Of a DNA stretch of 64,000 nucleotides, positions 1 through 64,000 are shown piece by piece (the stretch's first letter is position 1; the number at the start of each line of letters is the position of its first letter). The notes beneath the pieces were generated by a model. The model did not search any database, was not told the origin of the DNA, and saw only the letters and a list, made by a program, of their open reading frames with translations. The position numbers and the translations under genes are program-made. Origin of the DNA: Bacteroides sp. 214 (GTDB lineage Bacteria; Bacteroidota; Bacteroidia; Bacteroidales; Bacteroidaceae); assembly GCF_010501015.1 (NCBI RefSeq), contig NZ_QVML01000001.1, positions 247,845 to 311,844 on the forward strand, given 5' to 3'.

Positions 1-1866
1 GGTTTGATGTTCAGTTCTTATCTGGAAGCAAAGATACTACCTTGGCTGAAGTGGCGTACGAACCTTGGTGCACAATACCGTAACTCTCGTTTGGGTAGCT
101 ACTATGGCAATGATTTCTCTAATCCTATTGCTCACTCTGCGTATGCTCCTAATACAGCTTACAACAATCACTCCATTCGTACTGCTTGGACGTTGGAAAA
201 CTTACTTTATGCAGACAAAACTTTCAATAAGATACATACAGTTAGTGCTACATTGATGCAGTCTGCTGAGTATTACCGCACCGAAGGCTTAAATGTACGC
301 GCATACAACTGTACATTCCCTACAGCTTTATGGTATAGCGTAGGAAACTCTGATACTACTAAGGCTGGTATCGGTTCTTCTTTCTCAAAGCAACTTCGTG
401 CTTCGTACATGGCTCGTATCAATTATTCATTGATGGATAGATATTTGCTTACTGTTACCGGTCGTTACGATGGTGCTTCTGTGTTGGCAGAAGGAAACAA
501 ATGGGATTTCTTCCCTTCTACAGCCATTGCGTGGAAGATGAATGAAGAAGACTTTATGAGTGGCATTGAGTGGATAAACCAATTGAAACTTCGTGTGGGT
601 TATGGTGTTACAGGTAATGCTTCTATCGGCGCATATACCACTTCGGGCTCTATGACTACTTCGGGTGCAGCTCAGTTCTTTGGTGTGGGAGACATCACAG
701 CAATCACTACCGGAGCTAAAGCATCTGTACTTCCGAACAAAGATTTAGGTTGGGAAAAGACTGCTTCTACCAATATCGGTGTAGACTTTGGCTTCCTGAA
801 CAACCGTATCAATGGTAGCATTGAGTACTACGTAGCCAATACGTCGGATTTGTTAATGTCTAAATCGCTACCACTGATGACAGGTTATACCAACATCACC
901 ACCAATATTGGTAAAACACGTAATAAGGGTATTGAAATAACCCTCTCTACTACCAATATCAAGACAAAAGATTTCACTTGGAAAACAGAATTCACCTTCT
1001 CTAAAAACAAAGAATCTATCGTAGAATTGGCAAACGGTAAAGTAGATGACACAAGTAACGGATGGTTCATCGGTAAACCGATTGACGAAGTTTGGACATA
1101 CAAATACGACAGATTGTGGCAGAACACAGACGAAGACCTCAGGTCATTGGCTCTTTACAAAGCTATCTCCAACACCACCATGCTTCCGGGACAAGCTAAG
1201 CTTGTAGATCAGGATCTGGTTGAAGTATCAGCCGGTACTCCGGGATCTGCTACCAAAACAATTACCTATACCGATGCTGCCGGAAACTCACGCACGGAAG
1301 AAGTTACTTATATGGACAATGGTTACGGTACCATCAACTCGGATGATAACAAGTTCTTAGGATCATTCCAACCCAAATGGATTGGTGGGTTCACTACTAC
1401 GTTCACTTATAAAAACTGGGAGTTAAGTTCATTTATCTATGCTCGTATGGGCAATCTGTACTACGGGTTGTTACAAACTTACGGTCGTCGTATAGAGTCC
1501 AATGTTTGGAGCGAAGACAATCCTGGTGGTAAGTTCCCACAACCTCGTTCGGGTGGTGTTACTCACACTAGCTATAACGATTATATGAACTACACAAAAG
1601 GAAACATGGTTGCCGTTCGTAACATTGCTCTCTCTTATAGCTTCCCCGAACAACTGTTGAAGAAGATGGGCGTAGGCAGTTTGCAGGTGTACGGACAAGT
1701 ACTGAATCCATTCGTATTTGGTGGAGAGTTAGTTAAATCGGGTATCAACCCTGATGATACAACTGGTTGGACAACAAAGACTAACGCCACCAACTACATT
1801 GGTGGTCAAACCAACAACACTGTGCTGCAACGTAGCTACGTGGTTGGAGTAAGAGTTGGATTTTAA
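1..1866 (+). CDS. SusC/RagA-family TonB-dependent outer-membrane transporter, 3' part (partial)
   Basis: The reading frame enters from the left edge in frame 1 and ends at TAA 1864-1866, so only about the last 620 residues are present. They contain the beta-barrel of a SusC-type porin: alternating aromatic/polar strands, typical barrel phrases such as LRVGYGVTGN and LGWEKT, and a final strand ending in phenylalanine (RVGF), the usual outer-membrane insertion signal. The signal peptide, carboxypeptidase-like domain and plug lie outside the window. SusC proteins import oligosaccharides across the outer membrane with a SusD lid; the susD-like gene follows 22 bp later. Family assignment is secure; the substrate is inferred from the pectinase neighbours. 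Confidence 0.95.
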   Translation, partial: GLMFSSYLEAKILPWLKWRTNLGAQYRNSRLGSYYGNDFSNPIAHSAYAPNTAYNNHSIRTAWTLENLLYADKTFNKIHTVSATLMQSAEYYRTEGLNVRAYNCTFPTALWYSVGNSDTTKAGIGSSFSKQLRASYMARINYSLMDRYLLTVTGRYDGASVLAEGNKWDFFPSTAIAWKMNEEDFMSGIEWINQLKLRVGYGVTGNASIGAYTTSGSMTTSGAAQFFGVGDITAITTGAKASVLPNKDLGWEKTASTNIGVDFGFLNNRINGSIEYYVANTSDLLMSKSLPLMTGYTNITTNIGKTRNKGIEITLSTTNIKTKDFTWKTEFTFSKNKESIVELANGKVDDTSNGWFIGKPIDEVWTYKYDRLWQNTDEDLRSLALYKAISNTTMLPGQAKLVDQDLVEVSAGTPGSATKTITYTDAAGNSRTEEVTYMDNGYGTINSDDNKFLGSFQPKWIGGFTTTFTYKNWELSSFIYARMGNLYYGLLQTYGRRIESNVWSEDNPGGKFPQPRSGGVTHTSYNDYMNYTKGNMVAVRNIALSYSFPEQLLKKMGVGSLQVYGQVLNPFVFGGELVKSGINPDDTTGWTTKTNATNYIGGQTNNTVLQRSYVVGVRVGF

Positions 1867-1888
1867 TAATGCTTAATTAGAGATTAAT

Positions 1889-4207
1889 ATGAAAATGAAA
1901 AAATATATAGTAGCATCTATGATTGCCGCAACCCTTTTTACCTCTTGCGGAGATGACTTCTTGAACGAGAAGATGGTAGCAACCATTACACAAGACTACT
2001 TTGAAACAGAAATAGGGCTGGAGCAGTTAATCGTTGGTACCTACAGTACACTGCGTGTTACCAAACAATATAATCAAGGCCCGTTCGCCCTTCTTACAGG
2101 AGTAGATAATATGACCTGTCGTACGGCTACGTATGGTATGTATTCGGGTTCGGTATGGAACTCCACCGGTAACGAAGCAAACTATACAAACGCACTCTGC
2201 GGAGAGTTGACCAGTAGCCAGTTATTGGGTTACTATCCTTGTATCAATGACGCCAACCGTGTAATACAATCCATTGACGATGGAAAAGCGCAAGGCAAAT
2301 TTGCTTCGGATGCCACTTATGCACAAATGCGCAAATCGGAAGCATTATTCAATCGTGCATACTCCATCTATATGATGAACACACTCTTGGGTGATGTATA
2401 TGTACCTTTGCAATACACACAATCTTTACCAAGTAATTACGCCTACAAACGCGAAACATCCGAAAATCTCTATAAACAGATAATTGGCGATTTGCGTTAT
2501 GCTTTCAATCATCTTTCTACGGCTGCAGAATTGGGAAGCAGTAACTTCGGACGTATAACCAAAGGCGCGGCAGCTCACTTCCTCGCTAAGTTATATCTGC
2601 AACGCGCACAATCTACCCAATATGGAACAGCAGCTTACGGACGTAATGCTGATGGTAGTATTGACAATACCAACGAAAAGTCTTACTTGGGTATGCTTTA
2701 TAAAGGTGATGTAAGTACCGACTTGGACTCCTGTCTGCACTTTGCCAATTATGTTATTGCGCAAGATGGTTACTATAAGCTCGAAACCGACTATGGTAAG
2801 ATCTTTGCTCATCCGATGGATGACTACTCCAACGAAGAGAGTCGCGAAATAATCCTGGCTTGTGTTTATGGTATGCCTGCCAATAGTGGCAACAATGGTC
2901 GCTATGGTAATCGTCTGAATGCTTTTATGTCTCCTGTCTACACAAGTGCTTCTTGGGGTATTCCTGATAGAACATGGGAGAATGCAGGAAACGCAAACAG
3001 TACCGTAGCTTTGTCAAACGACTTTGGGTTCGACATCTATACCAACAAACATGCCGATTCTCGTTTTCAGAAATCCTTCGGTATTGAGTATAAAACAGCG
3101 CTACGTGGTGGAACCGTATCTTCTGTTCCTGCTCCCGATGTAGATTACCATGCATACAACAATAGCAAGAACGCTACCTACACATGGACTGCCGATATGG
3201 CGAATTACTTTAATGAAAATGTTTGGGCTGGTTACGATCGTGCTTCTTGGGGAGGACGTAAAGCTGTAGCCGGTGAACATAAAATGGGATCGGGCGATAT
3301 TGCTTTCGCTTTCATAGAAAACACCAAAGCAACAGCTATTACGATAGAAGAGGCGTTGGCTCAACCATTTGTGATACGTGCCCGTTGGATTAAAGATGGC
3401 GACAAATACTACTACCGCGTTCCGTTGAAATCAAATGGTAGCTCGTATACCTACGATTCGGGAACATACAATGGTTTGGATAAATTGGTATCGGCAAGTA
3501 CACCTGCAACCACCAAGTATATTGATCCCAACAGAAACGCTTACGATTCATACTACTCTTCTCGCGATGTGCCTTTGTTCCGTATTGCCGAAACATATCT
3601 TATTCGTGCGGCAGCTTATGGCTATAAAGGTAACTATTCAAATGCTATTCAAGACATCAATGCGGTACGTGTACGCGCAGCTTACAAAACTGGCGAAACA
3701 CGTAATGAGGTTATTGCTCGCTTATATCCCGGTGCCGAGAACTTGCCGACAGTCGAAAGGTCGTGGCCTTACGAAGTACAAGACGACATGAGTACTGCGA
3801 TGAAAATTGACGCAACTTACTTTGATGGATCATCAGCTAATGCCAAGGCTGAGAAGTACCCGGCTACGGCTTCGTCTACTGCCGATTATTTCGTAAACTT
3901 TATCTTGAATGAAGTAGCGCGCGAAATGAATAGTGAGTTTATCTACTACGAATGGTTGCATCACTCGGGATGGCAATACGACCGCGTACGTTTCCACGAC
4001 CAACTGGGTTCTTCCGAGAAAGGTCTTTGGGATTCGGCAGATAACTTGGTTGGTGGCACAGGCCCTACAGGTAATGGACTCGGTGGATTCAAACCGGCTT
4101 ATACACTGAAGCCGTTCAGACAGTCATTGCTCGACTTGCTAACCGATGAGAATAACACCTTGCTGGATGCAGATAGCAAAAAAGCATACCAAAATTACGG
4201 TTATTGA
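1889..4207 (+). CDS. SusD/RagB-family nutrient-binding outer-membrane lipoprotein
   Basis: A 772-residue protein with a lipoprotein signal peptide (FTSCGDDFLNE; the Cys after FTS is the predicted lipidation site, followed by acidic residues that favour surface export). The N-terminal region has SusD hallmarks: the DDFLNEK start, the Tyr-rich first helices, and the FNRAYSIYMM helix in the TPR-like core. It would be the surface-exposed glycan-binding lid for the SusC barrel encoded 22 bp upstream. It is long for the family (often 500-650 residues). The start could also be the second Met codon, 6 bp downstream. A 100-bp gap with a hairpin separates it from the next gene. Pectin-derived ligands are inferred from context. 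Confidence 0.95.
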   Translation: MKMKKYIVASMIAATLFTSCGDDFLNEKMVATITQDYFETEIGLEQLIVGTYSTLRVTKQYNQGPFALLTGVDNMTCRTATYGMYSGSVWNSTGNEANYTNALCGELTSSQLLGYYPCINDANRVIQSIDDGKAQGKFASDATYAQMRKSEALFNRAYSIYMMNTLLGDVYVPLQYTQSLPSNYAYKRETSENLYKQIIGDLRYAFNHLSTAAELGSSNFGRITKGAAAHFLAKLYLQRAQSTQYGTAAYGRNADGSIDNTNEKSYLGMLYKGDVSTDLDSCLHFANYVIAQDGYYKLETDYGKIFAHPMDDYSNEESREIILACVYGMPANSGNNGRYGNRLNAFMSPVYTSASWGIPDRTWENAGNANSTVALSNDFGFDIYTNKHADSRFQKSFGIEYKTALRGGTVSSVPAPDVDYHAYNNSKNATYTWTADMANYFNENVWAGYDRASWGGRKAVAGEHKMGSGDIAFAFIENTKATAITIEEALAQPFVIRARWIKDGDKYYYRVPLKSNGSSYTYDSGTYNGLDKLVSASTPATTKYIDPNRNAYDSYYSSRDVPLFRIAETYLIRAAAYGYKGNYSNAIQDINAVRVRAAYKTGETRNEVIARLYPGAENLPTVERSWPYEVQDDMSTAMKIDATYFDGSSANAKAEKYPATASSTADYFVNFILNEVAREMNSEFIYYEWLHHSGWQYDRVRFHDQLGSSEKGLWDSADNLVGGTGPTGNGLGGFKPAYTLKPFRQSLLDLLTDENNTLLDADSKKAYQNYGY

Positions 4208-4233
4208 TAAATTTGTAGAATGCAGAGTGCTTA

Positions 4234-4258
4234 TCACGTTTGTACTACACAAACGTGA
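4234..4258 (+). promoter_or_regulatory. Perfect 10-bp hairpin between susD-like and GH2 genes
   Basis: TCACGTTTGT (4234-4243), a 5-nt loop, then ACAAACGTGA (4249-4258). No T-tract follows, so it is not a classical terminator. It sits 27 bp after the susD stop and 49 bp before the GH2 start. It could stabilise the susCD message, attenuate downstream transcription, or be a DNA operator. Confidence 0.55.
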
Positions 4259-4307
4259 AAGCCTCTGTATTTTACTCCTCTAAAAAAAGAATAAACATCC
4301 CAATAGC

Positions 4308-7301
4308 ATGAAGCGTACATATATTCTTCTTATACTATTTGCCTTATCGTGTCTTAACAGTTACAGTATAGAGCGCCGGAAATATAATTTCAACAGTGAA
4401 TGGCGGCTATGTCTGGGAGATTATCCCGCTGCTAAGGATATTAATTTTGATGACACGGCGTGGAAGCAAGTAACCTTACCTCATGCCTTCAACGAAGACG
4501 AAGCATTCAAAATAGCAATAGATCTCCATACCGACACTGTGATGTGGTATCGTAAAGAGTTCAAACTGGACGGATTGAAAGGCAAAAAGGTGTTTGTAGA
4601 GTTCGAAGGAGTTCGCATGGCAGGAGAGTTCTACCTGAACGGACACTACTTGGGGCTTCATGAGAATGGGGTAATGGCTGTGGGATTTGACCTGACTCCT
4701 TACCTCAAAAAAGGAAAGAATGTACTTGCCATACGCATTGATAACGACTGGAAATATCAGGAGAAAGCTACAGGTAGCCATTTTCAGTGGAACGACCAAA
4801 ACTTCAACGCAAACTATGGTGGAATACCTAAAAATGTATTTCTGCATGTAACAGACGAAGTGTATCAAACGCTTCCGCTTTATAGCAACCTCAAAACAAC
4901 AGGTGTGTATATCTATGCCTCCGATATCAACATCGCTAATCGCAAGGCGGTCATTCATGTCGAGTCGCAAGTAAAGAACGATGCTAGCAAATCGCGTACC
5001 TTCCATTACGAAGTTACGCTGATTGACGCAGACGGCAAGCAGCTGAAGCGATTCGAAGGGGCAGAGATTACTCTAAATCCGGGAGAGACAAAGAATGTAC
5101 AGGCAGCTTCAACAGTGGATGGATTGAATTTCTGGAGCTGGGGATACGGTTATCTATACCGGGTAAAAACAACACTGAAAGATGCGAAAGGAAGAGTCTT
5201 CGATGAGGTAATTACCCGTACAGGATTCCGAAAGACACGTTTTGAGGAAGGAAAGATTTGGCTGAACGACCGGGTGTTGCAAATGAAAGGATACGCGCAA
5301 CGTACCAGCAACGAATGGCCTGCCGTAGGACTATCGGTTCCTGCCTGGCTAAGCGACTACTCGAACGGACTCATGGTAGAGAGCAACGCCAACCTTGTGC
5401 GTTGGATGCATGTAACGCCTTGGAAACAAGACGTAGAGTCGTGCGACCGTGTAGGGCTTATTCAAGCCATGCCTGCCGGCGATGCAGAGAAAGATAGTGA
5501 GGGTCGCCAATGGCAGCAACGCATGGAACTCATGCGCGACGCGATTATTTACAATCGCAACAATCCCAGCATCATCTTCTACGAGAGCGGTAACGAATCC
5601 ATCAGCCGCGAACATATGCTCGAGATGAAAGCTCTGCGCGATAAGTACGATCCGCATGGTGGACGAGCCATTGGCTCGCGCGAGATGCTCGACATTCGCG
5701 AAGCAGAGTGGGGAGGAGAGATGTTGTACATAAATAAGAGTAAGCACCATCCTATGTGGGCAACGGAATATTGCCGGGACGAAGCGTTGCGCAAATACTG
5801 GGATGACTTTAGCTATCCGTATCACAAAAATGGCGATGGACCTGATACGTACAAATCTGCCATGACCAACGAAATCAAAAAACGTGCGGATGCCAGTGTT
5901 TACAACCGCAACCAAGATACATTTGTGATGGAACTGGTGAACCGGTGGTACGATTACTGGCGCGTACGTCCGGGAACAGGGCTTCGTGTGAGTTCGGGTG
6001 GTACGAAAATCATCTTTTCCGACTCCAATACACACTATCGTGGTGCCGAAAACTATCGTCGTAGTGGCGTTACTGATGCTATGCGTATTCCAAAGGATGC
6101 CTTCTATGCGCATCAGGTGATGTGGAACGGATGGGTAGATACCGAGAATTATCAAACCCACATAGTAGGACATTGGAACTATGCCGACACCACCGTTAAG
6201 CCTGTCTACGTAGTATCCAATGGCGAATCGGTAGAGCTTTTCCTCAACGGACAGTCCATAGGAAAAGGAGCACGTAGTTCTAATTTCCTCTTTACCTTCG
6301 AAGGGGTAGCTTTCAAAGCGGGTAAGCTCGAAGCCGTAAGCTACAATGCTGCCGGAGAAGAGCTGAGTCGTTGCGAACTCTGCACAACAGGAGAGCCTGC
6401 TGCCCTGAAGCTTACAGCTTTGCAAAACCCCGAAGGCTTTCGTGCCGACGGTGCCGACATGGCGCTTCTTCAGATAGAAGTAGTAGATGCCTTGGGCAAT
6501 CGCCATCCACTCGACAATAGAACTGTAACATTCTCCATAGAAGGAGAATCCGAATGGCGTGGTGGTATCGCACAGGGCGAGAATAATTATATCCTTAGCA
6601 CCCATCTGCCGGTAGAGTGTGGCATCAACCGGGCACTCATCCGTAGTACTACCAAAGCCGGAACGGTTGTGGTCAGAGCCGAGGCAGAAGGAGTTGCTCC
6701 TGCAACAATAACCCTGCAAACGCTTCCTGTTGAGGTTACAGGAGGATTGAGTGATTACTTGCCGCAAGCCACCCTGAGGGGGTGGTTGACCAGAGGTGAA
6801 ACTCCCTCCACTCCTTCGTACAAAGATACTAAACGTGATGTCGCTATTCGTTCCGCTATTGCCGGTGTGAATCAAAACGCGGCAGTCAATAGTTTCGATG
6901 ATAACGAGCTTAGCGAGTGGCGGAATGACGGTCGCCTCAATACCGCTTGGATTACCTATCAGTTTGAGAAGAAGTCGAAAATAGATGAAATCACCCTTAA
7001 ACTTACCGGCTGGCGTTCGCGTAGCTATCCGATTGAAGTATATGCCAACAACGAGCTGGTCTGGAGTGGTAACACCGAGAAGAGTCTTGGGTACGTTTAT
7101 ATCCAATTGGAAAAACCGGTAACGACAGACAATATGACCCTTCGCCTGAAAGGAAGCACTACCGAACAAGATGCTTTCGGACAAATCATAGAGGTAGCGC
7201 AACCTGTTGCCAATGAACTGGATTTGTTCAGGGTGCCGGGATCCGAAAACTCACGCAACGAGCTGCGGATTGTAGAAATAGAGTTCATTGAACATTTATA
7301 A
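4308..7301 (+). CDS. Secreted GH2-family glycosidase (beta-galactosidase type) with DUF4982 and discoidin-like C-terminal domain
   Basis: A 997-residue enzyme with a signal peptide (residues ~1-21). Order: GH2 sugar-binding jelly roll (~25-190), immunoglobulin-like domain (~195-310), TIM barrel (~315-600). The general acid/base is Glu430 in the GNES motif and the nucleophile is Glu487 in ATEY. A DUF4982-like domain follows (~625-690, HIVGHWNY... VELFLNGQ), then an Ig-like domain, and a C-terminal discoidin (F5/8 C-like) module near residues 840-960. GH2 enzymes with this layout are mostly exo-acting beta-galactosidases, but beta-glucuronidase or other specificities cannot be excluded. It lies downstream of susCD and is closed by the terminator at 7339-7378. 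The long frame on the opposite strand is a shadow. Confidence 0.93.
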   Translation: MKRTYILLILFALSCLNSYSIERRKYNFNSEWRLCLGDYPAAKDINFDDTAWKQVTLPHAFNEDEAFKIAIDLHTDTVMWYRKEFKLDGLKGKKVFVEFEGVRMAGEFYLNGHYLGLHENGVMAVGFDLTPYLKKGKNVLAIRIDNDWKYQEKATGSHFQWNDQNFNANYGGIPKNVFLHVTDEVYQTLPLYSNLKTTGVYIYASDINIANRKAVIHVESQVKNDASKSRTFHYEVTLIDADGKQLKRFEGAEITLNPGETKNVQAASTVDGLNFWSWGYGYLYRVKTTLKDAKGRVFDEVITRTGFRKTRFEEGKIWLNDRVLQMKGYAQRTSNEWPAVGLSVPAWLSDYSNGLMVESNANLVRWMHVTPWKQDVESCDRVGLIQAMPAGDAEKDSEGRQWQQRMELMRDAIIYNRNNPSIIFYESGNESISREHMLEMKALRDKYDPHGGRAIGSREMLDIREAEWGGEMLYINKSKHHPMWATEYCRDEALRKYWDDFSYPYHKNGDGPDTYKSAMTNEIKKRADASVYNRNQDTFVMELVNRWYDYWRVRPGTGLRVSSGGTKIIFSDSNTHYRGAENYRRSGVTDAMRIPKDAFYAHQVMWNGWVDTENYQTHIVGHWNYADTTVKPVYVVSNGESVELFLNGQSIGKGARSSNFLFTFEGVAFKAGKLEAVSYNAAGEELSRCELCTTGEPAALKLTALQNPEGFRADGADMALLQIEVVDALGNRHPLDNRTVTFSIEGESEWRGGIAQGENNYILSTHLPVECGINRALIRSTTKAGTVVVRAEAEGVAPATITLQTLPVEVTGGLSDYLPQATLRGWLTRGETPSTPSYKDTKRDVAIRSAIAGVNQNAAVNSFDDNELSEWRNDGRLNTAWITYQFEKKSKIDEITLKLTGWRSRSYPIEVYANNELVWSGNTEKSLGYVYIQLEKPVTTDNMTLRLKGSTTEQDAFGQIIEVAQPVANELDLFRVPGSENSRNELRIVEIEFIEHL

Positions 7302-7338
7302 ATATTAGTTTAACAAAAAGTTTTTAGTAGGTACAGGT

Positions 7339-7378
7339 GCATCCGGAGTGTTAGTGATAACATTCCGGATGCTTTTTT
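7339..7378 (+). terminator. Rho-independent terminator after the GH2 gene
   Basis: A 15-bp stem (7339-7353 with 7358-7372; one G.T pair, core GCATCCGGA/TCCGGATGC), a GTGA tetraloop and a run of six T. It ends the susC-susD-GH2 unit, so the repeat lipoprotein downstream needs its own promoter. Confidence 0.9.
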
Positions 7379-7491
7379 CTATGCTAACCAATTTAGGGAA
7401 TACCCTGTCAACAATTAGGGAAATCTTCTTTTAAGAGGGGTTTCCTGTTCATAATTTTATTGGCACAAGATAACACTATAAAAATACGATT

Positions 7492-8991
7492 ATGAAACGG
7501 GTAAGTTTATTTGTATGCGCCATGTGCATATTGTTCTTACAACAAGGTTGCGAGAACAGCGTTAAGAAAGAAGCTGTAAATATAAAGAAGGAGTACACGG
7601 AGGAAAAAGCCGAAACTGTAAAGGAGACCGAGAAGCCTCTTGTTGCAAACAGCGATAGCATTGAAAAAAGTTATGTGCCACTACTACGCAAAGAACAGAG
7701 CACCCCAAGGCAAGAGGAAGAGATCCAACCATCCCTGTCCGACAAAGAACTGCTCTCTTTGCCGGATGAAGAACCTCGACTGTGGCTGCAAAGAAACGAT
7801 GAACCTGTAAGCTTGTTGAACGAAGAAGAATGGAACCTTAATACTCCTGTGTATACCGATTATGTAGATGAATACTATGTGGATGAGTATTATGTAGATA
7901 ACTATTATACAGATAATTATTATCAGGAATACTCGTACATTGATTATTCTTGGGATATATATACACCAACCAAACCCTACCGTCCTTATCGTCCTCACCG
8001 ACCTTATCATCCTGCTACACCAGCCAAACCTCATCGTCCTCATCATCCATCCAAACCAGACCATCCATCCAAACCTGATCACCCCAATAAGCCGGAGGAA
8101 AAACCAGAGGAAAAGCCCACGCATCGTCGTGACCGTGAAGACCGTGATCGTCGCGAAGGAGAAGAACGCAGAAAGAAAGAAGAAATACAGAAGCGTGAAG
8201 CACAGGAACGTCGTGACCGCGAAGACCGTGATCGTCGCGAAAGTGAAGAACGCAGAAAGAAAGAAGAAATACAGAAGCGTGAGGCACAGGAACGTCGTGA
8301 TCGTGAAGACCGTGAACGCCGCGAAGGAGAAGAACGCAGAAAGAAAGAAGAAATACAGAAGCGTGAAGCACAGGAACGTCGTGACCGCGAAGACCGTGAA
8401 CGCCGTGAAGGAGAAGAACGCAGAAAGAAAGAAGAGGCACAGAAGCGCGAGGCACAGGAACGTCGTGACCGTGAAGACCGTGAACGTCGTGAAGGAGAAG
8501 AAGGCAGAAAGAAAGAAGAGGCACAGAAGCGTGAAGCACAGGAACGTCGTGACCGTGAAGACCGTGAACGTCGCGAAGGAGAAGAACGCAGAAAGAAAGA
8601 AGAAATACAGAAGCGTGAAGCACAAGAACGTCGTGACCGCGAAGACCGTGAACGTCGCGAAGGAGAAGAACGCAGAAAGAAAGAAGAAATACAGAAGCGC
8701 GAGGCACAAGAACGTCGTGATCGTGAAGACCGTGAACGTCGTGAAAGTGAAGAACGCAGAAAGAAAGAAGAAGCACAGAAGCGTGAGGCACAGGAACGTC
8801 GTGATCGTGAAGACCGTGAACGTCGTGAAGGAGAAGAACGCAGAAGGAAAGAAGAAATACAGAAGCGTGAAGCACAGGAACGTCAAGCATCAGAGCGTCG
8901 CAATGCCGAAAACCGTCAGCGTGAAGAACAACAGCGTAGCAGTAGCAGCAGTAGCCGTAGTGGAAGTAGTGGGAGCAGTACGAGGCGATGA
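7492..8991 (+). CDS. Low-complexity lipoprotein with nine 28-residue charged helical repeats
   Basis: A 499-residue protein I cannot assign to a family. It starts with a lipoprotein signal peptide (LQQGC lipobox). Visible segments in order: an acidic/charged region (~21-120); an Asp/Tyr-rich stretch with VDEYY-type repeats (~123-157); a Pro/His/Lys-rich linker (~160-210); nine tandem 28-residue repeats of alternating R/E/K/D (DNA 8128-8883, consensus start RDREDRERREGEERRKKEE); and a Ser/Arg-rich tail. The repeats have four heptads each and the composition of a charged single alpha-helix or coiled coil. It would be anchored in the outer membrane and reach outward or across the periplasm. It follows a terminator and precedes another promoter, so it is probably monocistronic. 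Frames read across the repeats on other phases are artefacts. Confidence 0.8.
   Translation: MKRVSLFVCAMCILFLQQGCENSVKKEAVNIKKEYTEEKAETVKETEKPLVANSDSIEKSYVPLLRKEQSTPRQEEEIQPSLSDKELLSLPDEEPRLWLQRNDEPVSLLNEEEWNLNTPVYTDYVDEYYVDEYYVDNYYTDNYYQEYSYIDYSWDIYTPTKPYRPYRPHRPYHPATPAKPHRPHHPSKPDHPSKPDHPNKPEEKPEEKPTHRRDREDRDRREGEERRKKEEIQKREAQERRDREDRDRRESEERRKKEEIQKREAQERRDREDRERREGEERRKKEEIQKREAQERRDREDRERREGEERRKKEEAQKREAQERRDREDRERREGEEGRKKEEAQKREAQERRDREDRERREGEERRKKEEIQKREAQERRDREDRERREGEERRKKEEIQKREAQERRDREDRERRESEERRKKEEAQKREAQERRDREDRERREGEERRRKEEIQKREAQERQASERRNAENRQREEQQRSSSSSSRSGSSGSSTRR
8128..8883 (+). repeat. Nine tandem 84-bp repeats inside the lipoprotein gene
   Basis: Nine in-frame copies of an 84-bp unit, differing at few positions (for example gaaatacag/gaggcacag, and one R to G change in copy 5). 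The near-identity suggests recent expansion or homogenisation and predicts copy-number variation among strains. Confidence 0.95.
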
Positions 8992-9008
8992 AAATAGTGC
9001 TATTCTGT

Positions 9009-9072
9009 ACAGAAACCGATATATCTGTACGAAATTACAGTTCCGTACAGTACGGTTTTGTTTATTTTTGCA
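9009..9072 (+). promoter_or_regulatory. Promoter region of the second GH2 gene with CTGTA-N6-TACAG site
   Basis: A Bacteroidota -7 box, TATTTTTG followed by CA (9063-9072), is preceded by a cluster of GTAC-containing sites: CTGTACAG (9005-9012), the dyad CTGTA-N6-TACAG (9025-9040) and GTACAGTAC (9045-9053). The dyad sits around -52 to -37 relative to the predicted start, an activator position. No good -33 TTTG is present, consistent with activator dependence. The dyad recurs upstream of the PL11 gene at 28279-28294. Confidence 0.6.
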
Positions 9073-9078
9073 TCAATG

Positions 9079-9176
9079 TTTCACCACAGAGTAACACAGA
9101 GTTACGCGGAGTTTTTAGTTACGATGCCGCATGGATAATAGCCCTTCGTGTAACTCTGTGTTACTCTGTGGTGAAA
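9079..9176 (+). repeat. 27-bp perfect inverted repeat in the 5' leader of the second GH2 gene
   Basis: Arms 9079-9105 and 9150-9176 are perfect reverse complements (core CACAGAGTAACACAGAGTTA) with a 44-bp loop. The element lies between the predicted promoter (9063-9072) and the start codon at 9207, so it would be transcribed as a long hairpin. CACAGAG-type repeats are known as dispersed intergenic sequences in many bacteria, so this may be a small mobile repeat. Confidence 0.85.
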
Positions 9177-9206
9177 ATGTGATAAAATAGGAAAAATAAA
9201 TATACA

Positions 9207-12044
9207 ATGAAAAAATTATCATTACTAATTACATTAATCTTCTCTTTGTCGGTAGCTGCGCAAACCACCGAAACCCTTTACCTTTCGGGCAAAGGATTGG
9301 GAGATACCAAAACGTGGAAGTTCTACGTAAGCGATGGCATGAATAGTAAAAAATGGTCCAAGATTGAAGTACCCTCACAATGGGAACAACAAGGCTTTGG
9401 CGACTACAGTTACGGACGTTGGTACACCATCAAAGGTGCCAAGCCACCGGTAGAAACCGGTATTTACCGCACTACATTTACTATTCCGTCAAATTGGAAA
9501 GAGAAACAGGTAACCATTATCTTCGAAGGTGTAATGACCGATACCGAAGTAATTGTAAACGGACAAGCTGCCGGAGAGATTCATCAGGGTGGTTTCAACC
9601 GTTTCTCTTACAACATTACCAACAAAATAAAAACAGGAAAGAACGAACTGGAGGTAAGAGTTAGCAAGGAATCGAGCGACAGACACGTGAATGCCGCCGA
9701 ACGTAAAGCCGACTGGTGGATATTCGGAGGAATCTATCGCCCCGTTTACCTCGAAGCAAAACCACTTGCCAACATAGAAAGAATAGCCGTAGATGCACGG
9801 GCAGACGGATCGCTCTATGCCGATATATTTACCTCACAACTCGAAGCCGGATATACACTATCGGCAAACTTAGTACCGCTCACAGCAACAAACACACCCG
9901 CTAACCAACCACAACCCATAGCCCTGACAAACGGCACACAACACTCCGCACGCTTCCAATGGAATGACGTACAATTGTGGAATACCGAAACTCCTAATCT
10001 CTATACCCTCGAACTAACTCTCTCTAAAGATAACAACCCGGTGCATGTATACAAAGAACGTATAGGATTCCGTACGGTGGAGTTTCGCGTAAAAGACGGA
10101 ATCTATGTAAACGGAACCAAAGTGGTACTCAAAGGTATCAATCGCCACTCATTCCACCCCGACGGAGGACGCACCACCAATAAACAAATAAGCATTGATG
10201 ATGCGTTGATGATTAAGGAGATGAATATCAATGCTGTGCGTACGCACTATGCACCCGATAAACATTTTATGGAGGTGTGCGACTCACTCGGTATCTTTAT
10301 GATGCCCGAACTGGCAGGCTGGCAAAATGCCTACAATACCCCGGTTGGCTCCAAGCTGGTGAAGTCACTCGTTGCCCGTGATGTAAACTCACCCTCCGTT
10401 ATTCTTTGGAGTAATGGTAACGAAGGTGGGTTCAACTACGATCTCGACTCATTGTTCAGAGAGTACGACCCACAAAAACGTCACGTTATTCATGCTTGGG
10501 CCGATTTCGATAATTTGGATACACACCACTACCCAACCTACCTCACAGGAGTGGCACGCTTTACAAACGGCTATAAGGTATTTATGCCTGCCGAGTTTCA
10601 GCATGGTATGTACGATCAGGGACATGGAGCAGGCTTGGAAGATTTCTGGGCGCGATATACGGCTCATCCGCTCTTTGCGGGAGGTTTCATGTGGGACTTC
10701 TCGGACAATGCTGTGAAACGCTCCGATAACGGAAAACTCGATTCAGACGGCTCTAACGGAACAGATGGAATTGTAGGACCGTACCGCGAGAAAGAGGGAA
10801 GCTACTACACCGTTCGCGATGTGTGGGCACCTATTCAGTTCAATCAGCTCTACATCACACCCTCTTTTAACGGAGAGTTCTTGGTGCGCAACGACTACTT
10901 GTTCTCCAACCTAAATAGTTGTCGCATGGAGTACAAAGTGATAACAGCTCCTTCGCCTTTGGCAAAAGGAGAAACATCCAACGTAATAGCCACAGGAGTA
11001 GTTGCCCTGCCTGCCATAGACCCACACGAAGTAGGCAAAGCTCGTATGCAACTTCCTGCCAACTTCTTCGAAGGCGATGTATTGGAGATAACCGCGTGGG
11101 ACAGACACAACAAAGAAATATGTACATGGACGTGGCCCATACACTATGCAGCGGCATATACCGAACAACAAATAGCCAAAACGAACCAAACAGGCAAAGC
11201 AGTTGTTAATAAGAAGGATAACGAAGTGAGCCTAACGGCACAAGATGTATTGGCTACATTCGACGTTACCACCGGATTGCTGAAGTTCGTAAAGAACGCT
11301 CATGGCGAAGTGTCATTCAATAACGGACCTATCCCTGTAGGTATGAAAGCACGTTTCAAGGAAGCCAAATTCCGTCAGGAAGGAAACAATGCCGTGTTTA
11401 CAGCCTACTATCTGGGAGGTATCGATTCTATCCGCTGGGAGATGACCCCGGCAGGATTGCTGAATATGCATGCCGTTACACTGAATAGAGGAAGTGGCGG
11501 TCAAGGTTTCGACGAAGCGGTTTTTGAAGATAAAATTACTAACTTTGGCTTCTCATTTTCGTATCCCGAAGAAAAGGTAACGGGTATGGAGTGGTTTGGT
11601 CGTGGCCCTTACCGTGTATGGCGCAACCGTATTCGCGGGGCAAACTATGGTGTGTGGAACAAAGCGTACAACAACACCATTACAGGAGCCGATTATGAGA
11701 ACCTCGTGTATCCCGAGTTCAAAGGATATCATGGCAATATGTATTGGAGCACGTTGAACACCAGCGAGTCGTCCTTTACCGTGCACAGTGCCAGCGACGG
11801 AGTGTATATGCGCGTCTTTACACCAGCCGAGCCTACGGACAACAAAACAAATTGGAGCGCTAATCCGGAGTTCCCCGAAGGAGACATCTCCTTCCTGTTC
11901 GAAATACCGGGTATGAGATGCTTCAAACCGATAGAACAACAAGGACCCAAAAGCCAACCCTCTAACATTCGTATAAAGAAAGGAGACGAAGGGGTGAAAA
12001 TGGATCTTTGGTTTGACTTTAGAGCAATGACAGAAAAAAATTGA
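9207..12044 (+). CDS. Secreted GH2-family beta-galactosidase-like enzyme (LacZ-type layout)
   Basis: A 945-residue protein with a signal peptide (~1-18, ending VAA-Q). Order: GH2 sugar-binding domain (~20-190, including WWIFGGIYRPVYLE), Ig-like domain (~200-290), TIM barrel (~295-560) with acid/base Glu406 (NGNEGG) and nucleophile Glu463 (PAEFQHG), an Ig-like linker, and a C-terminal Bgal_small_N-type domain (~650-930, with GMEWFGRGPY). The full LacZ-like layout makes beta-galactosidase the first guess, acting in the periplasm on galactan or galactosyl side chains of pectin. It shares an operon with the DUF4450 gene (one base between stop and start) and the GH28 gene. Confidence 0.93.
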   Translation: MKKLSLLITLIFSLSVAAQTTETLYLSGKGLGDTKTWKFYVSDGMNSKKWSKIEVPSQWEQQGFGDYSYGRWYTIKGAKPPVETGIYRTTFTIPSNWKEKQVTIIFEGVMTDTEVIVNGQAAGEIHQGGFNRFSYNITNKIKTGKNELEVRVSKESSDRHVNAAERKADWWIFGGIYRPVYLEAKPLANIERIAVDARADGSLYADIFTSQLEAGYTLSANLVPLTATNTPANQPQPIALTNGTQHSARFQWNDVQLWNTETPNLYTLELTLSKDNNPVHVYKERIGFRTVEFRVKDGIYVNGTKVVLKGINRHSFHPDGGRTTNKQISIDDALMIKEMNINAVRTHYAPDKHFMEVCDSLGIFMMPELAGWQNAYNTPVGSKLVKSLVARDVNSPSVILWSNGNEGGFNYDLDSLFREYDPQKRHVIHAWADFDNLDTHHYPTYLTGVARFTNGYKVFMPAEFQHGMYDQGHGAGLEDFWARYTAHPLFAGGFMWDFSDNAVKRSDNGKLDSDGSNGTDGIVGPYREKEGSYYTVRDVWAPIQFNQLYITPSFNGEFLVRNDYLFSNLNSCRMEYKVITAPSPLAKGETSNVIATGVVALPAIDPHEVGKARMQLPANFFEGDVLEITAWDRHNKEICTWTWPIHYAAAYTEQQIAKTNQTGKAVVNKKDNEVSLTAQDVLATFDVTTGLLKFVKNAHGEVSFNNGPIPVGMKARFKEAKFRQEGNNAVFTAYYLGGIDSIRWEMTPAGLLNMHAVTLNRGSGGQGFDEAVFEDKITNFGFSFSYPEEKVTGMEWFGRGPYRVWRNRIRGANYGVWNKAYNNTITGADYENLVYPEFKGYHGNMYWSTLNTSESSFTVHSASDGVYMRVFTPAEPTDNKTNWSANPEFPEGDISFLFEIPGMRCFKPIEQQGPKSQPSNIRIKKGDEGVKMDLWFDFRAMTEKN

Positions 12045-12045
12045 T

Positions 12046-15000
12046 ATGAGGAAAGAATTTCAGGTAAAAAGAATGTTTAGAAAAGGAACACTAACCGCGC
12101 TACTAGGTGCGGTTAGTGTTTTTGGGATAGCACAACCCGCTTCTTCCATTGCCTCCCTAAATGAGGCAAAACACTTATCGCCACGTGTGTTACGTTATTC
12201 ACCCGTTGGTGAGGATTTTGTAATAGTAAACGGCGATAAGCGCTACAACCGGGCACTGTATGGTGGACATACGGCTTACCGTTTGGAGACGAGCGACCGC
12301 CCTATATTTGCAGCCTATCAAAAGAATGGTAGTCAGAACATCAGCTTCCGGTTAACCATCCCTGGTCATGGAATGGTGCTCCTTGAAGAAGTACTGTTTT
12401 GCGAATCTCGTTATACGGCAGGGAAACGAAGCTACAAACTAACCGACCCACTCTGGGGCAAAGGTGAAATAGAGATTACCGCACTGGCACTCTATGAAGA
12501 AGAAGGAGCCATCTGGAAAATAGAAGCCCGCAATATGCCCAAAGGGGCAGAGCTTATAGCCTCCCAAGCAAAGATAAAAGCCCCCCGACTAAACCGAAAC
12601 GGAGATATGGGGGTAGACCCAGAAGATAGCTTTGATAAACCCGATGAGCACTCTTATATAAGAAGTCGCGGGTGGACGATAGATGGCGAATATTTTGTTG
12701 ACTATTTAATGCTTCGGGGTGTTGATTTGGAATACCCTATGTATGGAATAAATTACGAAAAAGAGCTGTTCGAAAAGACCGAAGCAACCCGTGCCGCGCT
12801 TGCCGGACGTATTAAGTTCTCTACTCCCGACCCTTACATCAACCCCATAGGTGGCGCGCTTGCTGTGGCTGCCGATGGTATTTGGGATGGCGAAGTATGG
12901 CTACATGGCGCTGTTGGCTGGCGTATGCCCCTTAGCGGTTGGCGTGCTGCCTATACGGGCAACTTCTTGGGGTGGCACGACAGAGCGAAGAAACACTTCG
13001 ATGCGTATGCTGCCAGTCAGGTAACAGAAGTTCCCAACACTATACCTCATCCGGCACAAGACCCAGATATGAACCTTGCGCGTTCTATCAAAGAGTGGGG
13101 CACACCACAATATAGCAACGGGTACATCTGTCGCAACCCCAATCGCAACGACCAGATGCACCACTACGATATGAACCTGTGCTATATAGACGAGCTACTT
13201 TGGCACTTCAACTGGACGGGCGATGTGGAGTATATGCGTCAGATGTGGCCTACACTTACCCGTCATCTTGCTTGGGAAAAACGAAACTACGACCCCAATG
13301 ATGATGGACTGTATGATGCCTATGCCTGTATCTGGGCAAGTGACGCACTCTATTATAACTCGGGAGCAGTAACACACTCCTCGGCATATAACTACCGAGC
13401 CAACAAACTGGCTGCCCAAATAGCTCAGAAGATTGGCGAAGACCCTACACCCTATCAAAAAGAAGCTGAAAAGATACTCGCTGCCCTAAATCAACACCTG
13501 TGGATGCCCGAGAGAGGACACTGGGCAGAGTTCCAAGACTTCATGGGACACAAACGTTTGCATCCCAATGCGGCTGTTTGGAGCATTTATCATGCCATAG
13601 ACAGCGATGTAGCCGATCCTTTTCAAGCCTATCAGGCTACCCGCTACGTAGATACCGAGATACCTCACTTTGAGGTAAAAGCCGACGGATTGCTGTATGA
13701 GGGATACAAAACCATAGCTACTACCAATTGGTTGCCTTACTCATGGAGCATTAACAACGTAGCCTTTGCCGAAGTAATGCACACGGCATTGGCCTATTTT
13801 CAGGCAGGACGCAACGAAGAAGGCTTCTTGTTGTTGAAAAGCTCTGCGCTGGATGGTATGTATCTGGGTGGAAGTCCCGGAAACTTCGGGCAGGTATCTT
13901 TCTATGATGCCGCGCGTGGAGAGTGTTACCGCGACTTTGGCGACCCCGTAGGTGTTGCCTCACGATTGTATATACAAGGATTGTTTGGTATAAATCCCGA
14001 TGCTCTTAACGGACGTTTGGTGGTTCGTCCCGGATTTCCTGCCGCATGGGAACATGCCGCACTGCAAACGCCCGATATAACCTTGAACTATAAACAAGAA
14101 GGTAATACCGACATTTACAGGGTGGAGCAACGCTTGCCCCAAGCACTGGAATTATCTTTGCAGGTACACGCCCGCATGAGTAAAATAGCCCATGTAACTG
14201 TAAACGGAGAAGCTGCCGATTGGAAGTTAATTGAGAAATCGATAGGTTGTCCATCGCTAGAAATACTTACCCAAGCCACCGAAGCAGATATCCGAATAGA
14301 GTGGGGAGGAACACCCATTGTACAGAAAACTGTTTCCGCAGTAAAAGAATATGGGAACAACGACCCTGTACGTGTACCACTCAATGGCTCGTTTAGAACC
14401 GTTTACGATCCGCAACGCATTCTTAAAGGAGTAAGTATAAACACCGATCAAACAGCCCTCTTCTTAAAAGTAGAAGGAGAAGCCGGGCATCGCACTTTGT
14501 TTGTTCAAGTACAACAAGATGATATGACGTGGTGGCAACCCGTGGATGTTGAAGTAAAAAAAGAAGAGAATCCTCAGACGCCCGCTTTTGTCAATGTAGT
14601 AACAAAGAAGTGCGCGCAAGTGAATATGGATAATCTTTTCAACTCCTCGGTAACAGATATCTTCCGCAACGAATATCTCACACCGCGCTCGCCCTATACC
14701 ACATTGCAACTGCCTATCCAAGGAATTGGGGAGTGGTGCCATCCTAAAATGACGGCAGAAATTGACGATAGCGGACTACGTGCTTCTCTTAAAAAGGGAC
14801 TGTTTGATACCCGGTTGGGTGTAGCTTTCCGCTCACCGGCAAGTGGTAACAACATAGCCTACACTTCTCTTTGGGATAATTATCCTGATAAATTGCAAGT
14901 GCCTTTGAAAGGGAAAGCAACAAGAGCTTACCTGATGATGGCAGGAAGTACTAATCATATGCAATGCCACATGGTAAATGCTACGGTAACTGTGTACTAC

Positions 15001-15321
15001 AAAGACGGCTCTTCGGGTCTGTTGGAACTGACCCCTCCTGATAATTGGTGCCCTATTGAACAAGACTTCTTTGTGGATAATATTTCTTTCCGCCTGAATG
15101 CACCTCGTCCGTACCGTGTGCACCTGAAGAGTGGTTTGGTAAGCAACGATCTTGAAAAGGATTTGGGTATTAAAGGAGTGTATGGTCGTGCCATTGATGG
15201 TGGCGCGGGTGTTTTGCTCGACATGAAACTAAACCCCGACAAAGAGTTGGACTACCTCGAACTCGAAACAATTGCCAATGATGTGGTAGTGGGATTGATG
15301 GGGGTAACCTTGCAACGATAA
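12046..15321 (+). CDS. DUF4450-type secreted protein, probable (alpha/alpha)6-toroid glycosidase
   Basis: A 1091-residue exported protein. The signal peptide is clearest if translation begins at the Met codon at 12073 (MFRKGTLTALLG), 27 bp inside the frame. Residues ~340-640 have the helix-rich, Trp/Tyr/Asp-dense pattern of toroidal glycosidases (for example DELLWHFNWTGDVEYMRQMW, and NDDGLYDAYACIW), comparable to GH78, GH63 and GH95 catalytic domains. N- and C-terminal regions look beta-rich. I recognise it as DUF4450-like. An activity on an RG-I or side-chain oligosaccharide is inference from its neighbours, and no catalytic residue can be assigned confidently. It begins one base after the GH2 stop and is followed after 27 bp by GH28. 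Confidence 0.75.
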   Translation: MRKEFQVKRMFRKGTLTALLGAVSVFGIAQPASSIASLNEAKHLSPRVLRYSPVGEDFVIVNGDKRYNRALYGGHTAYRLETSDRPIFAAYQKNGSQNISFRLTIPGHGMVLLEEVLFCESRYTAGKRSYKLTDPLWGKGEIEITALALYEEEGAIWKIEARNMPKGAELIASQAKIKAPRLNRNGDMGVDPEDSFDKPDEHSYIRSRGWTIDGEYFVDYLMLRGVDLEYPMYGINYEKELFEKTEATRAALAGRIKFSTPDPYINPIGGALAVAADGIWDGEVWLHGAVGWRMPLSGWRAAYTGNFLGWHDRAKKHFDAYAASQVTEVPNTIPHPAQDPDMNLARSIKEWGTPQYSNGYICRNPNRNDQMHHYDMNLCYIDELLWHFNWTGDVEYMRQMWPTLTRHLAWEKRNYDPNDDGLYDAYACIWASDALYYNSGAVTHSSAYNYRANKLAAQIAQKIGEDPTPYQKEAEKILAALNQHLWMPERGHWAEFQDFMGHKRLHPNAAVWSIYHAIDSDVADPFQAYQATRYVDTEIPHFEVKADGLLYEGYKTIATTNWLPYSWSINNVAFAEVMHTALAYFQAGRNEEGFLLLKSSALDGMYLGGSPGNFGQVSFYDAARGECYRDFGDPVGVASRLYIQGLFGINPDALNGRLVVRPGFPAAWEHAALQTPDITLNYKQEGNTDIYRVEQRLPQALELSLQVHARMSKIAHVTVNGEAADWKLIEKSIGCPSLEILTQATEADIRIEWGGTPIVQKTVSAVKEYGNNDPVRVPLNGSFRTVYDPQRILKGVSINTDQTALFLKVEGEAGHRTLFVQVQQDDMTWWQPVDVEVKKEENPQTPAFVNVVTKKCAQVNMDNLFNSSVTDIFRNEYLTPRSPYTTLQLPIQGIGEWCHPKMTAEIDDSGLRASLKKGLFDTRLGVAFRSPASGNNIAYTSLWDNYPDKLQVPLKGKATRAYLMMAGSTNHMQCHMVNATVTVYYKDGSSGLLELTPPDNWCPIEQDFFVDNISFRLNAPRPYRVHLKSGLVSNDLEKDLGIKGVYGRAIDGGAGVLLDMKLNPDKELDYLELETIANDVVVGLMGVTLQR

Positions 15322-15348
15322 CAATAGTAATAAATAAACAATACAACC

Positions 15349-16725
15349 ATGAAACGATTGAAAATTTACATGCTGCTTTTTGCTTGTATAGCAAGTATGG
15401 CAACTTCTGCCAAAGAACTATTCCCCGACGGAACTCCTGTTCCCGATTGGTTTAGAGAGATTGAGAAAACAGACATCAGTAAGCTGGGTAAGCAATATCG
15501 AATTACCGACTTTGGTGTGGTCAATGATAGTACAATTCTACAAACCGAGAAGATACAAGCCGTTATCGACCAAGCGTATCAAGCGGGTGGGGGTGTTGTG
15601 GTTGTTCCACAAGGCACGTATCAAAGTGGTTCACTCTTCTTCAAGCAAGGTACACATCTGCATGTAGAGGCAGGTGGTGTTTTGAAAGGTAGCGATGATA
15701 TAGCAAACTTCCCACTGGTAATGACTCGTATGGAAGGACAAACCTTGAAGTACTTCGCCGCATTGGTTAATGCCGATGGTGTAGATGGATTCACTATATC
15801 GGGTAAAGGAACGATAGATGGAAATGGGTTGCGCTATTGGCGTGCTTTCTGGTTGCGTCGTCAGTTCAATTCCAAATGTACGAATATGGACGAAATGCGC
15901 CCCCGTTTGGTGTATATCTCTAACAGTAAGAACATACAGCTACAAGACGTACACCTGAAGAATTCTCCTTTCTGGACGACTCATCTTTATAAATGCGAGT
16001 ATGTGAAGCTCTTGGGACTTCGTATCACCTCGCCCGAGAAACCGGTAAAGGCACCCAGCACCGACGCAGTAGACTTGGATGTGTGCAGCAATATTCTTAT
16101 AAAGAACTGCTACATGTCGGTAAACGACGACGCGGTAGCCCTGAAGGGTGGTAAAGGTCCACAAGCCGACAAAGACCCCAGCAATGGTGGCAACTACAAT
16201 ATCATTATCGAAGATTGTACATATGGTTTCTGTCATAGTGCGCTCACTTGTGGTAGCGAAGCTATTCACAACCGCAACATTATCTTCCGTAGAGTAACAG
16301 TAGACTCGGCAAAGCGTATGTTCCAATTGAAGATGCGTCCTGATACCCCGCAGCACTACGAATATATTCTGCTCGAAGATATAACAGGGAATGCCAGCAG
16401 TATGCTCGACACCAAACCTTGGACACAGTTCTTCGACCTGAAAGGAGAAAACGGTATGCGTCTCTCCAAAGCGAATGATATTGTATTCCGCAATGTGAAG
16501 CTGGAGTGTAAAACTGCTTTTGATGTGATTGATTCAGACCAATACCAACTATCCGACTTTACCTTCGAGAACATGGATGTACAAGCCGAACGTATCTCGG
16601 CACGTGGCACAGAAATGTTCAAAGGGTTGGTATTGAAAAATATGAAGATAAATGGAACTGTATTCAAAGGAGAGAAAGCGCAAGCTAAGGAAGAAGCTCC
16701 TAAGAAGGCTCAGTGGAATGAGTAA
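15349..16725 (+). CDS. GH28 polygalacturonase / pectin-backbone hydrolase
   Basis: A 458-residue secreted right-handed beta-helix protein with a signal peptide (~1-20). GH28 catalytic carboxylates are visible: Asp239 (STDAVDLD), Asp260-Asp261 (NDDAVALKG), with the conserved His296 (GFCHSALTCGSE) and Lys328 (QLKMRPD). These correspond to the fungal polygalacturonase motifs NTD, DD, GHG and RIK, with the third changed to C-H-S. This GFCHS variant is common among Bacteroidota exo-acting GH28 enzymes, so exo-polygalacturonase or a rhamnogalacturonan hydrolase are the best guesses. It is the last gene of the operon, followed by the terminator at 16748-16790. Confidence 0.93.
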   Translation: MKRLKIYMLLFACIASMATSAKELFPDGTPVPDWFREIEKTDISKLGKQYRITDFGVVNDSTILQTEKIQAVIDQAYQAGGGVVVVPQGTYQSGSLFFKQGTHLHVEAGGVLKGSDDIANFPLVMTRMEGQTLKYFAALVNADGVDGFTISGKGTIDGNGLRYWRAFWLRRQFNSKCTNMDEMRPRLVYISNSKNIQLQDVHLKNSPFWTTHLYKCEYVKLLGLRITSPEKPVKAPSTDAVDLDVCSNILIKNCYMSVNDDAVALKGGKGPQADKDPSNGGNYNIIIEDCTYGFCHSALTCGSEAIHNRNIIFRRVTVDSAKRMFQLKMRPDTPQHYEYILLEDITGNASSMLDTKPWTQFFDLKGENGMRLSKANDIVFRNVKLECKTAFDVIDSDQYQLSDFTFENMDVQAERISARGTEMFKGLVLKNMKINGTVFKGEKAQAKEEAPKKAQWNE

Positions 16726-16747
16726 AACAGAACTAGGAATAAATGGA

Positions 16748-16790
16748 AACCCCGAAAGTTAGATGAAAACTTTCGGGGTTTGTTTTTGTT
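16748..16790 (+). terminator. Rho-independent terminator after GH28
   Basis: A 14-bp perfect stem (16748-16761 with 16769-16782, core CCCCGAAAG/CTTTCGGGG), a 7-nt loop and a T-rich tail (TTGTTTTTGTT). It closes the GH2-DUF4450-GH28 operon. Confidence 0.93.
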
Positions 16791-16804
16791 AATAATAACA
16801 GGTT

Positions 16805-17209
16805 TTGGCTAAAGCCAAGATAGGAAATGTTTTACAAATCCGGCAGCTGAAGCAGCCGGCAATTGATGCTAAACTGGTTATTGATAAGCTTCATATGCCT
16901 CACAAAGTGCCTAACAACTTCACAGTTTGCCTAACAAGATGCCTAACAAAATATTCTGTGGCTCACAAAGCGCCTAACAAACTTTATGAGGTAGTAGTTA
17001 TGCCTCACAAGATGCCTCACAACTTTACAATTTGCCTAACGGTCTGCCTCACAAGATGCCTCACAACTTCATAGCTTGCCTCACAAAATGCCTAACAGCC
17101 TCACAAAGTGCCTAACATTTTTTGTGTTCCATCAATTGCCGTCGGTTTTAACCGACGGATAAAGTAGTTGTTCTTGCTTTGGCTTTAGCCAAAAGAAATG
17201 CTTTACAAA
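16805..17209. repeat. 405-bp convergent intergenic element with bracketing repeats and hairpins
   Basis: The gap between the GH28 gene (+) and PL1 gene (-) holds no credible gene. It is bracketed by two related ends: TTGGCTAAAGCCAA (16805-16818) with GGAAATGTTTTACAAA (16823-16838) on the left, and TTGGCTTTAGCCAA (17179-17192) with GAAATGCTTTACAAA (17195-17209) on the right. Inside are an imperfect CCGGC...GCCGG hairpin (16841-16860), the GCCTMACAA array, and a perfect hairpin (arms 17139-17147 and 17150-17158, CCGTCGGTT/AACCGACGG). Confidence 0.75.
16896..17118. repeat. Array of fifteen GCCT(A/C)ACA motifs, spaced mainly 12 and 20 bp
   Basis: Fifteen copies of TGCCTMACAA or close variants start at 16896, 16908, 16928, 16940, 16959, 16971, 17001, 17013, 17033, 17045, 17057, 17077, 17089, 17097 and 17109. 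Spacings are 12, 20, 12, 19, 12, 30, 12, 20, 12, 12, 20, 12, 8, 12, so the main unit is a 12-bp pair repeated every ~32 bp. The 20-bp step breaks any reading frame, which argues against coding. Function unknown. Confidence 0.85.
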
Positions 17210-17214
17210 ACCTC

Positions 17215-18903
17215 TTAGAACAAACTTTTACGCTTTGCCAGTGTATCGTAGTTGTTCTTCAGATTTTTCCAATCTACTTTCTTGGTCGGGTCAATACCAT
17301 TGATGTACTTTTCGATGTTGGTATAACCATCACCATTGCAATCTTGCGTGGCATCCGAAGGGTCGTTCGGGTTCAGACCATATTTCTTTTCCCAAGCATC
17401 AGGCATACCATCTCCATCAGTATCTACATACGGGGTTCCATTGTATTCGGGCAATCCACCTACCTGACGAATATCGGTAATGATACCTTGTTTGTATGAA
17501 TCGGCAGGGAGTCTTCTTTTTACATACTTCGGATCAAACTCATAGTCTGCCGCATTGTCTACATAGAAAGGTTTACCAGTTCTTACTGTTTTCACAATGC
17601 GTTCATCTACCGCGTCGCGTTTTGGGAAAGTGGCTCCTACATTGTTTAATACAAATTTATAGGCTTCTTTGGCGCTCATAATGGTTACATGCGCCATTGG
17701 CATAGCTTCGTTTACACGAATCTGGCTCTCGAATTTGCCGGCATTGGGCATATCGTAGATTTGCACTCCACCATCCCAGTTGTTTTTGGTTACATGCGGA
17801 TAACCTTCGGTGATGTTACCATTTACATAGGCTTTACCAAAACTATCGGGTTTACTCTTGTCGCGACTGGATTCCGGTTTCAATATACGGTGAGCAATTG
17901 GTTTGTCTTTCGGAGTAACAGGTCCCGGCTTGAAATAATTATTGATGATATTGAAGAAGCTCTTGTCGTCTCCACCATCTACCGAACGGTTCCACCAGTT
18001 GAACGTGATGTTGTTGACAAAGTTAAAATCGCCATCCATACCTATAGAAGAGTTACGGCTTATGTTAGAAGCGAAAAGATTGCGGGCAAACATACTGTTG
18101 TGTCCGCCGATGGTTGCGCCAAAAGCATGGTTGTAACAATCCAATGCCTCGGTGAAAGCAGAATTCTGAATCGTGATGTTTACCGTAGGCAGCTTCATGC
18201 CATATCCGTCTTTCTGACGATTATATACGTGGCGGTACATAGACATATTCTCGTCCAATCCCCAGCTTGCCGAAACGTGGTCAATCATAATATTTCCAAC
18301 TCCGTTGCCACCCAATGCGTCATCACGACGATTCACATCGTGCGCTCCACGACGAAAACGCATATGACGAACAATCACATCGTGCGTATCAATCAGGAAA
18401 CTTTCGCCTGTAACACACACACCATCACCCGGTGCTGTTTGTCCGGCAATGGTAACATAAGGGGCACGAACATTGATTGGGCTTTTCAACTGAATAATAC
18501 CTGCTACATTAAACACGATAATACGGGCACCACCTGTTTCGCATGCTTCACGAAGCGTACCGGGACCTTCATCGGCAAGAGAAGTAACAACAATTACCTT
18601 TCCACCTCGTCCGCCTGCAGTGTACATACCACCACCCTCGGCACCGGGGAAAGCAGGGATATCCGCTTTGAGCAGATCTTCGGGTTTAGCAGCCCACGGT
18701 CTATATGGACGACCTTTTTCTGCCTCTTCCATAACAATTGGCAAGGCTTTCTCCCAAGCCTGCTTGGATTTACGCCCAATTTCGGCATCCCTTCGGGCGC
18801 CTTCGGCTTTTACATCTTCAGGAATAACAGGATACTGTGCAAACAAAGGAATACAGAGGGCTGCGCATCCCAAAACAGCCACAATCTTTTTCATGTAATT
18901 CAT
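17215..18903 (-). CDS. Secreted PL1-family pectate lyase with C-terminal calcium-binding repeats
   Basis: A 562-residue protein with a signal peptide (~1-22, ending LFAQ). A beta-helix lyase core spans ~78-440: the start PAFPGAEGGG, the strand phrases TLREACETGGARIIVFNVAG and VTIAGQTAPG, and the VIVRHMRFRRG motif are typical of PL1 proteins from Bacteroidota. The C-terminus has DTDGDGMPDAWE and DCNGDGYTNIEKY, thrombospondin-3/dockerin-like calcium loops. It would cleave polygalacturonate by beta-elimination. It is transcribed toward PUL A and is probably a member of it. The start may be the fourth codon (Met at 18892-18894). The long frame on the opposite strand is a shadow. Confidence 0.92.
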   Translation of the reverse strand: MNYMKKIVAVLGCAALCIPLFAQYPVIPEDVKAEGARRDAEIGRKSKQAWEKALPIVMEEAEKGRPYRPWAAKPEDLLKADIPAFPGAEGGGMYTAGGRGGKVIVVTSLADEGPGTLREACETGGARIIVFNVAGIIQLKSPINVRAPYVTIAGQTAPGDGVCVTGESFLIDTHDVIVRHMRFRRGAHDVNRRDDALGGNGVGNIMIDHVSASWGLDENMSMYRHVYNRQKDGYGMKLPTVNITIQNSAFTEALDCYNHAFGATIGGHNSMFARNLFASNISRNSSIGMDGDFNFVNNITFNWWNRSVDGGDDKSFFNIINNYFKPGPVTPKDKPIAHRILKPESSRDKSKPDSFGKAYVNGNITEGYPHVTKNNWDGGVQIYDMPNAGKFESQIRVNEAMPMAHVTIMSAKEAYKFVLNNVGATFPKRDAVDERIVKTVRTGKPFYVDNAADYEFDPKYVKRRLPADSYKQGIITDIRQVGGLPEYNGTPYVDTDGDGMPDAWEKKYGLNPNDPSDATQDCNGDGYTNIEKYINGIDPTKKVDWKNLKNNYDTLAKRKSLF

Positions 18904-18983
18904 AAAATAATGGGTATTGGTTTATTTTATATAAGGACGGGCGAAGGTGGTTTTTGTAATAGGAGGGGTGGGGAGTCTAATAA

Positions 18984-19023
18984 AGAGAGGGCGTGTCATT
19001 TTTTTGTTTGACACGCCCTCTCT
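18984..19023 (-). terminator. Terminator hairpin downstream of the HU-like gene
   Basis: A perfect 15-bp stem (18984-18998 with 19009-19023, core GAGGGCGTGTCA) and a 10-nt loop, 17 bp beyond the stop of the minus-strand HU-like gene. The minus-strand tail is TTATTAG, a weak T-tract. It also insulates the PL1 gene from upstream transcription. Confidence 0.8.
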
Positions 19024-19040
19024 GAAATCTAACTATACAC

Positions 19041-19532
19041 CTACGTTGTAGGGTCTACAAATTCATCGTCATTACCATTGTCTTCGCCAGTAGAGCTTGA
19101 TGTTGTTGTAGTTCCTTGAATATAGAATTCTACATTGTTATCTCCACCACGTGTGGTTGCGTTACTGTCGTTAAACAGACGCAATGACGTATCAGCCTTA
19201 AAGCGGATATTCACTTTTTTAATGTTGCGCACCGTACAATCCTTTTCTTTTTCTGTTCCGATGCAGTTAAAACTCAGATAGAAAGTTCCCAATCCATCTA
19301 TATGCACTCTATTGCCTTCTATTAGAGTCTCTTTCAATTCTACGACTAAGGCTCCCAACACGTGTATAACATCTTCGGCACTTAATGCACCGGTTCGCTC
19401 TATTCGGCGAGCCAGTTTCTTAATATCATACACTTTGTGGCTTTTTGCCACAGGTTTCAAGTAATAAAGCTCCGGAGTGCTTTTGTCTCCGATTCTTTGG
19501 TTGCGTAAAACGCGTTCTACGGGTATTCCCAT
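19041..19532 (-). CDS. HU/HIG-type (histone-like) DNA-binding protein with acidic tail
   Basis: A 163-residue protein of the Bacteroidota HU-related family. Residues ~30-95 match the HU helical dimerisation region (KKLARRIERTGALSAEDVIHVLGALVVELKETLIEGNRVHIDGLGTF), where the phrase V.I.GLGTF leads into the DNA-binding arms. The C-terminus (~125-163) is a low-complexity Thr/Ser/Asp/Glu tail. These proteins are thought to shape the nucleoid; many copies exist per genome and individual roles are unknown. It is probably monocistronic. A palindrome 66 bp upstream (19599-19615) may be an operator. Confidence 0.88.
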   Translation of the reverse strand: MGIPVERVLRNQRIGDKSTPELYYLKPVAKSHKVYDIKKLARRIERTGALSAEDVIHVLGALVVELKETLIEGNRVHIDGLGTFYLSFNCIGTEKEKDCTVRNIKKVNIRFKADTSLRLFNDSNATTRGGDNNVEFYIQGTTTTSSSTGEDNGNDDEFVDPTT

Positions 19533-19598
19533 ATCTTAATTTTTTTTGGTTAATACTATAGGGTGTCTTATTCCCTTTTTGTTTAAATCCATGCACCT

Positions 19599-19615
19599 AA
19601 TACAGTTGCTGTATT
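19599..19615. promoter_or_regulatory. Palindrome AATACAG-TTG-CTGTATT upstream of the HU-like gene
   Basis: A perfect 7+3+7 dyad in the 796-bp gap between the HU-like gene (-) and the tail-anchored protein gene (+). It contains CTGTA/TACAG half-sites similar to those of the dyads at 9025 and 28279 but with a shorter spacer and opposite order. The rest of 19533-20039 is AT-rich and I see no gene in it. Confidence 0.4.
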
Positions 19616-20039
19616 TGGTTGTTTTGTTTTCAATTTGTTTTCTATGTTTTCATCATTTGTTACTTTTTAGAATTAAACATTATTAATAATTTATTTCTTG
19701 GAAATTCACATTTATCTACATCTTGAAAGTGCGCATTTTTGTAGTTTCTTCTATAATTCAGCAATGAGAATCATGTCTTAAATCGAACTATTACATATCT
19801 GTAGGCAGCTTTCTTTTATTGTAGTTAACTACTTCCATACCTATTATACCACAACAGCCTTTTAAATTCACTTTGAAATTGCTTAATAGTTAATAAGTGT
19901 TTCGTTTTTTTAAGGTGGTTTGATGACTGAACTATACGTTTCTCTGGAGAAAAAACATATTCTTTAATCTTCGTTCGATAAGAACTTTAAGATGGATATA
20001 AGATGGTTTTATGAAAAGTAACAGTTTTTAGTGTTTCTT

Positions 20040-20070
20040 TTTGGAAACTTGGAAATTATAGTTACATTTG
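20040..20070 (+). promoter_or_regulatory. Consensus Bacteroidota promoter, TTTG-N19-TACATTTG
   Basis: The -33 TTTG (20040-20043) and -7 TACATTTG (20063-20070) are separated by exactly 19 bp, matching the primary sigma factor consensus. It precedes the structured leader copy A. The second leader copy keeps the -7 (TACATTTG 20950-20957), with TTTT in place of TTTG at -33. Confidence 0.85.
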
Positions 20071-20311
20071 CGATGCTTGTTGCATTACAAGCGGACATAT
20101 TTTAAACATACGAAAGTGTTTAGCTTATTTCTCAAAAGGAAAATCTGGTAAATTTAACTTGGGAGAGAATAAGTCAACTTTTCGCATCATATCTATATGG
20201 TGCGGGCTGTTGCTTATTAATTCCCAAGGCCTTACCAGAGCCCTCCTTTTTTAATAAGTTTCAGACCCGCACTTTCCGCATTTAATAATTCTTCTTTGGG
20301 GTCGGGGAGGG
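20071..20311 (+). ncRNA. Structured leader RNA, copy A (H-type pseudoknot candidate)
   Basis: About 240 nt between the promoter and the start codon at 20329, repeated upstream of 21218. Helices visible: a paired block CTTATT(20124-20129)...AATAAG(20168-20173); hairpin GCATCATA/TATGGTGC (20184-20191 with 20196-20203); GTGCGGG (20200-20206) with CCCGCAC (20266-20272); S1 CTTATTAA (20213-20220) with TTAATAAG (20251-20258); S2 CCCTCC (20241-20246) with GGAGGG (20306-20311). S2 begins inside the S1 loop and pairs downstream of it, forming an H-type pseudoknot. Its 3' strand is the only purine-rich run near the start codon. Could be a riboswitch-like leader, a repeated small RNA, or a folded recombination site. 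Confidence 0.65.
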
Positions 20312-20328
20312 TAATTATACTTTATACT

Positions 20329-20871
20329 ATGGGATTTTTAGACAATGTTACAAACGAATTTGGTAAAAAAACAGGAAAGGCGATTGGTAATAAACTGTAT
20401 GGCAGGCATGCTGATGACGTTAGATTGGGTCAGCGAGTAGATGCTAATGTTAATTATGGTGCGGCAAATGTAAAACAAAGTGAGCCAGATTATGGTGCTA
20501 TAGAAAGGGAAAAACGAATAACAATGCAGCATGAACAAGATGCCAAATTTTTGAATGCAATTATCAACATCCAATTTAATCCACAAGACAAAGATGCCAT
20601 TATTACAGAATTAACGGCATTATCTTCGTATGTGGATTTGTGGATAAAAGAATCAAATCAAAACTTGAATGCAGCAAAATCAAAATTTGACGCAGGATTG
20701 GCAATGTTAAGGTCAATAGAACCAAATAACACGATGATTGCTTATTTTGAAGGCAAGAAAATTGAATGGCAAACTTTTATTGAACAACAAAAGAAGAAGA
20801 AACGTACTACTATTTTAGTTATTGCTGGTGTTTTGCTTGTGTTTGTTATAGTGTTAATCATATTTGCTTGA
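20329..20871 (+). CDS. Unknown 180-residue tail-anchored membrane protein
   Basis: I do not recognise a family. The start at 20329 (MGFLDNVTNEFG) is chosen over the in-frame TTG at 20296 because the latter lies inside the structured leader. The N-terminal 60 residues are polar with Gly/Lys; residues ~65-155 are predicted helical, ending EQQKKKKR; residues ~162-180 form one hydrophobic segment (TILVIAGVLLVFVIVLIIFA), leaving almost nothing on the far side, so it looks like a C-terminally anchored cytoplasmic protein. It carries the same leader as the GIY-YIG gene downstream, which suggests common control with the SPFH/GYF cluster. Confidence 0.75.
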   Translation: MGFLDNVTNEFGKKTGKAIGNKLYGRHADDVRLGQRVDANVNYGAANVKQSEPDYGAIEREKRITMQHEQDAKFLNAIINIQFNPQDKDAIITELTALSSYVDLWIKESNQNLNAAKSKFDAGLAMLRSIEPNNTMIAYFEGKKIEWQTFIEQQKKKKRTTILVIAGVLLVFVIVLIIFA

Positions 20872-20949
20872 TTCTTGGAGTTCTAGCTATTGATAGTTAT
20901 AAAATGATTTTGTAAAAAGCAGTAGCTTTTAGGCTTTAAGAATAATGGT

Positions 20950-20957
20950 TACATTTG
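20950..20957 (+). promoter_or_regulatory. -7 promoter element upstream of leader copy B
   Basis: TACATTTG followed by TG, at the same offset from the leader as in copy A. A TTTT stands 19 bp upstream in place of the -33 TTTG. It would drive the GIY-YIG/TerB/SPFH/GYF genes. Confidence 0.7.
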
Positions 20958-21201
20958 TGATGCTTGTTGCATTATTAGCAAACATATTTTAAGTACACGA
21001 AAGTGTTTAGCTTATTTCTCAAAGGGAAAATCTGGTAAATTTAACTTGGAAGAGAATAAGTCAACTTTTCGCATCATATCTATATGGTGCGGGCTGTTGC
21101 TTATTTAATTCCAAGGCCTTACCAGAGCCCTCTTCTTTAAATAAGTTTCAGACCCGCACTTTCTGCATTTAGTAATTCTTCTTTGGGGTCGGAGAAGAGG
21201 G
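20958..21201 (+). ncRNA. Structured leader RNA, copy B (H-type pseudoknot candidate)
   Basis: Direct repeat of copy A, closely conserved for ~245 nt up to the purine-rich strand. The differences preserve pairing: S1 is CTTATTTAA (21100-21108) with TTAAATAAG (21137-21145), lengthened by one base on both sides; S2 is CCCTCTTCT (21128-21136) with AGAAGAGGG (21193-21201), longer and different in sequence from copy A yet fully complementary. GTGCGGG (21087-21093)/CCCGCAC (21153-21159) is unchanged. The element ends 16 nt before the ATG at 21218 (17 nt in copy A). The 346-bp gap 20872-21217 holds nothing else. Confidence 0.7.
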
Positions 21202-21217
21202 ATTAAACAATCAAGTC

Positions 21218-21940
21218 ATGAGGATAGAAAAGTTTTCGCAAGCTATTTGCGAACGTATAGGATGTTATGTTTACATTCTAATTGACCCGAGGGATAAAAC
21301 TGTGTTTTATGTTGGGAAAGGAGTAGCTAATCGTGTGTTTGACCATGTAGGATGTGCTTTGGATAGTGAAACCGAGAATGACAAGTACAACCTAATACGA
21401 GAAATAACTTCGGAGGGTTATTGCGTTGAACATCTGATTCTTAGACACGGAATTGACGAAAAAACAGCTCTTGAAATTGAAAGTTGCGTAATTGATTTAT
21501 TCGATTACCTCTATATAATTACTGGAAAACCCTCTCTTACTAACATCGTTAAAGGGCATAATTCATGGACGAGAGGACTAAAAACTGTTGATGAAATAAT
21601 TCAACTCTACGATGCTAAGCCCGTTACCCTGGAAGAACCCTGCATAATTATTAATATAAACAGGAAATATGATGCACACATGGATGACGAAAAATTGTAT
21701 GAAGCAACTCGTGCATCTTGGGTACTTGGCCCAAAAAGAAATAAAGCCAAATACGTAGTGGCTGCTTACAGGGGGTTGGTAAGAGAAATTTATGAAATAG
21801 AGAGTTGGAATCCTATATATGACCGTTGGGAATTCTTTGGGAAAATAGCAGACGAACCTATCAGAAGCAAATATAAAAATGGTTCTCTCGAAAAATACAT
21901 CAAAAAGGGAGGTCAGAACCCTATACGATATTCTTTTTAA
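21218..21940 (+). CDS. GIY-YIG nuclease-domain protein (LEM-3-like / COG3680 type)
   Basis: A 240-residue soluble protein. The N-terminal GIY-YIG fold is visible: Y17-V-Y19-I, Y31-V-G33-K-G, Arg39 in the NRVFDH helix, and a conserved Glu in the EIESCVIDLF helix (~88). The C-terminal ~110 residues (IININRKYDAHMDDEKLYEATRASW onward) form a second domain often paired with this nuclease class. The catalytic set seems intact, so DNA or RNA cleavage is plausible; a role in defence or stress is inference. It is preceded by leader copy B and followed after 49 bp by the TerB-like gene. Confidence 0.8.
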   Translation: MRIEKFSQAICERIGCYVYILIDPRDKTVFYVGKGVANRVFDHVGCALDSETENDKYNLIREITSEGYCVEHLILRHGIDEKTALEIESCVIDLFDYLYIITGKPSLTNIVKGHNSWTRGLKTVDEIIQLYDAKPVTLEEPCIIININRKYDAHMDDEKLYEATRASWVLGPKRNKAKYVVAAYRGLVREIYEIESWNPIYDRWEFFGKIADEPIRSKYKNGSLEKYIKKGGQNPIRYSF

Positions 21941-21989
21941 TAATGCGACTTAAAACTACATTACTTTAACAATAAAATAACGATTAATT

Positions 21990-22712
21990 ATGTACAATGA
22001 ACAATTAGAAAACCTAATCAATGCGGCACTAAGTGACGGTGAATTGACGGAGAAAGAAAAACAAGTCCTTTTTAGAAAGGCCGAGTCGTTTGGAATTGAC
22101 CTTGACGAGTTTGAAATGGTATTGGATGCCAGATTATACGAGAAGCAGCAAGCCATGAAGCAGAATTCTACTAGCCAGTCTTCGGCTGCTCCGAAATCCA
22201 ACAAAATAGGAGATGTGAAAAAATGTCCTGCTTGCGGTGCAATACTGCAATCTTTTTCAATTCAGTGTTCAGATTGTGGCTATAATTTTTCAAATATTGA
22301 AGCCAATACTTCTATTCAAAAATTATTTCAAATGCTTAATGAGGCGGAAAATGAGAGAAAAGATGCTGGAATGTCTGTTGGCAAAGTAATTGGAAAAGTA
22401 TTTGCTCAACATTTCGGCTTGAGCAGTGGAGATAAGGTTCAATCTAAAAAAATTACCATTATTTCTAATTTTCCCATACCAAATACTAAAGAAGATATTT
22501 TAGAATTCTTATCTCTTGCATATCCGAAAGCTCAATTAAAAGGAAGCTTCCTAACAAGAAATAATCCAGAGAATGTTGATCATAATGCGTTCGTAGCCGT
22601 TTGGAGAGCAAAATGCGAACAAATTATTATGAAAGCTAGATTCTCGATGAAAGATGACAAAAAATTATTAGATGAGATAAATCGATATGCTGAAGAATTA
22701 AATATAAAATAA
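21990..22712 (+). CDS. TerB-like / zinc-ribbon protein of unknown function
   Basis: A 240-residue protein. Residues ~3-48 resemble a short TerB-like helical domain (NAALSDGELTEKEKQVLFRKAESFGIDLDEFE). A rubredoxin-like zinc ribbon follows: Cys79-x2-Cys82-x10-Cys93-x2-Cys96. The C-terminal ~140 residues are mixed alpha/beta (IISNFPIPNTKEDILEFLSLAYPKA) without a family I can name. It ends 6 bp before the SPFH gene, so it is almost certainly co-translated with it. In such clusters zinc-ribbon proteins are thought to act as adaptors for SPFH scaffolds; that is inference here. Confidence 0.72.
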   Translation: MYNEQLENLINAALSDGELTEKEKQVLFRKAESFGIDLDEFEMVLDARLYEKQQAMKQNSTSQSSAAPKSNKIGDVKKCPACGAILQSFSIQCSDCGYNFSNIEANTSIQKLFQMLNEAENERKDAGMSVGKVIGKVFAQHFGLSSGDKVQSKKITIISNFPIPNTKEDILEFLSLAYPKAQLKGSFLTRNNPENVDHNAFVAVWRAKCEQIIMKARFSMKDDKKLLDEINRYAEELNIK

Positions 22713-22718
22713 TTAAGC

Positions 22719-24044
22719 ATGGCATTATTTGGTAAAAAATCAGAAGGCGGGTTAATGGATGTAATCCGCTGTGATGAGCAAGAATACCTTGTATGGAAAT
22801 GGAGACCTTCGGGGGAAGCTAATTCTACAAAAAGGGAAAATGCAATTCGCTACGGAAGTAGTTTGCGTGTAAAAGATGGTGAGTTGGCTGTATTTGTTTA
22901 TAAACAAGATGATGGCTTGCAGGATTTTATAATAGGTCCTTATGACCAAACTATAAAAACGGCAAACTTTCCAGTCCTGGCAAATATAGTTGGGACTGCT
23001 TTTGGAGGTGCATCTCCTTTTCAGGCAGAAGTATACTTCATCAACCTTTCGGGTAATGTTCAAATACGGTTCGGTGTTCCGTTTTTTGATGTTTTCGATC
23101 CAAGATTTCTTGATTTTGCTGTTCCTGTTGCTGTTAGAGGCACAATTACATTTAATCTTACAGATTATAAGGGTTTCATTAAATTGAATAGATTGATAAA
23201 CTTCAATCTGGAAGACTTTAACAAACAGATAAAGGATGCGGTAACTAAATACGTAAAGGGAGTTGTTACCAATATTCCTTCTGACAATGGCATACCTGTA
23301 CTTCAGATGGAGCGCAAGATTCTAGAAATAAATGAAATAGTTGGTTCATATCTGAAATCTCGCTTGGAGATGGATTTCGGGGTTAATATGAAAGGACTGG
23401 ATTTAGCCTCTATAGATGTAGATAAGGAAAGCGAAGGATATGCAGAGCTACGAAAAGTAACAGCCGAACAGACCACAAAAACAACTGTTGCTCAAGCCGA
23501 AGTAAACATAAAGAACATGCAGGATACACAAAGTATTAATGCTCAAAATATGGAGGAAACTTTGCGTATTCAAAGAGAAGAGGCTCAGCGAGCTCAAAAA
23601 TTACAGACCGAAACCAACTTTATGGGTGCTCACTCTCTGAATCAACAGACCGAAGTACTTAAAACCGCTGCAAGTAGTCTTGGAAGTATGGGTGCAATGG
23701 ATGGCGGCGGTGGTATGAATCCGGCAGGTATGATGACTGGCATGATGATGGGGGGTGCTATGGGAACTCAAATGGCAGGTATGATGAACCAGATGGGACA
23801 AAATATGACACAGCAACAAAACATGCCTCCACCTCCGCCACAAATAGCCTATAGCATTTCTGTCAATGGGCAAGCTTCTGGTCCATATAATTGGAGTCAA
23901 TTGGAACAGTTAGTACAATCTGGTCAATTAATGCAGAATACTTATGTATGGAAAGCAGGAATGTCTGGATGGGAACTTGCTGGCAATGTTGTGGAACTAT
24001 CGCCATTATTTGCTACTGTTCCGCCACCACCGCCTGTACTATAA
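22719..24044 (+). CDS. SPFH-domain (virion-core/YdjI-like) protein with C-terminal GYF_2 domain
   Basis: A 441-residue protein. Residues ~5-250 form a COG4260-type SPFH domain (MALFGKKSEGGLMDVIRCD start; the VPVAVRGTITFNL strand); ~245-310 is a coiled coil rich in Glu/Gln/Ala; ~320-370 is Gly/Met-rich low complexity; a PPPPP linker leads to a GYF_2 domain (~375-430, with SGPYNWSQLEQLVQSGQL and VWKAGMSGWELA); the C-terminus is again Pro-rich. SPFH proteins assemble membrane-associated rings or scaffolds; GYF_2 domains bind proline-rich peptides, so the protein could self-associate or recruit the GYF protein encoded next. No transmembrane helix is evident. Confidence 0.85.
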   Translation: MALFGKKSEGGLMDVIRCDEQEYLVWKWRPSGEANSTKRENAIRYGSSLRVKDGELAVFVYKQDDGLQDFIIGPYDQTIKTANFPVLANIVGTAFGGASPFQAEVYFINLSGNVQIRFGVPFFDVFDPRFLDFAVPVAVRGTITFNLTDYKGFIKLNRLINFNLEDFNKQIKDAVTKYVKGVVTNIPSDNGIPVLQMERKILEINEIVGSYLKSRLEMDFGVNMKGLDLASIDVDKESEGYAELRKVTAEQTTKTTVAQAEVNIKNMQDTQSINAQNMEETLRIQREEAQRAQKLQTETNFMGAHSLNQQTEVLKTAASSLGSMGAMDGGGGMNPAGMMTGMMMGGAMGTQMAGMMNQMGQNMTQQQNMPPPPPQIAYSISVNGQASGPYNWSQLEQLVQSGQLMQNTYVWKAGMSGWELAGNVVELSPLFATVPPPPPVL

Positions 24045-24095
24045 CATGAAAAAATAAAACGAGTAATTTATAAAAACAGAATACTATAAAATATT

Positions 24096-24452
24096 ATGAA
24101 TGAGAATAGTTTCCTCTCAATAGAAAAGTTGGTTGAATTTGGTATGAGTCTTGCTGTTGCACGTCAAATGGTAAAGAGCATGAACCAGACCATTACTGGT
24201 ATGCATATTCCGGGAGCAATGAATCCTATGCAGTCAACTACTCCGCAGTTCTACTATGCAATTATTGACAATACACAGTCTGGTCCGTATTCTGAGCAAG
24301 AATTATCGCGGCTTATCTTGGATAAAAAAGTTCATAAAGAAACATATATCTGGAAGCCGGGAATGAGTAAGTGGGATGTGGCAGAAAATATTCCCGAAGT
24401 TCTAAAGCTTGTTATCTTATCGCCTCCTCCTTTTAATAATAATAGCCTATGA
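24096..24452 (+). CDS. Small GYF_2-domain protein
   Basis: A 118-residue protein. Residues ~1-30 are helical (SIEKLVEFGMSLAVARQMVKSM), and ~53-102 form a GYF_2 domain with the hallmark SGPYSEQELSRLI and YIWKPGMSKWDVAE, very similar to the C-terminal domain of the preceding SPFH protein. The C-terminus is Pro-rich (SPPPF). It follows the SPFH gene by 51 bp and overlaps the next gene by four bases (ATGA). The shared domain suggests duplication of the SPFH tail into a free adaptor. Confidence 0.8.
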   Translation: MNENSFLSIEKLVEFGMSLAVARQMVKSMNQTITGMHIPGAMNPMQSTTPQFYYAIIDNTQSGPYSEQELSRLILDKKVHKETYIWKPGMSKWDVAENIPEVLKLVILSPPPFNNNSL

Positions 24453-24793
24453 AACCTAACATACCAAATTTAGCTATTGCAACTTTTATTAGCTTATTAA
24501 TCTCTTATGCATTGTACAGTTGGCATAAAGGAGACAATCAGATGTTGCTAAGTATAGGGAGCTTTTTATCATTGGGATTAATGTTGAATATGCTTATTGG
24601 CATTAACTTTAATATGGGGAGAACCTCCGTCAATATTAAAGTCGTGGCAGGGGTGTTTTTTGTAGTGTCGTTGGCCTGTAACCTCTTTTTTACCTTTATT
24701 CGCTTCTCTGTTTCGACTTACGTTATTGTCAATGGGTTGATTTTGCTTCTTTTCATTTTTATAGTCTATTCTTTATACAAATCTCGCCAATAA
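24449..24793 (+). CDS. Small integral membrane protein, four predicted TM helices
   Basis: A 114-residue hydrophobic protein with helices near residues 5-23, 29-50, 60-82 and 88-110. I do not recognise a family. It overlaps the GYF_2 gene by ATGA, which implies translational coupling, and it ends the cluster. It is a plausible membrane partner for the SPFH/GYF proteins. Confidence 0.7.
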   Translation: MKPNIPNLAIATFISLLISYALYSWHKGDNQMLLSIGSFLSLGLMLNMLIGINFNMGRTSVNIKVVAGVFFVVSLACNLFFTFIRFSVSTYVIVNGLILLLFIFIVYSLYKSRQ

Positions 24794-24830
24794 GTAACAT
24801 CTTATTTCTCTATTATTTCCCCTAAAAAAC

Positions 24831-24911
24831 AATAACCGTTGTTGGAGCCTCCAACAACGGTTATTAAAGCCTTCTACAACGGTTGTTGAAAATATCTACA
24901 ACGGTTATAGA
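24831..24911. repeat. 22-bp phased repeat array (ACAACGGTT) with perfect palindrome
   Basis: ACAACGGTT starts at 24854, 24876 and 24898, exactly 22 bp apart. An inverted copy (AACCGTTGT, 24834-24842) forms, with the first direct copy, a perfect 17-1-17 palindrome (24831-24847 and 24849-24865). It lies between convergent genes and lacks a T-tract, so it is not a standard terminator although the hairpin may stop transcription. It fills most of the 133-bp gap. Confidence 0.85.
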
Positions 24912-24926
24912 AATCGTGGTTCTCTA

Positions 24927-25307
24927 TTAGTGATTATGCTTATGCTTATGCCCTGTTTCACTTCCGGAGCAACCTCCGCAACAAGCTTTTGCTGCTTGGG
25001 CTTCTCCTTCTTTCTGTACTTTAGCTTCCATACCAATCTTTTTGAATGCAGCGAGTACTTTTGCTTCGTCGGTACGGTCTGTACGATAGGTAACAGTTGC
25101 TGTTTTGGTAGCTAAATCGCATTTCAAATCGGTCACACCTTTTTCGAAGGCGATGTTCTTCTCTATTTTCTTCACACAGTTAGCACAATCCATTCCTTCG
25201 ACAAGGAGGGTAATGGTTTCTTTCTTGTCTTTCTTTACAGTATCCTGCGCGTTTACTTGCGCAAACGAAAACAACGCACAAAGCGTAATTAAAATAACTT
25301 GTTTCAT
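24927..25307 (-). CDS. Secreted heavy-metal-associated (HMA) domain protein
   Basis: A 126-residue protein with a signal peptide (~1-20). An HMA fold spans ~30-98 with the metal-binding GMDCANC motif (Cys41, Cys44) as in MerP and CopZ. A flexible C-terminal tail adds further ligands (CCGGC and a run of alternating His/Lys, ending HNH). It probably binds Cu(I), Zn(II) or a similar soft metal in the periplasm and passes it to or from the TonB-dependent receptor encoded 32 bp upstream in the same orientation. Confidence 0.88.
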   Translation of the reverse strand: MKQVILITLCALFSFAQVNAQDTVKKDKKETITLLVEGMDCANCVKKIEKNIAFEKGVTDLKCDLATKTATVTYRTDRTDEAKVLAAFKKIGMEAKVQKEGEAQAAKACCGGCSGSETGHKHKHNH

Positions 25308-25339
25308 AATTTTGATGTATTAAAAGGTTGTTAATAAAT

Positions 25340-27562
25340 TTATCGTTCAAGATTAAATCGCATACCGATGTAGAGTTTCCGGCCATGTACCGGCCCCCAC
25401 ACCATGGTACCGTCGAAGTTTTCGCCACGTGGGTTGGCGGCATCTACGATGGGGTTTGATTGCGAGTAGTCAAAGAGATTCTCCGAACCTACGTAAACAG
25501 ACCACTTGCGGAAATACTTGGTAATCTGTGCGTTCCATACTTGGAAAGAACCGAACTTCTTATCCCAAAGCGGATTAACCGCATCCGGCTCGGGCATACG
25601 TCCACCACCGTTGAATTGTCCTGTAACATCAACCTGCCATTTTTTGAGTGGAGTTTGATACGAGGCGGTAATTAGCCCTTTATAGTCGCTTACCAATGGT
25701 TTCTTCATTCTGCGCACTTCTCCTAAGGCGTTCTTGTAGTCGGTTTTGGCATCGGTGTAGCGATAGGCCGCCGTTAGTGTGAATCCGCGGAAGAAGGGAT
25801 ATGTAAGCTCTACCTGATAGCTGTTGGAGTATGATTTTCCGTCCAGATTGTAAAAGCGAGCGGCGTGTGGGTCGCTGTCTACATCTACCACCACTTGTTT
25901 GTTGAAGTCGGTGTAGTACCATTCGGCATTAAGGTTTAATTCTTTGCCGAAGAGTGGAATGTAGAAAGAGGCATTTAAACCTGTGTTCCAAGCTTCTTCC
26001 TGATCGAGGTTAGCAGCAATTTCCAACTTACGGCTACTGGATAACAGGAAGTTGTTTTCTGCTAATATGTTTGCAGTGCGATATCCTTTACCTGCCGAAG
26101 CGCGTAGGTGTAACCACTCTACGGGGTTGTACTTCAGGTGGATACGTGGTGTAACAAAGAAATCGTACAGCGAACTGTGGTCGGCACGAATACCTGCCAA
26201 TGCCACGAACTTATCGTTCAGGTTGAATGTGTACTGCACGTAAGCTCCGGGCACTACTTCGTCGCGGTTGAAATTTTGACGCACACTGTTCTGTGTGAGA
26301 TTCTCGGTGAAATCGTCGTAGTTCAAACTCAATCCGGTGCTCAGGCTGTGCATAGGTGTAAATTCCTTTTCGTACAGTAAACTGGCGTAGATGTTGTTTT
26401 GATACACGTTGTAGGGCGTACGGTCGTACCAGGATTGTTGCTCGTGATACGAACCCGATAGGATGAGCGCTACACTTTCCACCTTTTCATTATTAATAAT
26501 ATAGGCTTGTTTGGTGTATCCTTCTACACGGTTGGTGTTCAGTTTGATACGATACGGGTCGGTGATGTGGCTGTTTCCATGTTTAGTGGTTTGCCCCCCT
26601 TTGCGGTTTTCGTGTAGATAGCGCACCCCATATTGTGCCACATATTTATCTGTTTTATGATACCAGCGATTCATCAGGTTTACCTGTTCCTTGAGTGGCA
26701 TATCCAGAAAACCGTCTTTGTTACCGTCGTGCTCTCCGCTATCGTTGGAGTAGTGTACCAGCAGTCCGCTCGATACTTTGTCGTTAAGATGCCATGATGC
26801 GTCGGCATTTATTTCATAACGTCCGGCATCGCTCAGGAAGGCATTTGCCGATACGATGTCTGCTGTAGGAGGTTTCTTAAACTCTACGTTGATTTGTCCT
26901 GCCAGTGCCTCGTAGCCATTCTTTACAGAAGATGTTCCTTTGGATACCTGAATGCTTTCCATCCAGGCACCGGGTACATAATCCAATCCATAGAGCGAAG
27001 CTGCCCCACGGAAGTTAGGATAATTCTCGGTTAGCATCTGCACGTAAGTTCCTGATAGTCCGAGCAACTTAATCTGTTTGGCTCCCGTAGCTGCGTCGGC
27101 ATACGATACATCTACCGAAGGATTTGTTTCAAAACTCTCGGCAAGGTTGCAGCAAGCTGCGCGGCAAATCTCGGCAAAGGTTATGGTTTGCGATTGCATT
27201 ACACTTTTGCGCGATGAGATGGTTCCCATCTCGCGTCCGCTAACCACGACTTCGTCCAGCATATTGTCCTCTTTCATGACAATGCGCAACGGCTCTTTGG
27301 TCTCTTTAATAGTCGTTAATACACTGGTGTAGCCCACAAAGCTAACCTTTAGTACCAGATTTTTGTCTGCTTGTGCCAGTTCAAAGTAGCCATCGGCGTT
27401 GGTAGTTGTTCCGGTGTGTGTACCATCCCAGATAACGGTTGCTCCTGCCACCGGTTGATTTGTCTCGTCGAATACATATCCCTTCACCAATACGCTTGCC
27501 GCCGAAGCCGGAGCGAGGTAGAATAGGCATCCGAGTATTCCTATAAATAAATTTTTAAGCAT
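25340..27562 (-). CDS. TonB-dependent outer-membrane receptor of the heavy-metal cassette
   Basis: A 740-residue protein with a signal peptide (~1-22), an N-terminal carboxypeptidase-like regulatory domain (~25-100), a plug (~105-230, with DEVVVSGREMGT and CNLAESFETNPSVDVSY) and a 22-strand-type barrel to the C-terminus. It is shorter than SusC and has no SusD partner. The neighbouring Cys/His-rich exported protein and HMA protein indicate a metal or metallophore substrate, most likely copper-type, by analogy with similar Bacteroidota cassettes; substrate is inferred. Confidence 0.9.
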   Translation of the reverse strand: MLKNLFIGILGCLFYLAPASAASVLVKGYVFDETNQPVAGATVIWDGTHTGTTTNADGYFELAQADKNLVLKVSFVGYTSVLTTIKETKEPLRIVMKEDNMLDEVVVSGREMGTISSRKSVMQSQTITFAEICRAACCNLAESFETNPSVDVSYADAATGAKQIKLLGLSGTYVQMLTENYPNFRGAASLYGLDYVPGAWMESIQVSKGTSSVKNGYEALAGQINVEFKKPPTADIVSANAFLSDAGRYEINADASWHLNDKVSSGLLVHYSNDSGEHDGNKDGFLDMPLKEQVNLMNRWYHKTDKYVAQYGVRYLHENRKGGQTTKHGNSHITDPYRIKLNTNRVEGYTKQAYIINNEKVESVALILSGSYHEQQSWYDRTPYNVYQNNIYASLLYEKEFTPMHSLSTGLSLNYDDFTENLTQNSVRQNFNRDEVVPGAYVQYTFNLNDKFVALAGIRADHSSLYDFFVTPRIHLKYNPVEWLHLRASAGKGYRTANILAENNFLLSSSRKLEIAANLDQEEAWNTGLNASFYIPLFGKELNLNAEWYYTDFNKQVVVDVDSDPHAARFYNLDGKSYSNSYQVELTYPFFRGFTLTAAYRYTDAKTDYKNALGEVRRMKKPLVSDYKGLITASYQTPLKKWQVDVTGQFNGGGRMPEPDAVNPLWDKKFGSFQVWNAQITKYFRKWSVYVGSENLFDYSQSNPIVDAANPRGENFDGTMVWGPVHGRKLYIGMRFNLER

Positions 27563-27670
27563 TTCTTTATACCTTTATTGTTTAACATTAATATACGCGA
27601 AGACACACTGCCGCGCTTCGAATATCTCAAAAATGAAATTCAAAGAGCTGCCTGCAAAGCAGCGCGAATG

Positions 27671-28105
27671 CTAAATCAAAAGGGTATTTAAGAGAGCGAG
27701 GTACTCCCTTGGGGGGAGTGGTGGCCCGGTGGGCATGGTAAAGTGTGCTTCCTCTGTCTCTATAAGTGGTACATGGGATAAATGACAAATCTCACATTCT
27801 CTGAGGTCTGTAACAGCAGGTTGTGGCATGTCGGCAGAAGGGTAGTCAACACCCCAATCGAACGAAATACGTTCCATTGTACAACAAGACTCATGTTCGT
27901 GGATGATGGCTTCCGTTGTAGGTCCGTATGCCACATGGTCGTGGCTGTGTTCGTGAATTTCGCAACACGTCTTCTCGGCAATAACTTCGATTCCTGCATC
28001 ATGACAGTCTGCACAACAGAATGAAATGATGTTAATACCAACGCCGCCATAGCATATTAATGCGACAAGTAGTATTACAAAAGGATATGTAATTGCCTTT
28101 TTCAT
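27671..28105 (-). CDS. Cys/His-rich exported protein, HYC_CC_PP-like
   Basis: A 144-residue protein with one N-terminal hydrophobic segment (~5-27) followed by metal-ligand clusters: FCCADCHD, TCCEIHEHSHDH, HEHESCC, CEICHLSH, and a PTGPPLPP stretch near the end. It resembles small proteins encoded just upstream of metal TonB receptors in Bacteroidota (HYC_CC_PP type), with CC-x2-C in place of the usual HYC. The ATG at 28103-28105 is chosen because the in-frame GTG 6 bp further up overlaps a -7 box (TATCTTTG on the minus strand, 28111-28118). It is the first gene of the metal operon; likely a periplasmic metal sensor or scavenger. Confidence 0.72.
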   Translation of the reverse strand: MKKAITYPFVILLVALICYGGVGINIISFCCADCHDAGIEVIAEKTCCEIHEHSHDHVAYGPTTEAIIHEHESCCTMERISFDWGVDYPSADMPQPAVTDLRECEICHLSHVPLIETEEAHFTMPTGPPLPPREYLALLNTLLI

Positions 28106-28110
28106 CTTCA

Positions 28111-28118
28111 CAAAGATA
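28111..28118 (-). promoter_or_regulatory. -7 box of the metal operon, unusually close to the start codon
   Basis: CAAAGATA on the plus strand reads TATCTTTG on the minus strand and matches TAnnTTTG. It lies only 5 bp from the ATG at 28105, so transcription would begin at or next to the start codon (leaderless message), unless a promoter further upstream is used. Confidence 0.45.
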
Positions 28119-28185
28119 GGGAGTTTATGATGGATTCATTATATTTTAGATATAATTAACACCCGTAAGGGAGTGATACTCTTTT

Positions 28186-28272
28186 AAAAAAACAGTGGGA
28201 AACGACTCGAAACCGACTGAGAAATGATAAGAAAAACAGTCGCTTCTAAGCCGTAAAACAGTCGGTTTTTCT
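28186..28272. repeat. 22-bp phased repeat array (AAAACAGTSG) in a divergent promoter region
   Basis: ACAGT cores start at 28192, 28236 and 28258 (steps of 44 and 22 bp), and the missing slot at ~28214 holds the inverted core (CCGACTG, 28213-28219). The flanking bases (AAAACAGTCG/AAAACAGTGG) match, in opposite orientation, the TTCTGACTG array at 42374-42452. It lies between the metal operon (-) and the PL11 gene (+). Confidence 0.75.
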
Positions 28273-28277
28273 TTTGT

Positions 28278-28346
28278 TCTGTACATAATTACAGTTTTTC
28301 GGATAGTATTATATATTCCAAAGCCAAAAAATCCTCTTTCTTTGTA
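28278..28346 (+). promoter_or_regulatory. Upstream region of PL11 with CTGTA-N6-TACAG dyad and -7-like box
   Basis: The dyad CTGTA-N6-TACAG (28279-28294) lies in a 19-bp stretch matching the one at 9024-9042 at 17 positions. A -7-like box TTCTTTGTA (28338-28346) is followed by the start codon at 28367. The dyad would be centred near -65, a position suited to an activator. Confidence 0.5.
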
Positions 28347-28366
28347 GAATCGAAAAACAACAAAAA

Positions 28367-30229
28367 ATGAAACACCCAATGAAAACCACATTGTTCTCAA
28401 TTTTCTTATTACTGGGCGGTAGTATGTTGGCACAACCAGCCTACGACTACTCCAAGTTGAAGCGAGAGAAATTAGATCGTGGCGTTATTGCCATTCGTCA
28501 CTCCGCCGATAGTGTATATGTATCGTGGAGATACCTCTCCGAAGATGCTATGGATACCGGCTTCCATGTATATCGTGATGGCAAGCGACTAACCGACAAG
28601 CCCCTGCTCACTACCACCGGATTTACCGACTACAACCCCGGCACTGCCGCTGCACGCTACAGCGTTGAACCTGTATCTGCCGCAGGCGATAAACAACCCC
28701 TCAGCGGAAGCTATACATTACCTGCCAACGCACCGCTTGGCTACCTGAATATACCGCTCGATGTGCCCGAAGGAGGTACACCTATATCGGGTCGCCCTTA
28801 TACGTACGTTCCCAACGACGCGAGCATCGGTGATGTAGATGGAGACGGACAATACGAAATTATATTGAAATGGGATCCAACCAATGCACACGACAATGCG
28901 CACGACGGGTACACAGGCAATGTCTACTTTGACTGCTACCGTCTTGATGGAACCAAACTATGGCGTATAGACATGGGGAAAAACATCCGTGCAGGTGCGC
29001 ACTATACACAATTTATGGTGTTCGACCTCGATGGCGACGGTAAAGCCGAAGTTGTAATGAAAACTTCGGATGGTACTGTAGATGGTAAAGGAAAAATCAT
29101 AGGCGATCCTAATGCCGACTATCGTAGCCCCGAAGGACGTATCCTTACAGGAGCAGAATACCTTACGCTATTCAGCGGCGAAACAGGCGAAGCGCTGCAT
29201 ACCATAGATTATGTGCCACAACGCGGTAACCTGCAAGATTGGGGCGACAGACGTGCCAACCGTAGCGACCGCTATCTTGCTTGCGTAGCATACCTCGACG
29301 GTGTGAAACCAAGTGTGGTGATGTGTCGCGGGTACTACACCCGCACCGTGCTTGCCGCATTCGACTGGGATGGCAAAGAGCTGAAACAACGTTGGGTGTT
29401 CGACAGTGACGAACCTCAGTGGGCATCGTATGCCGGACAAGGTAACCACAACCTGCGTGTGGGCGATGTGGATGGCGATGGTTGCGACGAAATAATCTAT
29501 GGCTCGTGTGCTATCGACCATGATGGAACAGGGCTGCACAATACCCTGATGGGACATGGAGATGCTATGCACCTCACTCAATTCGACCCTTCCAGTCCGC
29601 GCTTGCAAGTATGGGACTGCCACGAAAACAAACGCGACGGCTCTACACTTCGCGATGCCGTCACAGGCGAACTGCTCTTTCAGGTAAAGAGTCCCACAGA
29701 TGTAGGCAGAGCTATGGCAGCCGATATAGACCCTACCAGCTATGGTGTGGAAATGTGGACGTGGGAGAGTGGTGGTATCCGAAACTTCAAAGGAGAAGTG
29801 GTGAACCCTGATATGAAAACTATCTCGGTAAACATGGCTGTGTGGTGGGATGGAGACCTGCTTCGCGAACTACTCGATAAGAATATTGTAAGCAAGTACG
29901 ACTGGGTAGAAGGTGTGTGCAAACCTTTGACGGTGTTCGAAGGAGCCATGTCTAATAACGGAACCAAGTCTACCCCCTGTTTGCAAGGAGACATTATTGG
30001 CGACTGGCGCGAAGAAGTGTTGTTGCGTATCGAAGATAACCGTTCGCTTAGACTTTACGTGTCGGGTATTCCAACAGCGTATCGCTTCCATACCTTCCTC
30101 GAAGACCCGGTATACCGCATCAGTATAGCTACCCAAAACGTAGCCTACAATCAGCCTACCCAACCGGGATTTTACATTGGGCCCGACCTGAAGAAGGGTT
30201 CCATCTTCCGTGGATATCTTATTAAATAG
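28367..30229 (+). CDS. Secreted PL11 rhamnogalacturonan (RG-I) lyase
   Basis: A 620-residue protein with a signal peptide (~1-23; translation may start at codon 5). It shows the PL11 pattern: N-terminal beta domain (KLDRGVIAIR), then an eight-bladed propeller with calcium-binding DVDGDGQYEI and DLDGDGKAEV loops, NAHDNAHDGYTG, GHGDAMHLTQFDP, and a conserved C-terminal VYRISIATQNVAYNQPTQPGFYIG. PL11 enzymes cut the rhamnose-galacturonate backbone of RG-I by beta-elimination, leaving an unsaturated uronate, the substrate of the GH105 domain encoded 20 bp downstream. No T9SS-like tail is present, unlike the second PL11 in the window. Confidence 0.95.
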   Translation: MKHPMKTTLFSIFLLLGGSMLAQPAYDYSKLKREKLDRGVIAIRHSADSVYVSWRYLSEDAMDTGFHVYRDGKRLTDKPLLTTTGFTDYNPGTAAARYSVEPVSAAGDKQPLSGSYTLPANAPLGYLNIPLDVPEGGTPISGRPYTYVPNDASIGDVDGDGQYEIILKWDPTNAHDNAHDGYTGNVYFDCYRLDGTKLWRIDMGKNIRAGAHYTQFMVFDLDGDGKAEVVMKTSDGTVDGKGKIIGDPNADYRSPEGRILTGAEYLTLFSGETGEALHTIDYVPQRGNLQDWGDRRANRSDRYLACVAYLDGVKPSVVMCRGYYTRTVLAAFDWDGKELKQRWVFDSDEPQWASYAGQGNHNLRVGDVDGDGCDEIIYGSCAIDHDGTGLHNTLMGHGDAMHLTQFDPSSPRLQVWDCHENKRDGSTLRDAVTGELLFQVKSPTDVGRAMAADIDPTSYGVEMWTWESGGIRNFKGEVVNPDMKTISVNMAVWWDGDLLRELLDKNIVSKYDWVEGVCKPLTVFEGAMSNNGTKSTPCLQGDIIGDWREEVLLRIEDNRSLRLYVSGIPTAYRFHTFLEDPVYRISIATQNVAYNQPTQPGFYIGPDLKKGSIFRGYLIK

Positions 30230-30249
30230 TATAATCGAAATATAAAACC

Positions 30250-32445
30250 ATGAACATGAAATTTCTTAAAAGAGCAATCTTCTTACTTGGAGCTTTTGCC
30301 CTATTGACAGTGCAGCCCATGCATGCCCAGAAGCAAAAGAAAGCCGCTGCGGTAACCAACGACACGAACACGCCGTTGCACCTGTTGAAACCCGAATATA
30401 ACGTGCCCTACGGTATGCTTACCACCGAAGAGATAAAAGCTACCCTCGACAGAGTACTTACTTATCTGGAAAAGGCCACCCCCGCACGTGTAATTGACAA
30501 AACAACGGGTAAGGAAATAACCAACTACGACAATGTTAATAAGAATGCGCAACTCGACAAGGGCGACTTTCGCCTGACAAGTTATGAGTGGGGAGTAACT
30601 TATGCCGCAATGCTTGCTGCTGCCCAAGCCACAGGCGATGCTGCTTACAAAGAATACGTAACCAAACGTTTTAACCTGTTGGCAGAAACCGCTCCATACT
30701 TCAAGAAGCAAATGGAAGAGTGTGGCTATACAGATGCACAGATACGCGCATTGTTATATCCTCATGCACTTGATGATGCCGGAGCAATGTGCGCCGCTAT
30801 GATTAAGACTCAAATGGATGATGATAAAGCCAACCTGCGTCCTCTTATCGACAACTACATGAACTACATCATGTATCAGGAGTATCGTTTAAGCGATGGT
30901 ACCTTTGCCCGTAATCGTCCGCAGCACAACACGTTGTGGCTGGACGATATGTTTATGTCTGTTCCTGCCATTGTGCAGATGGGACGATTAACCCGTGAGG
31001 AAAAATACTACAACGAAGCCGTGCGCCAGATAACCCAATTCTCGCAGCGTATGTTTGTTCCCGAAAAGAACTTATATCGTCATGGTTGGGTAGAAAGCTC
31101 TACCGATCACCCTGCTTTTCATTGGGCACGCGCCAATGGTTGGGCTATCCTTACATTGACCGAAGTTCTTGATGTACTTCCTCAGAGCCACCCCGGATAT
31201 AATAACGTGTTGGAACAATATCGCGCACATATTCGTGGCATAGCTTCGTATCAGAGCGGGGAGGGTTTCTGGCATCAACTTATGGATAGAAATGATTCAT
31301 ATCTCGAAACATCGGCAACGGCTATCTTTACTTATTGTATTGCGCGCGGTATCAATAAAAAATGGATAGATCCGATAGCCTATGGGCCTGTGGCACAACT
31401 CGGTTGGCATGCAGTATCTACCAAAGTCAATGCGAACGGTGGAGTAGAAGGAACGTGTGTAGGTACAGGCATGGGTTTTGATCCTGCGTTCTATTACTAT
31501 CGTCCGGTCAATGTATATGCTGCGCATGGCTATGGCCCGGTGCTTTGGGCGGGTGCCGAAATGATAAACCTACTCAAGAACCAGCATCCTAAAATGAACG
31601 ATAGCGCTGTGCAATACTATACAACGGAGCAAACTACGCCACAGCCTATTTTTAGTGTAGGGCGCTACGAAACGATTGGCGGAACAAGTCGCTTGAATCC
31701 CACTGCGCCGGTAGTCTTTACCATTGGCGATTCTACCATGAGAAATGGTGCGGGCAATGGCAGCAACGGTCAATGGGGTTGGGGTAGTTTCTTTCATTTA
31801 TTCTTCGATGCCAATCGCATAACCGTAGAGAACTTTGCGGTAGGTGGACGAAGCAGCCGCACCTTCTATTCCAGCCACTGGAACAAAGTGCTTGCAGGCA
31901 TTAAAAAAGGAGACTACTTATTAGTGCAGTTTGGACACAACGATGGTGGCCCGTTGAATACTGGTCGCGCACGTGCTTCTCTGAGAGGTACGGGTAATGA
32001 ATCTCAAACAGTAATCATGGAACGTCATGGCGGACCAGAAGAAGTATTCACATTTGGTCATTACCTGCGGATGTATATTCGTCAGGCAAAGGCACGTGGT
32101 GCAAATGTTATCGTATTGTCGCTCACGCCGGGCAATAGTTGGGATGGCGACAAAATAATCCGTAGCACCGAGACGTACAACAACTGGTCTGAAGAGGTTG
32201 CCCGCGAAGAAGGTGTTCCTTATATAAACATGAACGACTTGGTGGCACGCAAATACGAAGCTATGGGCAAAGAAGCTACTAAAGCCTATTTTGCCGATAG
32301 GGTACACACACTCTTCGGCGGAGCAATAATTTGTGGTAAAGTAGCTGCCGAAGCTATTTTGCAGCTTACCGACTGTGATTTGAAAAACTATATTATTCCC
32401 CAAAATATAGAGCGTAGCTATAACGAGAACGATATAAAACGATAA
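30250..32445 (+). CDS. GH105 unsaturated rhamnogalacturonyl hydrolase fused to CE12-type acetylesterase
   Basis: A 731-residue two-enzyme protein with a signal peptide (~1-26). Residues ~40-450 are a GH105 (alpha/alpha)6 barrel (HNTLWLDDMFMSVPAI; HWARANGWAILTL). Residues ~485-720 form an SGNH esterase of the rhamnogalacturonan acetylesterase type: nucleophile Ser495 (GDSTM), a Gly block (NFAVGGRSSRTF), Asn in VQFGHNDGG, and Asp683/His686 (DRVHT). The first removes the unsaturated galacturonyl end left by PL11; the second removes O-acetyl groups from RG-I. Fusion puts both on the same fragment. It lies between PL11 and rhaM with gaps of 20 and 12 bp. Confidence 0.95.
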   Translation: MNMKFLKRAIFLLGAFALLTVQPMHAQKQKKAAAVTNDTNTPLHLLKPEYNVPYGMLTTEEIKATLDRVLTYLEKATPARVIDKTTGKEITNYDNVNKNAQLDKGDFRLTSYEWGVTYAAMLAAAQATGDAAYKEYVTKRFNLLAETAPYFKKQMEECGYTDAQIRALLYPHALDDAGAMCAAMIKTQMDDDKANLRPLIDNYMNYIMYQEYRLSDGTFARNRPQHNTLWLDDMFMSVPAIVQMGRLTREEKYYNEAVRQITQFSQRMFVPEKNLYRHGWVESSTDHPAFHWARANGWAILTLTEVLDVLPQSHPGYNNVLEQYRAHIRGIASYQSGEGFWHQLMDRNDSYLETSATAIFTYCIARGINKKWIDPIAYGPVAQLGWHAVSTKVNANGGVEGTCVGTGMGFDPAFYYYRPVNVYAAHGYGPVLWAGAEMINLLKNQHPKMNDSAVQYYTTEQTTPQPIFSVGRYETIGGTSRLNPTAPVVFTIGDSTMRNGAGNGSNGQWGWGSFFHLFFDANRITVENFAVGGRSSRTFYSSHWNKVLAGIKKGDYLLVQFGHNDGGPLNTGRARASLRGTGNESQTVIMERHGGPEEVFTFGHYLRMYIRQAKARGANVIVLSLTPGNSWDGDKIIRSTETYNNWSEEVAREEGVPYINMNDLVARKYEAMGKEATKAYFADRVHTLFGGAIICGKVAAEAILQLTDCDLKNYIIPQNIERSYNENDIKR

Positions 32446-32457
32446 TATATTAAAACC

Positions 32458-32772
32458 ATGAAAAGAGAAGCATTCAAAATGTTCCTGAAACCCGGATGCG
32501 AGGCAGAGTACGAAAAAAGACATGCTGAAATATGGCCGGAGTTAAAAGAGATGTTGTCAAACAATGGAGTATATGATTATTCCATCTACTGGGATAAAGA
32601 AACAAACATCCTCTTTGCCACCCAGAAGGTAAGAGGCACGGAGAGTTCGCAAGACATGGGCGGAAACCCCATTGTACAGAAATGGTGGGACTATATGGCG
32701 GATATTATGGAGGTTAATCCGGACAATTCGCCGGTATCCATACCTTTATATGAAATTTTCAGAATGGAATAA
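32458..32772 (+). CDS. rhaM: L-rhamnose mutarotase
   Basis: A 104-residue cytoplasmic protein of the RhaM family: dimeric ferredoxin-like fold with the conserved His22 (KRHAEIWPEL), Tyr41 and the WWDYM motif. It interconverts alpha and beta anomers of L-rhamnose so that freed sugar enters catabolism quickly. Its place 12 bp after the GH105-CE12 gene shows that the operon yields rhamnose. No isomerase, kinase or aldolase genes are in the window. Confidence 0.95.
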   Translation: MKREAFKMFLKPGCEAEYEKRHAEIWPELKEMLSNNGVYDYSIYWDKETNILFATQKVRGTESSQDMGGNPIVQKWWDYMADIMEVNPDNSPVSIPLYEIFRME

Positions 32773-32796
32773 CCCATTCCCATGACGAAAAAAGCG

Positions 32797-32845
32797 AGTG
32801 TCGAGGCAAGAATAAGAGAATTTTCGCTATTTTTGTCTCGACACT
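32797..32845 (+). promoter_or_regulatory. HTCS promoter with inverted repeat flanking the -7 box
   Basis: A -7 box TATTTTTG (32828-32835) lies between the arms of a 9-bp inverted repeat, AGTGTCGAG (32797-32805) and CTCGACACT (32837-32845). The right arm falls on the predicted start site. The arrangement suggests an operator for repression or autoregulation, or a transcript start hairpin; a terminator for rhaM is less likely because no T-tract follows. Confidence 0.5.
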
Positions 32846-32859
32846 TATTGTAATATACT

Positions 32860-35800
32860 ATGAATAGACACGCAGCTATAATTATCTTATTGTTGTTTAG
32901 CGTTCTGCAAGCTACGGCTTCTATCGAAATACGTTCACGACAAGTAACCATTGCCGATGGACTTGCCAATAATACAGTGCGTTGTTTTACACAAGATAGC
33001 AAAGGTTTCATCTGGATGGGCACACTCAATGGCTTGAACCGTTATGATGGTAACTCCTTCCTTTCTTATTATCCCTCGCACGACAATCCGCTCTCACTTA
33101 TGGGTTGGAAAGTTTATAGTCTGGAAGAAGATAAAAATGGCTTTCTTTGGATACATCTTTCCTCCGAGCATCATAGCTGTTTCGACCTTAAGACAGCTTC
33201 TTTTGTAGATTATACCGCTACAGGCGATATGGACGAGCGTTATTCCAAGAATATACTCTTCTCCAATGGGGATGCTTGGATGTGGCACGATCGTAACGGA
33301 GCACGAAGAACTACTTATAACAATGGCAATTTTACTTCGGTAGCCTATAAAAAAGAAAAAGGGAACCTGCCACACAATACAGTAAACTTTGTTTTTGAAG
33401 AAAAGGGTAACGCATGGTTGGGTACAGCCAAAGGATTACTTTTGGTAACACGCGACGCGGAACTTCTGGTCGATAATAAAGAGAACCTTAACCATGCCGT
33501 AGAATATGATGGCGGAATCTATTTCTATTCAAACGATAACCAAATTTTTCGTTATGATAGTAATTCGCAGCAGTTGCAGCAGTTGGGCGGTTTGCCTACC
33601 GATGAAAAAATAATCAGCGATTATCTGCAACTGGGTAACCTGTGGGTGCTTTTTACTTCCAACGGTATTTATACCTACGACTTTACCACACAAAAGTTAA
33701 AAGCATCTCCCGAGTTTCTGAAAGGAGATGTTCGGAGTGGCGAAGTTCTGAGAGATAACAAAGGAAACTATTGGGTGTACAACCACACAGGCAAAGTGTG
33801 GTACATCAACAAAGAGACCGCTAAGAAAAAACAACTGGAACTCATCCCTGCCGAAAAGATGGGCTACATAGACCTTGAACGTTATCGCGTGGTACACGAC
33901 TCGCGAGATGTTATTTGGATTTCCACTTACGGAAACGGGCTCTATGCGTATGATTTACTCAAAGACGAACTTAATCATTATACCACCGGAGTAGGAAGTG
34001 GTGGCTTTATTGGCTCTAATTATTTACTCGGTGTAATGGAAGACCGTTCGGGCGAAATATGGGTAAGTGCGGAGTTCTCGGGCATTTCGCGCATTAATAT
34101 TATTAACGAAGGGTCATTCCGTTATTTCCCCGAAGACCCTACACTCTTCGACCGTTCCAATACTGTGAGGCTCATATCGCGAATGCACGAGGATGAACTT
34201 TGGGTAGCTACACGCAGAGGCGGGCTTTATATTTACGATTTGCAGCTTAACTTAAAGCGTTCGCGCAAGGACTTCAAAGCCAATGTTTACGCGGCCATCA
34301 AAGATAGAAAAGGCAGAGTTTGGTTGGGCACACGTGGAGATGGTATCTCGATAGATGGTGTTTGGTATCGAAACAATCCTCATGATGGCGAATCGCTCAA
34401 TAATGATAATATATTCTGCCTCTTTGAAGATAGCAAAGAGCGTATGTGGGTCGGTACATTCAATGGCGGATTGGCATTAGCCATGCATACCGCGCAAGGT
34501 TATAAGTTCCGCCATTTTCTAAATAAGAGTTACGGACAGCGACAAATCCGTTTTATTTGCGAAGATAAAAACAGCATGATTTGGGTGGGTACAAGCGAAG
34601 GTGTGTACATCTTTAACCCCGAAGAGTTGCTGCAAGACTCCGAACGGTATTATCATTATAGCTACAATGGCGGCAAATTGAATGGCGATGAAATTAAGTA
34701 TCTGATGACCGACAGTAAGGGGAAGGTCTGGATTTCGGCTGCTGGTGCGGGCTTTAGTGTATGTGAACCGGGTGGTGACTACAGCTCTCTGGAGTTTAAG
34801 CACTATAATACAAAAGATGGTTTGTGCAATAATGTTGTTCAGTCCATTGTAGAAGATAAAGAGGGGAATGTGTGGTTGGCAACCGAATATGGTATCTCAA
34901 GGTATATTCCTACGCTGGATATCTTTGAAAATTATTATCTTTCGGCGTCGTCGCAAGGCAATGTTTGCATAGAGGGAGCGGCATACCATCGAGAAAACGG
35001 AGATATTCTTTTAGGAACCGACCATGGTTTTATCTCTTTCAATCCCAAGGCGATGAAGAAACAATCGTCTTCTTTCCCCGTGGTCTTTACCAACCTGCAT
35101 GTAAATGGAACAAATATGCTTCCGGGCGATGAAGGCTCAATTCTTAGTAAATCTTTGGCATATACGGATGGCATAAAGTTGAAGAGTTACCAGAACTCTA
35201 TTCAGGTGGATTTCTCTTCGTTTAACTATGCCGATGCCAATATGACAAAATATTCGTATCAGTTACAGGGCTATGATAAAGAATGGAGTGCGCCTTCGTC
35301 GTTGAATTTTGCCGCATACAAGCAACTGCCTCCGGGTAAGTACGAGCTGTTGGTGAAGTCGGGCAATAGTCAGGGCTTGTGGAATAGTGAGGTTGCCAAA
35401 TTGCAGATTGTTATTACGCCTCCTTTTTATAAGAGTGGATGGGCGTTCTTAATTTATGCTTTGTTGATAGGATTGGTGTTGTTCTTTACGTCGCGTATCT
35501 TGCGCAATTTCCACCGGTTGAACAATAAAGTAGTAATTGAAAAAGAATTAACTGAATACAAATTGGTATTCTTTACTAATATATCGCACGAATTTCGTAC
35601 TCCACTTACCCTGATACAGGGAGCGTTGGAGCGTATTAACCGTCAGGGAACCCCAAGTAAGGAAATAGCTTATCCGCTACAAATTATGGAGAAAAATACC
35701 CGTCGCATGCTGAGGCTGATTGATCAGTTGTTGGAATTTCGTAAGATGCAGCACAACAAACTGGCACTTTCCTTAGAGAAAACCGACGTAATGGGTATGG

Positions 35801-37113
35801 TGTACGAAGTGTTCCTTAGTTTTGGAGATATGGCAGAGTCCAAGAACATCGACTTCCAGTTTATTCCTTCCAGCACCACGTTGAAGATGTATATTGATAA
35901 AGGGAAGCTCGATAAAATAACTTACAATCTGCTTTCCAACGCATTCAAATATACCCCAAGGGGCGGTAAAATTTGCCTGTATGTAACAGAAGGTACCGAA
36001 CGGAATATCCTCGAAATAAAAGTAACCGATAATGGTGTGGGTATTTCCAAAGAGAAACGTGGCGAACTTTTCAAACGATTTATGCAAAGCAACTTCTCTA
36101 ACGAGAGTGTAGGAGTGGGGTTACACCTCACACTCGAACTGGTACAAGTGCATAAAGGAGAAATATCATACGATGAAAACGAAGGAGGAGGCTCTGTCTT
36201 CACCGTGAACCTGCCTCTGGGTATTGATCTTTACGAAGAAAAAGACTTCCTCACTTCTGATAGTGCTTTGCTGAAAGATGATAAAAAAGAACCGTTCGTA
36301 ACCGATGCCGCTCTTGCGCTGAAGGAGTTTAAGATTAACCCGCTCAACAAACAAAAGATACTCGTCATTGAAGATGATGTGGATGTGCGTCAATACCTTA
36401 TCGAAGAGCTGGGCAATTACTTCTTTGTAGAGAGTGCCGACAATGGTATAGATGGTTTTAAGATGGCGCAAGAGGTAGAACCCGATCTTATTGTGTGCGA
36501 TGTGCTTATGCCCGGCATGAATGGATACGAGGTAACCCGCAAGTTGAAAGCCGAATTTACTACCAGTCACGTTCCGGTTATTCTTCTTACTGCTCTAGGA
36601 TTGCCCGAAAACCATCTGGAAGGTATTGAAAGTGGTGCGGATGCCTATTTGTTTAAGCCTTTCAGCATACGTTTATTACTTACCCGTATCATTAAAATAC
36701 TGGAACAGCGCGAACGATTACGCGAAAAGTTCTCGGAAGAACCGGGTATTCTCCGCACAGCGGTATATACTTCTAATCGCGACAAAGACTTTGTTGAAGG
36801 ACTTCACAACGTACTCGAAGATAATCTCAGCAATTCACATTTCTCTGTAGATGAATTTGCTACGATGATGAACGTGGGACGAACCATTTTCTATAAAAAA
36901 GTAAAAGGAGTAACAGGCTATTCTCCTAATGAGTACATTCGCATTATGAGGATGAAGAAAGCTGCCGAGTTACTGCTTACAAGTAGGTTCACCGTAGCCG
37001 AGGTGTCGTATAAAGTAGGTATAGAAGATCCCTTCTATTTCAGTAAATGCTTCAAAATACAGTTTGGTGTAGCACCTTCGGTCTATATGAAAGAAGGTGA
37101 AAAAAGCCAGTGA
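32860..37113 (+). CDS. Hybrid two-component system regulator (HTCS) of PUL B
   Basis: A 1417-residue inner-membrane sensor and transcription factor. Order: signal peptide (~1-20); two beta-propellers of Reg_prop repeats (~25-770; GFIWMGTLNGLNRYDG and VWLGTRGDG types); Y_Y_Y domain (~790-860); one TM helix (~865-885); HisKA with His910 (NISHEFRTPLT); HATPase with the NLLSNAFKYTP N-box (~1026) and G-boxes; receiver with phosphoacceptor Asp1214 (VCDVLMPGMNG); C-terminal AraC-type HTH (~1310-1410). HTCS proteins bind oligosaccharides in the periplasm and activate their PUL. Its place after rhaM indicates an RG-I-derived ligand. All key residues look intact. Confidence 0.96.
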   Translation: MNRHAAIIILLLFSVLQATASIEIRSRQVTIADGLANNTVRCFTQDSKGFIWMGTLNGLNRYDGNSFLSYYPSHDNPLSLMGWKVYSLEEDKNGFLWIHLSSEHHSCFDLKTASFVDYTATGDMDERYSKNILFSNGDAWMWHDRNGARRTTYNNGNFTSVAYKKEKGNLPHNTVNFVFEEKGNAWLGTAKGLLLVTRDAELLVDNKENLNHAVEYDGGIYFYSNDNQIFRYDSNSQQLQQLGGLPTDEKIISDYLQLGNLWVLFTSNGIYTYDFTTQKLKASPEFLKGDVRSGEVLRDNKGNYWVYNHTGKVWYINKETAKKKQLELIPAEKMGYIDLERYRVVHDSRDVIWISTYGNGLYAYDLLKDELNHYTTGVGSGGFIGSNYLLGVMEDRSGEIWVSAEFSGISRINIINEGSFRYFPEDPTLFDRSNTVRLISRMHEDELWVATRRGGLYIYDLQLNLKRSRKDFKANVYAAIKDRKGRVWLGTRGDGISIDGVWYRNNPHDGESLNNDNIFCLFEDSKERMWVGTFNGGLALAMHTAQGYKFRHFLNKSYGQRQIRFICEDKNSMIWVGTSEGVYIFNPEELLQDSERYYHYSYNGGKLNGDEIKYLMTDSKGKVWISAAGAGFSVCEPGGDYSSLEFKHYNTKDGLCNNVVQSIVEDKEGNVWLATEYGISRYIPTLDIFENYYLSASSQGNVCIEGAAYHRENGDILLGTDHGFISFNPKAMKKQSSSFPVVFTNLHVNGTNMLPGDEGSILSKSLAYTDGIKLKSYQNSIQVDFSSFNYADANMTKYSYQLQGYDKEWSAPSSLNFAAYKQLPPGKYELLVKSGNSQGLWNSEVAKLQIVITPPFYKSGWAFLIYALLIGLVLFFTSRILRNFHRLNNKVVIEKELTEYKLVFFTNISHEFRTPLTLIQGALERINRQGTPSKEIAYPLQIMEKNTRRMLRLIDQLLEFRKMQHNKLALSLEKTDVMGMVYEVFLSFGDMAESKNIDFQFIPSSTTLKMYIDKGKLDKITYNLLSNAFKYTPRGGKICLYVTEGTERNILEIKVTDNGVGISKEKRGELFKRFMQSNFSNESVGVGLHLTLELVQVHKGEISYDENEGGGSVFTVNLPLGIDLYEEKDFLTSDSALLKDDKKEPFVTDAALALKEFKINPLNKQKILVIEDDVDVRQYLIEELGNYFFVESADNGIDGFKMAQEVEPDLIVCDVLMPGMNGYEVTRKLKAEFTTSHVPVILLTALGLPENHLEGIESGADAYLFKPFSIRLLLTRIIKILEQRERLREKFSEEPGILRTAVYTSNRDKDFVEGLHNVLEDNLSNSHFSVDEFATMMNVGRTIFYKKVKGVTGYSPNEYIRIMRMKKAAELLLTSRFTVAEVSYKVGIEDPFYFSKCFKIQFGVAPSVYMKEGEKSQ

Positions 37114-37139
37114 GAAAATTAATTTTCTCACTGGCTTTT
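37102..37139. terminator. Perfect 19-bp palindromic bidirectional terminator overlapping the HTCS stop codon
   Basis: Arms 37102-37120 and 37121-37139 are perfect reverse complements (AAAAGCCAGTGAGAAAATT on the left). They give A-stem-T structures in both directions and lie between convergent HTCS (+) and GH106 (-) genes. The HTCS stop codon (37111-37113) is inside the left arm. Confidence 0.9.
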
Positions 37140-37161
37140 ATGACAAAACTGACTGTAATCT

Positions 37162-39909
37162 TTACTTCTTTGCAGTGTATATTTTTACAGGTCTCAGTAA
37201 TCCGCTTGGCACAGGTGCCCAATGTGCGTAGCCCGTTGCTTTATAATGTATATCTACCACATTGATGTCTTTGAATTTCCTCCATTCAATGCCTCTTCTG
37301 TCCATATCGGCAATGCGGTTAGCGGGTAGGTTGGTTACATCTATTTCGATGGTATTTGTTCCTGATTTGAGATACTTGGCAATAGTGCATTCAAAAGGAA
37401 CTGCCCATAGTGTTGCTACTTCTTCTCCATTGATGCGTACACGCGCACTTTCGCGCACATCACCCAAATCGAGAATCCATTCGGTCTCGGCGTCGGGCAA
37501 TTCATGTTCGAACACTTCTAGTTGGAATGTGTAACGACCGGTTGCCATCGTGTTTTTAACCTGAGGAATGTTGAGTGAAGTCCACGAACCGGCAAGTACG
37601 CTTTGTACGGTGGATATCTGTGGCTCACTCTCTATGAAATTGAGTGTGAAGTAACTTTGCTCTTTGTGTAGTGCTTTGTTGTGCAGATAGCTCCATGCAG
37701 TAGCTTGCACATCGTGTGCGCTAAAGGTTTTAAGGATAGCCGATTGCCCTGAAGCTAACTGTAGATAGACCTCGGTTGCTCCATTGTTTATTCTGGTTTG
37801 TGCTTTGCCGCTCTTACCCGTCATAGGGTCGTAAATCATAGCCGACTTGGCGTGTACGCTCAGTGGCAACCATGCGTCTATTCCTTTATCATTGAGCGCA
37901 CTGATAAAGTAGTGATGTCCGTCTTTGTTTACACGGCGTATGTAACTGAGGTTTTGTTCCGTTTTCATCTTTTCGGGTTGGATACCGGTTTGCGCCAGTG
38001 TTTGGTTATAATCTGTCCCGAAGATAACGCGTCCTTTTCCTTGTGTACCGGCAAGTTGCTTAATGGCTTCGTTGCTTTTGTTGAAGGCTTGGCGTCTTTC
38101 TTCGATATTTCCCCATCCCGGCACATCTTCGGGGTATTGGTCGAGGAATACGATAGTAGCACCATTGCGGGCAAGTTCAAGTAATTTCTCAATAATTTCG
38201 TTGGGCATAAATTTCACGCCGGGGATAATCAGGGCTTTGTACTTTGAACCACCCGAAGTCTTCAAAGCATTGTTTTCTATTTCGAGTGATTTGATGAAGT
38301 TGTCTGATATATAATCTACGTCATATCCGCTGTTTATAATGCGGTTCACTACTTCAATGAATCGTGGGGCACGTTTTTTCATACTGTGAATATCGAACAT
38401 AAGGAGCCTGCCGCTTTGTTCGTACCACATGTCATATACGGGTAGATAGAGCAAGAAGTCGCTATCCGGTTGTCCCATTTGCAAGAAACTCTGGCAACGG
38501 GTGATGTAGTTGAAGAATGCGGGTGCGTCTTTCCAAATACTATTAGTGGGACTCATATCTATGGACGCGTAAAACTTCCATCCCGGCCACTGTGCGGTTG
38601 TGGGTGTGTAGGTTGTTCCATGAAAATACATTCTGTTTACACCCGATAAGAACATTAAATCCATGTCGGGCTTACATTGCGACAATGAGGTGCGGAAGTG
38701 TTCGGTAAGCCATGTAAATGTTTCCGAAGAAGTATAGGGCTTTCCTGCGATGTGCGCTCCCGAAGAGGCGTATTTCAACATAGAGATATCCGAATCGTTG
38801 GGACGGGTAAGAGAGTCTTTGCGCAATCCTTTGATGCCGAAATTGGATAATCCGAAACCTTCGCACTCGGGTACGTCTACGGTTGCGTAGAGGTCTATCA
38901 GGTTACCGGGTGAGCCATGTGCCTGATTACGGGTCTTTGAGCCATTCTTGTGTGCCCAGTTTGTCCATTGCCGGGTGAAGTTCTCCAACAGAAGTTCGGC
39001 TATTGTTTCGCGATAATCAGATATAATACGTGCGTGAGCGTCGGTTCTTTCTTCGGATAGAAAATCGGGCAGATGCTCTTCTAATTTATAACCACGGCGT
39101 GTGGCAAACTCTTCAAAAAGATCTTCCGTCCAATCTGCTTTGTATACCTCGTACGAATCGTTAAAGAAGTTGTGAGGATAAGATGTGTTGCTTTCTGCAA
39201 AAGCCTTCTCGAATTTTTGCAGGTAATTGCCTACAGCTTTGGCGCTGAGATGGTTCATTACATAACCTTCTCCACCGGGTGCGGCTCTCTTTACTTTTTG
39301 TCCTGTCTTACCGCAGAAGGCAGCGATGAGTTGCCAGTTACCTTTGGGGGCTTTCCAGGTTAGCTTGCCATTAACGACTTTGCTTGTTAGGTCAATGCAT
39401 ATACCTTTATCCGAAAATGCCATGAGGCGACTTAATTTGGCATAGCTACGGTCTTTCTCTTCGGTAGGAATAATTTCCAGCGAGTTTTTCTTTCCACCCC
39501 TAACGTCGTATTTACTAATGATAAGACGTGATGCCGCATCTTCAATAGACACATCCGGTCCACCAAAAGGCCAGCCGGTTCCATTGTTCATATCAATGAA
39601 CATACCTTGTTTGTTGGCTTCGGCTTCGGTATGCTTTAACATCTCCATCCACGGGGTAGAGAGGAAAGGAATTTCGTTGACTTCATTGTTCTTTACGCCA
39701 TAAATAGGAGTAATCTCTAAACTTCCCATACCGGCTGTTGCGTATGCCTCGATGTTTTTAGAAAGGCTTTCTTTGTCTACCGCACTTCCCATCCACCACC
39801 AGCGCGCGCCGGGCTTGGCTTCGGTGTTTACCGTAGGCCAGTTTATGTCTTGCGCAAATAGATTAAATGCAATAAATGCGGCTAATGCGCAGGTAAATAG
39901 TCTCTTCAT
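37162..39909 (-). CDS. Secreted GH106 alpha-L-rhamnosidase
   Basis: A 915-residue protein with a signal peptide (~1-19). The N-terminus is typical of GH106: PGARWWWMGSAVDK, GMGSLEITPIYGVKN, DMNNGTGWPFGGP. A TIM-barrel-like catalytic domain occupies about the first half, including FFNDSYEVYKADWTEDLFEEFATRRGY, and the C-terminal region is beta-rich (GH2-like jelly roll, ARVRINGEEVATLWAVPFECTI). GH106 enzymes remove terminal alpha-L-rhamnose from RG-I or RG-II fragments, which supplies RhaM. It is convergent with the HTCS; a minus-strand -7 box (TAAATTTG, 39935-39942) lies 26 bp upstream of the start. Confidence 0.92.
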   Translation of the reverse strand: MKRLFTCALAAFIAFNLFAQDINWPTVNTEAKPGARWWWMGSAVDKESLSKNIEAYATAGMGSLEITPIYGVKNNEVNEIPFLSTPWMEMLKHTEAEANKQGMFIDMNNGTGWPFGGPDVSIEDAASRLIISKYDVRGGKKNSLEIIPTEEKDRSYAKLSRLMAFSDKGICIDLTSKVVNGKLTWKAPKGNWQLIAAFCGKTGQKVKRAAPGGEGYVMNHLSAKAVGNYLQKFEKAFAESNTSYPHNFFNDSYEVYKADWTEDLFEEFATRRGYKLEEHLPDFLSEERTDAHARIISDYRETIAELLLENFTRQWTNWAHKNGSKTRNQAHGSPGNLIDLYATVDVPECEGFGLSNFGIKGLRKDSLTRPNDSDISMLKYASSGAHIAGKPYTSSETFTWLTEHFRTSLSQCKPDMDLMFLSGVNRMYFHGTTYTPTTAQWPGWKFYASIDMSPTNSIWKDAPAFFNYITRCQSFLQMGQPDSDFLLYLPVYDMWYEQSGRLLMFDIHSMKKRAPRFIEVVNRIINSGYDVDYISDNFIKSLEIENNALKTSGGSKYKALIIPGVKFMPNEIIEKLLELARNGATIVFLDQYPEDVPGWGNIEERRQAFNKSNEAIKQLAGTQGKGRVIFGTDYNQTLAQTGIQPEKMKTEQNLSYIRRVNKDGHHYFISALNDKGIDAWLPLSVHAKSAMIYDPMTGKSGKAQTRINNGATEVYLQLASGQSAILKTFSAHDVQATAWSYLHNKALHKEQSYFTLNFIESEPQISTVQSVLAGSWTSLNIPQVKNTMATGRYTFQLEVFEHELPDAETEWILDLGDVRESARVRINGEEVATLWAVPFECTIAKYLKSGTNTIEIDVTNLPANRIADMDRRGIEWRKFKDINVVDIHYKATGYAHWAPVPSGLLRPVKIYTAKK

Positions 39910-40032
39910 GATATTTGTGTATTAGTGTAATTTACAAATTTATGAAAATTGGATGAATTGCTTCTTTGTGTTTTGATAATATTTCTTTGTGATTTGACTG
40001 CTGTAAGTAAATGTATAAAAAATGTTATCAAG

Positions 40033-40081
40033 TTTGGAGTTTGCTATTCTGTTATTAACTTTGTGGCACAAAGTACTTTTA
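40033..40081 (+). promoter_or_regulatory. Consensus promoter overlapped by ACTTTG-N5-CAAAGT operator-like site (copy 1)
   Basis: TTTG (40033-40036), 19 bp, TAACTTTG (40056-40063): an exact match to the Bacteroidota promoter consensus. The palindrome ACTTTG-N5-CAAAGT (40058-40074) followed by ACTTTTA (40075-40081) covers the -7 box and predicted start. The same site recurs at 41003-41026, before creD. The winged-helix protein encoded between them is the obvious candidate repressor. Confidence 0.8.
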
Positions 40082-40091
40082 TAATGTAAGT

Positions 40092-40697
40092 ATGAACACA
40101 CATATTGATGACATAAAGCACATTCGCGAGATGATGGATAGATCATCTAAGTTTCTATCACTGAGTGGGTTATCGGGTATCATGGCAGGCGTAACAGCTA
40201 TTGCAGGCGCTGCATTTGCTTATTTTTATTTATTGCGCGACCCATCATTAACCGATTATAGTATTTGGCAAGAAATGCTTATTTTGCTTGCCGATGCGCT
40301 TGTGGTGTTATTGTTGTCTATTTCCTTTGCCGTGTATTTTTCTTGGCGTAAAGCAAAGAAGAATAACCAACCGTTATTTAACAAAGTTACCAAACGATTG
40401 CTTTACAATATGGCTATCCCTTTGTTGGCTGGAGGAATTTTCTGTTTGGTATTGTTGCTACAAGGAGAGTTGCGGATGGTCATTGCCGGTACATTACTCT
40501 TTTACGGCATTTCGTTGGTGAGTGTCTCTAAATTTACTTTCGAGGAAGTGCACTATTTAGGACTTATTGAGATAGGGTTGGGAATTACAGCTGTTATTTT
40601 TCAGCGACAGGGATTGCTCTTTTGGACATTGGGGTTTGGTGTTTGTCACATACTTTACGGCTTTATTTTGTACAAAAGGTACGAACTGAAAAAGTAA
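40092..40697 (+). CDS. Integral membrane protein, six predicted TM helices
   Basis: A 201-residue protein with hydrophobic segments near residues 25-47, 62-85, 106-126, 130-150, 155-172 and 175-195, after a polar N-terminus (DDIKHIREMMDRSSKFLSLSG). No family that I can name. Its stop codon overlaps the next start by one base (TAATG), so it is coupled to the winged-helix regulator. A membrane protein, winged-helix and CreD grouping occurs in other Bacteroidota; the membrane protein may signal envelope state. Confidence 0.75.
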   Translation: MNTHIDDIKHIREMMDRSSKFLSLSGLSGIMAGVTAIAGAAFAYFYLLRDPSLTDYSIWQEMLILLADALVVLLLSISFAVYFSWRKAKKNNQPLFNKVTKRLLYNMAIPLLAGGIFCLVLLLQGELRMVIAGTLLFYGISLVSVSKFTFEEVHYLGLIEIGLGITAVIFQRQGLLFWTLGFGVCHILYGFILYKRYELKK

Positions 40698-40987
40698 TGA
40701 AGAATATTATCGTAAATCTGAATAAGGCATTCGAGAGCCGAATACGGTTGGGCATTATGTCTATACTGTCGGTTAATGAATATGCAGATTTCAATACCAT
40801 GAAGCAGGTAATGGAGTTGACCGACGGCAACCTTGCCAGCCACCTCAAAGCTTTGGAGGGGTTGGGGTATATTCATTCCATTAAGCAGTTCATCGGACGG
40901 AAACCCAACACCCAATACTATATAACAGAAGAGGGCAAAAAAAGCTTTCAAGAACACCTGAACGCTTTGGAAGAACTATTGAAATAA
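40697..40987 (+). CDS. Winged-helix transcriptional regulator (MarR/ArsR-like)
   Basis: A 96-residue DNA-binding protein. The start ATG 40697-40699 overlaps the upstream stop. Helix-turn-helix with wing: RIRLGIMSILSVNEYADFNTMKQVMELTDGNLASHLKALEGLGYIHSIKQFIGRKPNTQYYITEEGK is the pattern of single-domain winged-helix repressors. It is expected to bind the palindrome seen at 40058-40074 and 41003-41019, giving autoregulation plus control of creD. Confidence 0.88.
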   Translation: MKNIIVNLNKAFESRIRLGIMSILSVNEYADFNTMKQVMELTDGNLASHLKALEGLGYIHSIKQFIGRKPNTQYYITEEGKKSFQEHLNALEELLK

Positions 40988-41002
40988 TTTTTTTATGCCG
41001 TT

Positions 41003-41026
41003 ACTTTGAAAAACAAAGTACTTTTA
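41003..41026 (+). promoter_or_regulatory. ACTTTG-N5-CAAAGT operator-like site (copy 2), before creD
   Basis: ACTTTG (41003-41008), five A, CAAAGT (41014-41019), ACTTTTA (41020-41026): identical half-sites, spacer length and 3' flank to copy 1 at 40058. The left half overlaps a -7-like TTACTTTG, 40 bp before the creD start. Confidence 0.75.
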
Positions 41027-41047
41027 ATAACATAAAACAGAAACAAC

Positions 41048-42364
41048 ATGGAAGCAAAAGAGAAGAAGATGGAGAAGCTATCACAGTCCATCACCGTGAA
41101 ATTAATTGTGGTATGTGTACTAACGCTATTGTTGCTGATACCCACTGCAATGATTGAGAGCCTTATTTCTGAGCGCAAACAACGCAGTGAAGAAACAGTG
41201 GAGAAGATTAACAACAAATGGAGTAGGGCGCAAGTGCTTTGTGCGCCTGTGCTCTCCATCCCTTTTACCACTACGCATGTAGATGCCAACGGAACCGTAA
41301 CTCACAATAACCATCTGTATCATATTACGCCCGAAACTTTGAATGTCGATGCCACTCTTTTCCCTGAGGAGCGTCACTACGGTATTTACAAAACAATTCT
41401 CTATAAAAGCGAACTAACACTGAATGGAGCTTTTGATATACCCGAGCTTCCCAGTGAATACAATGGTGTATTGCATTGGCATAAAGCTTATATTCGCTTA
41501 GGATTCTCGGATTTGCGTGGGGTAACCAACAATATTGAACTCAATGTTAACGGTACTTCATTCTCGGCAGCCGTTGGCAATGCGAACGATCGTTTGATGG
41601 GTAAGGAGCTTTTTGTCTATCTTGATTCGGTAATGACTGGGAAGCCAGCTACCTCTTTGGAGTATAGTTGCACTATTAACCTGAACGGGAGTAGTAGTTT
41701 GAATTTCATTCCTATAGGAAAAACCACCAAGGTACACGTGTCGGGTGCGTGGAATGCTCCGGGTTATATAGGTAATTTTACTCCGGATCATACACTCACC
41801 GAAAGTGGTTTCGAAGCCAATTGGAGCGTGCTTCGTTTCAATCGCAGCATTCCCGAAACATGGGTAGATAGTTATGTGGATGGTTTTGGTGATACATCGT
41901 TTGGGGTAAATTTGGTAGACGTGGTAGATCATTATCAACAAAATACCCGCTCGGCAAAGTATGCGTTGATGTTTGTGGCACTAACCTTTGTGGTATTCTT
42001 CTTTGTCGAGGTACTTACGAAACGAAGAATACATCCCATACAATATTTGTTGGTAGGTATTGCACTCATCCTTTTTTATAGCTTGTTATTGTCTATTTCC
42101 GAGCAAATATCCTTTGCTTGGGCATACCTGATAGCCAGTGTGTCGACCATCGGGATGATTACTCTTTATACTAAGAGCATCTTTAAGAGTTGGAGACAGA
42201 CGGGTATTCTTACATTTACATTATCACTTCTCTATATTTTCCTTTATGTGATACTCCAATTGGAGGACATCGCACTACTGATAGGAAGCATCGGATTGTT
42301 TGCTATTCTTGGGGTAATTATGTATTGTTCGCGTAAGATAAGTTGGTACAAAACAGACGTATAG
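41048..42364 (+). CDS. creD: CreD-family inner-membrane protein
   Basis: A 438-residue protein with an N-terminal TM helix (~18-40), a large periplasmic domain (~45-300; SRAQVLCAPVLSIPF and FGDTSFGVNLVDVVDHYQ are typical of CreD) and four or five C-terminal TM helices (~308-430). In Escherichia coli creD belongs to the CreBC regulon and affects envelope integrity and beta-lactam response; the biochemical function is unknown. Here there is no CreBC and the local winged-helix protein is the likely regulator. The start could be the internal Met at codon 8. Confidence 0.9.
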   Translation: MEAKEKKMEKLSQSITVKLIVVCVLTLLLLIPTAMIESLISERKQRSEETVEKINNKWSRAQVLCAPVLSIPFTTTHVDANGTVTHNNHLYHITPETLNVDATLFPEERHYGIYKTILYKSELTLNGAFDIPELPSEYNGVLHWHKAYIRLGFSDLRGVTNNIELNVNGTSFSAAVGNANDRLMGKELFVYLDSVMTGKPATSLEYSCTINLNGSSSLNFIPIGKTTKVHVSGAWNAPGYIGNFTPDHTLTESGFEANWSVLRFNRSIPETWVDSYVDGFGDTSFGVNLVDVVDHYQQNTRSAKYALMFVALTFVVFFFVEVLTKRRIHPIQYLLVGIALILFYSLLLSISEQISFAWAYLIASVSTIGMITLYTKSIFKSWRQTGILTFTLSLLYIFLYVILQLEDIALLIGSIGLFAILGVIMYCSRKISWYKTDV

Positions 42365-42373
42365 GCGTGTGAT

Positions 42374-42452
42374 TTCTGACTGTTTTTTACTTCACTTCTG
42401 ACTGGTTTTTGTTCTGTTTCTGACTGATTTTCTGTTATAAAAACAGTCAGAA
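42374..42452. repeat. 22-bp phased repeat array (TTCTGACTG)
   Basis: TTCTGACTG starts at 42374, 42396 and 42418, exactly 22 bp apart, each followed by a T-rich stretch. An inverted copy CAGTCAGAA (42444-42452) can pair with the third copy. It lies just after creD and before the hairpin at 42477. The array matches the 28186-28272 array in opposite orientation. Confidence 0.85.
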
Positions 42453-42476
42453 AATAAATTCCGGCTTCTTGTATAA

Positions 42477-42514
42477 GAAACTCCGAGAGAAGAGTAATCT
42501 TTTCTCGGAGTTTC
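42477..42514 (+). terminator. Hairpin terminator after creD
   Basis: A perfect 12-bp stem (42477-42488 with 42503-42514, core ACTCCGAGA/TCTCGGAGT), extendable inward, with a 14-nt loop and a short T-containing tail. It separates the creD unit from the promoter of the GH95-GH28 gene. Confidence 0.7.
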
Positions 42515-42523
42515 TTGCAATAT

Positions 42524-42621
42524 TGTACCGTTTTGTACTCTTTTTTGGTACTATGTCTAAAATATACACTTTTAACAACGGATTTTACCACATTTCGAGC
42601 GTGTCTAATTTTATCTTTGCA
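42524..42621 (+). promoter_or_regulatory. Promoter region of the GH95-GH28 gene with three GTAC sites
   Basis: The -7 box TATCTTTG followed by CA (42612-42621) lies 26 bp before the start codon. GTAC tetramers at 42524, 42534 and 42548 lie 60-90 bp upstream, recalling the GTAC-rich region at 9005-9053. No clear -33 box, consistent with an activator such as the HTCS encoded in this PUL. Confidence 0.55.
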
Positions 42622-42647
42622 CGTGTTAAATCAAAATATAGAAACCA

Positions 42648-45600
42648 ATGAAGAAAATAGTTCTTGCTTTTCTCTCTTTCTTTTTACTTGCAAGTAATGC
42701 GTTGGCACAACCTAAGAGCGGGTTGAAGCTATGGTACGATCGCCCTGCCACTCTATGGGTAGAATCTTTGCCACTAGGTAACGGTAGGCTTGGTGCTATG
42801 GTTTACGGCAATCCTGTCAACGAAGAATTCCAGTTGAACGAAGAAACGGTATGGGGAGGTTCTCCACACAATAATACCAACCCCAAGGCAAAAGATGCTT
42901 TGGCAGAAATACGACAACTTATCTTCGAAGGTAAAAACCTTGCAGCGCAAGAACTGTGCGGTCCCAATATTTGTTCGCAGGGTCCTAACGGAATGCCTTA
43001 CCAGACAGTAGGTTCGTTGCATTTCGATTTTGACGGACTGGACAACTATCAAAACTATTATCGCGAATTAGATATAGAAAAGGCAACCTCTACTACTACT
43101 TTTACGGTAGACGATGTGGAGTATATCCGTGAATCATTTACCTCGTTTACCGACCAGCTGCTTATTATTCGCTTTACTGCTTCCAAGAAGAAGAAAATGA
43201 ACTTTACTACTCGTTACACCACTCCATATACCGATGCTGTAATGAGTATAGATGACATGATGCTTCGTTTAGACGGTAAAGCTTCCGATCACGAAGGTAT
43301 AGAGGGAAAAGTTCGTTTCACCTCCTTGGCAAAGATTGTGAATGAGGGTGGCAAAGTAACGGTAGCGCCCGACAATACTCTTCGCGTAACAGGAGCCAAC
43401 AGTGTAACTATTTATGTTTCAATCGGTACCAATTTTGTTAATTATAAAGATGTATCGGGCAATGCTGAGCAAGTAGCTAAAGAATACCTCAAAAATGCAG
43501 GTAAGAAGAGCTTTGAACAATACAAAGATGAACATACGGCGTACTATGCCAAGTTTTTTGACCGTGTGTCGCTCGATCTTGGTACCAACGAACAAGCTTC
43601 CAAAACTACCGATGTGCGTGTGAAGGAGTTTGCGACTACTTTCGACCCCCAACTATCGGCGCTTTATTTTCAATTTGGACGTTATTTGCTTATTTGTTCT
43701 TCGCAGCCGGGTGGACAAGCCGCCAATTTGCAAGGTATCTGGAACTATCAGCTTCGCGCTCCTTGGGATGGCAAATACACTACCGATATTAATGTTGAAA
43801 TGAACTATTGGCCTGCCGAAGTTACTAACCTCATGGAGATGCATGAACCCTTCTTGCAGCTTGTTAAAGATGTGGCAGAGACAGGTAAAGAAAGTGCCGC
43901 TATGTATGGTGCCCGCGGTTGGACACTGCACCACAATACCGATATCTGGCGTTCTACCGGTGCGGTAGATGGGCATCGTTATGGTGTGTGGCCTACTTGT
44001 AACGCTTGGTTCTGTCAACATCTATGGGATAGATATCTGTTCTCGGGCGATAAGGAATACCTCAAAGAGGTGTATCCTATGATGAAAGAAGCTTGTATGT
44101 TCTATATAGATTTCTTAGTGAAAGATCCCAGCAATGGCTGGCTGGTGGTTTCACCTTCTTACTCGCCCGAAAACTCTCCCAATATCAATGGAAAAAGAGA
44201 GTGGGTGGTAACCTCCGGTATAACAATGGATAATCAAATGGTGTTTGATTTGCTTTCCAATACCATTCAAGCGGCTACTGCTTTAGCAGATGATAAAACA
44301 TTCGTCAACACACTGGAAGATATTTTGAAACAACTACCTCCGATGCAAATAGGTCGTTTCGGACAATTGCAAGAATGGATGTATGATTGGGATAATCCTA
44401 ATGATCATCATCGCCATGTATCACATTTGTGGGGACTCTATCCCGGTTATCAAATCACTAAGTACGAAAACCCGGCTTTGTTTGAAGCAGCCAAAACTTC
44501 GTTGATACATCGTGGAGATGCTTCGACAGGATGGTCGATGGGGTGGAAGGTTTGCTTATGGGCAAGATTGCTCGATGGTAACCATGCTTATAAACTGATA
44601 CAAGACCAAATTAAACCCACCACCGAAGAACGTGGACAGAACGGTGGAACATACCCTAATTTGTTTGACGCGCATCCGCCTTTCCAGATAGATGGAAACT
44701 TTGGTTGTACGGCAGGTATCGCCGAGATGTTAGTTCAAAGTCATGGTGGAGCCATTCATTTGCTTCCTGCATTGCCCGATGTATGGAGCGAAGGTACGGT
44801 AAAAGGTTTAAGATGTCGCGGAGGATTCCTTTTAGAAGAACTTTCGTGGAAGAACAACAAAGTAAGCAAAGCTGTAATTCGCCCAACGGTAAACGGTATG
44901 TTGCGCATTCGTAGTGCTGTACCACTCATGCTGAGCGGAGCACCGCTAACTCCAACACAAGATAAATCTACTAATCCTTTATTGTCATTACAAAACGTGA
45001 AAGAACCATTGTCGGTAAAAGCGATAAACAATACGCCTGCCACCGAACTTTCGTATGTATATGACATTGAAACATATAAAGGAACGGTCTATGTTTTTGA
45101 GCAGAATACCGCCGCTTCGTCAATAACAGATAGATACCAATATCTATATAAGAATTTACCCTTTGATATGCCCCTCATTGATCGTCCACACTTCCCTGCC
45201 AATGAGGTAAATATGAAGGACTATGGTGTTGGCGATGGCATGGTTCTTAATACCGAAGCGTTTGAAAAAGCATTTGCCGCACTTAGCGAGCAAGGTGGCG
45301 GACGTTTAGTTGTTCCTGCAGGTGTCTGGTTTACAGGTCCTATTGTTTTTCGTTCCAATATCAATATGCATTTAGAAAAAGGAGCACTGATACTCTTTTC
45401 GCCCGATTTTAATCTTTACCCATTAGTAGAAACGGTGTACGAAGGTTTAGATACACAGCGTTGTCAGTCGCCTATCTCGGGACGCAATTTGGTGAATATT
45501 GCCATAACCGGCGAAGGTTCTATCAACGGTTCGGGCGAGGCTTGGCGACCACTGAAAAAAGCAAAAGTAACCGATGAATATTGGAACAAAGTAGTGAAAT

Positions 45601-46616
45601 CGGGTGGCGTTTTAATGAATCCCGGCTACTGGTTCCCCAGCGACCAGCACATTACAGGCGAAAAACTAAATGCAAATACTCCTGCCGGAAGGTTCTCGGG
45701 AGATGATTGGAAAAATTTCAAGAACTACCTGCGCCCTGTTATGGTTAGCTTCATAGAGTGCAAAAATGTGCTACTGGAAGGTGTGTTGTTCGAGAATTCG
45801 CCGGCTTGGAATATTCATCCGCTCATGTGCGAAAATGTAATTATTGATAACATATCGGTGCGCAACCCTGCCTTTGCACAAAACGGTGATGGCGTAGATT
45901 TGGAATCGTGCGTTAACTCAATCATCGTAAACAGCAATTTCGATGTGGGCGATGATGCTATTTGTGTGAAATCGGGTAAGGATGCCGACGGTCGCCGTCG
46001 TGCCCGACCTACCATTAATTTAATTGTGGATAATTGTCGCGTATTCAAAGGTCATGGCGGCTTTGTGGTAGGTAGCGAAATGTCGGGGGGAGTGAAGAAT
46101 ATTTCTGTAACTAACTGTCAATTCCTAGGTACCAATGTTGGTTTACGTTTCAAGGCAGGCAGAGGACGTGGTGGTATTGTTGAGAATATCTATATCAACG
46201 ATATTTATATGAATGATATCAATACAGAGGCTTTCTTGTTTGATCTTTATTATGGTGGTGGCAGAGGAAAGGTAGTGCCAAAGGTAGACGAAACAACCCC
46301 ACGCTTTCGTAATATTTTTGTGAAGAACCTTACCGCGCGTAATGCAAACCGTGCCATGTTCTTCAATGGTTTACCCGAAATGAATATCAGTAATATCCAT
46401 GTAGAGGATGTAATTATCAGTTCCAATACGGGAGCCATGCTTGTAGAGTCGGAAGGAATAACGTTGAAAAATATCGAAATTGTGCCAAAAACTGGTCCGG
46501 CATTAATACTAAACAATGTAAACGATGTAAAGGTTAGCGGCTTAAAGTGTCCGGAAACGCTGGAAGAGCCTGTTCGTGTATCAGGAGAGAAAACGAAAAA
46601 CGTACAGCTTCCATAG
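42648..46616 (+). CDS. GH95 alpha-L-fucosidase/L-galactosidase-type domain fused to GH28 pectinase domain
   Basis: A 1322-residue bifunctional secreted protein (signal peptide ~1-20). The N-terminal ~800 residues are a complete GH95 enzyme: start [27 protein letters not shown], active-site region HHNTDIWR (Asn430, Asp432), [14 protein letters not shown], and the catalytic-region Asp682 ([11 protein letters not shown]). The C-terminal ~490 residues are GH28, with Asp1081 (GDGVDLESC), Asp1102-Asp1103 ([10 protein letters not shown]), His1136 ([11 protein letters not shown]) and [10 protein letters not shown]. The first half would remove alpha-L-fucose or L-galactose from side chains, the second cleave galacturonosyl linkages. 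No frameshift at the junction (~820-840). Followed by a terminator. Confidence 0.93.
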
Positions 46617-46645
46617 GCATAAGAAAATAGAGACTTTCCAATATT

Positions 46646-46687
46646 ATACAGTTCAAATACCAATTATTACATGTATTTGAACTGTAT
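46646..46687 (+). terminator. 15-bp perfect hairpin after the GH95-GH28 gene
   Basis: Arms 46646-46660 and 46673-46687 are perfect reverse complements (core ACAGTTCAAATAC), loop 12 nt, tail GTCATTTTGC. It ends the GH95-GH28 message, but being only 6 bp upstream of the -33 of the next promoter it could also act as an operator for the GH28 lipoprotein gene. Confidence 0.7.
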
Positions 46688-46692
46688 GTCAT

Positions 46693-46724
46693 TTTGCGGG
46701 TATAGGTTATTCGGTATTTTTGCA
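46693..46724 (+). promoter_or_regulatory. Promoter of the GH28 lipoprotein gene
   Basis: TTTG (46693-46696), 18 bp, TATTTTTG followed by CA (46715-46724). Because the -7 box overlaps the upstream in-frame TTG at 46720, the start codon must lie further down, supporting ATG 46756. Confidence 0.8.
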
Positions 46725-46755
46725 AACAATAATTTACCTTATACATCCTATTATT

Positions 46756-48267
46756 ATGTCTTACAAATCTTTTTCCGCTATAATTGGATATCCGAGCATC
46801 TTGTCGCTACTGTTTTTATTATCCTCTTGCCATACAACCCCGTCTCAAAACATATCCATACCTGCCGTGCATGAAGTGGGTGCACACATGATGCCCCAAG
46901 AGATAGCCCCTATAACCGGTGCACCTTTTGATATGCCTGTTTTCCAAAAAAAGATTTTCCCTGACGTTGTAATTGATATATCACAGCGAGGGGCTGTACA
47001 AGGCGAACTTATCACACCGCTTATTAATAATCTTATTCAAGAACTCAGTGCGAATGGTGGTGGCACTGTATTTATTCCAAGTGGTAAGTGGACATCGGGT
47101 CGCATTATTCTTAAAAGCAACATTAACCTTCATCTTTCCGAAGATGCCGAGATAACCTTTAGTGGTAACGTGGAAGATTACCTTCCTGCTCTCTTTACCC
47201 GTCATGAAGGGATTGAAATTATGGGGCCGGGTGGGTTTATCTATGCTAATGGAGAAGAAAATATTGCTATTACAGGTAAAGGAACCTTGTGGGGCCCACC
47301 CATGGATGCGCAGATTCGTCATCATTCTGTTTTTGGAACTGTTATTGAAAATATCGTAGATTATCGTACTCCTGTCGAAGAACGTGTGTATGATGGTATA
47401 GAAGGTCGTCGCGTTTATCTGCCCAAAAGTATCGCACCAATTAATTGTCGTGGCGTACTGATTGAGGGTATCACACTCAATCGCAGTGTTTTCTGGAATA
47501 TTTGCCCTATCTATTGCGAGGATGTGATTATTCGTGGTATCACTGTAAACTCTGTAGAGGTTGCTAGTGGTGATGGTATAGACATTGAATCCTGTAAAAA
47601 TGTGCTGATTGAGTACTGCACACTAAACAATGGTGATGATTGTTTCACGATTAAGGCTGGTCGTACAGAAGATGGCTTACGTGTAGGAAAACCTTCGGAG
47701 AATATTGTTGTTCGCTATTCTCTGGCGCAGAATGGTCATGGAGCCATAACATGTGGTAGCGAAACTGCAGGTGGCATTAAGAATCTCTATGCGCACGATT
47801 GTGTATTTCATAAGACAGACCGTGGCATTCGTTTCAAGACGCGTCGCAATCGTGGCGGTGGAGTAGACGGTGTGTGGTGCGAACGTATTCGCATGATAGA
47901 TGTGAAAGAAGCATTTACGTGGGATTTGTTGGGAAGTACACGCTATGTAGGCGATTTAGCTTTACGTTACCCTCCTCGCGAGATAACTCCTTTGACACCG
48001 GTCATTAAAAATATTCATGCCAAACAGTTACTTGTAGAATCGTCCAGACAATTTATTCGTGCCAACTGTATCCCCGAAATCCCATTGAGCGATGTAACGA
48101 TAGAGGATAGCGAGATACATTGCGAACGATATATTACCGCATTGAATGATGTGAATGGCTTTACGCTCCGCAATCTTCGTGTAACTACGAAAGATAGTAC
48201 AATAACGAAAGAGGATGCGCATAACTTATTGTTCGAGAATGTTGTCTTTCTTCCGAACAGGAAGTAG
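46756..48267 (+). CDS. GH28-family pectin hydrolase, lipoprotein
   Basis: A 503-residue lipoprotein (lipobox LLSSC near residue 25, then TTPSQ). The start is set by the promoter at 46693-46724. The beta-helix has GH28 motifs: Asp273 (SGDGIDIESC), Asp294-Asp295 (NGDDCFTIKAG), His328 (NGHGAITCGSE), and RFKTRRNRGG in place of RIK. Its N-terminal PFDMPVF phrase matches the start of the GH28 domain fused to GH95 upstream (PFDMPLI), so the two are probably tandem duplicates. It is membrane-anchored and may act at the cell surface or periplasmic face. The HTCS gene follows after 30 bp. Confidence 0.92.
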   Translation: MSYKSFSAIIGYPSILSLLFLLSSCHTTPSQNISIPAVHEVGAHMMPQEIAPITGAPFDMPVFQKKIFPDVVIDISQRGAVQGELITPLINNLIQELSANGGGTVFIPSGKWTSGRIILKSNINLHLSEDAEITFSGNVEDYLPALFTRHEGIEIMGPGGFIYANGEENIAITGKGTLWGPPMDAQIRHHSVFGTVIENIVDYRTPVEERVYDGIEGRRVYLPKSIAPINCRGVLIEGITLNRSVFWNICPIYCEDVIIRGITVNSVEVASGDGIDIESCKNVLIEYCTLNNGDDCFTIKAGRTEDGLRVGKPSENIVVRYSLAQNGHGAITCGSETAGGIKNLYAHDCVFHKTDRGIRFKTRRNRGGGVDGVWCERIRMIDVKEAFTWDLLGSTRYVGDLALRYPPREITPLTPVIKNIHAKQLLVESSRQFIRANCIPEIPLSDVTIEDSEIHCERYITALNDVNGFTLRNLRVTTKDSTITKEDAHNLLFENVVFLPNRK

Positions 48268-48297
48268 CTTTGTAAGTATATTCTAATTACTTACTGT

Positions 48298-51200
48298 ATG
48301 AAGCGTTTTTGTACAATTCTGTTTTTCTGTTGGTTCACGTCTTTGATTTTTGCCATTGATGTGTTGCGCATTAATACAATAACCGACAGAGAAGGACTTT
48401 CGCAGAACACCGTTCGTTGTCTTATGGAAGATAGCAAAGGTTTCATTTGGATGGGTACTATCAACGGGTTGAACCGTTATAACGGTAAGGACTTTATGTT
48501 AGTTAAACCTCAGTCTGAAGAACCAGAAACCTTGTCGGATAGTCGCATTCGTAGCATTCATGAAGATAAACACGGATATATCTGGGTGCGCACTTTCTCC
48601 AGTACGATGTTTTGCTATGATCCTCGGCAAGAACAGTTTGTAGACTATGCCCTGAATAATGAATTGCATACTTTCACTGGGATTAAAATTGTATCTAACG
48701 GTGATGTGTGGCTATGGGGTACTCAAGGATGCTTACGTGTGCGGCATACAGGGAATAATCTTCTGTCGTGGAATCCTATCCCTCTTGAAAAGGCAAAAGC
48801 AGTATCTTTTGTGTTTGAAGACACACAAGGGAACATTTGGATAGGAAATCAGGACGAACTTTATTTACAAAGAGACGAACAAATAATATCTACTTGGAAA
48901 GGCAAACATTATGCTGCTGCCCACGAGTGGAACAATCAGTTGTTTTTTGTAGCTAATGATCATATTGCTGTTTTTGATCAGCAACAACAAGCTTTTTTGT
49001 CGGATGTAACTTTTACGGCTACTCAGCCTATGTATTACTCCCGTACTTGCATGCTCAATGACGGAGTAATTCTTATTGCCGGCAAAGATGAAATCTTTTC
49101 TTTCCATGCACAAGATAAAATGATAATGACTGCTGCTCCTCTTTTCCAAGGTCGTAAATTCAAAAATGCGAACTTCTTACTAGATAATCGAGGAGATGTT
49201 TGGGTCTATAATATGTCGGGTACGCTTTGGCAACATCGTTCTGATAATCGTTTTGAACCCATGAAACTGATTCCCGAAGATGTATTGTCACTCATCAATA
49301 ATGAACGTTATCAGATATATCACGATTCGCGCGATGTCGTTTGGATAACTACCTTTGGTAATGGACTCTTTGCTTTTGATCAAAGCACTGGAATGTTGCG
49401 TCATTTTTCTACAGAGAAAGACCTTGCTACTAATTATCTGCTTAGTGTAACCGAAGACCGTAGTGGCGAGATATGGGTAGGTACTGAATTGGCGGGTGCT
49501 ATTAAAATATCTCTGACTACTTATCCGTTTGATATTTTTTATCCCAATCCAAAAGGAGATAGTGATCGTGACAACGCCGTTCGTCTTATCTATGAAGATC
49601 AAAACAATAGTTTCTGGTTTGGCACACGAGATGGTAATTTACATATTTGCGATTCTACTTTGCAACTAAAATATAAACATCGCCTTGCAACAGGGTTGCC
49701 ACTTACTATTGCTGAAGACACGCTTGGCAATAAGTGGCTGGGTACTAAAGGAGGTGGGGTATATCTCTTTTCGCCCACAGGGAGCCGTGTGTTGGCAAAA
49801 TACCAACTCAATGATAGGATAGAACAATCGTCATCGAGTAGCAATGCTTTTACGATTCTGCGTGATGGGAATAACCGTATGTGGGTAGCCAGCTTTGGTG
49901 GTGGCTTACATTTAGCACAGCAGCACAATGGCGAAATAACATTCAAACAAATACTTTTTCCACATGTACATCATAACATGATGCGTTCTATGATACAAGA
50001 TAATAATGGAACTATATGGGTAGGTACTAATGAAGGAATTGTTGTCTTTAATCCTGATGAAATTTTGCTTGACGAACGTGCATACACTATTTTGTTTTTA
50101 CAAACCAAACAACATGAATCACTAGACAATAACGAAGTTAGATCACTTTTTGAGGATAATCAAGGACGAATTTGGATTGGAACCTCGGGAGGTGGACTGC
50201 ATTTGCTGGTTAAAGAAGAACCCTTGGAAAACTCGTGGGTAAAACATTATACAGCTGTTCATGGACTCTCCAATGAAATGATACAAGCTATTCAGGAAGA
50301 TGAACATGGCATTATTTGGGTCAGTACAGAGAGTGGTATCTCTAAGTTTTATCCTGAAACAGAAAACTTTGAGAATTTTGTATTTTCTAATAATCGCCAT
50401 GCGGCTATCTTCAATGAACTTTCTTTCTGGAAAAAACGAAATGGTGATTTAATGTTTGGTAGTTACAATGGTGTCTATACTTTTAATCCTTTAGAAGTAG
50501 CCTATGATAGCTATGCTCCACCTGTATTGATAACCGCTTTAGGAATTAATGGTATTCATGTAACTCCTAATGATGCAGATTCTCCTTTAATAGAGAGTAT
50601 AACCAATACTAAACAACTTCACCTTAAATACAATCAAAACGCTTTTAATCTGGAGTGCACCATGCTCAACTTTCATGCACCCGAGCTAAATAAATACGCC
50701 TACTATCTCGAGGGGTATGAGAAAAATTGGAACGCTATTTCTCGAAATAATATTGCTGCTTATCGCAATGTGCCGGCGGGCACATATACATTTAGGGTAA
50801 AAGGTTGCAATAGCTTTGGTGTATGGAGTAAGAACGAAACAACACTACTAATTGTTATATCTCCTCCATGGTGGAAATCGGGTTGGGCTATCTTGTCTTA
50901 TTTTTTTATAGCTATTATTGTTACTATAGTTACTTTTCGTTTAGTTTTAAAAATGAACCGGTTAAATACAGCTGTAGAGGTAGAGAAGCAGCTCACAGAG
51001 TATAAGCTACGGTTCTTTACCAATATATCACACGAATTTCGTACACCACTTACTATCATTCGTGGTGCTATTGAAAGTATGGTTGCACAAAAAGATTTAT
51101 CCTTGTCTGAACACGAACAACTGAAAACACTTCATAAAAGTTCCAACAGACTATTACGGCTTATTGAACAGCTACTTGAATTTCGTAAACTACAAAACGA

Positions 51201-52542
51201 TAAAATGGAGCTGAAACTGGAAACCACTAATACTGAAGTGTTTTTCAGAGAAATTCACCAAACTTTCAAAGAGATGGCTGAGAAGAAGCAGATTGACTTT
51301 CTCTTTGAAACCGATGATTATACGCAACCCGTTTTGATTGATCATGGAAAGATGGATAAAATAGTGTACAACCTATTGTCCAATGCCTTCAAGCATACTC
51401 CACAAGGAGGTACAATACGTCTCAGTCTACACACCTCTGTCGAAGATGATAAGTTTACTATTCGCGTAGCCGACAGTGGAGTAGGAGTTGTGCCCGAGCA
51501 ACGCGATAAACTCTTTGTTCGCTTTCAACAAATTAGCTATACGGTAGGTGGCACAGGGGTGGGCTTGCATCTCACTTCCGAGCTTGTAAAGGTACATAAA
51601 GGTAGTGTAGGCTATGAAGATACTGATTTGGGTGGTGCCTGTTTTTACGTATCTATACCTTTGTCTGCTAATAACTATGAGCAAACAGACATTCTTAGTG
51701 ATACTATTTCTACGAATACTGCTTTCATGAAGGATATAATAACAAATCCAGAAAAAGAATCTCTGAAACCTATTGTAGATAGTGCTGCTAAATCTACCAA
51801 GGTAATGGTTGTAGAAGACGATGATGAAGTACGTACTTTTCTTGAAACCCAGCTGAGTGCTTATTTCACGGTGTCTTCAGTAAGCGATGGCTTTGAGGCA
51901 CTCAAAGAACTTGTAGTTGAACACCCCGATATTGTAGTCTGTGATGTGATGATGCCGCGTATGGACGGTTTTGAGTTTACCCGTCGGTTAAAAACTAATT
52001 TCGAAACCAGTCATATTCCTGTTGTTCTTCTCACTGCCTTCTCTTCCGAAGAACATCAGTTGGAAGGAATCCAAGCAGGAGCCGACTCATACATAACCAA
52101 ACCTTTTAGTATAAAGTACTTGTTAACACGTATTGTAAAGTTGTTGGAAATTCGCGAAAGATTACGCCATAGATTCAATACAGAACCGGGTTTAATACAG
52201 GCTTCTGTGAGTTTTACAGACCGCGATCAGGTCTTTATGGATAGTCTGCACAAAATAGTCGAAGAAAACTTGAATAATGCTGATTTCAAAGTAGAAACCT
52301 TTGCTCAAACTTTAGGAATGGGGCGAACCACGTTTTTTCGCAAACTAAAAGGCATTACAGGGTATGCTCCTAATGAATATGTACGTATTATACGCATGAA
52401 GAAAGCTGCCGAATTGTTGATGGGAACAGATTTGAATGTGTCTGAGATTTCATACCAAGTAGGTATTGAAGATCCATACTATTTCAGTAAGTGCTTTAAA
52501 GGGCAGTTTGGAAAATCACCAACGCAATATAGAAAAGGGTGA
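48298..52542 (+). CDS. Hybrid two-component system regulator (HTCS) of PUL C
   Basis: A 1414-residue protein with the same order as the first HTCS: signal peptide (~1-19), Reg_prop propellers (~22-770; GFIWMGTINGLNRYNG), Y_Y_Y domain (~780-865), TM (~866-890), HisKA His912 (NISHEFRTPLT), HATPase N-box (NLLSNAFKHTP, ~1028), receiver Asp1216 (VCDVMMPRMDG), AraC-type HTH (~1310-1410). Clearly paralogous to 32860-37113, but the propellers, which bind ligand, differ much more than the kinase and HTH regions. It probably senses a different RG-I fragment and controls the flanking GH95-GH28, PL11 and susCD genes. Confidence 0.96.
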   Translation: MKRFCTILFFCWFTSLIFAIDVLRINTITDREGLSQNTVRCLMEDSKGFIWMGTINGLNRYNGKDFMLVKPQSEEPETLSDSRIRSIHEDKHGYIWVRTFSSTMFCYDPRQEQFVDYALNNELHTFTGIKIVSNGDVWLWGTQGCLRVRHTGNNLLSWNPIPLEKAKAVSFVFEDTQGNIWIGNQDELYLQRDEQIISTWKGKHYAAAHEWNNQLFFVANDHIAVFDQQQQAFLSDVTFTATQPMYYSRTCMLNDGVILIAGKDEIFSFHAQDKMIMTAAPLFQGRKFKNANFLLDNRGDVWVYNMSGTLWQHRSDNRFEPMKLIPEDVLSLINNERYQIYHDSRDVVWITTFGNGLFAFDQSTGMLRHFSTEKDLATNYLLSVTEDRSGEIWVGTELAGAIKISLTTYPFDIFYPNPKGDSDRDNAVRLIYEDQNNSFWFGTRDGNLHICDSTLQLKYKHRLATGLPLTIAEDTLGNKWLGTKGGGVYLFSPTGSRVLAKYQLNDRIEQSSSSSNAFTILRDGNNRMWVASFGGGLHLAQQHNGEITFKQILFPHVHHNMMRSMIQDNNGTIWVGTNEGIVVFNPDEILLDERAYTILFLQTKQHESLDNNEVRSLFEDNQGRIWIGTSGGGLHLLVKEEPLENSWVKHYTAVHGLSNEMIQAIQEDEHGIIWVSTESGISKFYPETENFENFVFSNNRHAAIFNELSFWKKRNGDLMFGSYNGVYTFNPLEVAYDSYAPPVLITALGINGIHVTPNDADSPLIESITNTKQLHLKYNQNAFNLECTMLNFHAPELNKYAYYLEGYEKNWNAISRNNIAAYRNVPAGTYTFRVKGCNSFGVWSKNETTLLIVISPPWWKSGWAILSYFFIAIIVTIVTFRLVLKMNRLNTAVEVEKQLTEYKLRFFTNISHEFRTPLTIIRGAIESMVAQKDLSLSEHEQLKTLHKSSNRLLRLIEQLLEFRKLQNDKMELKLETTNTEVFFREIHQTFKEMAEKKQIDFLFETDDYTQPVLIDHGKMDKIVYNLLSNAFKHTPQGGTIRLSLHTSVEDDKFTIRVADSGVGVVPEQRDKLFVRFQQISYTVGGTGVGLHLTSELVKVHKGSVGYEDTDLGGACFYVSIPLSANNYEQTDILSDTISTNTAFMKDIITNPEKESLKPIVDSAAKSTKVMVVEDDDEVRTFLETQLSAYFTVSSVSDGFEALKELVVEHPDIVVCDVMMPRMDGFEFTRRLKTNFETSHIPVVLLTAFSSEEHQLEGIQAGADSYITKPFSIKYLLTRIVKLLEIRERLRHRFNTEPGLIQASVSFTDRDQVFMDSLHKIVEENLNNADFKVETFAQTLGMGRTTFFRKLKGITGYAPNEYVRIIRMKKAAELLMGTDLNVSEISYQVGIEDPYYFSKCFKGQFGKSPTQYRKG

Positions 52543-52612
52543 GGCTAATACCTCGCCTCAATAGCCGAGATTTTTTGCATAGTCTCATGGTTGCTCCGCC
52601 TTGGCAAAAAAA

Positions 52613-52648
52613 CGGCTGCTTGAATCTAATCAGGCAGCCGCTTTTGCT
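52613..52648. terminator. Bidirectional terminator between HTCS and the T9SS-tail protein gene
   Basis: Stem CGGCTGC (52613-52619) with GCAGCCG (52634-52640), extendable by TGA/TCA, preceded by seven A and followed by CTTTTGCTT, so it can serve both convergent genes. Confidence 0.8.
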
Positions 52649-52667
52649 TACTCATATCAACTTAAAT

Positions 52668-53489
52668 TTATCTCTTTATTACCTTAACAGATTCAATGCT
52701 TCCGTCGTCAAATACTCTTTTCTCAATAATAAAACCTGTGTTCTCTTTTGTTACTTCTTTACCTGTAATATCAAAATATTTTGTAGCAACCACTGTTTTG
52801 TTATTTTCTATTATTTCAAGCCCTGTAGCGTTATCATCTATCAACGAAATACCAAAATAACCAATACGCGAGTTTGTACTGCCCGAGACAGTGATTGAGC
52901 CAAATTCATCTACTTTATAACAGGCCGGATCTGTTGATGTTTGTTCAATCTGCACTTTACGATAAATGCGAAATGATTTGCATCCGCTAGGAACATTGAG
53001 GCTTACACCTGCATTTCCGACCCTAACCATTGCTAGAGGGTATGACTCGTAGAAGATAACACGCTGTTCGTTAAATGGATAAACATCGCAGAATAATACT
53101 GCACATTCACCTGCTACATCAACTGTACTCGATGTGCCATTGATTTTGGCTGACTGAATGGTCTTTGCTGCGCTGTTGTCAGTAACTGACACTTCAATAT
53201 AATCTGTTTGATTGGTAATAATTTCCAGATATTCATATGTTTTAATCCTTTTATTTACATATAAACCGCCGTCGGAATTTTGAAGGCGTGCAAGTCCGCC
53301 TGTGAATACTACGATTTCGTTGTTCGAACCTGGGTAAACAACGTTCTCGGTACTCGAAATATATGTGCCCGATGTAGGTGGAGAGTCGTACGTACCTGTC
53401 CAATCCCAGCCTAAATCAACATACGATTGAGTAAACCCGTTTAAACATACAGCAGTAAGTACTGCCATGAGAAGTGTAATTTTTTTCAT
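52668..53489 (-). CDS. Secreted protein of unknown function with T9SS type A-like C-terminal tail
   Basis: A 273-residue protein with a signal peptide (~1-20). The middle is predicted all-beta (jelly-roll-like) with no family I recognise. The last ~45 residues (ENNKTVVATKYFDITGKEV ... IESVKVIKR) have the pattern of type A sorting domains of type IX secretion: Tyr-x-x-x-Gly-x-x-V, a Gly near mid-tail and a basic end. It is encoded 39 bp downstream of a PL11 gene whose tail is similar, so the two may be secreted together. It could be a carbohydrate-binding or structural protein. Confidence 0.7.
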   Translation of the reverse strand: MKKITLLMAVLTAVCLNGFTQSYVDLGWDWTGTYDSPPTSGTYISSTENVVYPGSNNEIVVFTGGLARLQNSDGGLYVNKRIKTYEYLEIITNQTDYIEVSVTDNSAAKTIQSAKINGTSSTVDVAGECAVLFCDVYPFNEQRVIFYESYPLAMVRVGNAGVSLNVPSGCKSFRIYRKVQIEQTSTDPACYKVDEFGSITVSGSTNSRIGYFGISLIDDNATGLEIIENNKTVVATKYFDITGKEVTKENTGFIIEKRVFDDGSIESVKVIKR

Positions 53490-53528
53490 AACTGTAATTT
53501 TTAATAATTAATGTTTCACTATGATTAC

Positions 53529-55676
53529 TTAAAATCTTTTTATCAATTTAATGCTCTCGGTTTCGTTATTTGTAACAACTTTCACTATAAGCATTTGTGT
53601 ATCAATTTTCGCAAGAGGTATTTCGAGCTTTTTGTCGTTACAACCGCTGATTTTATTTAGTAACAGGCCCTCCGCGGAGTATATCATTATATTGCTTATG
53701 TCAGTTTTCGAATGAATTTTTAGAACATTGTCGGTAGTGATATGAGCATTTAGTTTGCTTTCTTTTTTTATTTCTTCAATAGTAGTTTTATTTCCTGCGG
53801 TATACATTTGTGGCCATGGCATCTGTGTCAGACCGTCGCCTATATAAAAACTAAGATGTGGAGGTTGGTTGTAGCAGACATTTTGCCAGGCAACACTCAG
53901 ACGGTACATGGGGTCGTGCATAAGGGTGTATAGCCGGTGTTCGGTAGGAATACGGGTGGTATAAATACGTATTTTGGTGGAATCGTTTGCTTCCATGAGA
54001 ATAACCTCTTCGCGCCAGTCGCCCAAGATATCTGCCGATAACATGGGGGATTTGCGTGAACCATAAATACTTGTTCCTGTGAGAATAAGGATGTTATTGG
54101 CTTTGGATCCATTCCATTTAGCAATAGCATTACCGTCGAGTATCTCGTCTTGTAAATCTCCATCCCAATAGATACGGAAACTAATGGTGGGCTTGCTCGT
54201 CGAAATGAGTTCACCTTTGCAGTTATACGTTCCATCACCATAAGCACTCCACATTTCAAAACCTCGGTGGTTAGGGTCAATATCAGCAGCCAGTCCGCGA
54301 CCATTATCATTGTACGAAGGACCTCCCCATATAATTTCCCCAGTGCGGGCATCATGCATTTCATAACCATAGGTACTGGTAGCGGGTGCTTCTTCAAGCA
54401 CTTGCCATACTTCGAGTCCAGGACGATCGGGATCGAGATCACTCACGTGCATCGCATCGCCATGTCCTAATCCAGTCCGGTATAATAATGTACCGTCATG
54501 ATTGATAGCACACGAACCATAGATGATTTCGTCGAAACCGTCTCCGTCTACATCTGCCACAGAAAGGTTGTGATTGCCTTGCCCATAGGCACCTTCGCCT
54601 GCGATGTCTGATATATGTTCCCAACGTTTTTCTATTTTACCATTTCTGAAATCATAAGCCACTAAGGTCGTTTTTTTGTAATAACCTCTACACATCACGA
54701 AACTAGGTCGAACACCATCCAAATAAGCTACACACGACAAGAAGCGATCTACACGGTTGCCGTAACTATCTCCCCAAGAGCTAACATTTCCGCGAGGAAT
54801 TTCATAGGGAACGGTATGCAATTCTTCACCTGTCAGCCCGTCGAAAACAGTAAGATATTCAGGACCATCGAGAATATACCCACAAGTAGAATTCATTTGC
54901 AGGCTACGGTAATCTGCGTTTGGGTCATCGTTATTCATAATAATGTGTTTCCCTTTACCGTCTATGGTTCCTGGAGCGGTTTTGCATACAATCTCTGAGC
55001 GTCCGTCACCATCAAAATCATATACCAATAGTTGAGTATAGTGAGATCCGGCGCGAATGTTTTTTCCCAACCCGATTCGCCATAGTTGCGTGCCGTCTAG
55101 CTTGTAGGCATCAATAAAAACCTCGCCTGTTATACCCGAATGGGCATTGTCGCGTGCATTTGTGGGGCGCCACATTACAATAATTTCATATTCTCCATCG
55201 CCATCCAAATCGCCAACACTACTATCGTTAGGGAAATAGCTATAGTTTTCTCCGTTAGCGTAAACCGTTGTTTTATCTTCTTTTACGTAATTGGGTGGTG
55301 TTATTCCTGATTCCGGACGATTGAGCTGGATTGTCATATACTGTTGTGCCCAAGGGGTAACTTCTTTAGAACCTACCGCTTCTTCTTTTCCGTTTATTAC
55401 TGCCTTTACCTTATAAATATCGGTGGATTTTCCTGTTTTATCGGTAATGTTAGTAGCTTCGGTAGCCGATACGGTTTGTAACAATTCTCCATTTTTGTAA
55501 ATATTGAAGGCTACTTCCTTTTCATTACCTTGTAGTCGCCAATTGAGGTGCACTCCACTAATAAGCTTAATAGCTACCAAACTTCTGTCTAAAGTTTCCA
55601 TTTGTCTTTCTTGTCCCTGTATAGGTGTTGATTGCCCAAGAACGAAGAGAATTAAAAAAAGTAGTAAATTTCTCAT
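53529..55676 (-). CDS. PL11 rhamnogalacturonan lyase with T9SS type A-like C-terminal domain
   Basis: A 715-residue protein. The start is placed at the internal Met (55674-55676), which begins a clean signal peptide (MRNLLLFLILFVLGQS), not 42 bp upstream, because a minus-strand -7 box (55724-55731) would put transcription start at about 55717. The PL11 core (~25-620) has SVGDLDGDGEYEI, YDFDGDGRSEI, GHGDAMHVSDLDPDRPG and YRLSVAWQNVCYNQPPHLSFYIG. The C-terminal ~70 residues end in MIYSAEGLLLNKISG ... ESIKLIKRF, a T9SS type A-like tail absent from the other PL11 (28367). This copy is therefore likely exported to the surface or medium, the other periplasmic. Confidence 0.92.
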   Translation of the reverse strand: MRNLLLFLILFVLGQSTPIQGQERQMETLDRSLVAIKLISGVHLNWRLQGNEKEVAFNIYKNGELLQTVSATEATNITDKTGKSTDIYKVKAVINGKEEAVGSKEVTPWAQQYMTIQLNRPESGITPPNYVKEDKTTVYANGENYSYFPNDSSVGDLDGDGEYEIIVMWRPTNARDNAHSGITGEVFIDAYKLDGTQLWRIGLGKNIRAGSHYTQLLVYDFDGDGRSEIVCKTAPGTIDGKGKHIIMNNDDPNADYRSLQMNSTCGYILDGPEYLTVFDGLTGEELHTVPYEIPRGNVSSWGDSYGNRVDRFLSCVAYLDGVRPSFVMCRGYYKKTTLVAYDFRNGKIEKRWEHISDIAGEGAYGQGNHNLSVADVDGDGFDEIIYGSCAINHDGTLLYRTGLGHGDAMHVSDLDPDRPGLEVWQVLEEAPATSTYGYEMHDARTGEIIWGGPSYNDNGRGLAADIDPNHRGFEMWSAYGDGTYNCKGELISTSKPTISFRIYWDGDLQDEILDGNAIAKWNGSKANNILILTGTSIYGSRKSPMLSADILGDWREEVILMEANDSTKIRIYTTRIPTEHRLYTLMHDPMYRLSVAWQNVCYNQPPHLSFYIGDGLTQMPWPQMYTAGNKTTIEEIKKESKLNAHITTDNVLKIHSKTDISNIMIYSAEGLLLNKISGCNDKKLEIPLAKIDTQMLIVKVVTNNETESIKLIKRF

Positions 55677-55723
55677 AGATATAATATTATAATGTGTTAT
55701 GATGCGCTTGTGCATCATAAAGG

Positions 55724-55731
55724 CAAAGGTA
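55724..55731 (-). promoter_or_regulatory. -7 box of the minus-strand PL11 gene
   Basis: CAAAGGTA on the plus strand reads TACCTTTG on the minus strand, matching TAnnTTTG; the predicted start is ~40 nt before the ATG at 55676. A GTAGTACTAC palindrome (55735-55744) lies just upstream. Confidence 0.6.
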
Positions 55732-55783
55732 TGAGTAGTACTACATTAAAAAATGGTTACTAATTCCAATATTTGTAATGTAG

Positions 55784-55896
55784 TTCAGTTGGACTGAAAT
55801 ATGTAGTTCCCTCTTAATGGAACACCATTTTGACCAAAAAATACAGGTAATGGAATTACTGTCTATTCTTAGTGAAAGTCTTTTAGGATAAGTTTG
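55784..55896 (+). promoter_or_regulatory. susC promoter region with small dyads
   Basis: A -7 box TAAGTTTG followed by CA (55889-55898) lies 65 bp before the susC start. The divergent region upstream holds the dyad TTCAGT-TGG-ACTGAA (55784-55798) and inverted TAATTCCA/TGGAATTA elements, candidates for HTCS control of both directions. No gene is present between 55677 and 55963. Confidence 0.5.
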
Positions 55897-55963
55897 CAGT
55901 AGGGTTTCATTTCTTCGGATTGAAACTTCAATGTTTTACTATTTATCTATTAAGTTAATATTT

Positions 55964-58900
55964 ATGAGAAACAAATCGAAGAAGTTTTTGTGGATGCTAC
56001 TCTTGCTGGTAGCAACAACAGCTGTCGCACAACAAGGGAAAACAATCTCGGGTGTGATAGTAGACAATAATGGTGAGACTGTTATTGGCGCAAATGTTAC
56101 AGTTGATGGTACATCAAATGGTACTATAACTAATCTTGACGGGGAGTTTAAACTGCAAAATGTGGCAGAGAATGCTAAACTGAAAGTAAGCTACATTGGT
56201 TATAACACACAAGTGGTAAGCGTTGCAGGTAAAACAAACTTTCGCATCGTGCTTGAGGAGGATTCACAGGCATTAGAAGAGGTTGTTGTTATCGGATATG
56301 GTTCGGTAAAGAAGACTACTTTAACCTCTGCTGTATCTAAAATGGACGCTAAAGGAATAGAAAATCGCCCTCTAGCTCGTCCGGAAACGGCTTTACAAGG
56401 ACAATTGGCTGGGGTAGCTGTACGTAGTGTAAGTGGAGAACCAGGTGCGGACATGCAAATTCGTGTACGTGGTGCGGCTTCTATCAATGCGTCTTCAGAT
56501 CCGCTTTATGTAGTAGATGGTGTTCCTATTACGACTTTGAGCGGTATCAATCCAGCCGATATTCAATCTATTGAGGTATTGAAAGATGCTTCTTCGGCGG
56601 CTATTTATGGTTCCAGAGGGTCTAATGGGGTGGTGCTCGTTACCACTAAAAAGGGCAAAAGTGGTAAACCGCAAATATCATTTAATGCCAGTTATGGTTT
56701 TCAAACAATGGAAAAGAAATTAGATTTGTTAAGTGCCACAGAGTGGATGGAGTTTAGAACAAGATGGAATGATGCTTCGTATTTGTCGGCAGCCAGAGGC
56801 AGGGGAGTAGAAGCTAGCATCAGTGACTCCAATAGCCAGCGTATGGCAAAGTTAGGATTGACAGCTGCTAATTACAACTATATGTTGGATGAGCGTTGGT
56901 TTAACTATATGAGTGATGAAACAAAAGCATCTCACAACTATACAGCTACTTCCGAGGGATTAAGTTTATTGGACTGGCAAGATGAGTTTTATCGTACAGC
57001 TGCTATCCAGGATTACAGCCTAACAGTGTCGGGTGCTACGGAACATACTAATTATCTTTTCTCGGGCGGATACCTCAATCAAGAAGGATTGGCTACCGGA
57101 ACTGATTACGAACGCGCTGCTTTTCGCGCCAATATAGAATCAAAAATCAATAAATATATTGCTGTAGGTGTACAATTAGCTCCTACTTATATAAAAAGAA
57201 ACGGATCAGGACTTGCCAATGGAAAGGATTCTCGTTCACATACAGTATTATCGTCTACACCAGTTTCAGAACCGGGAGTAGGGTATATGACTAACGTAGA
57301 GCCTAATGTAAGGTATCTTTGGGCAGGTAATGCTCCCAGCCCTGTATATTATATGCAAAAGAATATCCGCAAAGACGAGATGGTGCGCATGTTAGGAAAT
57401 GCATTCTTGCGTATCACTCCTCTGAAAGGTTTGCGAATTGAACTCTCGGGTTCGGTAAACTACTACGATTACCAACGTAGTTCATACACTTATTCAAGTA
57501 CAGGTAGTACATGGACGGCAGGAGAGGGAACAAATTCTTCGGGAGGACACAATACTTCGCGTACATGGAGTACCTTATTACAGGCGTTAGTAAACTATGA
57601 TGCAACCTTTGGCAAACATACCATTAACGCTATGGCAGGTACCTCCTCCGAACAAAGTAATGTTGGTTTTTCAACCGATCAAACATTTAATAAACCTTTT
57701 CCTAATGATGCAATTGTTTATTCTTTTGATGGATCGAAAGTGGCTATTGGCACAGATAAGGTAACACAAGCCACACCTAATAAGCTGGCTTCTGTATTCG
57801 GACGTTTGCAATATAGTTTTGACGAACGATATGTTTTTTCGGGTAGTTTACGTTATGATGGTGGTTCTGTTTTTGGGGCTAATAATAAGTGGGGATTGTT
57901 CCCTGCGCTATCTGGTGCTTGGATTATGTCTAACGAAAATTTCTTTAAGAACATAAACCTCTCGTGGTTTAGTACTTTGAAACTTAGAGCTAGCTATGGA
58001 GTAACCGGAAATAATTCTATTAGCGCGACTGCTGCTTATCCTACACTTACCGCGGTAACATATGGAGGTATGTCTGGCTATAACTCCAATACATTAGGTA
58101 ATATGGATTTGGGCTGGGAAAAAACACACAGTACCGACATTGCAGTTGATTTTGGCTTCCTCGATAATCGGATTCAACTCTCTTTGGACTGGTACACCAA
58201 AAACACTAAAGACCTTCTTTACCAAGTGCCTTCATTAGGCGCATCTGGCTTTAGCACTGTGTGGAGTAACATCGGTAATATAAAGAATAGAGGTTTTGAA
58301 GTAGAATTAAACACTCGCAATTTCGCGGGAGCTTTTTCTTGGAACACTTCATTTAACTTAGGTTTTAATAAAAACAAAGTAATATCTATTGGTATAGACA
58401 ATACGCCTATTTATTCGGGTCAAGACAATTCGTCGAATGTGTTGATGGTGGGCAAGCCTGTTAATTGTTACTATATGTACGAAGCTATCGGCGTGTGGAA
58501 AACACAACAGGAAATTGATGATTATAGTGCGAAGTTTAATGGGCAAAAGGTAACCTTCCAAGGTACAGCGATTAAACCGGGAGATATTCGTTATCGCGAT
58601 GTGAATGATGATGGTGTTTTTGATAAGGAAAATGACCGTGCGATAATGGGAAGCCCCACACCAAAGTTTACCTATGGGATGACCAATACTTTCTCATACA
58701 AAGATTTTGATTTATCTATCTTATTAACAGCACAGTCGGGTGGGAAAATTTACGGATTAATTGGTCGTGCTATTGACCGCCCTGGTATGGGAGCAACAGG
58801 AAATGTATTGGGGCATTGGAGAAATGCGTGGTGGTCGGAAACAGAACAAGGTGATGGAAAAACTCCTTACATTCTTAGTAGTACAACAGGAACTACTGTA

Positions 58901-59170
58901 GATACACGTTGGCTCTACTCTTCGGACTACCTGCGTGTGAAAAATATTACCTTAGGCTATAAGCTACCTATCAATCCGAAAATTATTTCGTATGCCCGTA
59001 TTTATGCTTCAATAGAGAACTTGGCGAAATGGGACAATTACTATGGAGGGTATTCTCCTGAATCAGCTAATAACGGTTCCGGACCAGGTGGACAAAGTGC
59101 TTTGGGGCTGGATTATAGTAGCTACCCTACGCCACGTATCATAACCTTTGGTGTAAACATTAATTTTTAA
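55964..59170 (+). CDS. SusC/RagA-family TonB-dependent transporter
   Basis: A 1068-residue complete SusC protein. The ATG at 55964 starts a good signal peptide (MRNKSKKFLWMLLLLVATTAVAQ); the longer in-frame start at 55931 adds residues that spoil it. Order: carboxypeptidase-like domain (~25-105, GKTISGVIVDNNGETVIGANV), TonB box region (EEVVVIGYG), plug (~115-235, with LQGQLAGVAV and DPLYVVDGVPI), 22-strand barrel to the final FGVNINF. It pairs with the susD gene 12 bp downstream. Expected ligand: RG-I fragments made by the neighbouring lyases and hydrolases (inferred). Confidence 0.97.
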   Translation: MRNKSKKFLWMLLLLVATTAVAQQGKTISGVIVDNNGETVIGANVTVDGTSNGTITNLDGEFKLQNVAENAKLKVSYIGYNTQVVSVAGKTNFRIVLEEDSQALEEVVVIGYGSVKKTTLTSAVSKMDAKGIENRPLARPETALQGQLAGVAVRSVSGEPGADMQIRVRGAASINASSDPLYVVDGVPITTLSGINPADIQSIEVLKDASSAAIYGSRGSNGVVLVTTKKGKSGKPQISFNASYGFQTMEKKLDLLSATEWMEFRTRWNDASYLSAARGRGVEASISDSNSQRMAKLGLTAANYNYMLDERWFNYMSDETKASHNYTATSEGLSLLDWQDEFYRTAAIQDYSLTVSGATEHTNYLFSGGYLNQEGLATGTDYERAAFRANIESKINKYIAVGVQLAPTYIKRNGSGLANGKDSRSHTVLSSTPVSEPGVGYMTNVEPNVRYLWAGNAPSPVYYMQKNIRKDEMVRMLGNAFLRITPLKGLRIELSGSVNYYDYQRSSYTYSSTGSTWTAGEGTNSSGGHNTSRTWSTLLQALVNYDATFGKHTINAMAGTSSEQSNVGFSTDQTFNKPFPNDAIVYSFDGSKVAIGTDKVTQATPNKLASVFGRLQYSFDERYVFSGSLRYDGGSVFGANNKWGLFPALSGAWIMSNENFFKNINLSWFSTLKLRASYGVTGNNSISATAAYPTLTAVTYGGMSGYNSNTLGNMDLGWEKTHSTDIAVDFGFLDNRIQLSLDWYTKNTKDLLYQVPSLGASGFSTVWSNIGNIKNRGFEVELNTRNFAGAFSWNTSFNLGFNKNKVISIGIDNTPIYSGQDNSSNVLMVGKPVNCYYMYEAIGVWKTQQEIDDYSAKFNGQKVTFQGTAIKPGDIRYRDVNDDGVFDKENDRAIMGSPTPKFTYGMTNTFSYKDFDLSILLTAQSGGKIYGLIGRAIDRPGMGATGNVLGHWRNAWWSETEQGDGKTPYILSSTTGTTVDTRWLYSSDYLRVKNITLGYKLPINPKIISYARIYASIENLAKWDNYYGGYSPESANNGSGPGGQSALGLDYSSYPTPRIITFGVNINF

Positions 59171-59182
59171 TCAAAACAAAAA

Positions 59183-60856
59183 ATGAATATGAAAAGAATC
59201 ATATATATAGCAAAAGCAAGCTTCATGATAGGTGTATGCTTAGCACTAACGTCGTGCGAAGATTTCTTGACTAGTGCACCCAGTAATCTTCTCTCTTCGG
59301 ATGGGTTTTATCAAACCCCCTCGCAATCGGAACAAGGAATTGTTGGCGTTTATGCAGGGCTTTATGACATGGCTTTACTCGAACATCTTTATCTATCCGA
59401 GTGTCGCTCGGACAATGCGTGGGTAACCCCTAAAACAAATGGATTTCGCGAATACTCAGAAATTGGAACTTTTCGGGCGGATTACTCTTTGAGTACATTT
59501 GATGATGTATGGAACAAATGGTATAAGATTATTTACGATGCTAATGTAGCACTTGCTAAAATACCATCTTGTGACTTTGGTACTCGTGATGATTTCAAAA
59601 ATCAACTTTTAGGTGAAGCTCACTTTCTCAGAGGATGGGCATACTTTGAAATGGTTCGTTTATTCGGAAATATTCCATTAATAGATAAACCACTCTCTCC
59701 TGATGAAGTGAAAAACATAAAATTATCTCCTGAGCGAGAAATCTATGATAAAATTATTGTTCCCGATTTAATTGAAGCAAAGACAATATTACCAATAAAC
59801 AGCGAAATGAAAAATGCCAGTACCACATCTATAGCTGGTAAAGGACGTGCCGATAAAATAGCCGCACAAGCTATGTTGGGACGAGTATATATGACTATGG
59901 CAGGTTTTCCCTTAAATGATTCCTCGGCACAAGCTTTGGCAGAAACCGAATTGAAGGCAGTAATTACTTTCTCGGAGGGAAATAACAATATGTATTGGGC
60001 GCCTGATAGCACGGAGTGGAGAAAACAATTTCTTCCTGCAGATGCGTATTATAACAAATACCCTATTTTTTCGATTCAATATCGTGCTGGAGGTACTGGA
60101 AATAAAGCGATATTTTATTTTGGCCCTACATTGCCAACCTCCTACGCAACGTACAATATCTTTGGGAATGGTATTTATGTAGAGAAATCATTGATGTACG
60201 AATTTGATAAGGTCTACACACAAGGAGATATACAACTTCGTGATGCTCGTGGATATGATTATTCTATCTTGTCTGGTTTTGATGCCGAACCTAACTTCCC
60301 AGAATACTCTAAATCTATCGATAAACTGACATTGGAAGGTGGTAGTGTTGTAGATGTACAATCAAACGCTATGTTTTATAAATTTATGCCTTCAAAGCAT
60401 AAAATCAATGCACTGGGAATGACGATAGACTATGACAAATCCATGTCGGGTAATCAGGATTGGCCAGTGAATCATCCGGTATTGCGTTATGAAGACGTAT
60501 TGTTAATGTATGCTGAGATATTAGTTAGTAAGAGTGATGTGGCAGGAGCAATGAATATTGTAAACCGTATTCGCCAAAGAGCTGGTTGCGCCCCCGAATC
60601 GACAAATAATGCTACCGAAGCACTTAAGTTTGTTAAGCGCGAACGTCGCATAGAATTAATGGGTGAAGGAGTTCGTTGGTTTGACTTAGTTCGTTGGAAT
60701 GAGTGGAAAGGAGCTATTGAGAATATGTTTGATAGTTATAATAACCCGGATGGTATAGACAAAGCCAATGTGAAAGAGGGGCGTTATCTTTATCCGATTC
60801 CGATGGATCAGGTGAATGTGAAGCCTGGACTGTATAATCAGAATACAGGGTATTAG
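59183..60856 (+). CDS. SusD/RagB-family lipoprotein
   Basis: A 557-residue protein with a lipoprotein signal (ALTSCEDFL). SusD features: DGFYQTPSQSEQGIVGVYAGLYD near the N-terminus, the AHFLRGWAYFEMVRLFGNIPLI helix pair, and the C-terminal NRIRQRAGC and RRIELMGEGVRWFDLVRW motifs. It forms the lid of the SusC transporter encoded upstream. Typical length. A terminator hairpin 22 bp after the stop precedes the GH2 gene. Confidence 0.97.
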   Translation: MNMKRIIYIAKASFMIGVCLALTSCEDFLTSAPSNLLSSDGFYQTPSQSEQGIVGVYAGLYDMALLEHLYLSECRSDNAWVTPKTNGFREYSEIGTFRADYSLSTFDDVWNKWYKIIYDANVALAKIPSCDFGTRDDFKNQLLGEAHFLRGWAYFEMVRLFGNIPLIDKPLSPDEVKNIKLSPEREIYDKIIVPDLIEAKTILPINSEMKNASTTSIAGKGRADKIAAQAMLGRVYMTMAGFPLNDSSAQALAETELKAVITFSEGNNNMYWAPDSTEWRKQFLPADAYYNKYPIFSIQYRAGGTGNKAIFYFGPTLPTSYATYNIFGNGIYVEKSLMYEFDKVYTQGDIQLRDARGYDYSILSGFDAEPNFPEYSKSIDKLTLEGGSVVDVQSNAMFYKFMPSKHKINALGMTIDYDKSMSGNQDWPVNHPVLRYEDVLLMYAEILVSKSDVAGAMNIVNRIRQRAGCAPESTNNATEALKFVKRERRIELMGEGVRWFDLVRWNEWKGAIENMFDSYNNPDGIDKANVKEGRYLYPIPMDQVNVKPGLYNQNTGY

Positions 60857-60877
60857 TTTAATTTTTAGGTAAATTTT

Positions 60878-60911
60878 GAAAGAAGAAGGGTAAATCAACC
60901 CTTCTTCTTTC
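60878..60911 (+). terminator. Hairpin terminator after susD
   Basis: A perfect 14-bp stem (60878-60891 with 60898-60911, GAAAGAAGAAGGGT on the left) with a 6-nt loop. There is no long T-run after it, so partial read-through into the GH2 gene is possible, which would lower its level relative to susCD. Confidence 0.75.
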
Positions 60912-61045
60912 CACTAAAAGCAATCATAAATCATATCGCCTTTACGTAAGCATGGAGCTTTCGTTTTGTAGGTAACTCTACCCGTATAAAATGTGGGCTA
61001 AAAGAGGTGCAACTAATATAAATAACAAAAAAAGACATTAATAAC

Positions 61046-63916
61046 ATGAAAAATATATATAAATCAGGAATAACACTTTTGTTCCTATTACTGTTGTGTC
61101 GCTACAGCTATGCTCAAGAACACCTCTCCCTCAACGGCAGTTGGCGATTTGCTTTAGCCAAAACACCAACCGAGGCAACTGCCTTGGCTGAATTCTATTT
61201 GCCAACCTTTGATGACAGCAAGTTCGATAAAATCCCTGTACCTTCTAATTGGGCGGTGTTGGGCTATGAAGAACCAGTCTATCGCGGATTTAAAGACAAT
61301 CAAGCTAGCGAAGGGTTTTATTTGCATGAATTTACTATTCCCAAAGGCATGGGCGAGAAACGTGTACTATTACATTTCGGAGGAGTATGGTCGTCAGCAG
61401 AGGTGTGGCTGAATGGTCATTACTTGGGTCGTTACGATAGTGGCTATACTTCTTTTGCTTTCGATGTAACGGGTAAACTAAATGGCAAAGGCAAGAATAG
61501 TTTGGCTGTTCGCGTGAGACAAGTAACCCGTGACTACAAAAGTGACACCTTCGACGATTGGACTTTGGGAGGCATTTATCGCGATGTAACTCTTGAATCT
61601 ATGCCTCGTGACAGATATATAGACATGGTGACGGCACAAACTATGTTCGATAATGAATACAGGGATGCCGATCTGAAAATTCGCACTATGATTAGTGACC
61701 GACAAAAAAACACATTGCCAGGCAATTACTCTAGTCCAGGAGAACCGTATGATTTACGCGTTACACTTACTAATAAAGAGGGTAAGGAAGTTGTTAAGCA
61801 GCAATTAACTATTCCCGCACATATTTCTACTGATCGCGAAGTATCGCTAACGTTACGTGTACAAGCACCTCACCACTGGAATGCTGAGACGCCTTATTTA
61901 TATAACCTCACGGTAGAATTACTGGAAAGAGGCAATATTTCCCATACACGTACTGAGCGCATCGGCTTTCGTGAGATTTCTACCACAGGTGGTGTGTTTC
62001 GCATTAACGGACAGGCGGTAAAGTTACGCGGGGTAAACAGACACGATGAACATCCCGAAGTAGGTCGCGCTACGACACGCGAGCATTGGTTGCAAGATAT
62101 TACTATGATGAAAGCTGCCAACATCAATTATATCCGCATGGCACACTACACTCACGCACGTGGCTTTATCGAACTGTGCGACGAAATGGGTATGTATGTA
62201 GGTAACGAGGTATCATTGGGTGGTGCGTCAATGCTTATGTATGATCCTTCGTTTGCAGGAGCTGTATTGCAACGCTCATATGACACGGTAATTCGCGACA
62301 TCAATAGTCCGAGTATTATTTATTGGTCTGTGGGTAACGAAGATCCTTTAACTTCACTACATATGGCAGGTGTAAAAACAGTAAAATCCATAGACCCCAC
62401 ACGTCCTGTATTGCTGCCTTGGCGTGCCGAATGTTGGCTGCCCGAAGAGATAGACATTCTTGCACCGCATTATTGGCATCCAAGCGAATACGATGAATTG
62501 GCCGCCCAGTCTACTCGCCCAATTATTACCACCGAATACACACATGCCTTCGGTACGCATGGTTTCGGTGGATTGGAAGCGCGTTGGAAAGCGCTTACTA
62601 AACATCCGGCAGGAGCGGGAGGTGCTATTTGGATGTGGGCCGACCAAGGAATCAAAACTCCGGTAAAACTCGATAATCCCAATAAATTAAGCGATGGTAA
62701 CGAATATCTACGCATCGATGAGAATGGTTGGGATGGTATAGTGGATTCGTATCGCAACATAACGCAAGATTATCTAGAAACGAAAGCTGTATACGCGTAT
62801 GTATATCCTGCAGTAAATACCGTTTCGTTTGTTCCTGGAGAGGCTTCTGTGCGTATTCCTATCCAAAATGAGTATGATTTTACGAACTTGAGTAATGTGA
62901 AAATAACATGGTCTATTCGCGAAGATGCTAAAGAACTGGCTTCGGGAATAACTTCTGTTGAAGGAAAACCACATTCCACAGCCATATTCAAACTTCCGTT
63001 AGAGGTACTTAAAAGTGTAGAAGCAAGAAAAATATACTATGCATGGCTTACATTTACGAATACACAAGGAATAGAGATTTGTCGTAAGGCAGTAGAACTC
63101 CGTCCATCTCTTGAACTGCCTATGCAAGTTGTTCGCAGTACTACGAAGCCAACAGTAATAAATGGAGAAACAGTTATTATACAAGCAAATGATATACGCT
63201 ACCTCTTTGATTCTAAAACAGGACATTTGGTAAGCGGGGAGATAGGCGGAAAGCAATTAATAACCGAATTGAAACCCACAATCTGGCGCACACCTGACCG
63301 TAGTGAAACAAGCGTAATAGGTAGGCAGTTTGCACGTGAAGCGGGGCATTTTAATAAATTTACACCTTCGGTTGAAGTTTGGAACATTGAAGAAAGTGCA
63401 ACAACTGTTATAATCTCTACAAAAGTAAAATATATCATAGATACAAAGAATAGCTTTGTTGCAACCTATTGTTACACCATTGGCGCAGACGGTAAACTGG
63501 ATGTGCATTACGAGTTCTTGACCAATGTAAGTGTTCCGTCATTACCTGTGGTAGGTATGGAAATGAAGACAGTAAAGGAGTTGGATAATCTGTATTGGTT
63601 AGGACTTGGCCCTTACAACGGCTATCCCAACAAACAATCTGCAGCTATACTTGGTGTATGGGGTGGTGTAGCCGGAACTACAGAAACTATAGGAACAAAA
63701 GTTACTCGCTGGATTGAACGAAGTGGGAGCGCTGGTAAATTACATATAACCAATATTGGCTATATGGAACATAGCGCTGCCAACCCCGAAGTTATTTCAA
63801 TACTTTCGGGGGTTGCAGCAAGACCAGAGAAAGGGCGCAAAGCGGATGATTCTTTTCCGCGATTATTGACGGATGAACTGTTCGTGGGTGGATTTACTGT
63901 GGAACTCATGAAGTAA
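61046..63916 (+). CDS. Secreted GH2-family beta-galactosidase-like enzyme
   Basis: A 956-residue protein with a signal peptide (~1-24, ending SYAQ). LacZ-like order: sugar-binding domain (~25-195, VPSNWAVLGYEEPVYRGF), Ig-like (~200-310), TIM barrel (~315-590) with acid/base Glu432 (VGNEDP) and nucleophile Glu497 (TTEYTHAFG), second Ig-like domain, and a C-terminal Bgal_small_N-type domain (~715-955, YLFDSKTGHLVS, IWRTPDRSE, LGLGPYNGYP). Beta-galactosidase is the default call; the variant LGLGPYNGYP in place of the usual GRGP suggests a specificity differing from classical LacZ. Last gene of PUL C in the window. Confidence 0.92.
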   Translation: MKNIYKSGITLLFLLLLCRYSYAQEHLSLNGSWRFALAKTPTEATALAEFYLPTFDDSKFDKIPVPSNWAVLGYEEPVYRGFKDNQASEGFYLHEFTIPKGMGEKRVLLHFGGVWSSAEVWLNGHYLGRYDSGYTSFAFDVTGKLNGKGKNSLAVRVRQVTRDYKSDTFDDWTLGGIYRDVTLESMPRDRYIDMVTAQTMFDNEYRDADLKIRTMISDRQKNTLPGNYSSPGEPYDLRVTLTNKEGKEVVKQQLTIPAHISTDREVSLTLRVQAPHHWNAETPYLYNLTVELLERGNISHTRTERIGFREISTTGGVFRINGQAVKLRGVNRHDEHPEVGRATTREHWLQDITMMKAANINYIRMAHYTHARGFIELCDEMGMYVGNEVSLGGASMLMYDPSFAGAVLQRSYDTVIRDINSPSIIYWSVGNEDPLTSLHMAGVKTVKSIDPTRPVLLPWRAECWLPEEIDILAPHYWHPSEYDELAAQSTRPIITTEYTHAFGTHGFGGLEARWKALTKHPAGAGGAIWMWADQGIKTPVKLDNPNKLSDGNEYLRIDENGWDGIVDSYRNITQDYLETKAVYAYVYPAVNTVSFVPGEASVRIPIQNEYDFTNLSNVKITWSIREDAKELASGITSVEGKPHSTAIFKLPLEVLKSVEARKIYYAWLTFTNTQGIEICRKAVELRPSLELPMQVVRSTTKPTVINGETVIIQANDIRYLFDSKTGHLVSGEIGGKQLITELKPTIWRTPDRSETSVIGRQFAREAGHFNKFTPSVEVWNIEESATTVIISTKVKYIIDTKNSFVATYCYTIGADGKLDVHYEFLTNVSVPSLPVVGMEMKTVKELDNLYWLGLGPYNGYPNKQSAAILGVWGGVAGTTETIGTKVTRWIERSGSAGKLHITNIGYMEHSAANPEVISILSGVAARPEKGRKADDSFPRLLTDELFVGGFTVELMK

Positions 63917-63932
63917 TATCTAATAAAAAAAC

Positions 63933-63977
63933 AAAAACAATTTCAAAAACAGGAATTTTGTTTTTGAAATTGTTTTT
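63933..63977 (+). terminator. Terminator after the last GH2 gene
   Basis: A perfect 19-bp AT-rich stem (63933-63951 with 63959-63977) and a 7-nt loop, the distal arm ending in TTGTTTTTT. A possible -7 box (TATTTTTG, 63984-63991) follows for a gene beyond the window. Confidence 0.85.
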
Positions 63978-64000
63978 TAGAGGTATTTTTGTAAATAAAA

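Follow-up and report, generated by a model that had tools for sequence, protein, structure and literature searches.

A predicted structured leader RNA family of Bacteroidales that is absent from Rfam 15

Members of the Bacteroidales make up a major part of the bacteria in the human gut. To our knowledge, few classes of cis-regulatory RNA are known in this order. In Bacteroides thetaiotaomicron, 13.5% of mRNAs have 5′ untranslated regions (UTRs) longer than 100 nt, and about 2% of these carry a predicted riboswitch, according to one report (PMC7366714). Several described systems come close to the element. Bacteroidales-1, Bacteroides-1 and Bacteroid-trp, candidate structured RNAs from these bacteria, have been entered in Rfam (PMC2864571). 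A survey of the human microbiome lists HMP2_4078 and HMP2_4205, palindromic candidate RNAs of Bacteroidetes of 109 and 132 bp (PMC8040213). The leader of the roc mRNA of B. thetaiotaomicron controls protein output (PMC10294740). Recombinase-associated interbacterial defence arrays (rAID) of Bacteroidales are described as a tyrosine recombinase together with short genes in one orientation, between which conserved motifs lie (PMC12247911).

The window analysed here, a stretch of 64,000 nucleotides from Bacteroides sp. 214, holds two direct repeats of 255 nt each (20054-20308 and 20941-21195), which are 92% identical without gaps at a spacing of 887. An earlier note, made from the letters alone, had described them as diverged direct repeats that run from a −7 box to 16–17 nt before a start codon, in front of unrelated proteins, and this description holds in each respect. 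The TACATTTG box lies near the start of both repeats (20063 in copy 1, 20950 in copy 2). The final base of the helix that the note called S2 lies 17 nt (copy 1) and 16 nt (copy 2) 5′ of the ATGs at 20329 and 21218. One of the two proteins has no Pfam match and the other is of the LEM-3-like GIY-YIG type. The features of the two copies, all on the + strand, are:

20063-20070, +: copy 1 −7 promoter box TACATTTG (TAnnTTTG), from the sequence and the strict box found family-wide
20075-20092, +: copy 1 P0, a small putative 5′ hairpin (GCTTGT/ACAAGC) near the expected transcript start, from the sequence; similar hairpins were seen by eye in some homologues
20112-20276, +: copy 1 structured core (P1 to P1′), from homologues and a match of covariance model R1 (G000:C11:267956-268121, E 5.5e-25)
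20124-20173, +: copy 1 hairpin P2, strands 20124-20133/20165-20173, from covariation, the alignment-free test and the sequence
20134-20140, 20141-20155 and 20158-20164, +: contents of the copy 1 P2 loop, namely the P5 5′ strand, hairpin P2b and the P6 5′ strand
20184-20203, +: copy 1 putative hairpin P8, its last bases overlapping the P4 5′ strand, from the sequence and as a stem in the terminator scan
20200-20272, +: copy 1 hairpin P4, strands 20200-20220/20251-20272, the inner part being S1 of the earlier note
20222-20228, 20228-20242 and 20244-20250, +: contents of the copy 1 P4 loop, namely the P6 3′ strand, hairpin P4b and the P5 3′ strand
20145-20151 with 20232-20238, +: copy 1 P3, the P2b loop CTGGTAA pairing with the P4b loop TTACCAG, from family covariation
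20289-20310, +: copy 1 putative P7 hairpin before the start codon, from the sequence and family tests, of which the earlier ones were weak or negative
20298-20303 with 20264-20268, +: copy 1 P7 loop GGGGTC and the complementary GACCC of P4, from the sequence
20329-20871, +: gene behind copy 1, 180 aa with a C-terminal hydrophobic segment, no Pfam family
20950-20957, +: copy 2 −7 promoter box TACATTTG, from the sequence
20999-21163, +: copy 2 structured core, R1 match G000:C11:268843-269008 (E 9.5e-27)
21011-21060, +: copy 2 hairpin P2, with the P5 5′ strand at 21021-21026 and P2b at 21028-21042, from the sequence
21045-21051, +: copy 2 P6 5′ strand, compensated CTTGGAA, from the sequence
21087-21159, +: copy 2 hairpin P4, the inner part being S1 of the earlier note, from the sequence
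21109-21115, 21115-21129 and 21133-21138, +: contents of the copy 2 P4 loop, namely the P6 3′ strand, P4b and the P5 3′ strand
21176-21197, +: copy 2 putative P7 hairpin, its loop GGGGTC (21185-21190) complementary to GACCC (21151-21155)
21218-21940, +: gene behind copy 2, LEM-3-like GIY-YIG domain protein of 240 aa (PF22945, E 1e-12)

When 157 genomes of the genus were searched, the gene behind copy 1 had a match in the window's own genome only. Four proteins are encoded 3′ of the pair (21990-24793): one that is zinc-ribbon/TerB-like on weak matches, an SPFH (Band_7_1) protein that also carries a GYF_2 domain, another GYF_2 protein, and one of 114 aa for which Pfam gave no match.

Both copies and 18 homologues were combined in alignment A2, which comprises 20 of 26 sequences (L010, L018, L019, L023, L026 and L027 were left out as near-duplicates, broken or diverged). 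The covariance model R1, with 173 positions and 32 pairs, was built on A2. A DNA search had found matches in 19 of the 158 genomes of the genus, with 70–82% identity outside the window's own genome. R1 matched 114 of these 158 genomes and 231 of 399 genomes of the family, in 24 of 30 genera (E up to 0.01 in both searches), as well as 107 of 393 genomes of the order, in 69 of 206 genera (E up to 0.001); the own genome is included in all these counts. In a phylum-wide sample, 11 of 296 genomes were matched (E up to 1e-4). As no more than a few top candidates were scored in each genome in the large searches, the numbers per genome are minimum values; the highest, in the genus search, was at least 14. 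Parabacteroides distasonis has two matches (E 4.8e-26 and 3.2e-6) and Bacteroides finegoldii three (E 1.8e-12, 1.9e-12 and 5.4e-5). Six copies were found in the own genome; four have diverged strongly, scoring 70.6 to 40.5 bits where the others score 151–161. Two diverged copies (G000:C22:464862 and C22:484274; L083 and L084) precede similar genes, which from inspection by eye we take to be RibD/DHFR-type reductases. Exact-pattern scans yielded a single locus in the genome collection and another in the viral collection, neither matched by the covariance model; two further scans of the viral collection gave 0 and 2 loci, and both loci were confirmed by the model.

In all, 170 copies were collected, of which 161 are distinct. 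A global alignment of 157 of them, in which the outer arms are misaligned, served for anchors only, and 56 copies with less than 72% identity to each other were kept as representatives. Alignment A4 consists of 94 matches (92 distinct rows; four are opposite-strand matches) that were aligned by a model holding the pairs of P1, P2 and P4 only. The copies are scattered across genomes and diverged in sequence. Tandem pairs of leaders were seen in L184 (1501-2057, about 176 nt apart) and in G591:C706 (9000-9372, about 49 nt apart). Rfam 15 gave no match at the gathering cut-off in the whole window, in keeping with the earlier note, which had recognised no named class in the element and had proposed this comparison. 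With E up to 5, the 1401 bases around the copies matched just two snoRNA models, below the cut-off and inside the first gene, and 20 loci carrying the element gave nothing but a tRNA. Judged by sequence comparison, the two window copies are members of a large family of predicted structured RNAs of Bacteroidales that is absent from Rfam 15.

A strict TAnnTTTG box was found at most 70 nt upstream in 146 of the 161 distinct copies, compared with 13.3 ± 3.2 in shuffles. In 140 of the 161 copies, an ATG-started open reading frame (ORF) of at least 45 aa begins no more than 150 nt past the core; the same test gave 27 of 136 for ORFs that diverge on the opposite side, and it was positive for about half of random positions in these loci. 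The gap between core and start codon has a median of about 53 nt, with quartiles of about 47–60. The recurring layout is a Bacteroides-type promoter, a core of approximately 160–220 nt, then a start codon. Promoter box, gene side and start-codon distance thus support the proposal of a cis-acting element in mRNA leaders, and it is almost certain that a conserved RNA fold sits in these leaders.

At least six T in the 8 nt directly behind the core are present in 45 of the 56 representatives, and farther on in 3 of 56. In some members, such a U-rich stretch could attenuate transcription or form the end of a free RNA. The element might accordingly be an independent structured noncoding RNA terminating at the U-run, the gene being reached by read-through alone, and its own promoter box, as well as the 21 copies of 161 with no such ORF close behind, would suit such an RNA. 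It is nevertheless an improbable explanation: by eye, the window copies have no strong U-run and nor do several of the sequences closest to them; the distances from the core to the start codon and to the P7 site are fairly constant; and a close ORF on the same strand is present in 140 of the 161 copies.

Downstream ORFs numbered 121 after removal of similar ones, and 119 were searched, two short doubtful ones being left out. Over these 119 proteins, 76 Pfam families were found, none with more than five members, including TPR, BspA-type LRR, WG repeats, zinc ribbons and restriction-nuclease-like proteins. The absence of a common family or pathway, which is unusual for a metabolite riboswitch, counts against a riboswitch serving one metabolic pathway. 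Among downstream proteins with 100 aa or more, 114 are distinct, and 68 of these have a signal-peptide- or membrane-like start by a simple rule of our own; for the other ORFs in these loci that do not overlap, the figure is 93 of 292. A lipobox is present in 29 of the 114 and 23 of the 292.

Upstream neighbours were readable at 104 of 166 places, and 80 proteins were searched, the 81 ORFs collected including one duplicate entry. Raw counts without background were 10 WYL-domain, 7 Phage_integrase, 7 AraC-type, 3 Resolvase and 3 Phage_CRI proteins; integrase, resolvase and replication genes are among them. Ten of the 80 belong to one sequence cluster (L020, L025, L026, L055-L058, L074, L101 and L105), and the leaders at these loci appear related by eye. 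Ten upstream neighbours have a WYL domain (L025 was confirmed singly), and such proteins may be partners of the leader. In two records of B. finegoldii, a gene of the recombinase family lies directly upstream of the leader (L209, 1705-2425; L212, 1710-2345). The gene in L209 encodes a Resolvase domain, and a 23-nt inverted repeat, 83% complementary, separates it from the leader, possibly marking an invertible promoter; L212 has no repeat of such size.

In the segments L216-L219, a Phage_integrase gene and a gene for a small Lys-rich protein precede the leader, and lipoprotein or other cargo genes follow. These segments resemble small integrative elements; L218 continues with an HTH_17 protein and a gene for which Pfam gave no match. 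The Phage_integrase gene upstream of the leader in these four of six larger segments recalls the rAID arrays, where a conserved sequence also lies near a recombinase and accessory genes in Bacteroidales (PMC12247911). Identity of the element with the conserved intergenic motif of these arrays is highly improbable, as L216-L219 have one sense-strand leader each, whereas rAID are described there as having one motif per gene, and copies elsewhere are scattered.

A site of single-stranded DNA that folds, or a palindromic mobile repeat, used in either case to recombine gene cassettes, would also account for 7 Phage_integrase and 3 Resolvase proteins among 80 upstream neighbours (again without a background count), and for copies that flank a gene found in one of 157 genomes. 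The element is indeed a long imperfect inverted repeat, which is why the reverse strand scores weakly in some members. The folded-DNA alternative is made less likely by the element's own promoter, the gene starting on one side behind the core and the narrow spread of the distance to the ATG. Wobble pairs also outnumber A–C mismatches on the sense strand, by 89 to 36 in A2 and by 143 to 41 for P5, P2b and P4b in the first 90 rows of A4. As the ratio is 32 to 22 for P5 alone, this excess gives modest support for RNA over DNA, and promoter, gene side and start-codon distance outweigh it. Near-identical dispersed copies with no fixed relation to genes, expected of a transposon end or MITE, were not found among the six copies of the own genome, four of which are far diverged, and the position is before genes. 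With copies scattered and diverged as they are, a DNA site is very unlikely.

The fold of the core was assessed on both alignments. The 52 pairs proposed reach 90.4% pairing in A2 and show 103 two-sided changes, whereas controls with slid partners are 39–53% paired. None of 500 shuffles reached the paired share, the two-sided count or the covariation score, and one reached the number of pair types. Because these pairs were found by reading the same sequences, a further check was needed. In A4, helices P5, P2b, P3 and P4b, which lie outside the aligning model and whose register is the best diagonal picked on A4 itself, reach 90.2% pairing. Their two-sided cells number 378 (shuffles: 126), and their covariation score is 0.515 (shuffles: 0.179). 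The loop-loop helix P3 is paired in 99.7% of the cells, with changes on both sides in six of its seven pairs. The view of the earlier note that selection acts on the fold is supported by this covariation.

An alignment-free test on the 56 representatives ranked, for each strand, the pairing with its true partner, a mean rank of 0.5 being chance. The ranks were 0.058 for P5, 0.066 for P6, 0.18 for P2, 0.22 for P3, 0.23 for the inner and 0.26 for the basal part of P4. Little signal was obtained for P2b (0.37), P4b (0.67) and P1 (0.36). The strands of P2b and P4b are nearly constant or too short, which explains their weak showing; a second partner for the 5′ end, between P2 and P8, was likewise weak (0.38). 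P5 and P6 sit in the P2 and P4 hairpin loops, with mean uninterrupted runs of 7.7 and 8.7 bp, compared with 4.6 and 6.4 for mismatched partners. P6, which had escaped the earlier description, carries a compensatory change between the copies, from CTTGGGA/TCCCAAG in copy 1 to CTTGGAA/TTCCAAG in copy 2.

A fully nested rod, in which the P2 5′ arm pairs with the P4 3′ arm and vice versa, was rejected, its cognate ranks (0.40 and 0.27) being weaker than those of P2 (0.18) and inner P4 (0.23); this pairing is kept solely as possible branch migration. The helices P2, P5, P2b, P6, P4b and P4 of copy 1 adjoin almost without gaps, and two four-way junctions joined by P5 and P6 may be formed. More speculatively, the element could represent a new, abundant class of sensory RNA with a natural double-crossover core, in which P5 and P6 join the junctions P2-P5-P4-P6 and P5-P2b-P6-P4b, kissing loops clamp them and one junction is able to branch-migrate, and which gives accessory and mobile cargo genes of Bacteroidales a common regulatory input. 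This picture is tentative and has the odds against it.

The pseudoknot first proposed for the repeats was of the H type, formed by two helices, S1 and S2. Pseudoknotting itself is borne out, and S1 (CTTATTAA/TTAATAAG versus CTTATTTAA/TTAAATAAG) is as described, being the inner part of P4 and covarying across the family; the crossing pairs are those of P5, P6 and the loop-loop helix P3. The letters of S2 are present (20241-20246/20306-20311 and 21128-21136/21193-21201), but its pairing is not conserved in the homologues: runs of at least 6 bp occur in 24 of the 56 representatives, against 25.6 expected from mismatched partners (rank 0.479). With no cognate excess, the S2 pseudoknot was dropped. 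Its strands look complementary owing to their composition, one being pyrimidine-rich and the other purine-rich, and in our reading they belong to the 3′ strand of P5 and to the P7 hairpin.

A second pairing of the P4 3′ strand was examined. This strand is complementary to the P7 site, upstream of the start codon, with runs of at least 6 bp in 41 of 56 representatives (22 expected; mean rank 0.27) and of at least 7 bp in 26 of 56 (11.8 expected). The window of this positive test was chosen after weak and negative ones. A first test on a wider region gave a mean rank of 0.37, and minimum-energy folding predicted P7 hairpins in 34 of 56, against 34.8 in shuffles, with a loop rank of 0.44. In the 41 representatives, the stem formed by the flanks of the P7 site is stabler with its own partner (−5.5 versus −3.3 kcal/mol). 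The end of the site lies a median of 23 nt before the ATG (quartiles 19–25.5) in the 35 of 41 with a close ORF; three of these 35 distances are negative, the site overlapping the ATG side. In six members (L021, L053, L062, L063, L065 and L067), no obvious P7 was seen by eye in leaders that precede similar membrane-AraC-like genes; L021, L053, L062 and L065 have an AraC-type gene upstream as well (L053 by Pfam).

The pairings of P4 and P7 are mutually exclusive, as expected of a switch. Each copy is probably a cis-acting structured 5′ leader with a riboswitch-like architecture, in which the balance of P4 and P7 would set translation initiation. The comparison of homologues establishes the family, its promoter box, its position and its helices, and supports both alternative pairings, the second less firmly; that the region is transcribed and that it switches, in which direction and upon which trigger, we infer. 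Transcription would start just 3′ of the TAnnTTTG box. The RNA would then fold so that the P2 and P4 hairpin loops are joined by P5, P6 and the loop-loop helix P3 into a compact pseudoknotted core. The P4 3′ strand could swap to the P7 loop, which lies some 23 nt upstream of the start codon and excludes the P4 pairing, and a cellular signal (a small molecule, a protein or an RNA) would shift the balance between the two and so set translation initiation. Where a U-run follows the core directly, transcription elongation would perhaps be affected too. Switching through P4 and P7 is somewhat favoured, at best to the same degree as this reading as a whole.

A leader that does not switch could instead be a constitutive module for translation or mRNA stability, or recruit an RNA-binding protein, and in this way allow the independent expression of accessory and cargo genes. 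The great diversity of the downstream genes fits this explanation, as do their excess of exported or membrane-like starts and lipoboxes, the integrase, resolvase and replication genes upstream and the position of the leader after an integrase gene in four segments. Two exclusive pairings of one strand, each favoured between cognate partners, are hard to understand without a conformational change, and a leader without switching is on balance rather unlikely.

If the preferred reading of a switching leader is true, the leader, found in 114 of the 158 genomes of the genus, would give exported proteins, lipoproteins and the cargo of mobile elements a layer of control in common. Its well-defined fold would also be a target for structure determination and for finding the signal. 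The widespread structured leader RNA, which Rfam 15 does not hold, is real; the earlier note was right about its kind and wrong about the second helix.

Comparison with the known systems gives the following picture. Bacteroidales-1, Bacteroides-1 and Bacteroid-trp differ from the element in that none of them was matched in the window or the 20 element loci at the gathering cut-off, or in the 1401 bases around the copies with E up to 5. The roc leader was dropped as the same element, since at 54 nt, the length given in PMC10294740, it is too short for the core. A full-text literature search returned no title or abstract opening that describes the element, and the survey PMC8040213 may hold an unnamed partial entry. 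From riboswitches and other cis-regulatory leader RNAs the element differs in lacking a common pathway among its genes, an Rfam match and a known ligand; judging from the Rfam scans, its fold also appears to differ from those of the known classes. It resembles them in its position in the 5′ UTR, which the sequence indicates through the promoter box (146 of 161) and the close ORF (140 of 161). It further resembles them in a conserved, aptamer-like fold of several helices with a loop-loop contact, seen in the covariation of A2 and A4 and in the alignment-free test, and in a putative pairing that would compete near the start of translation.
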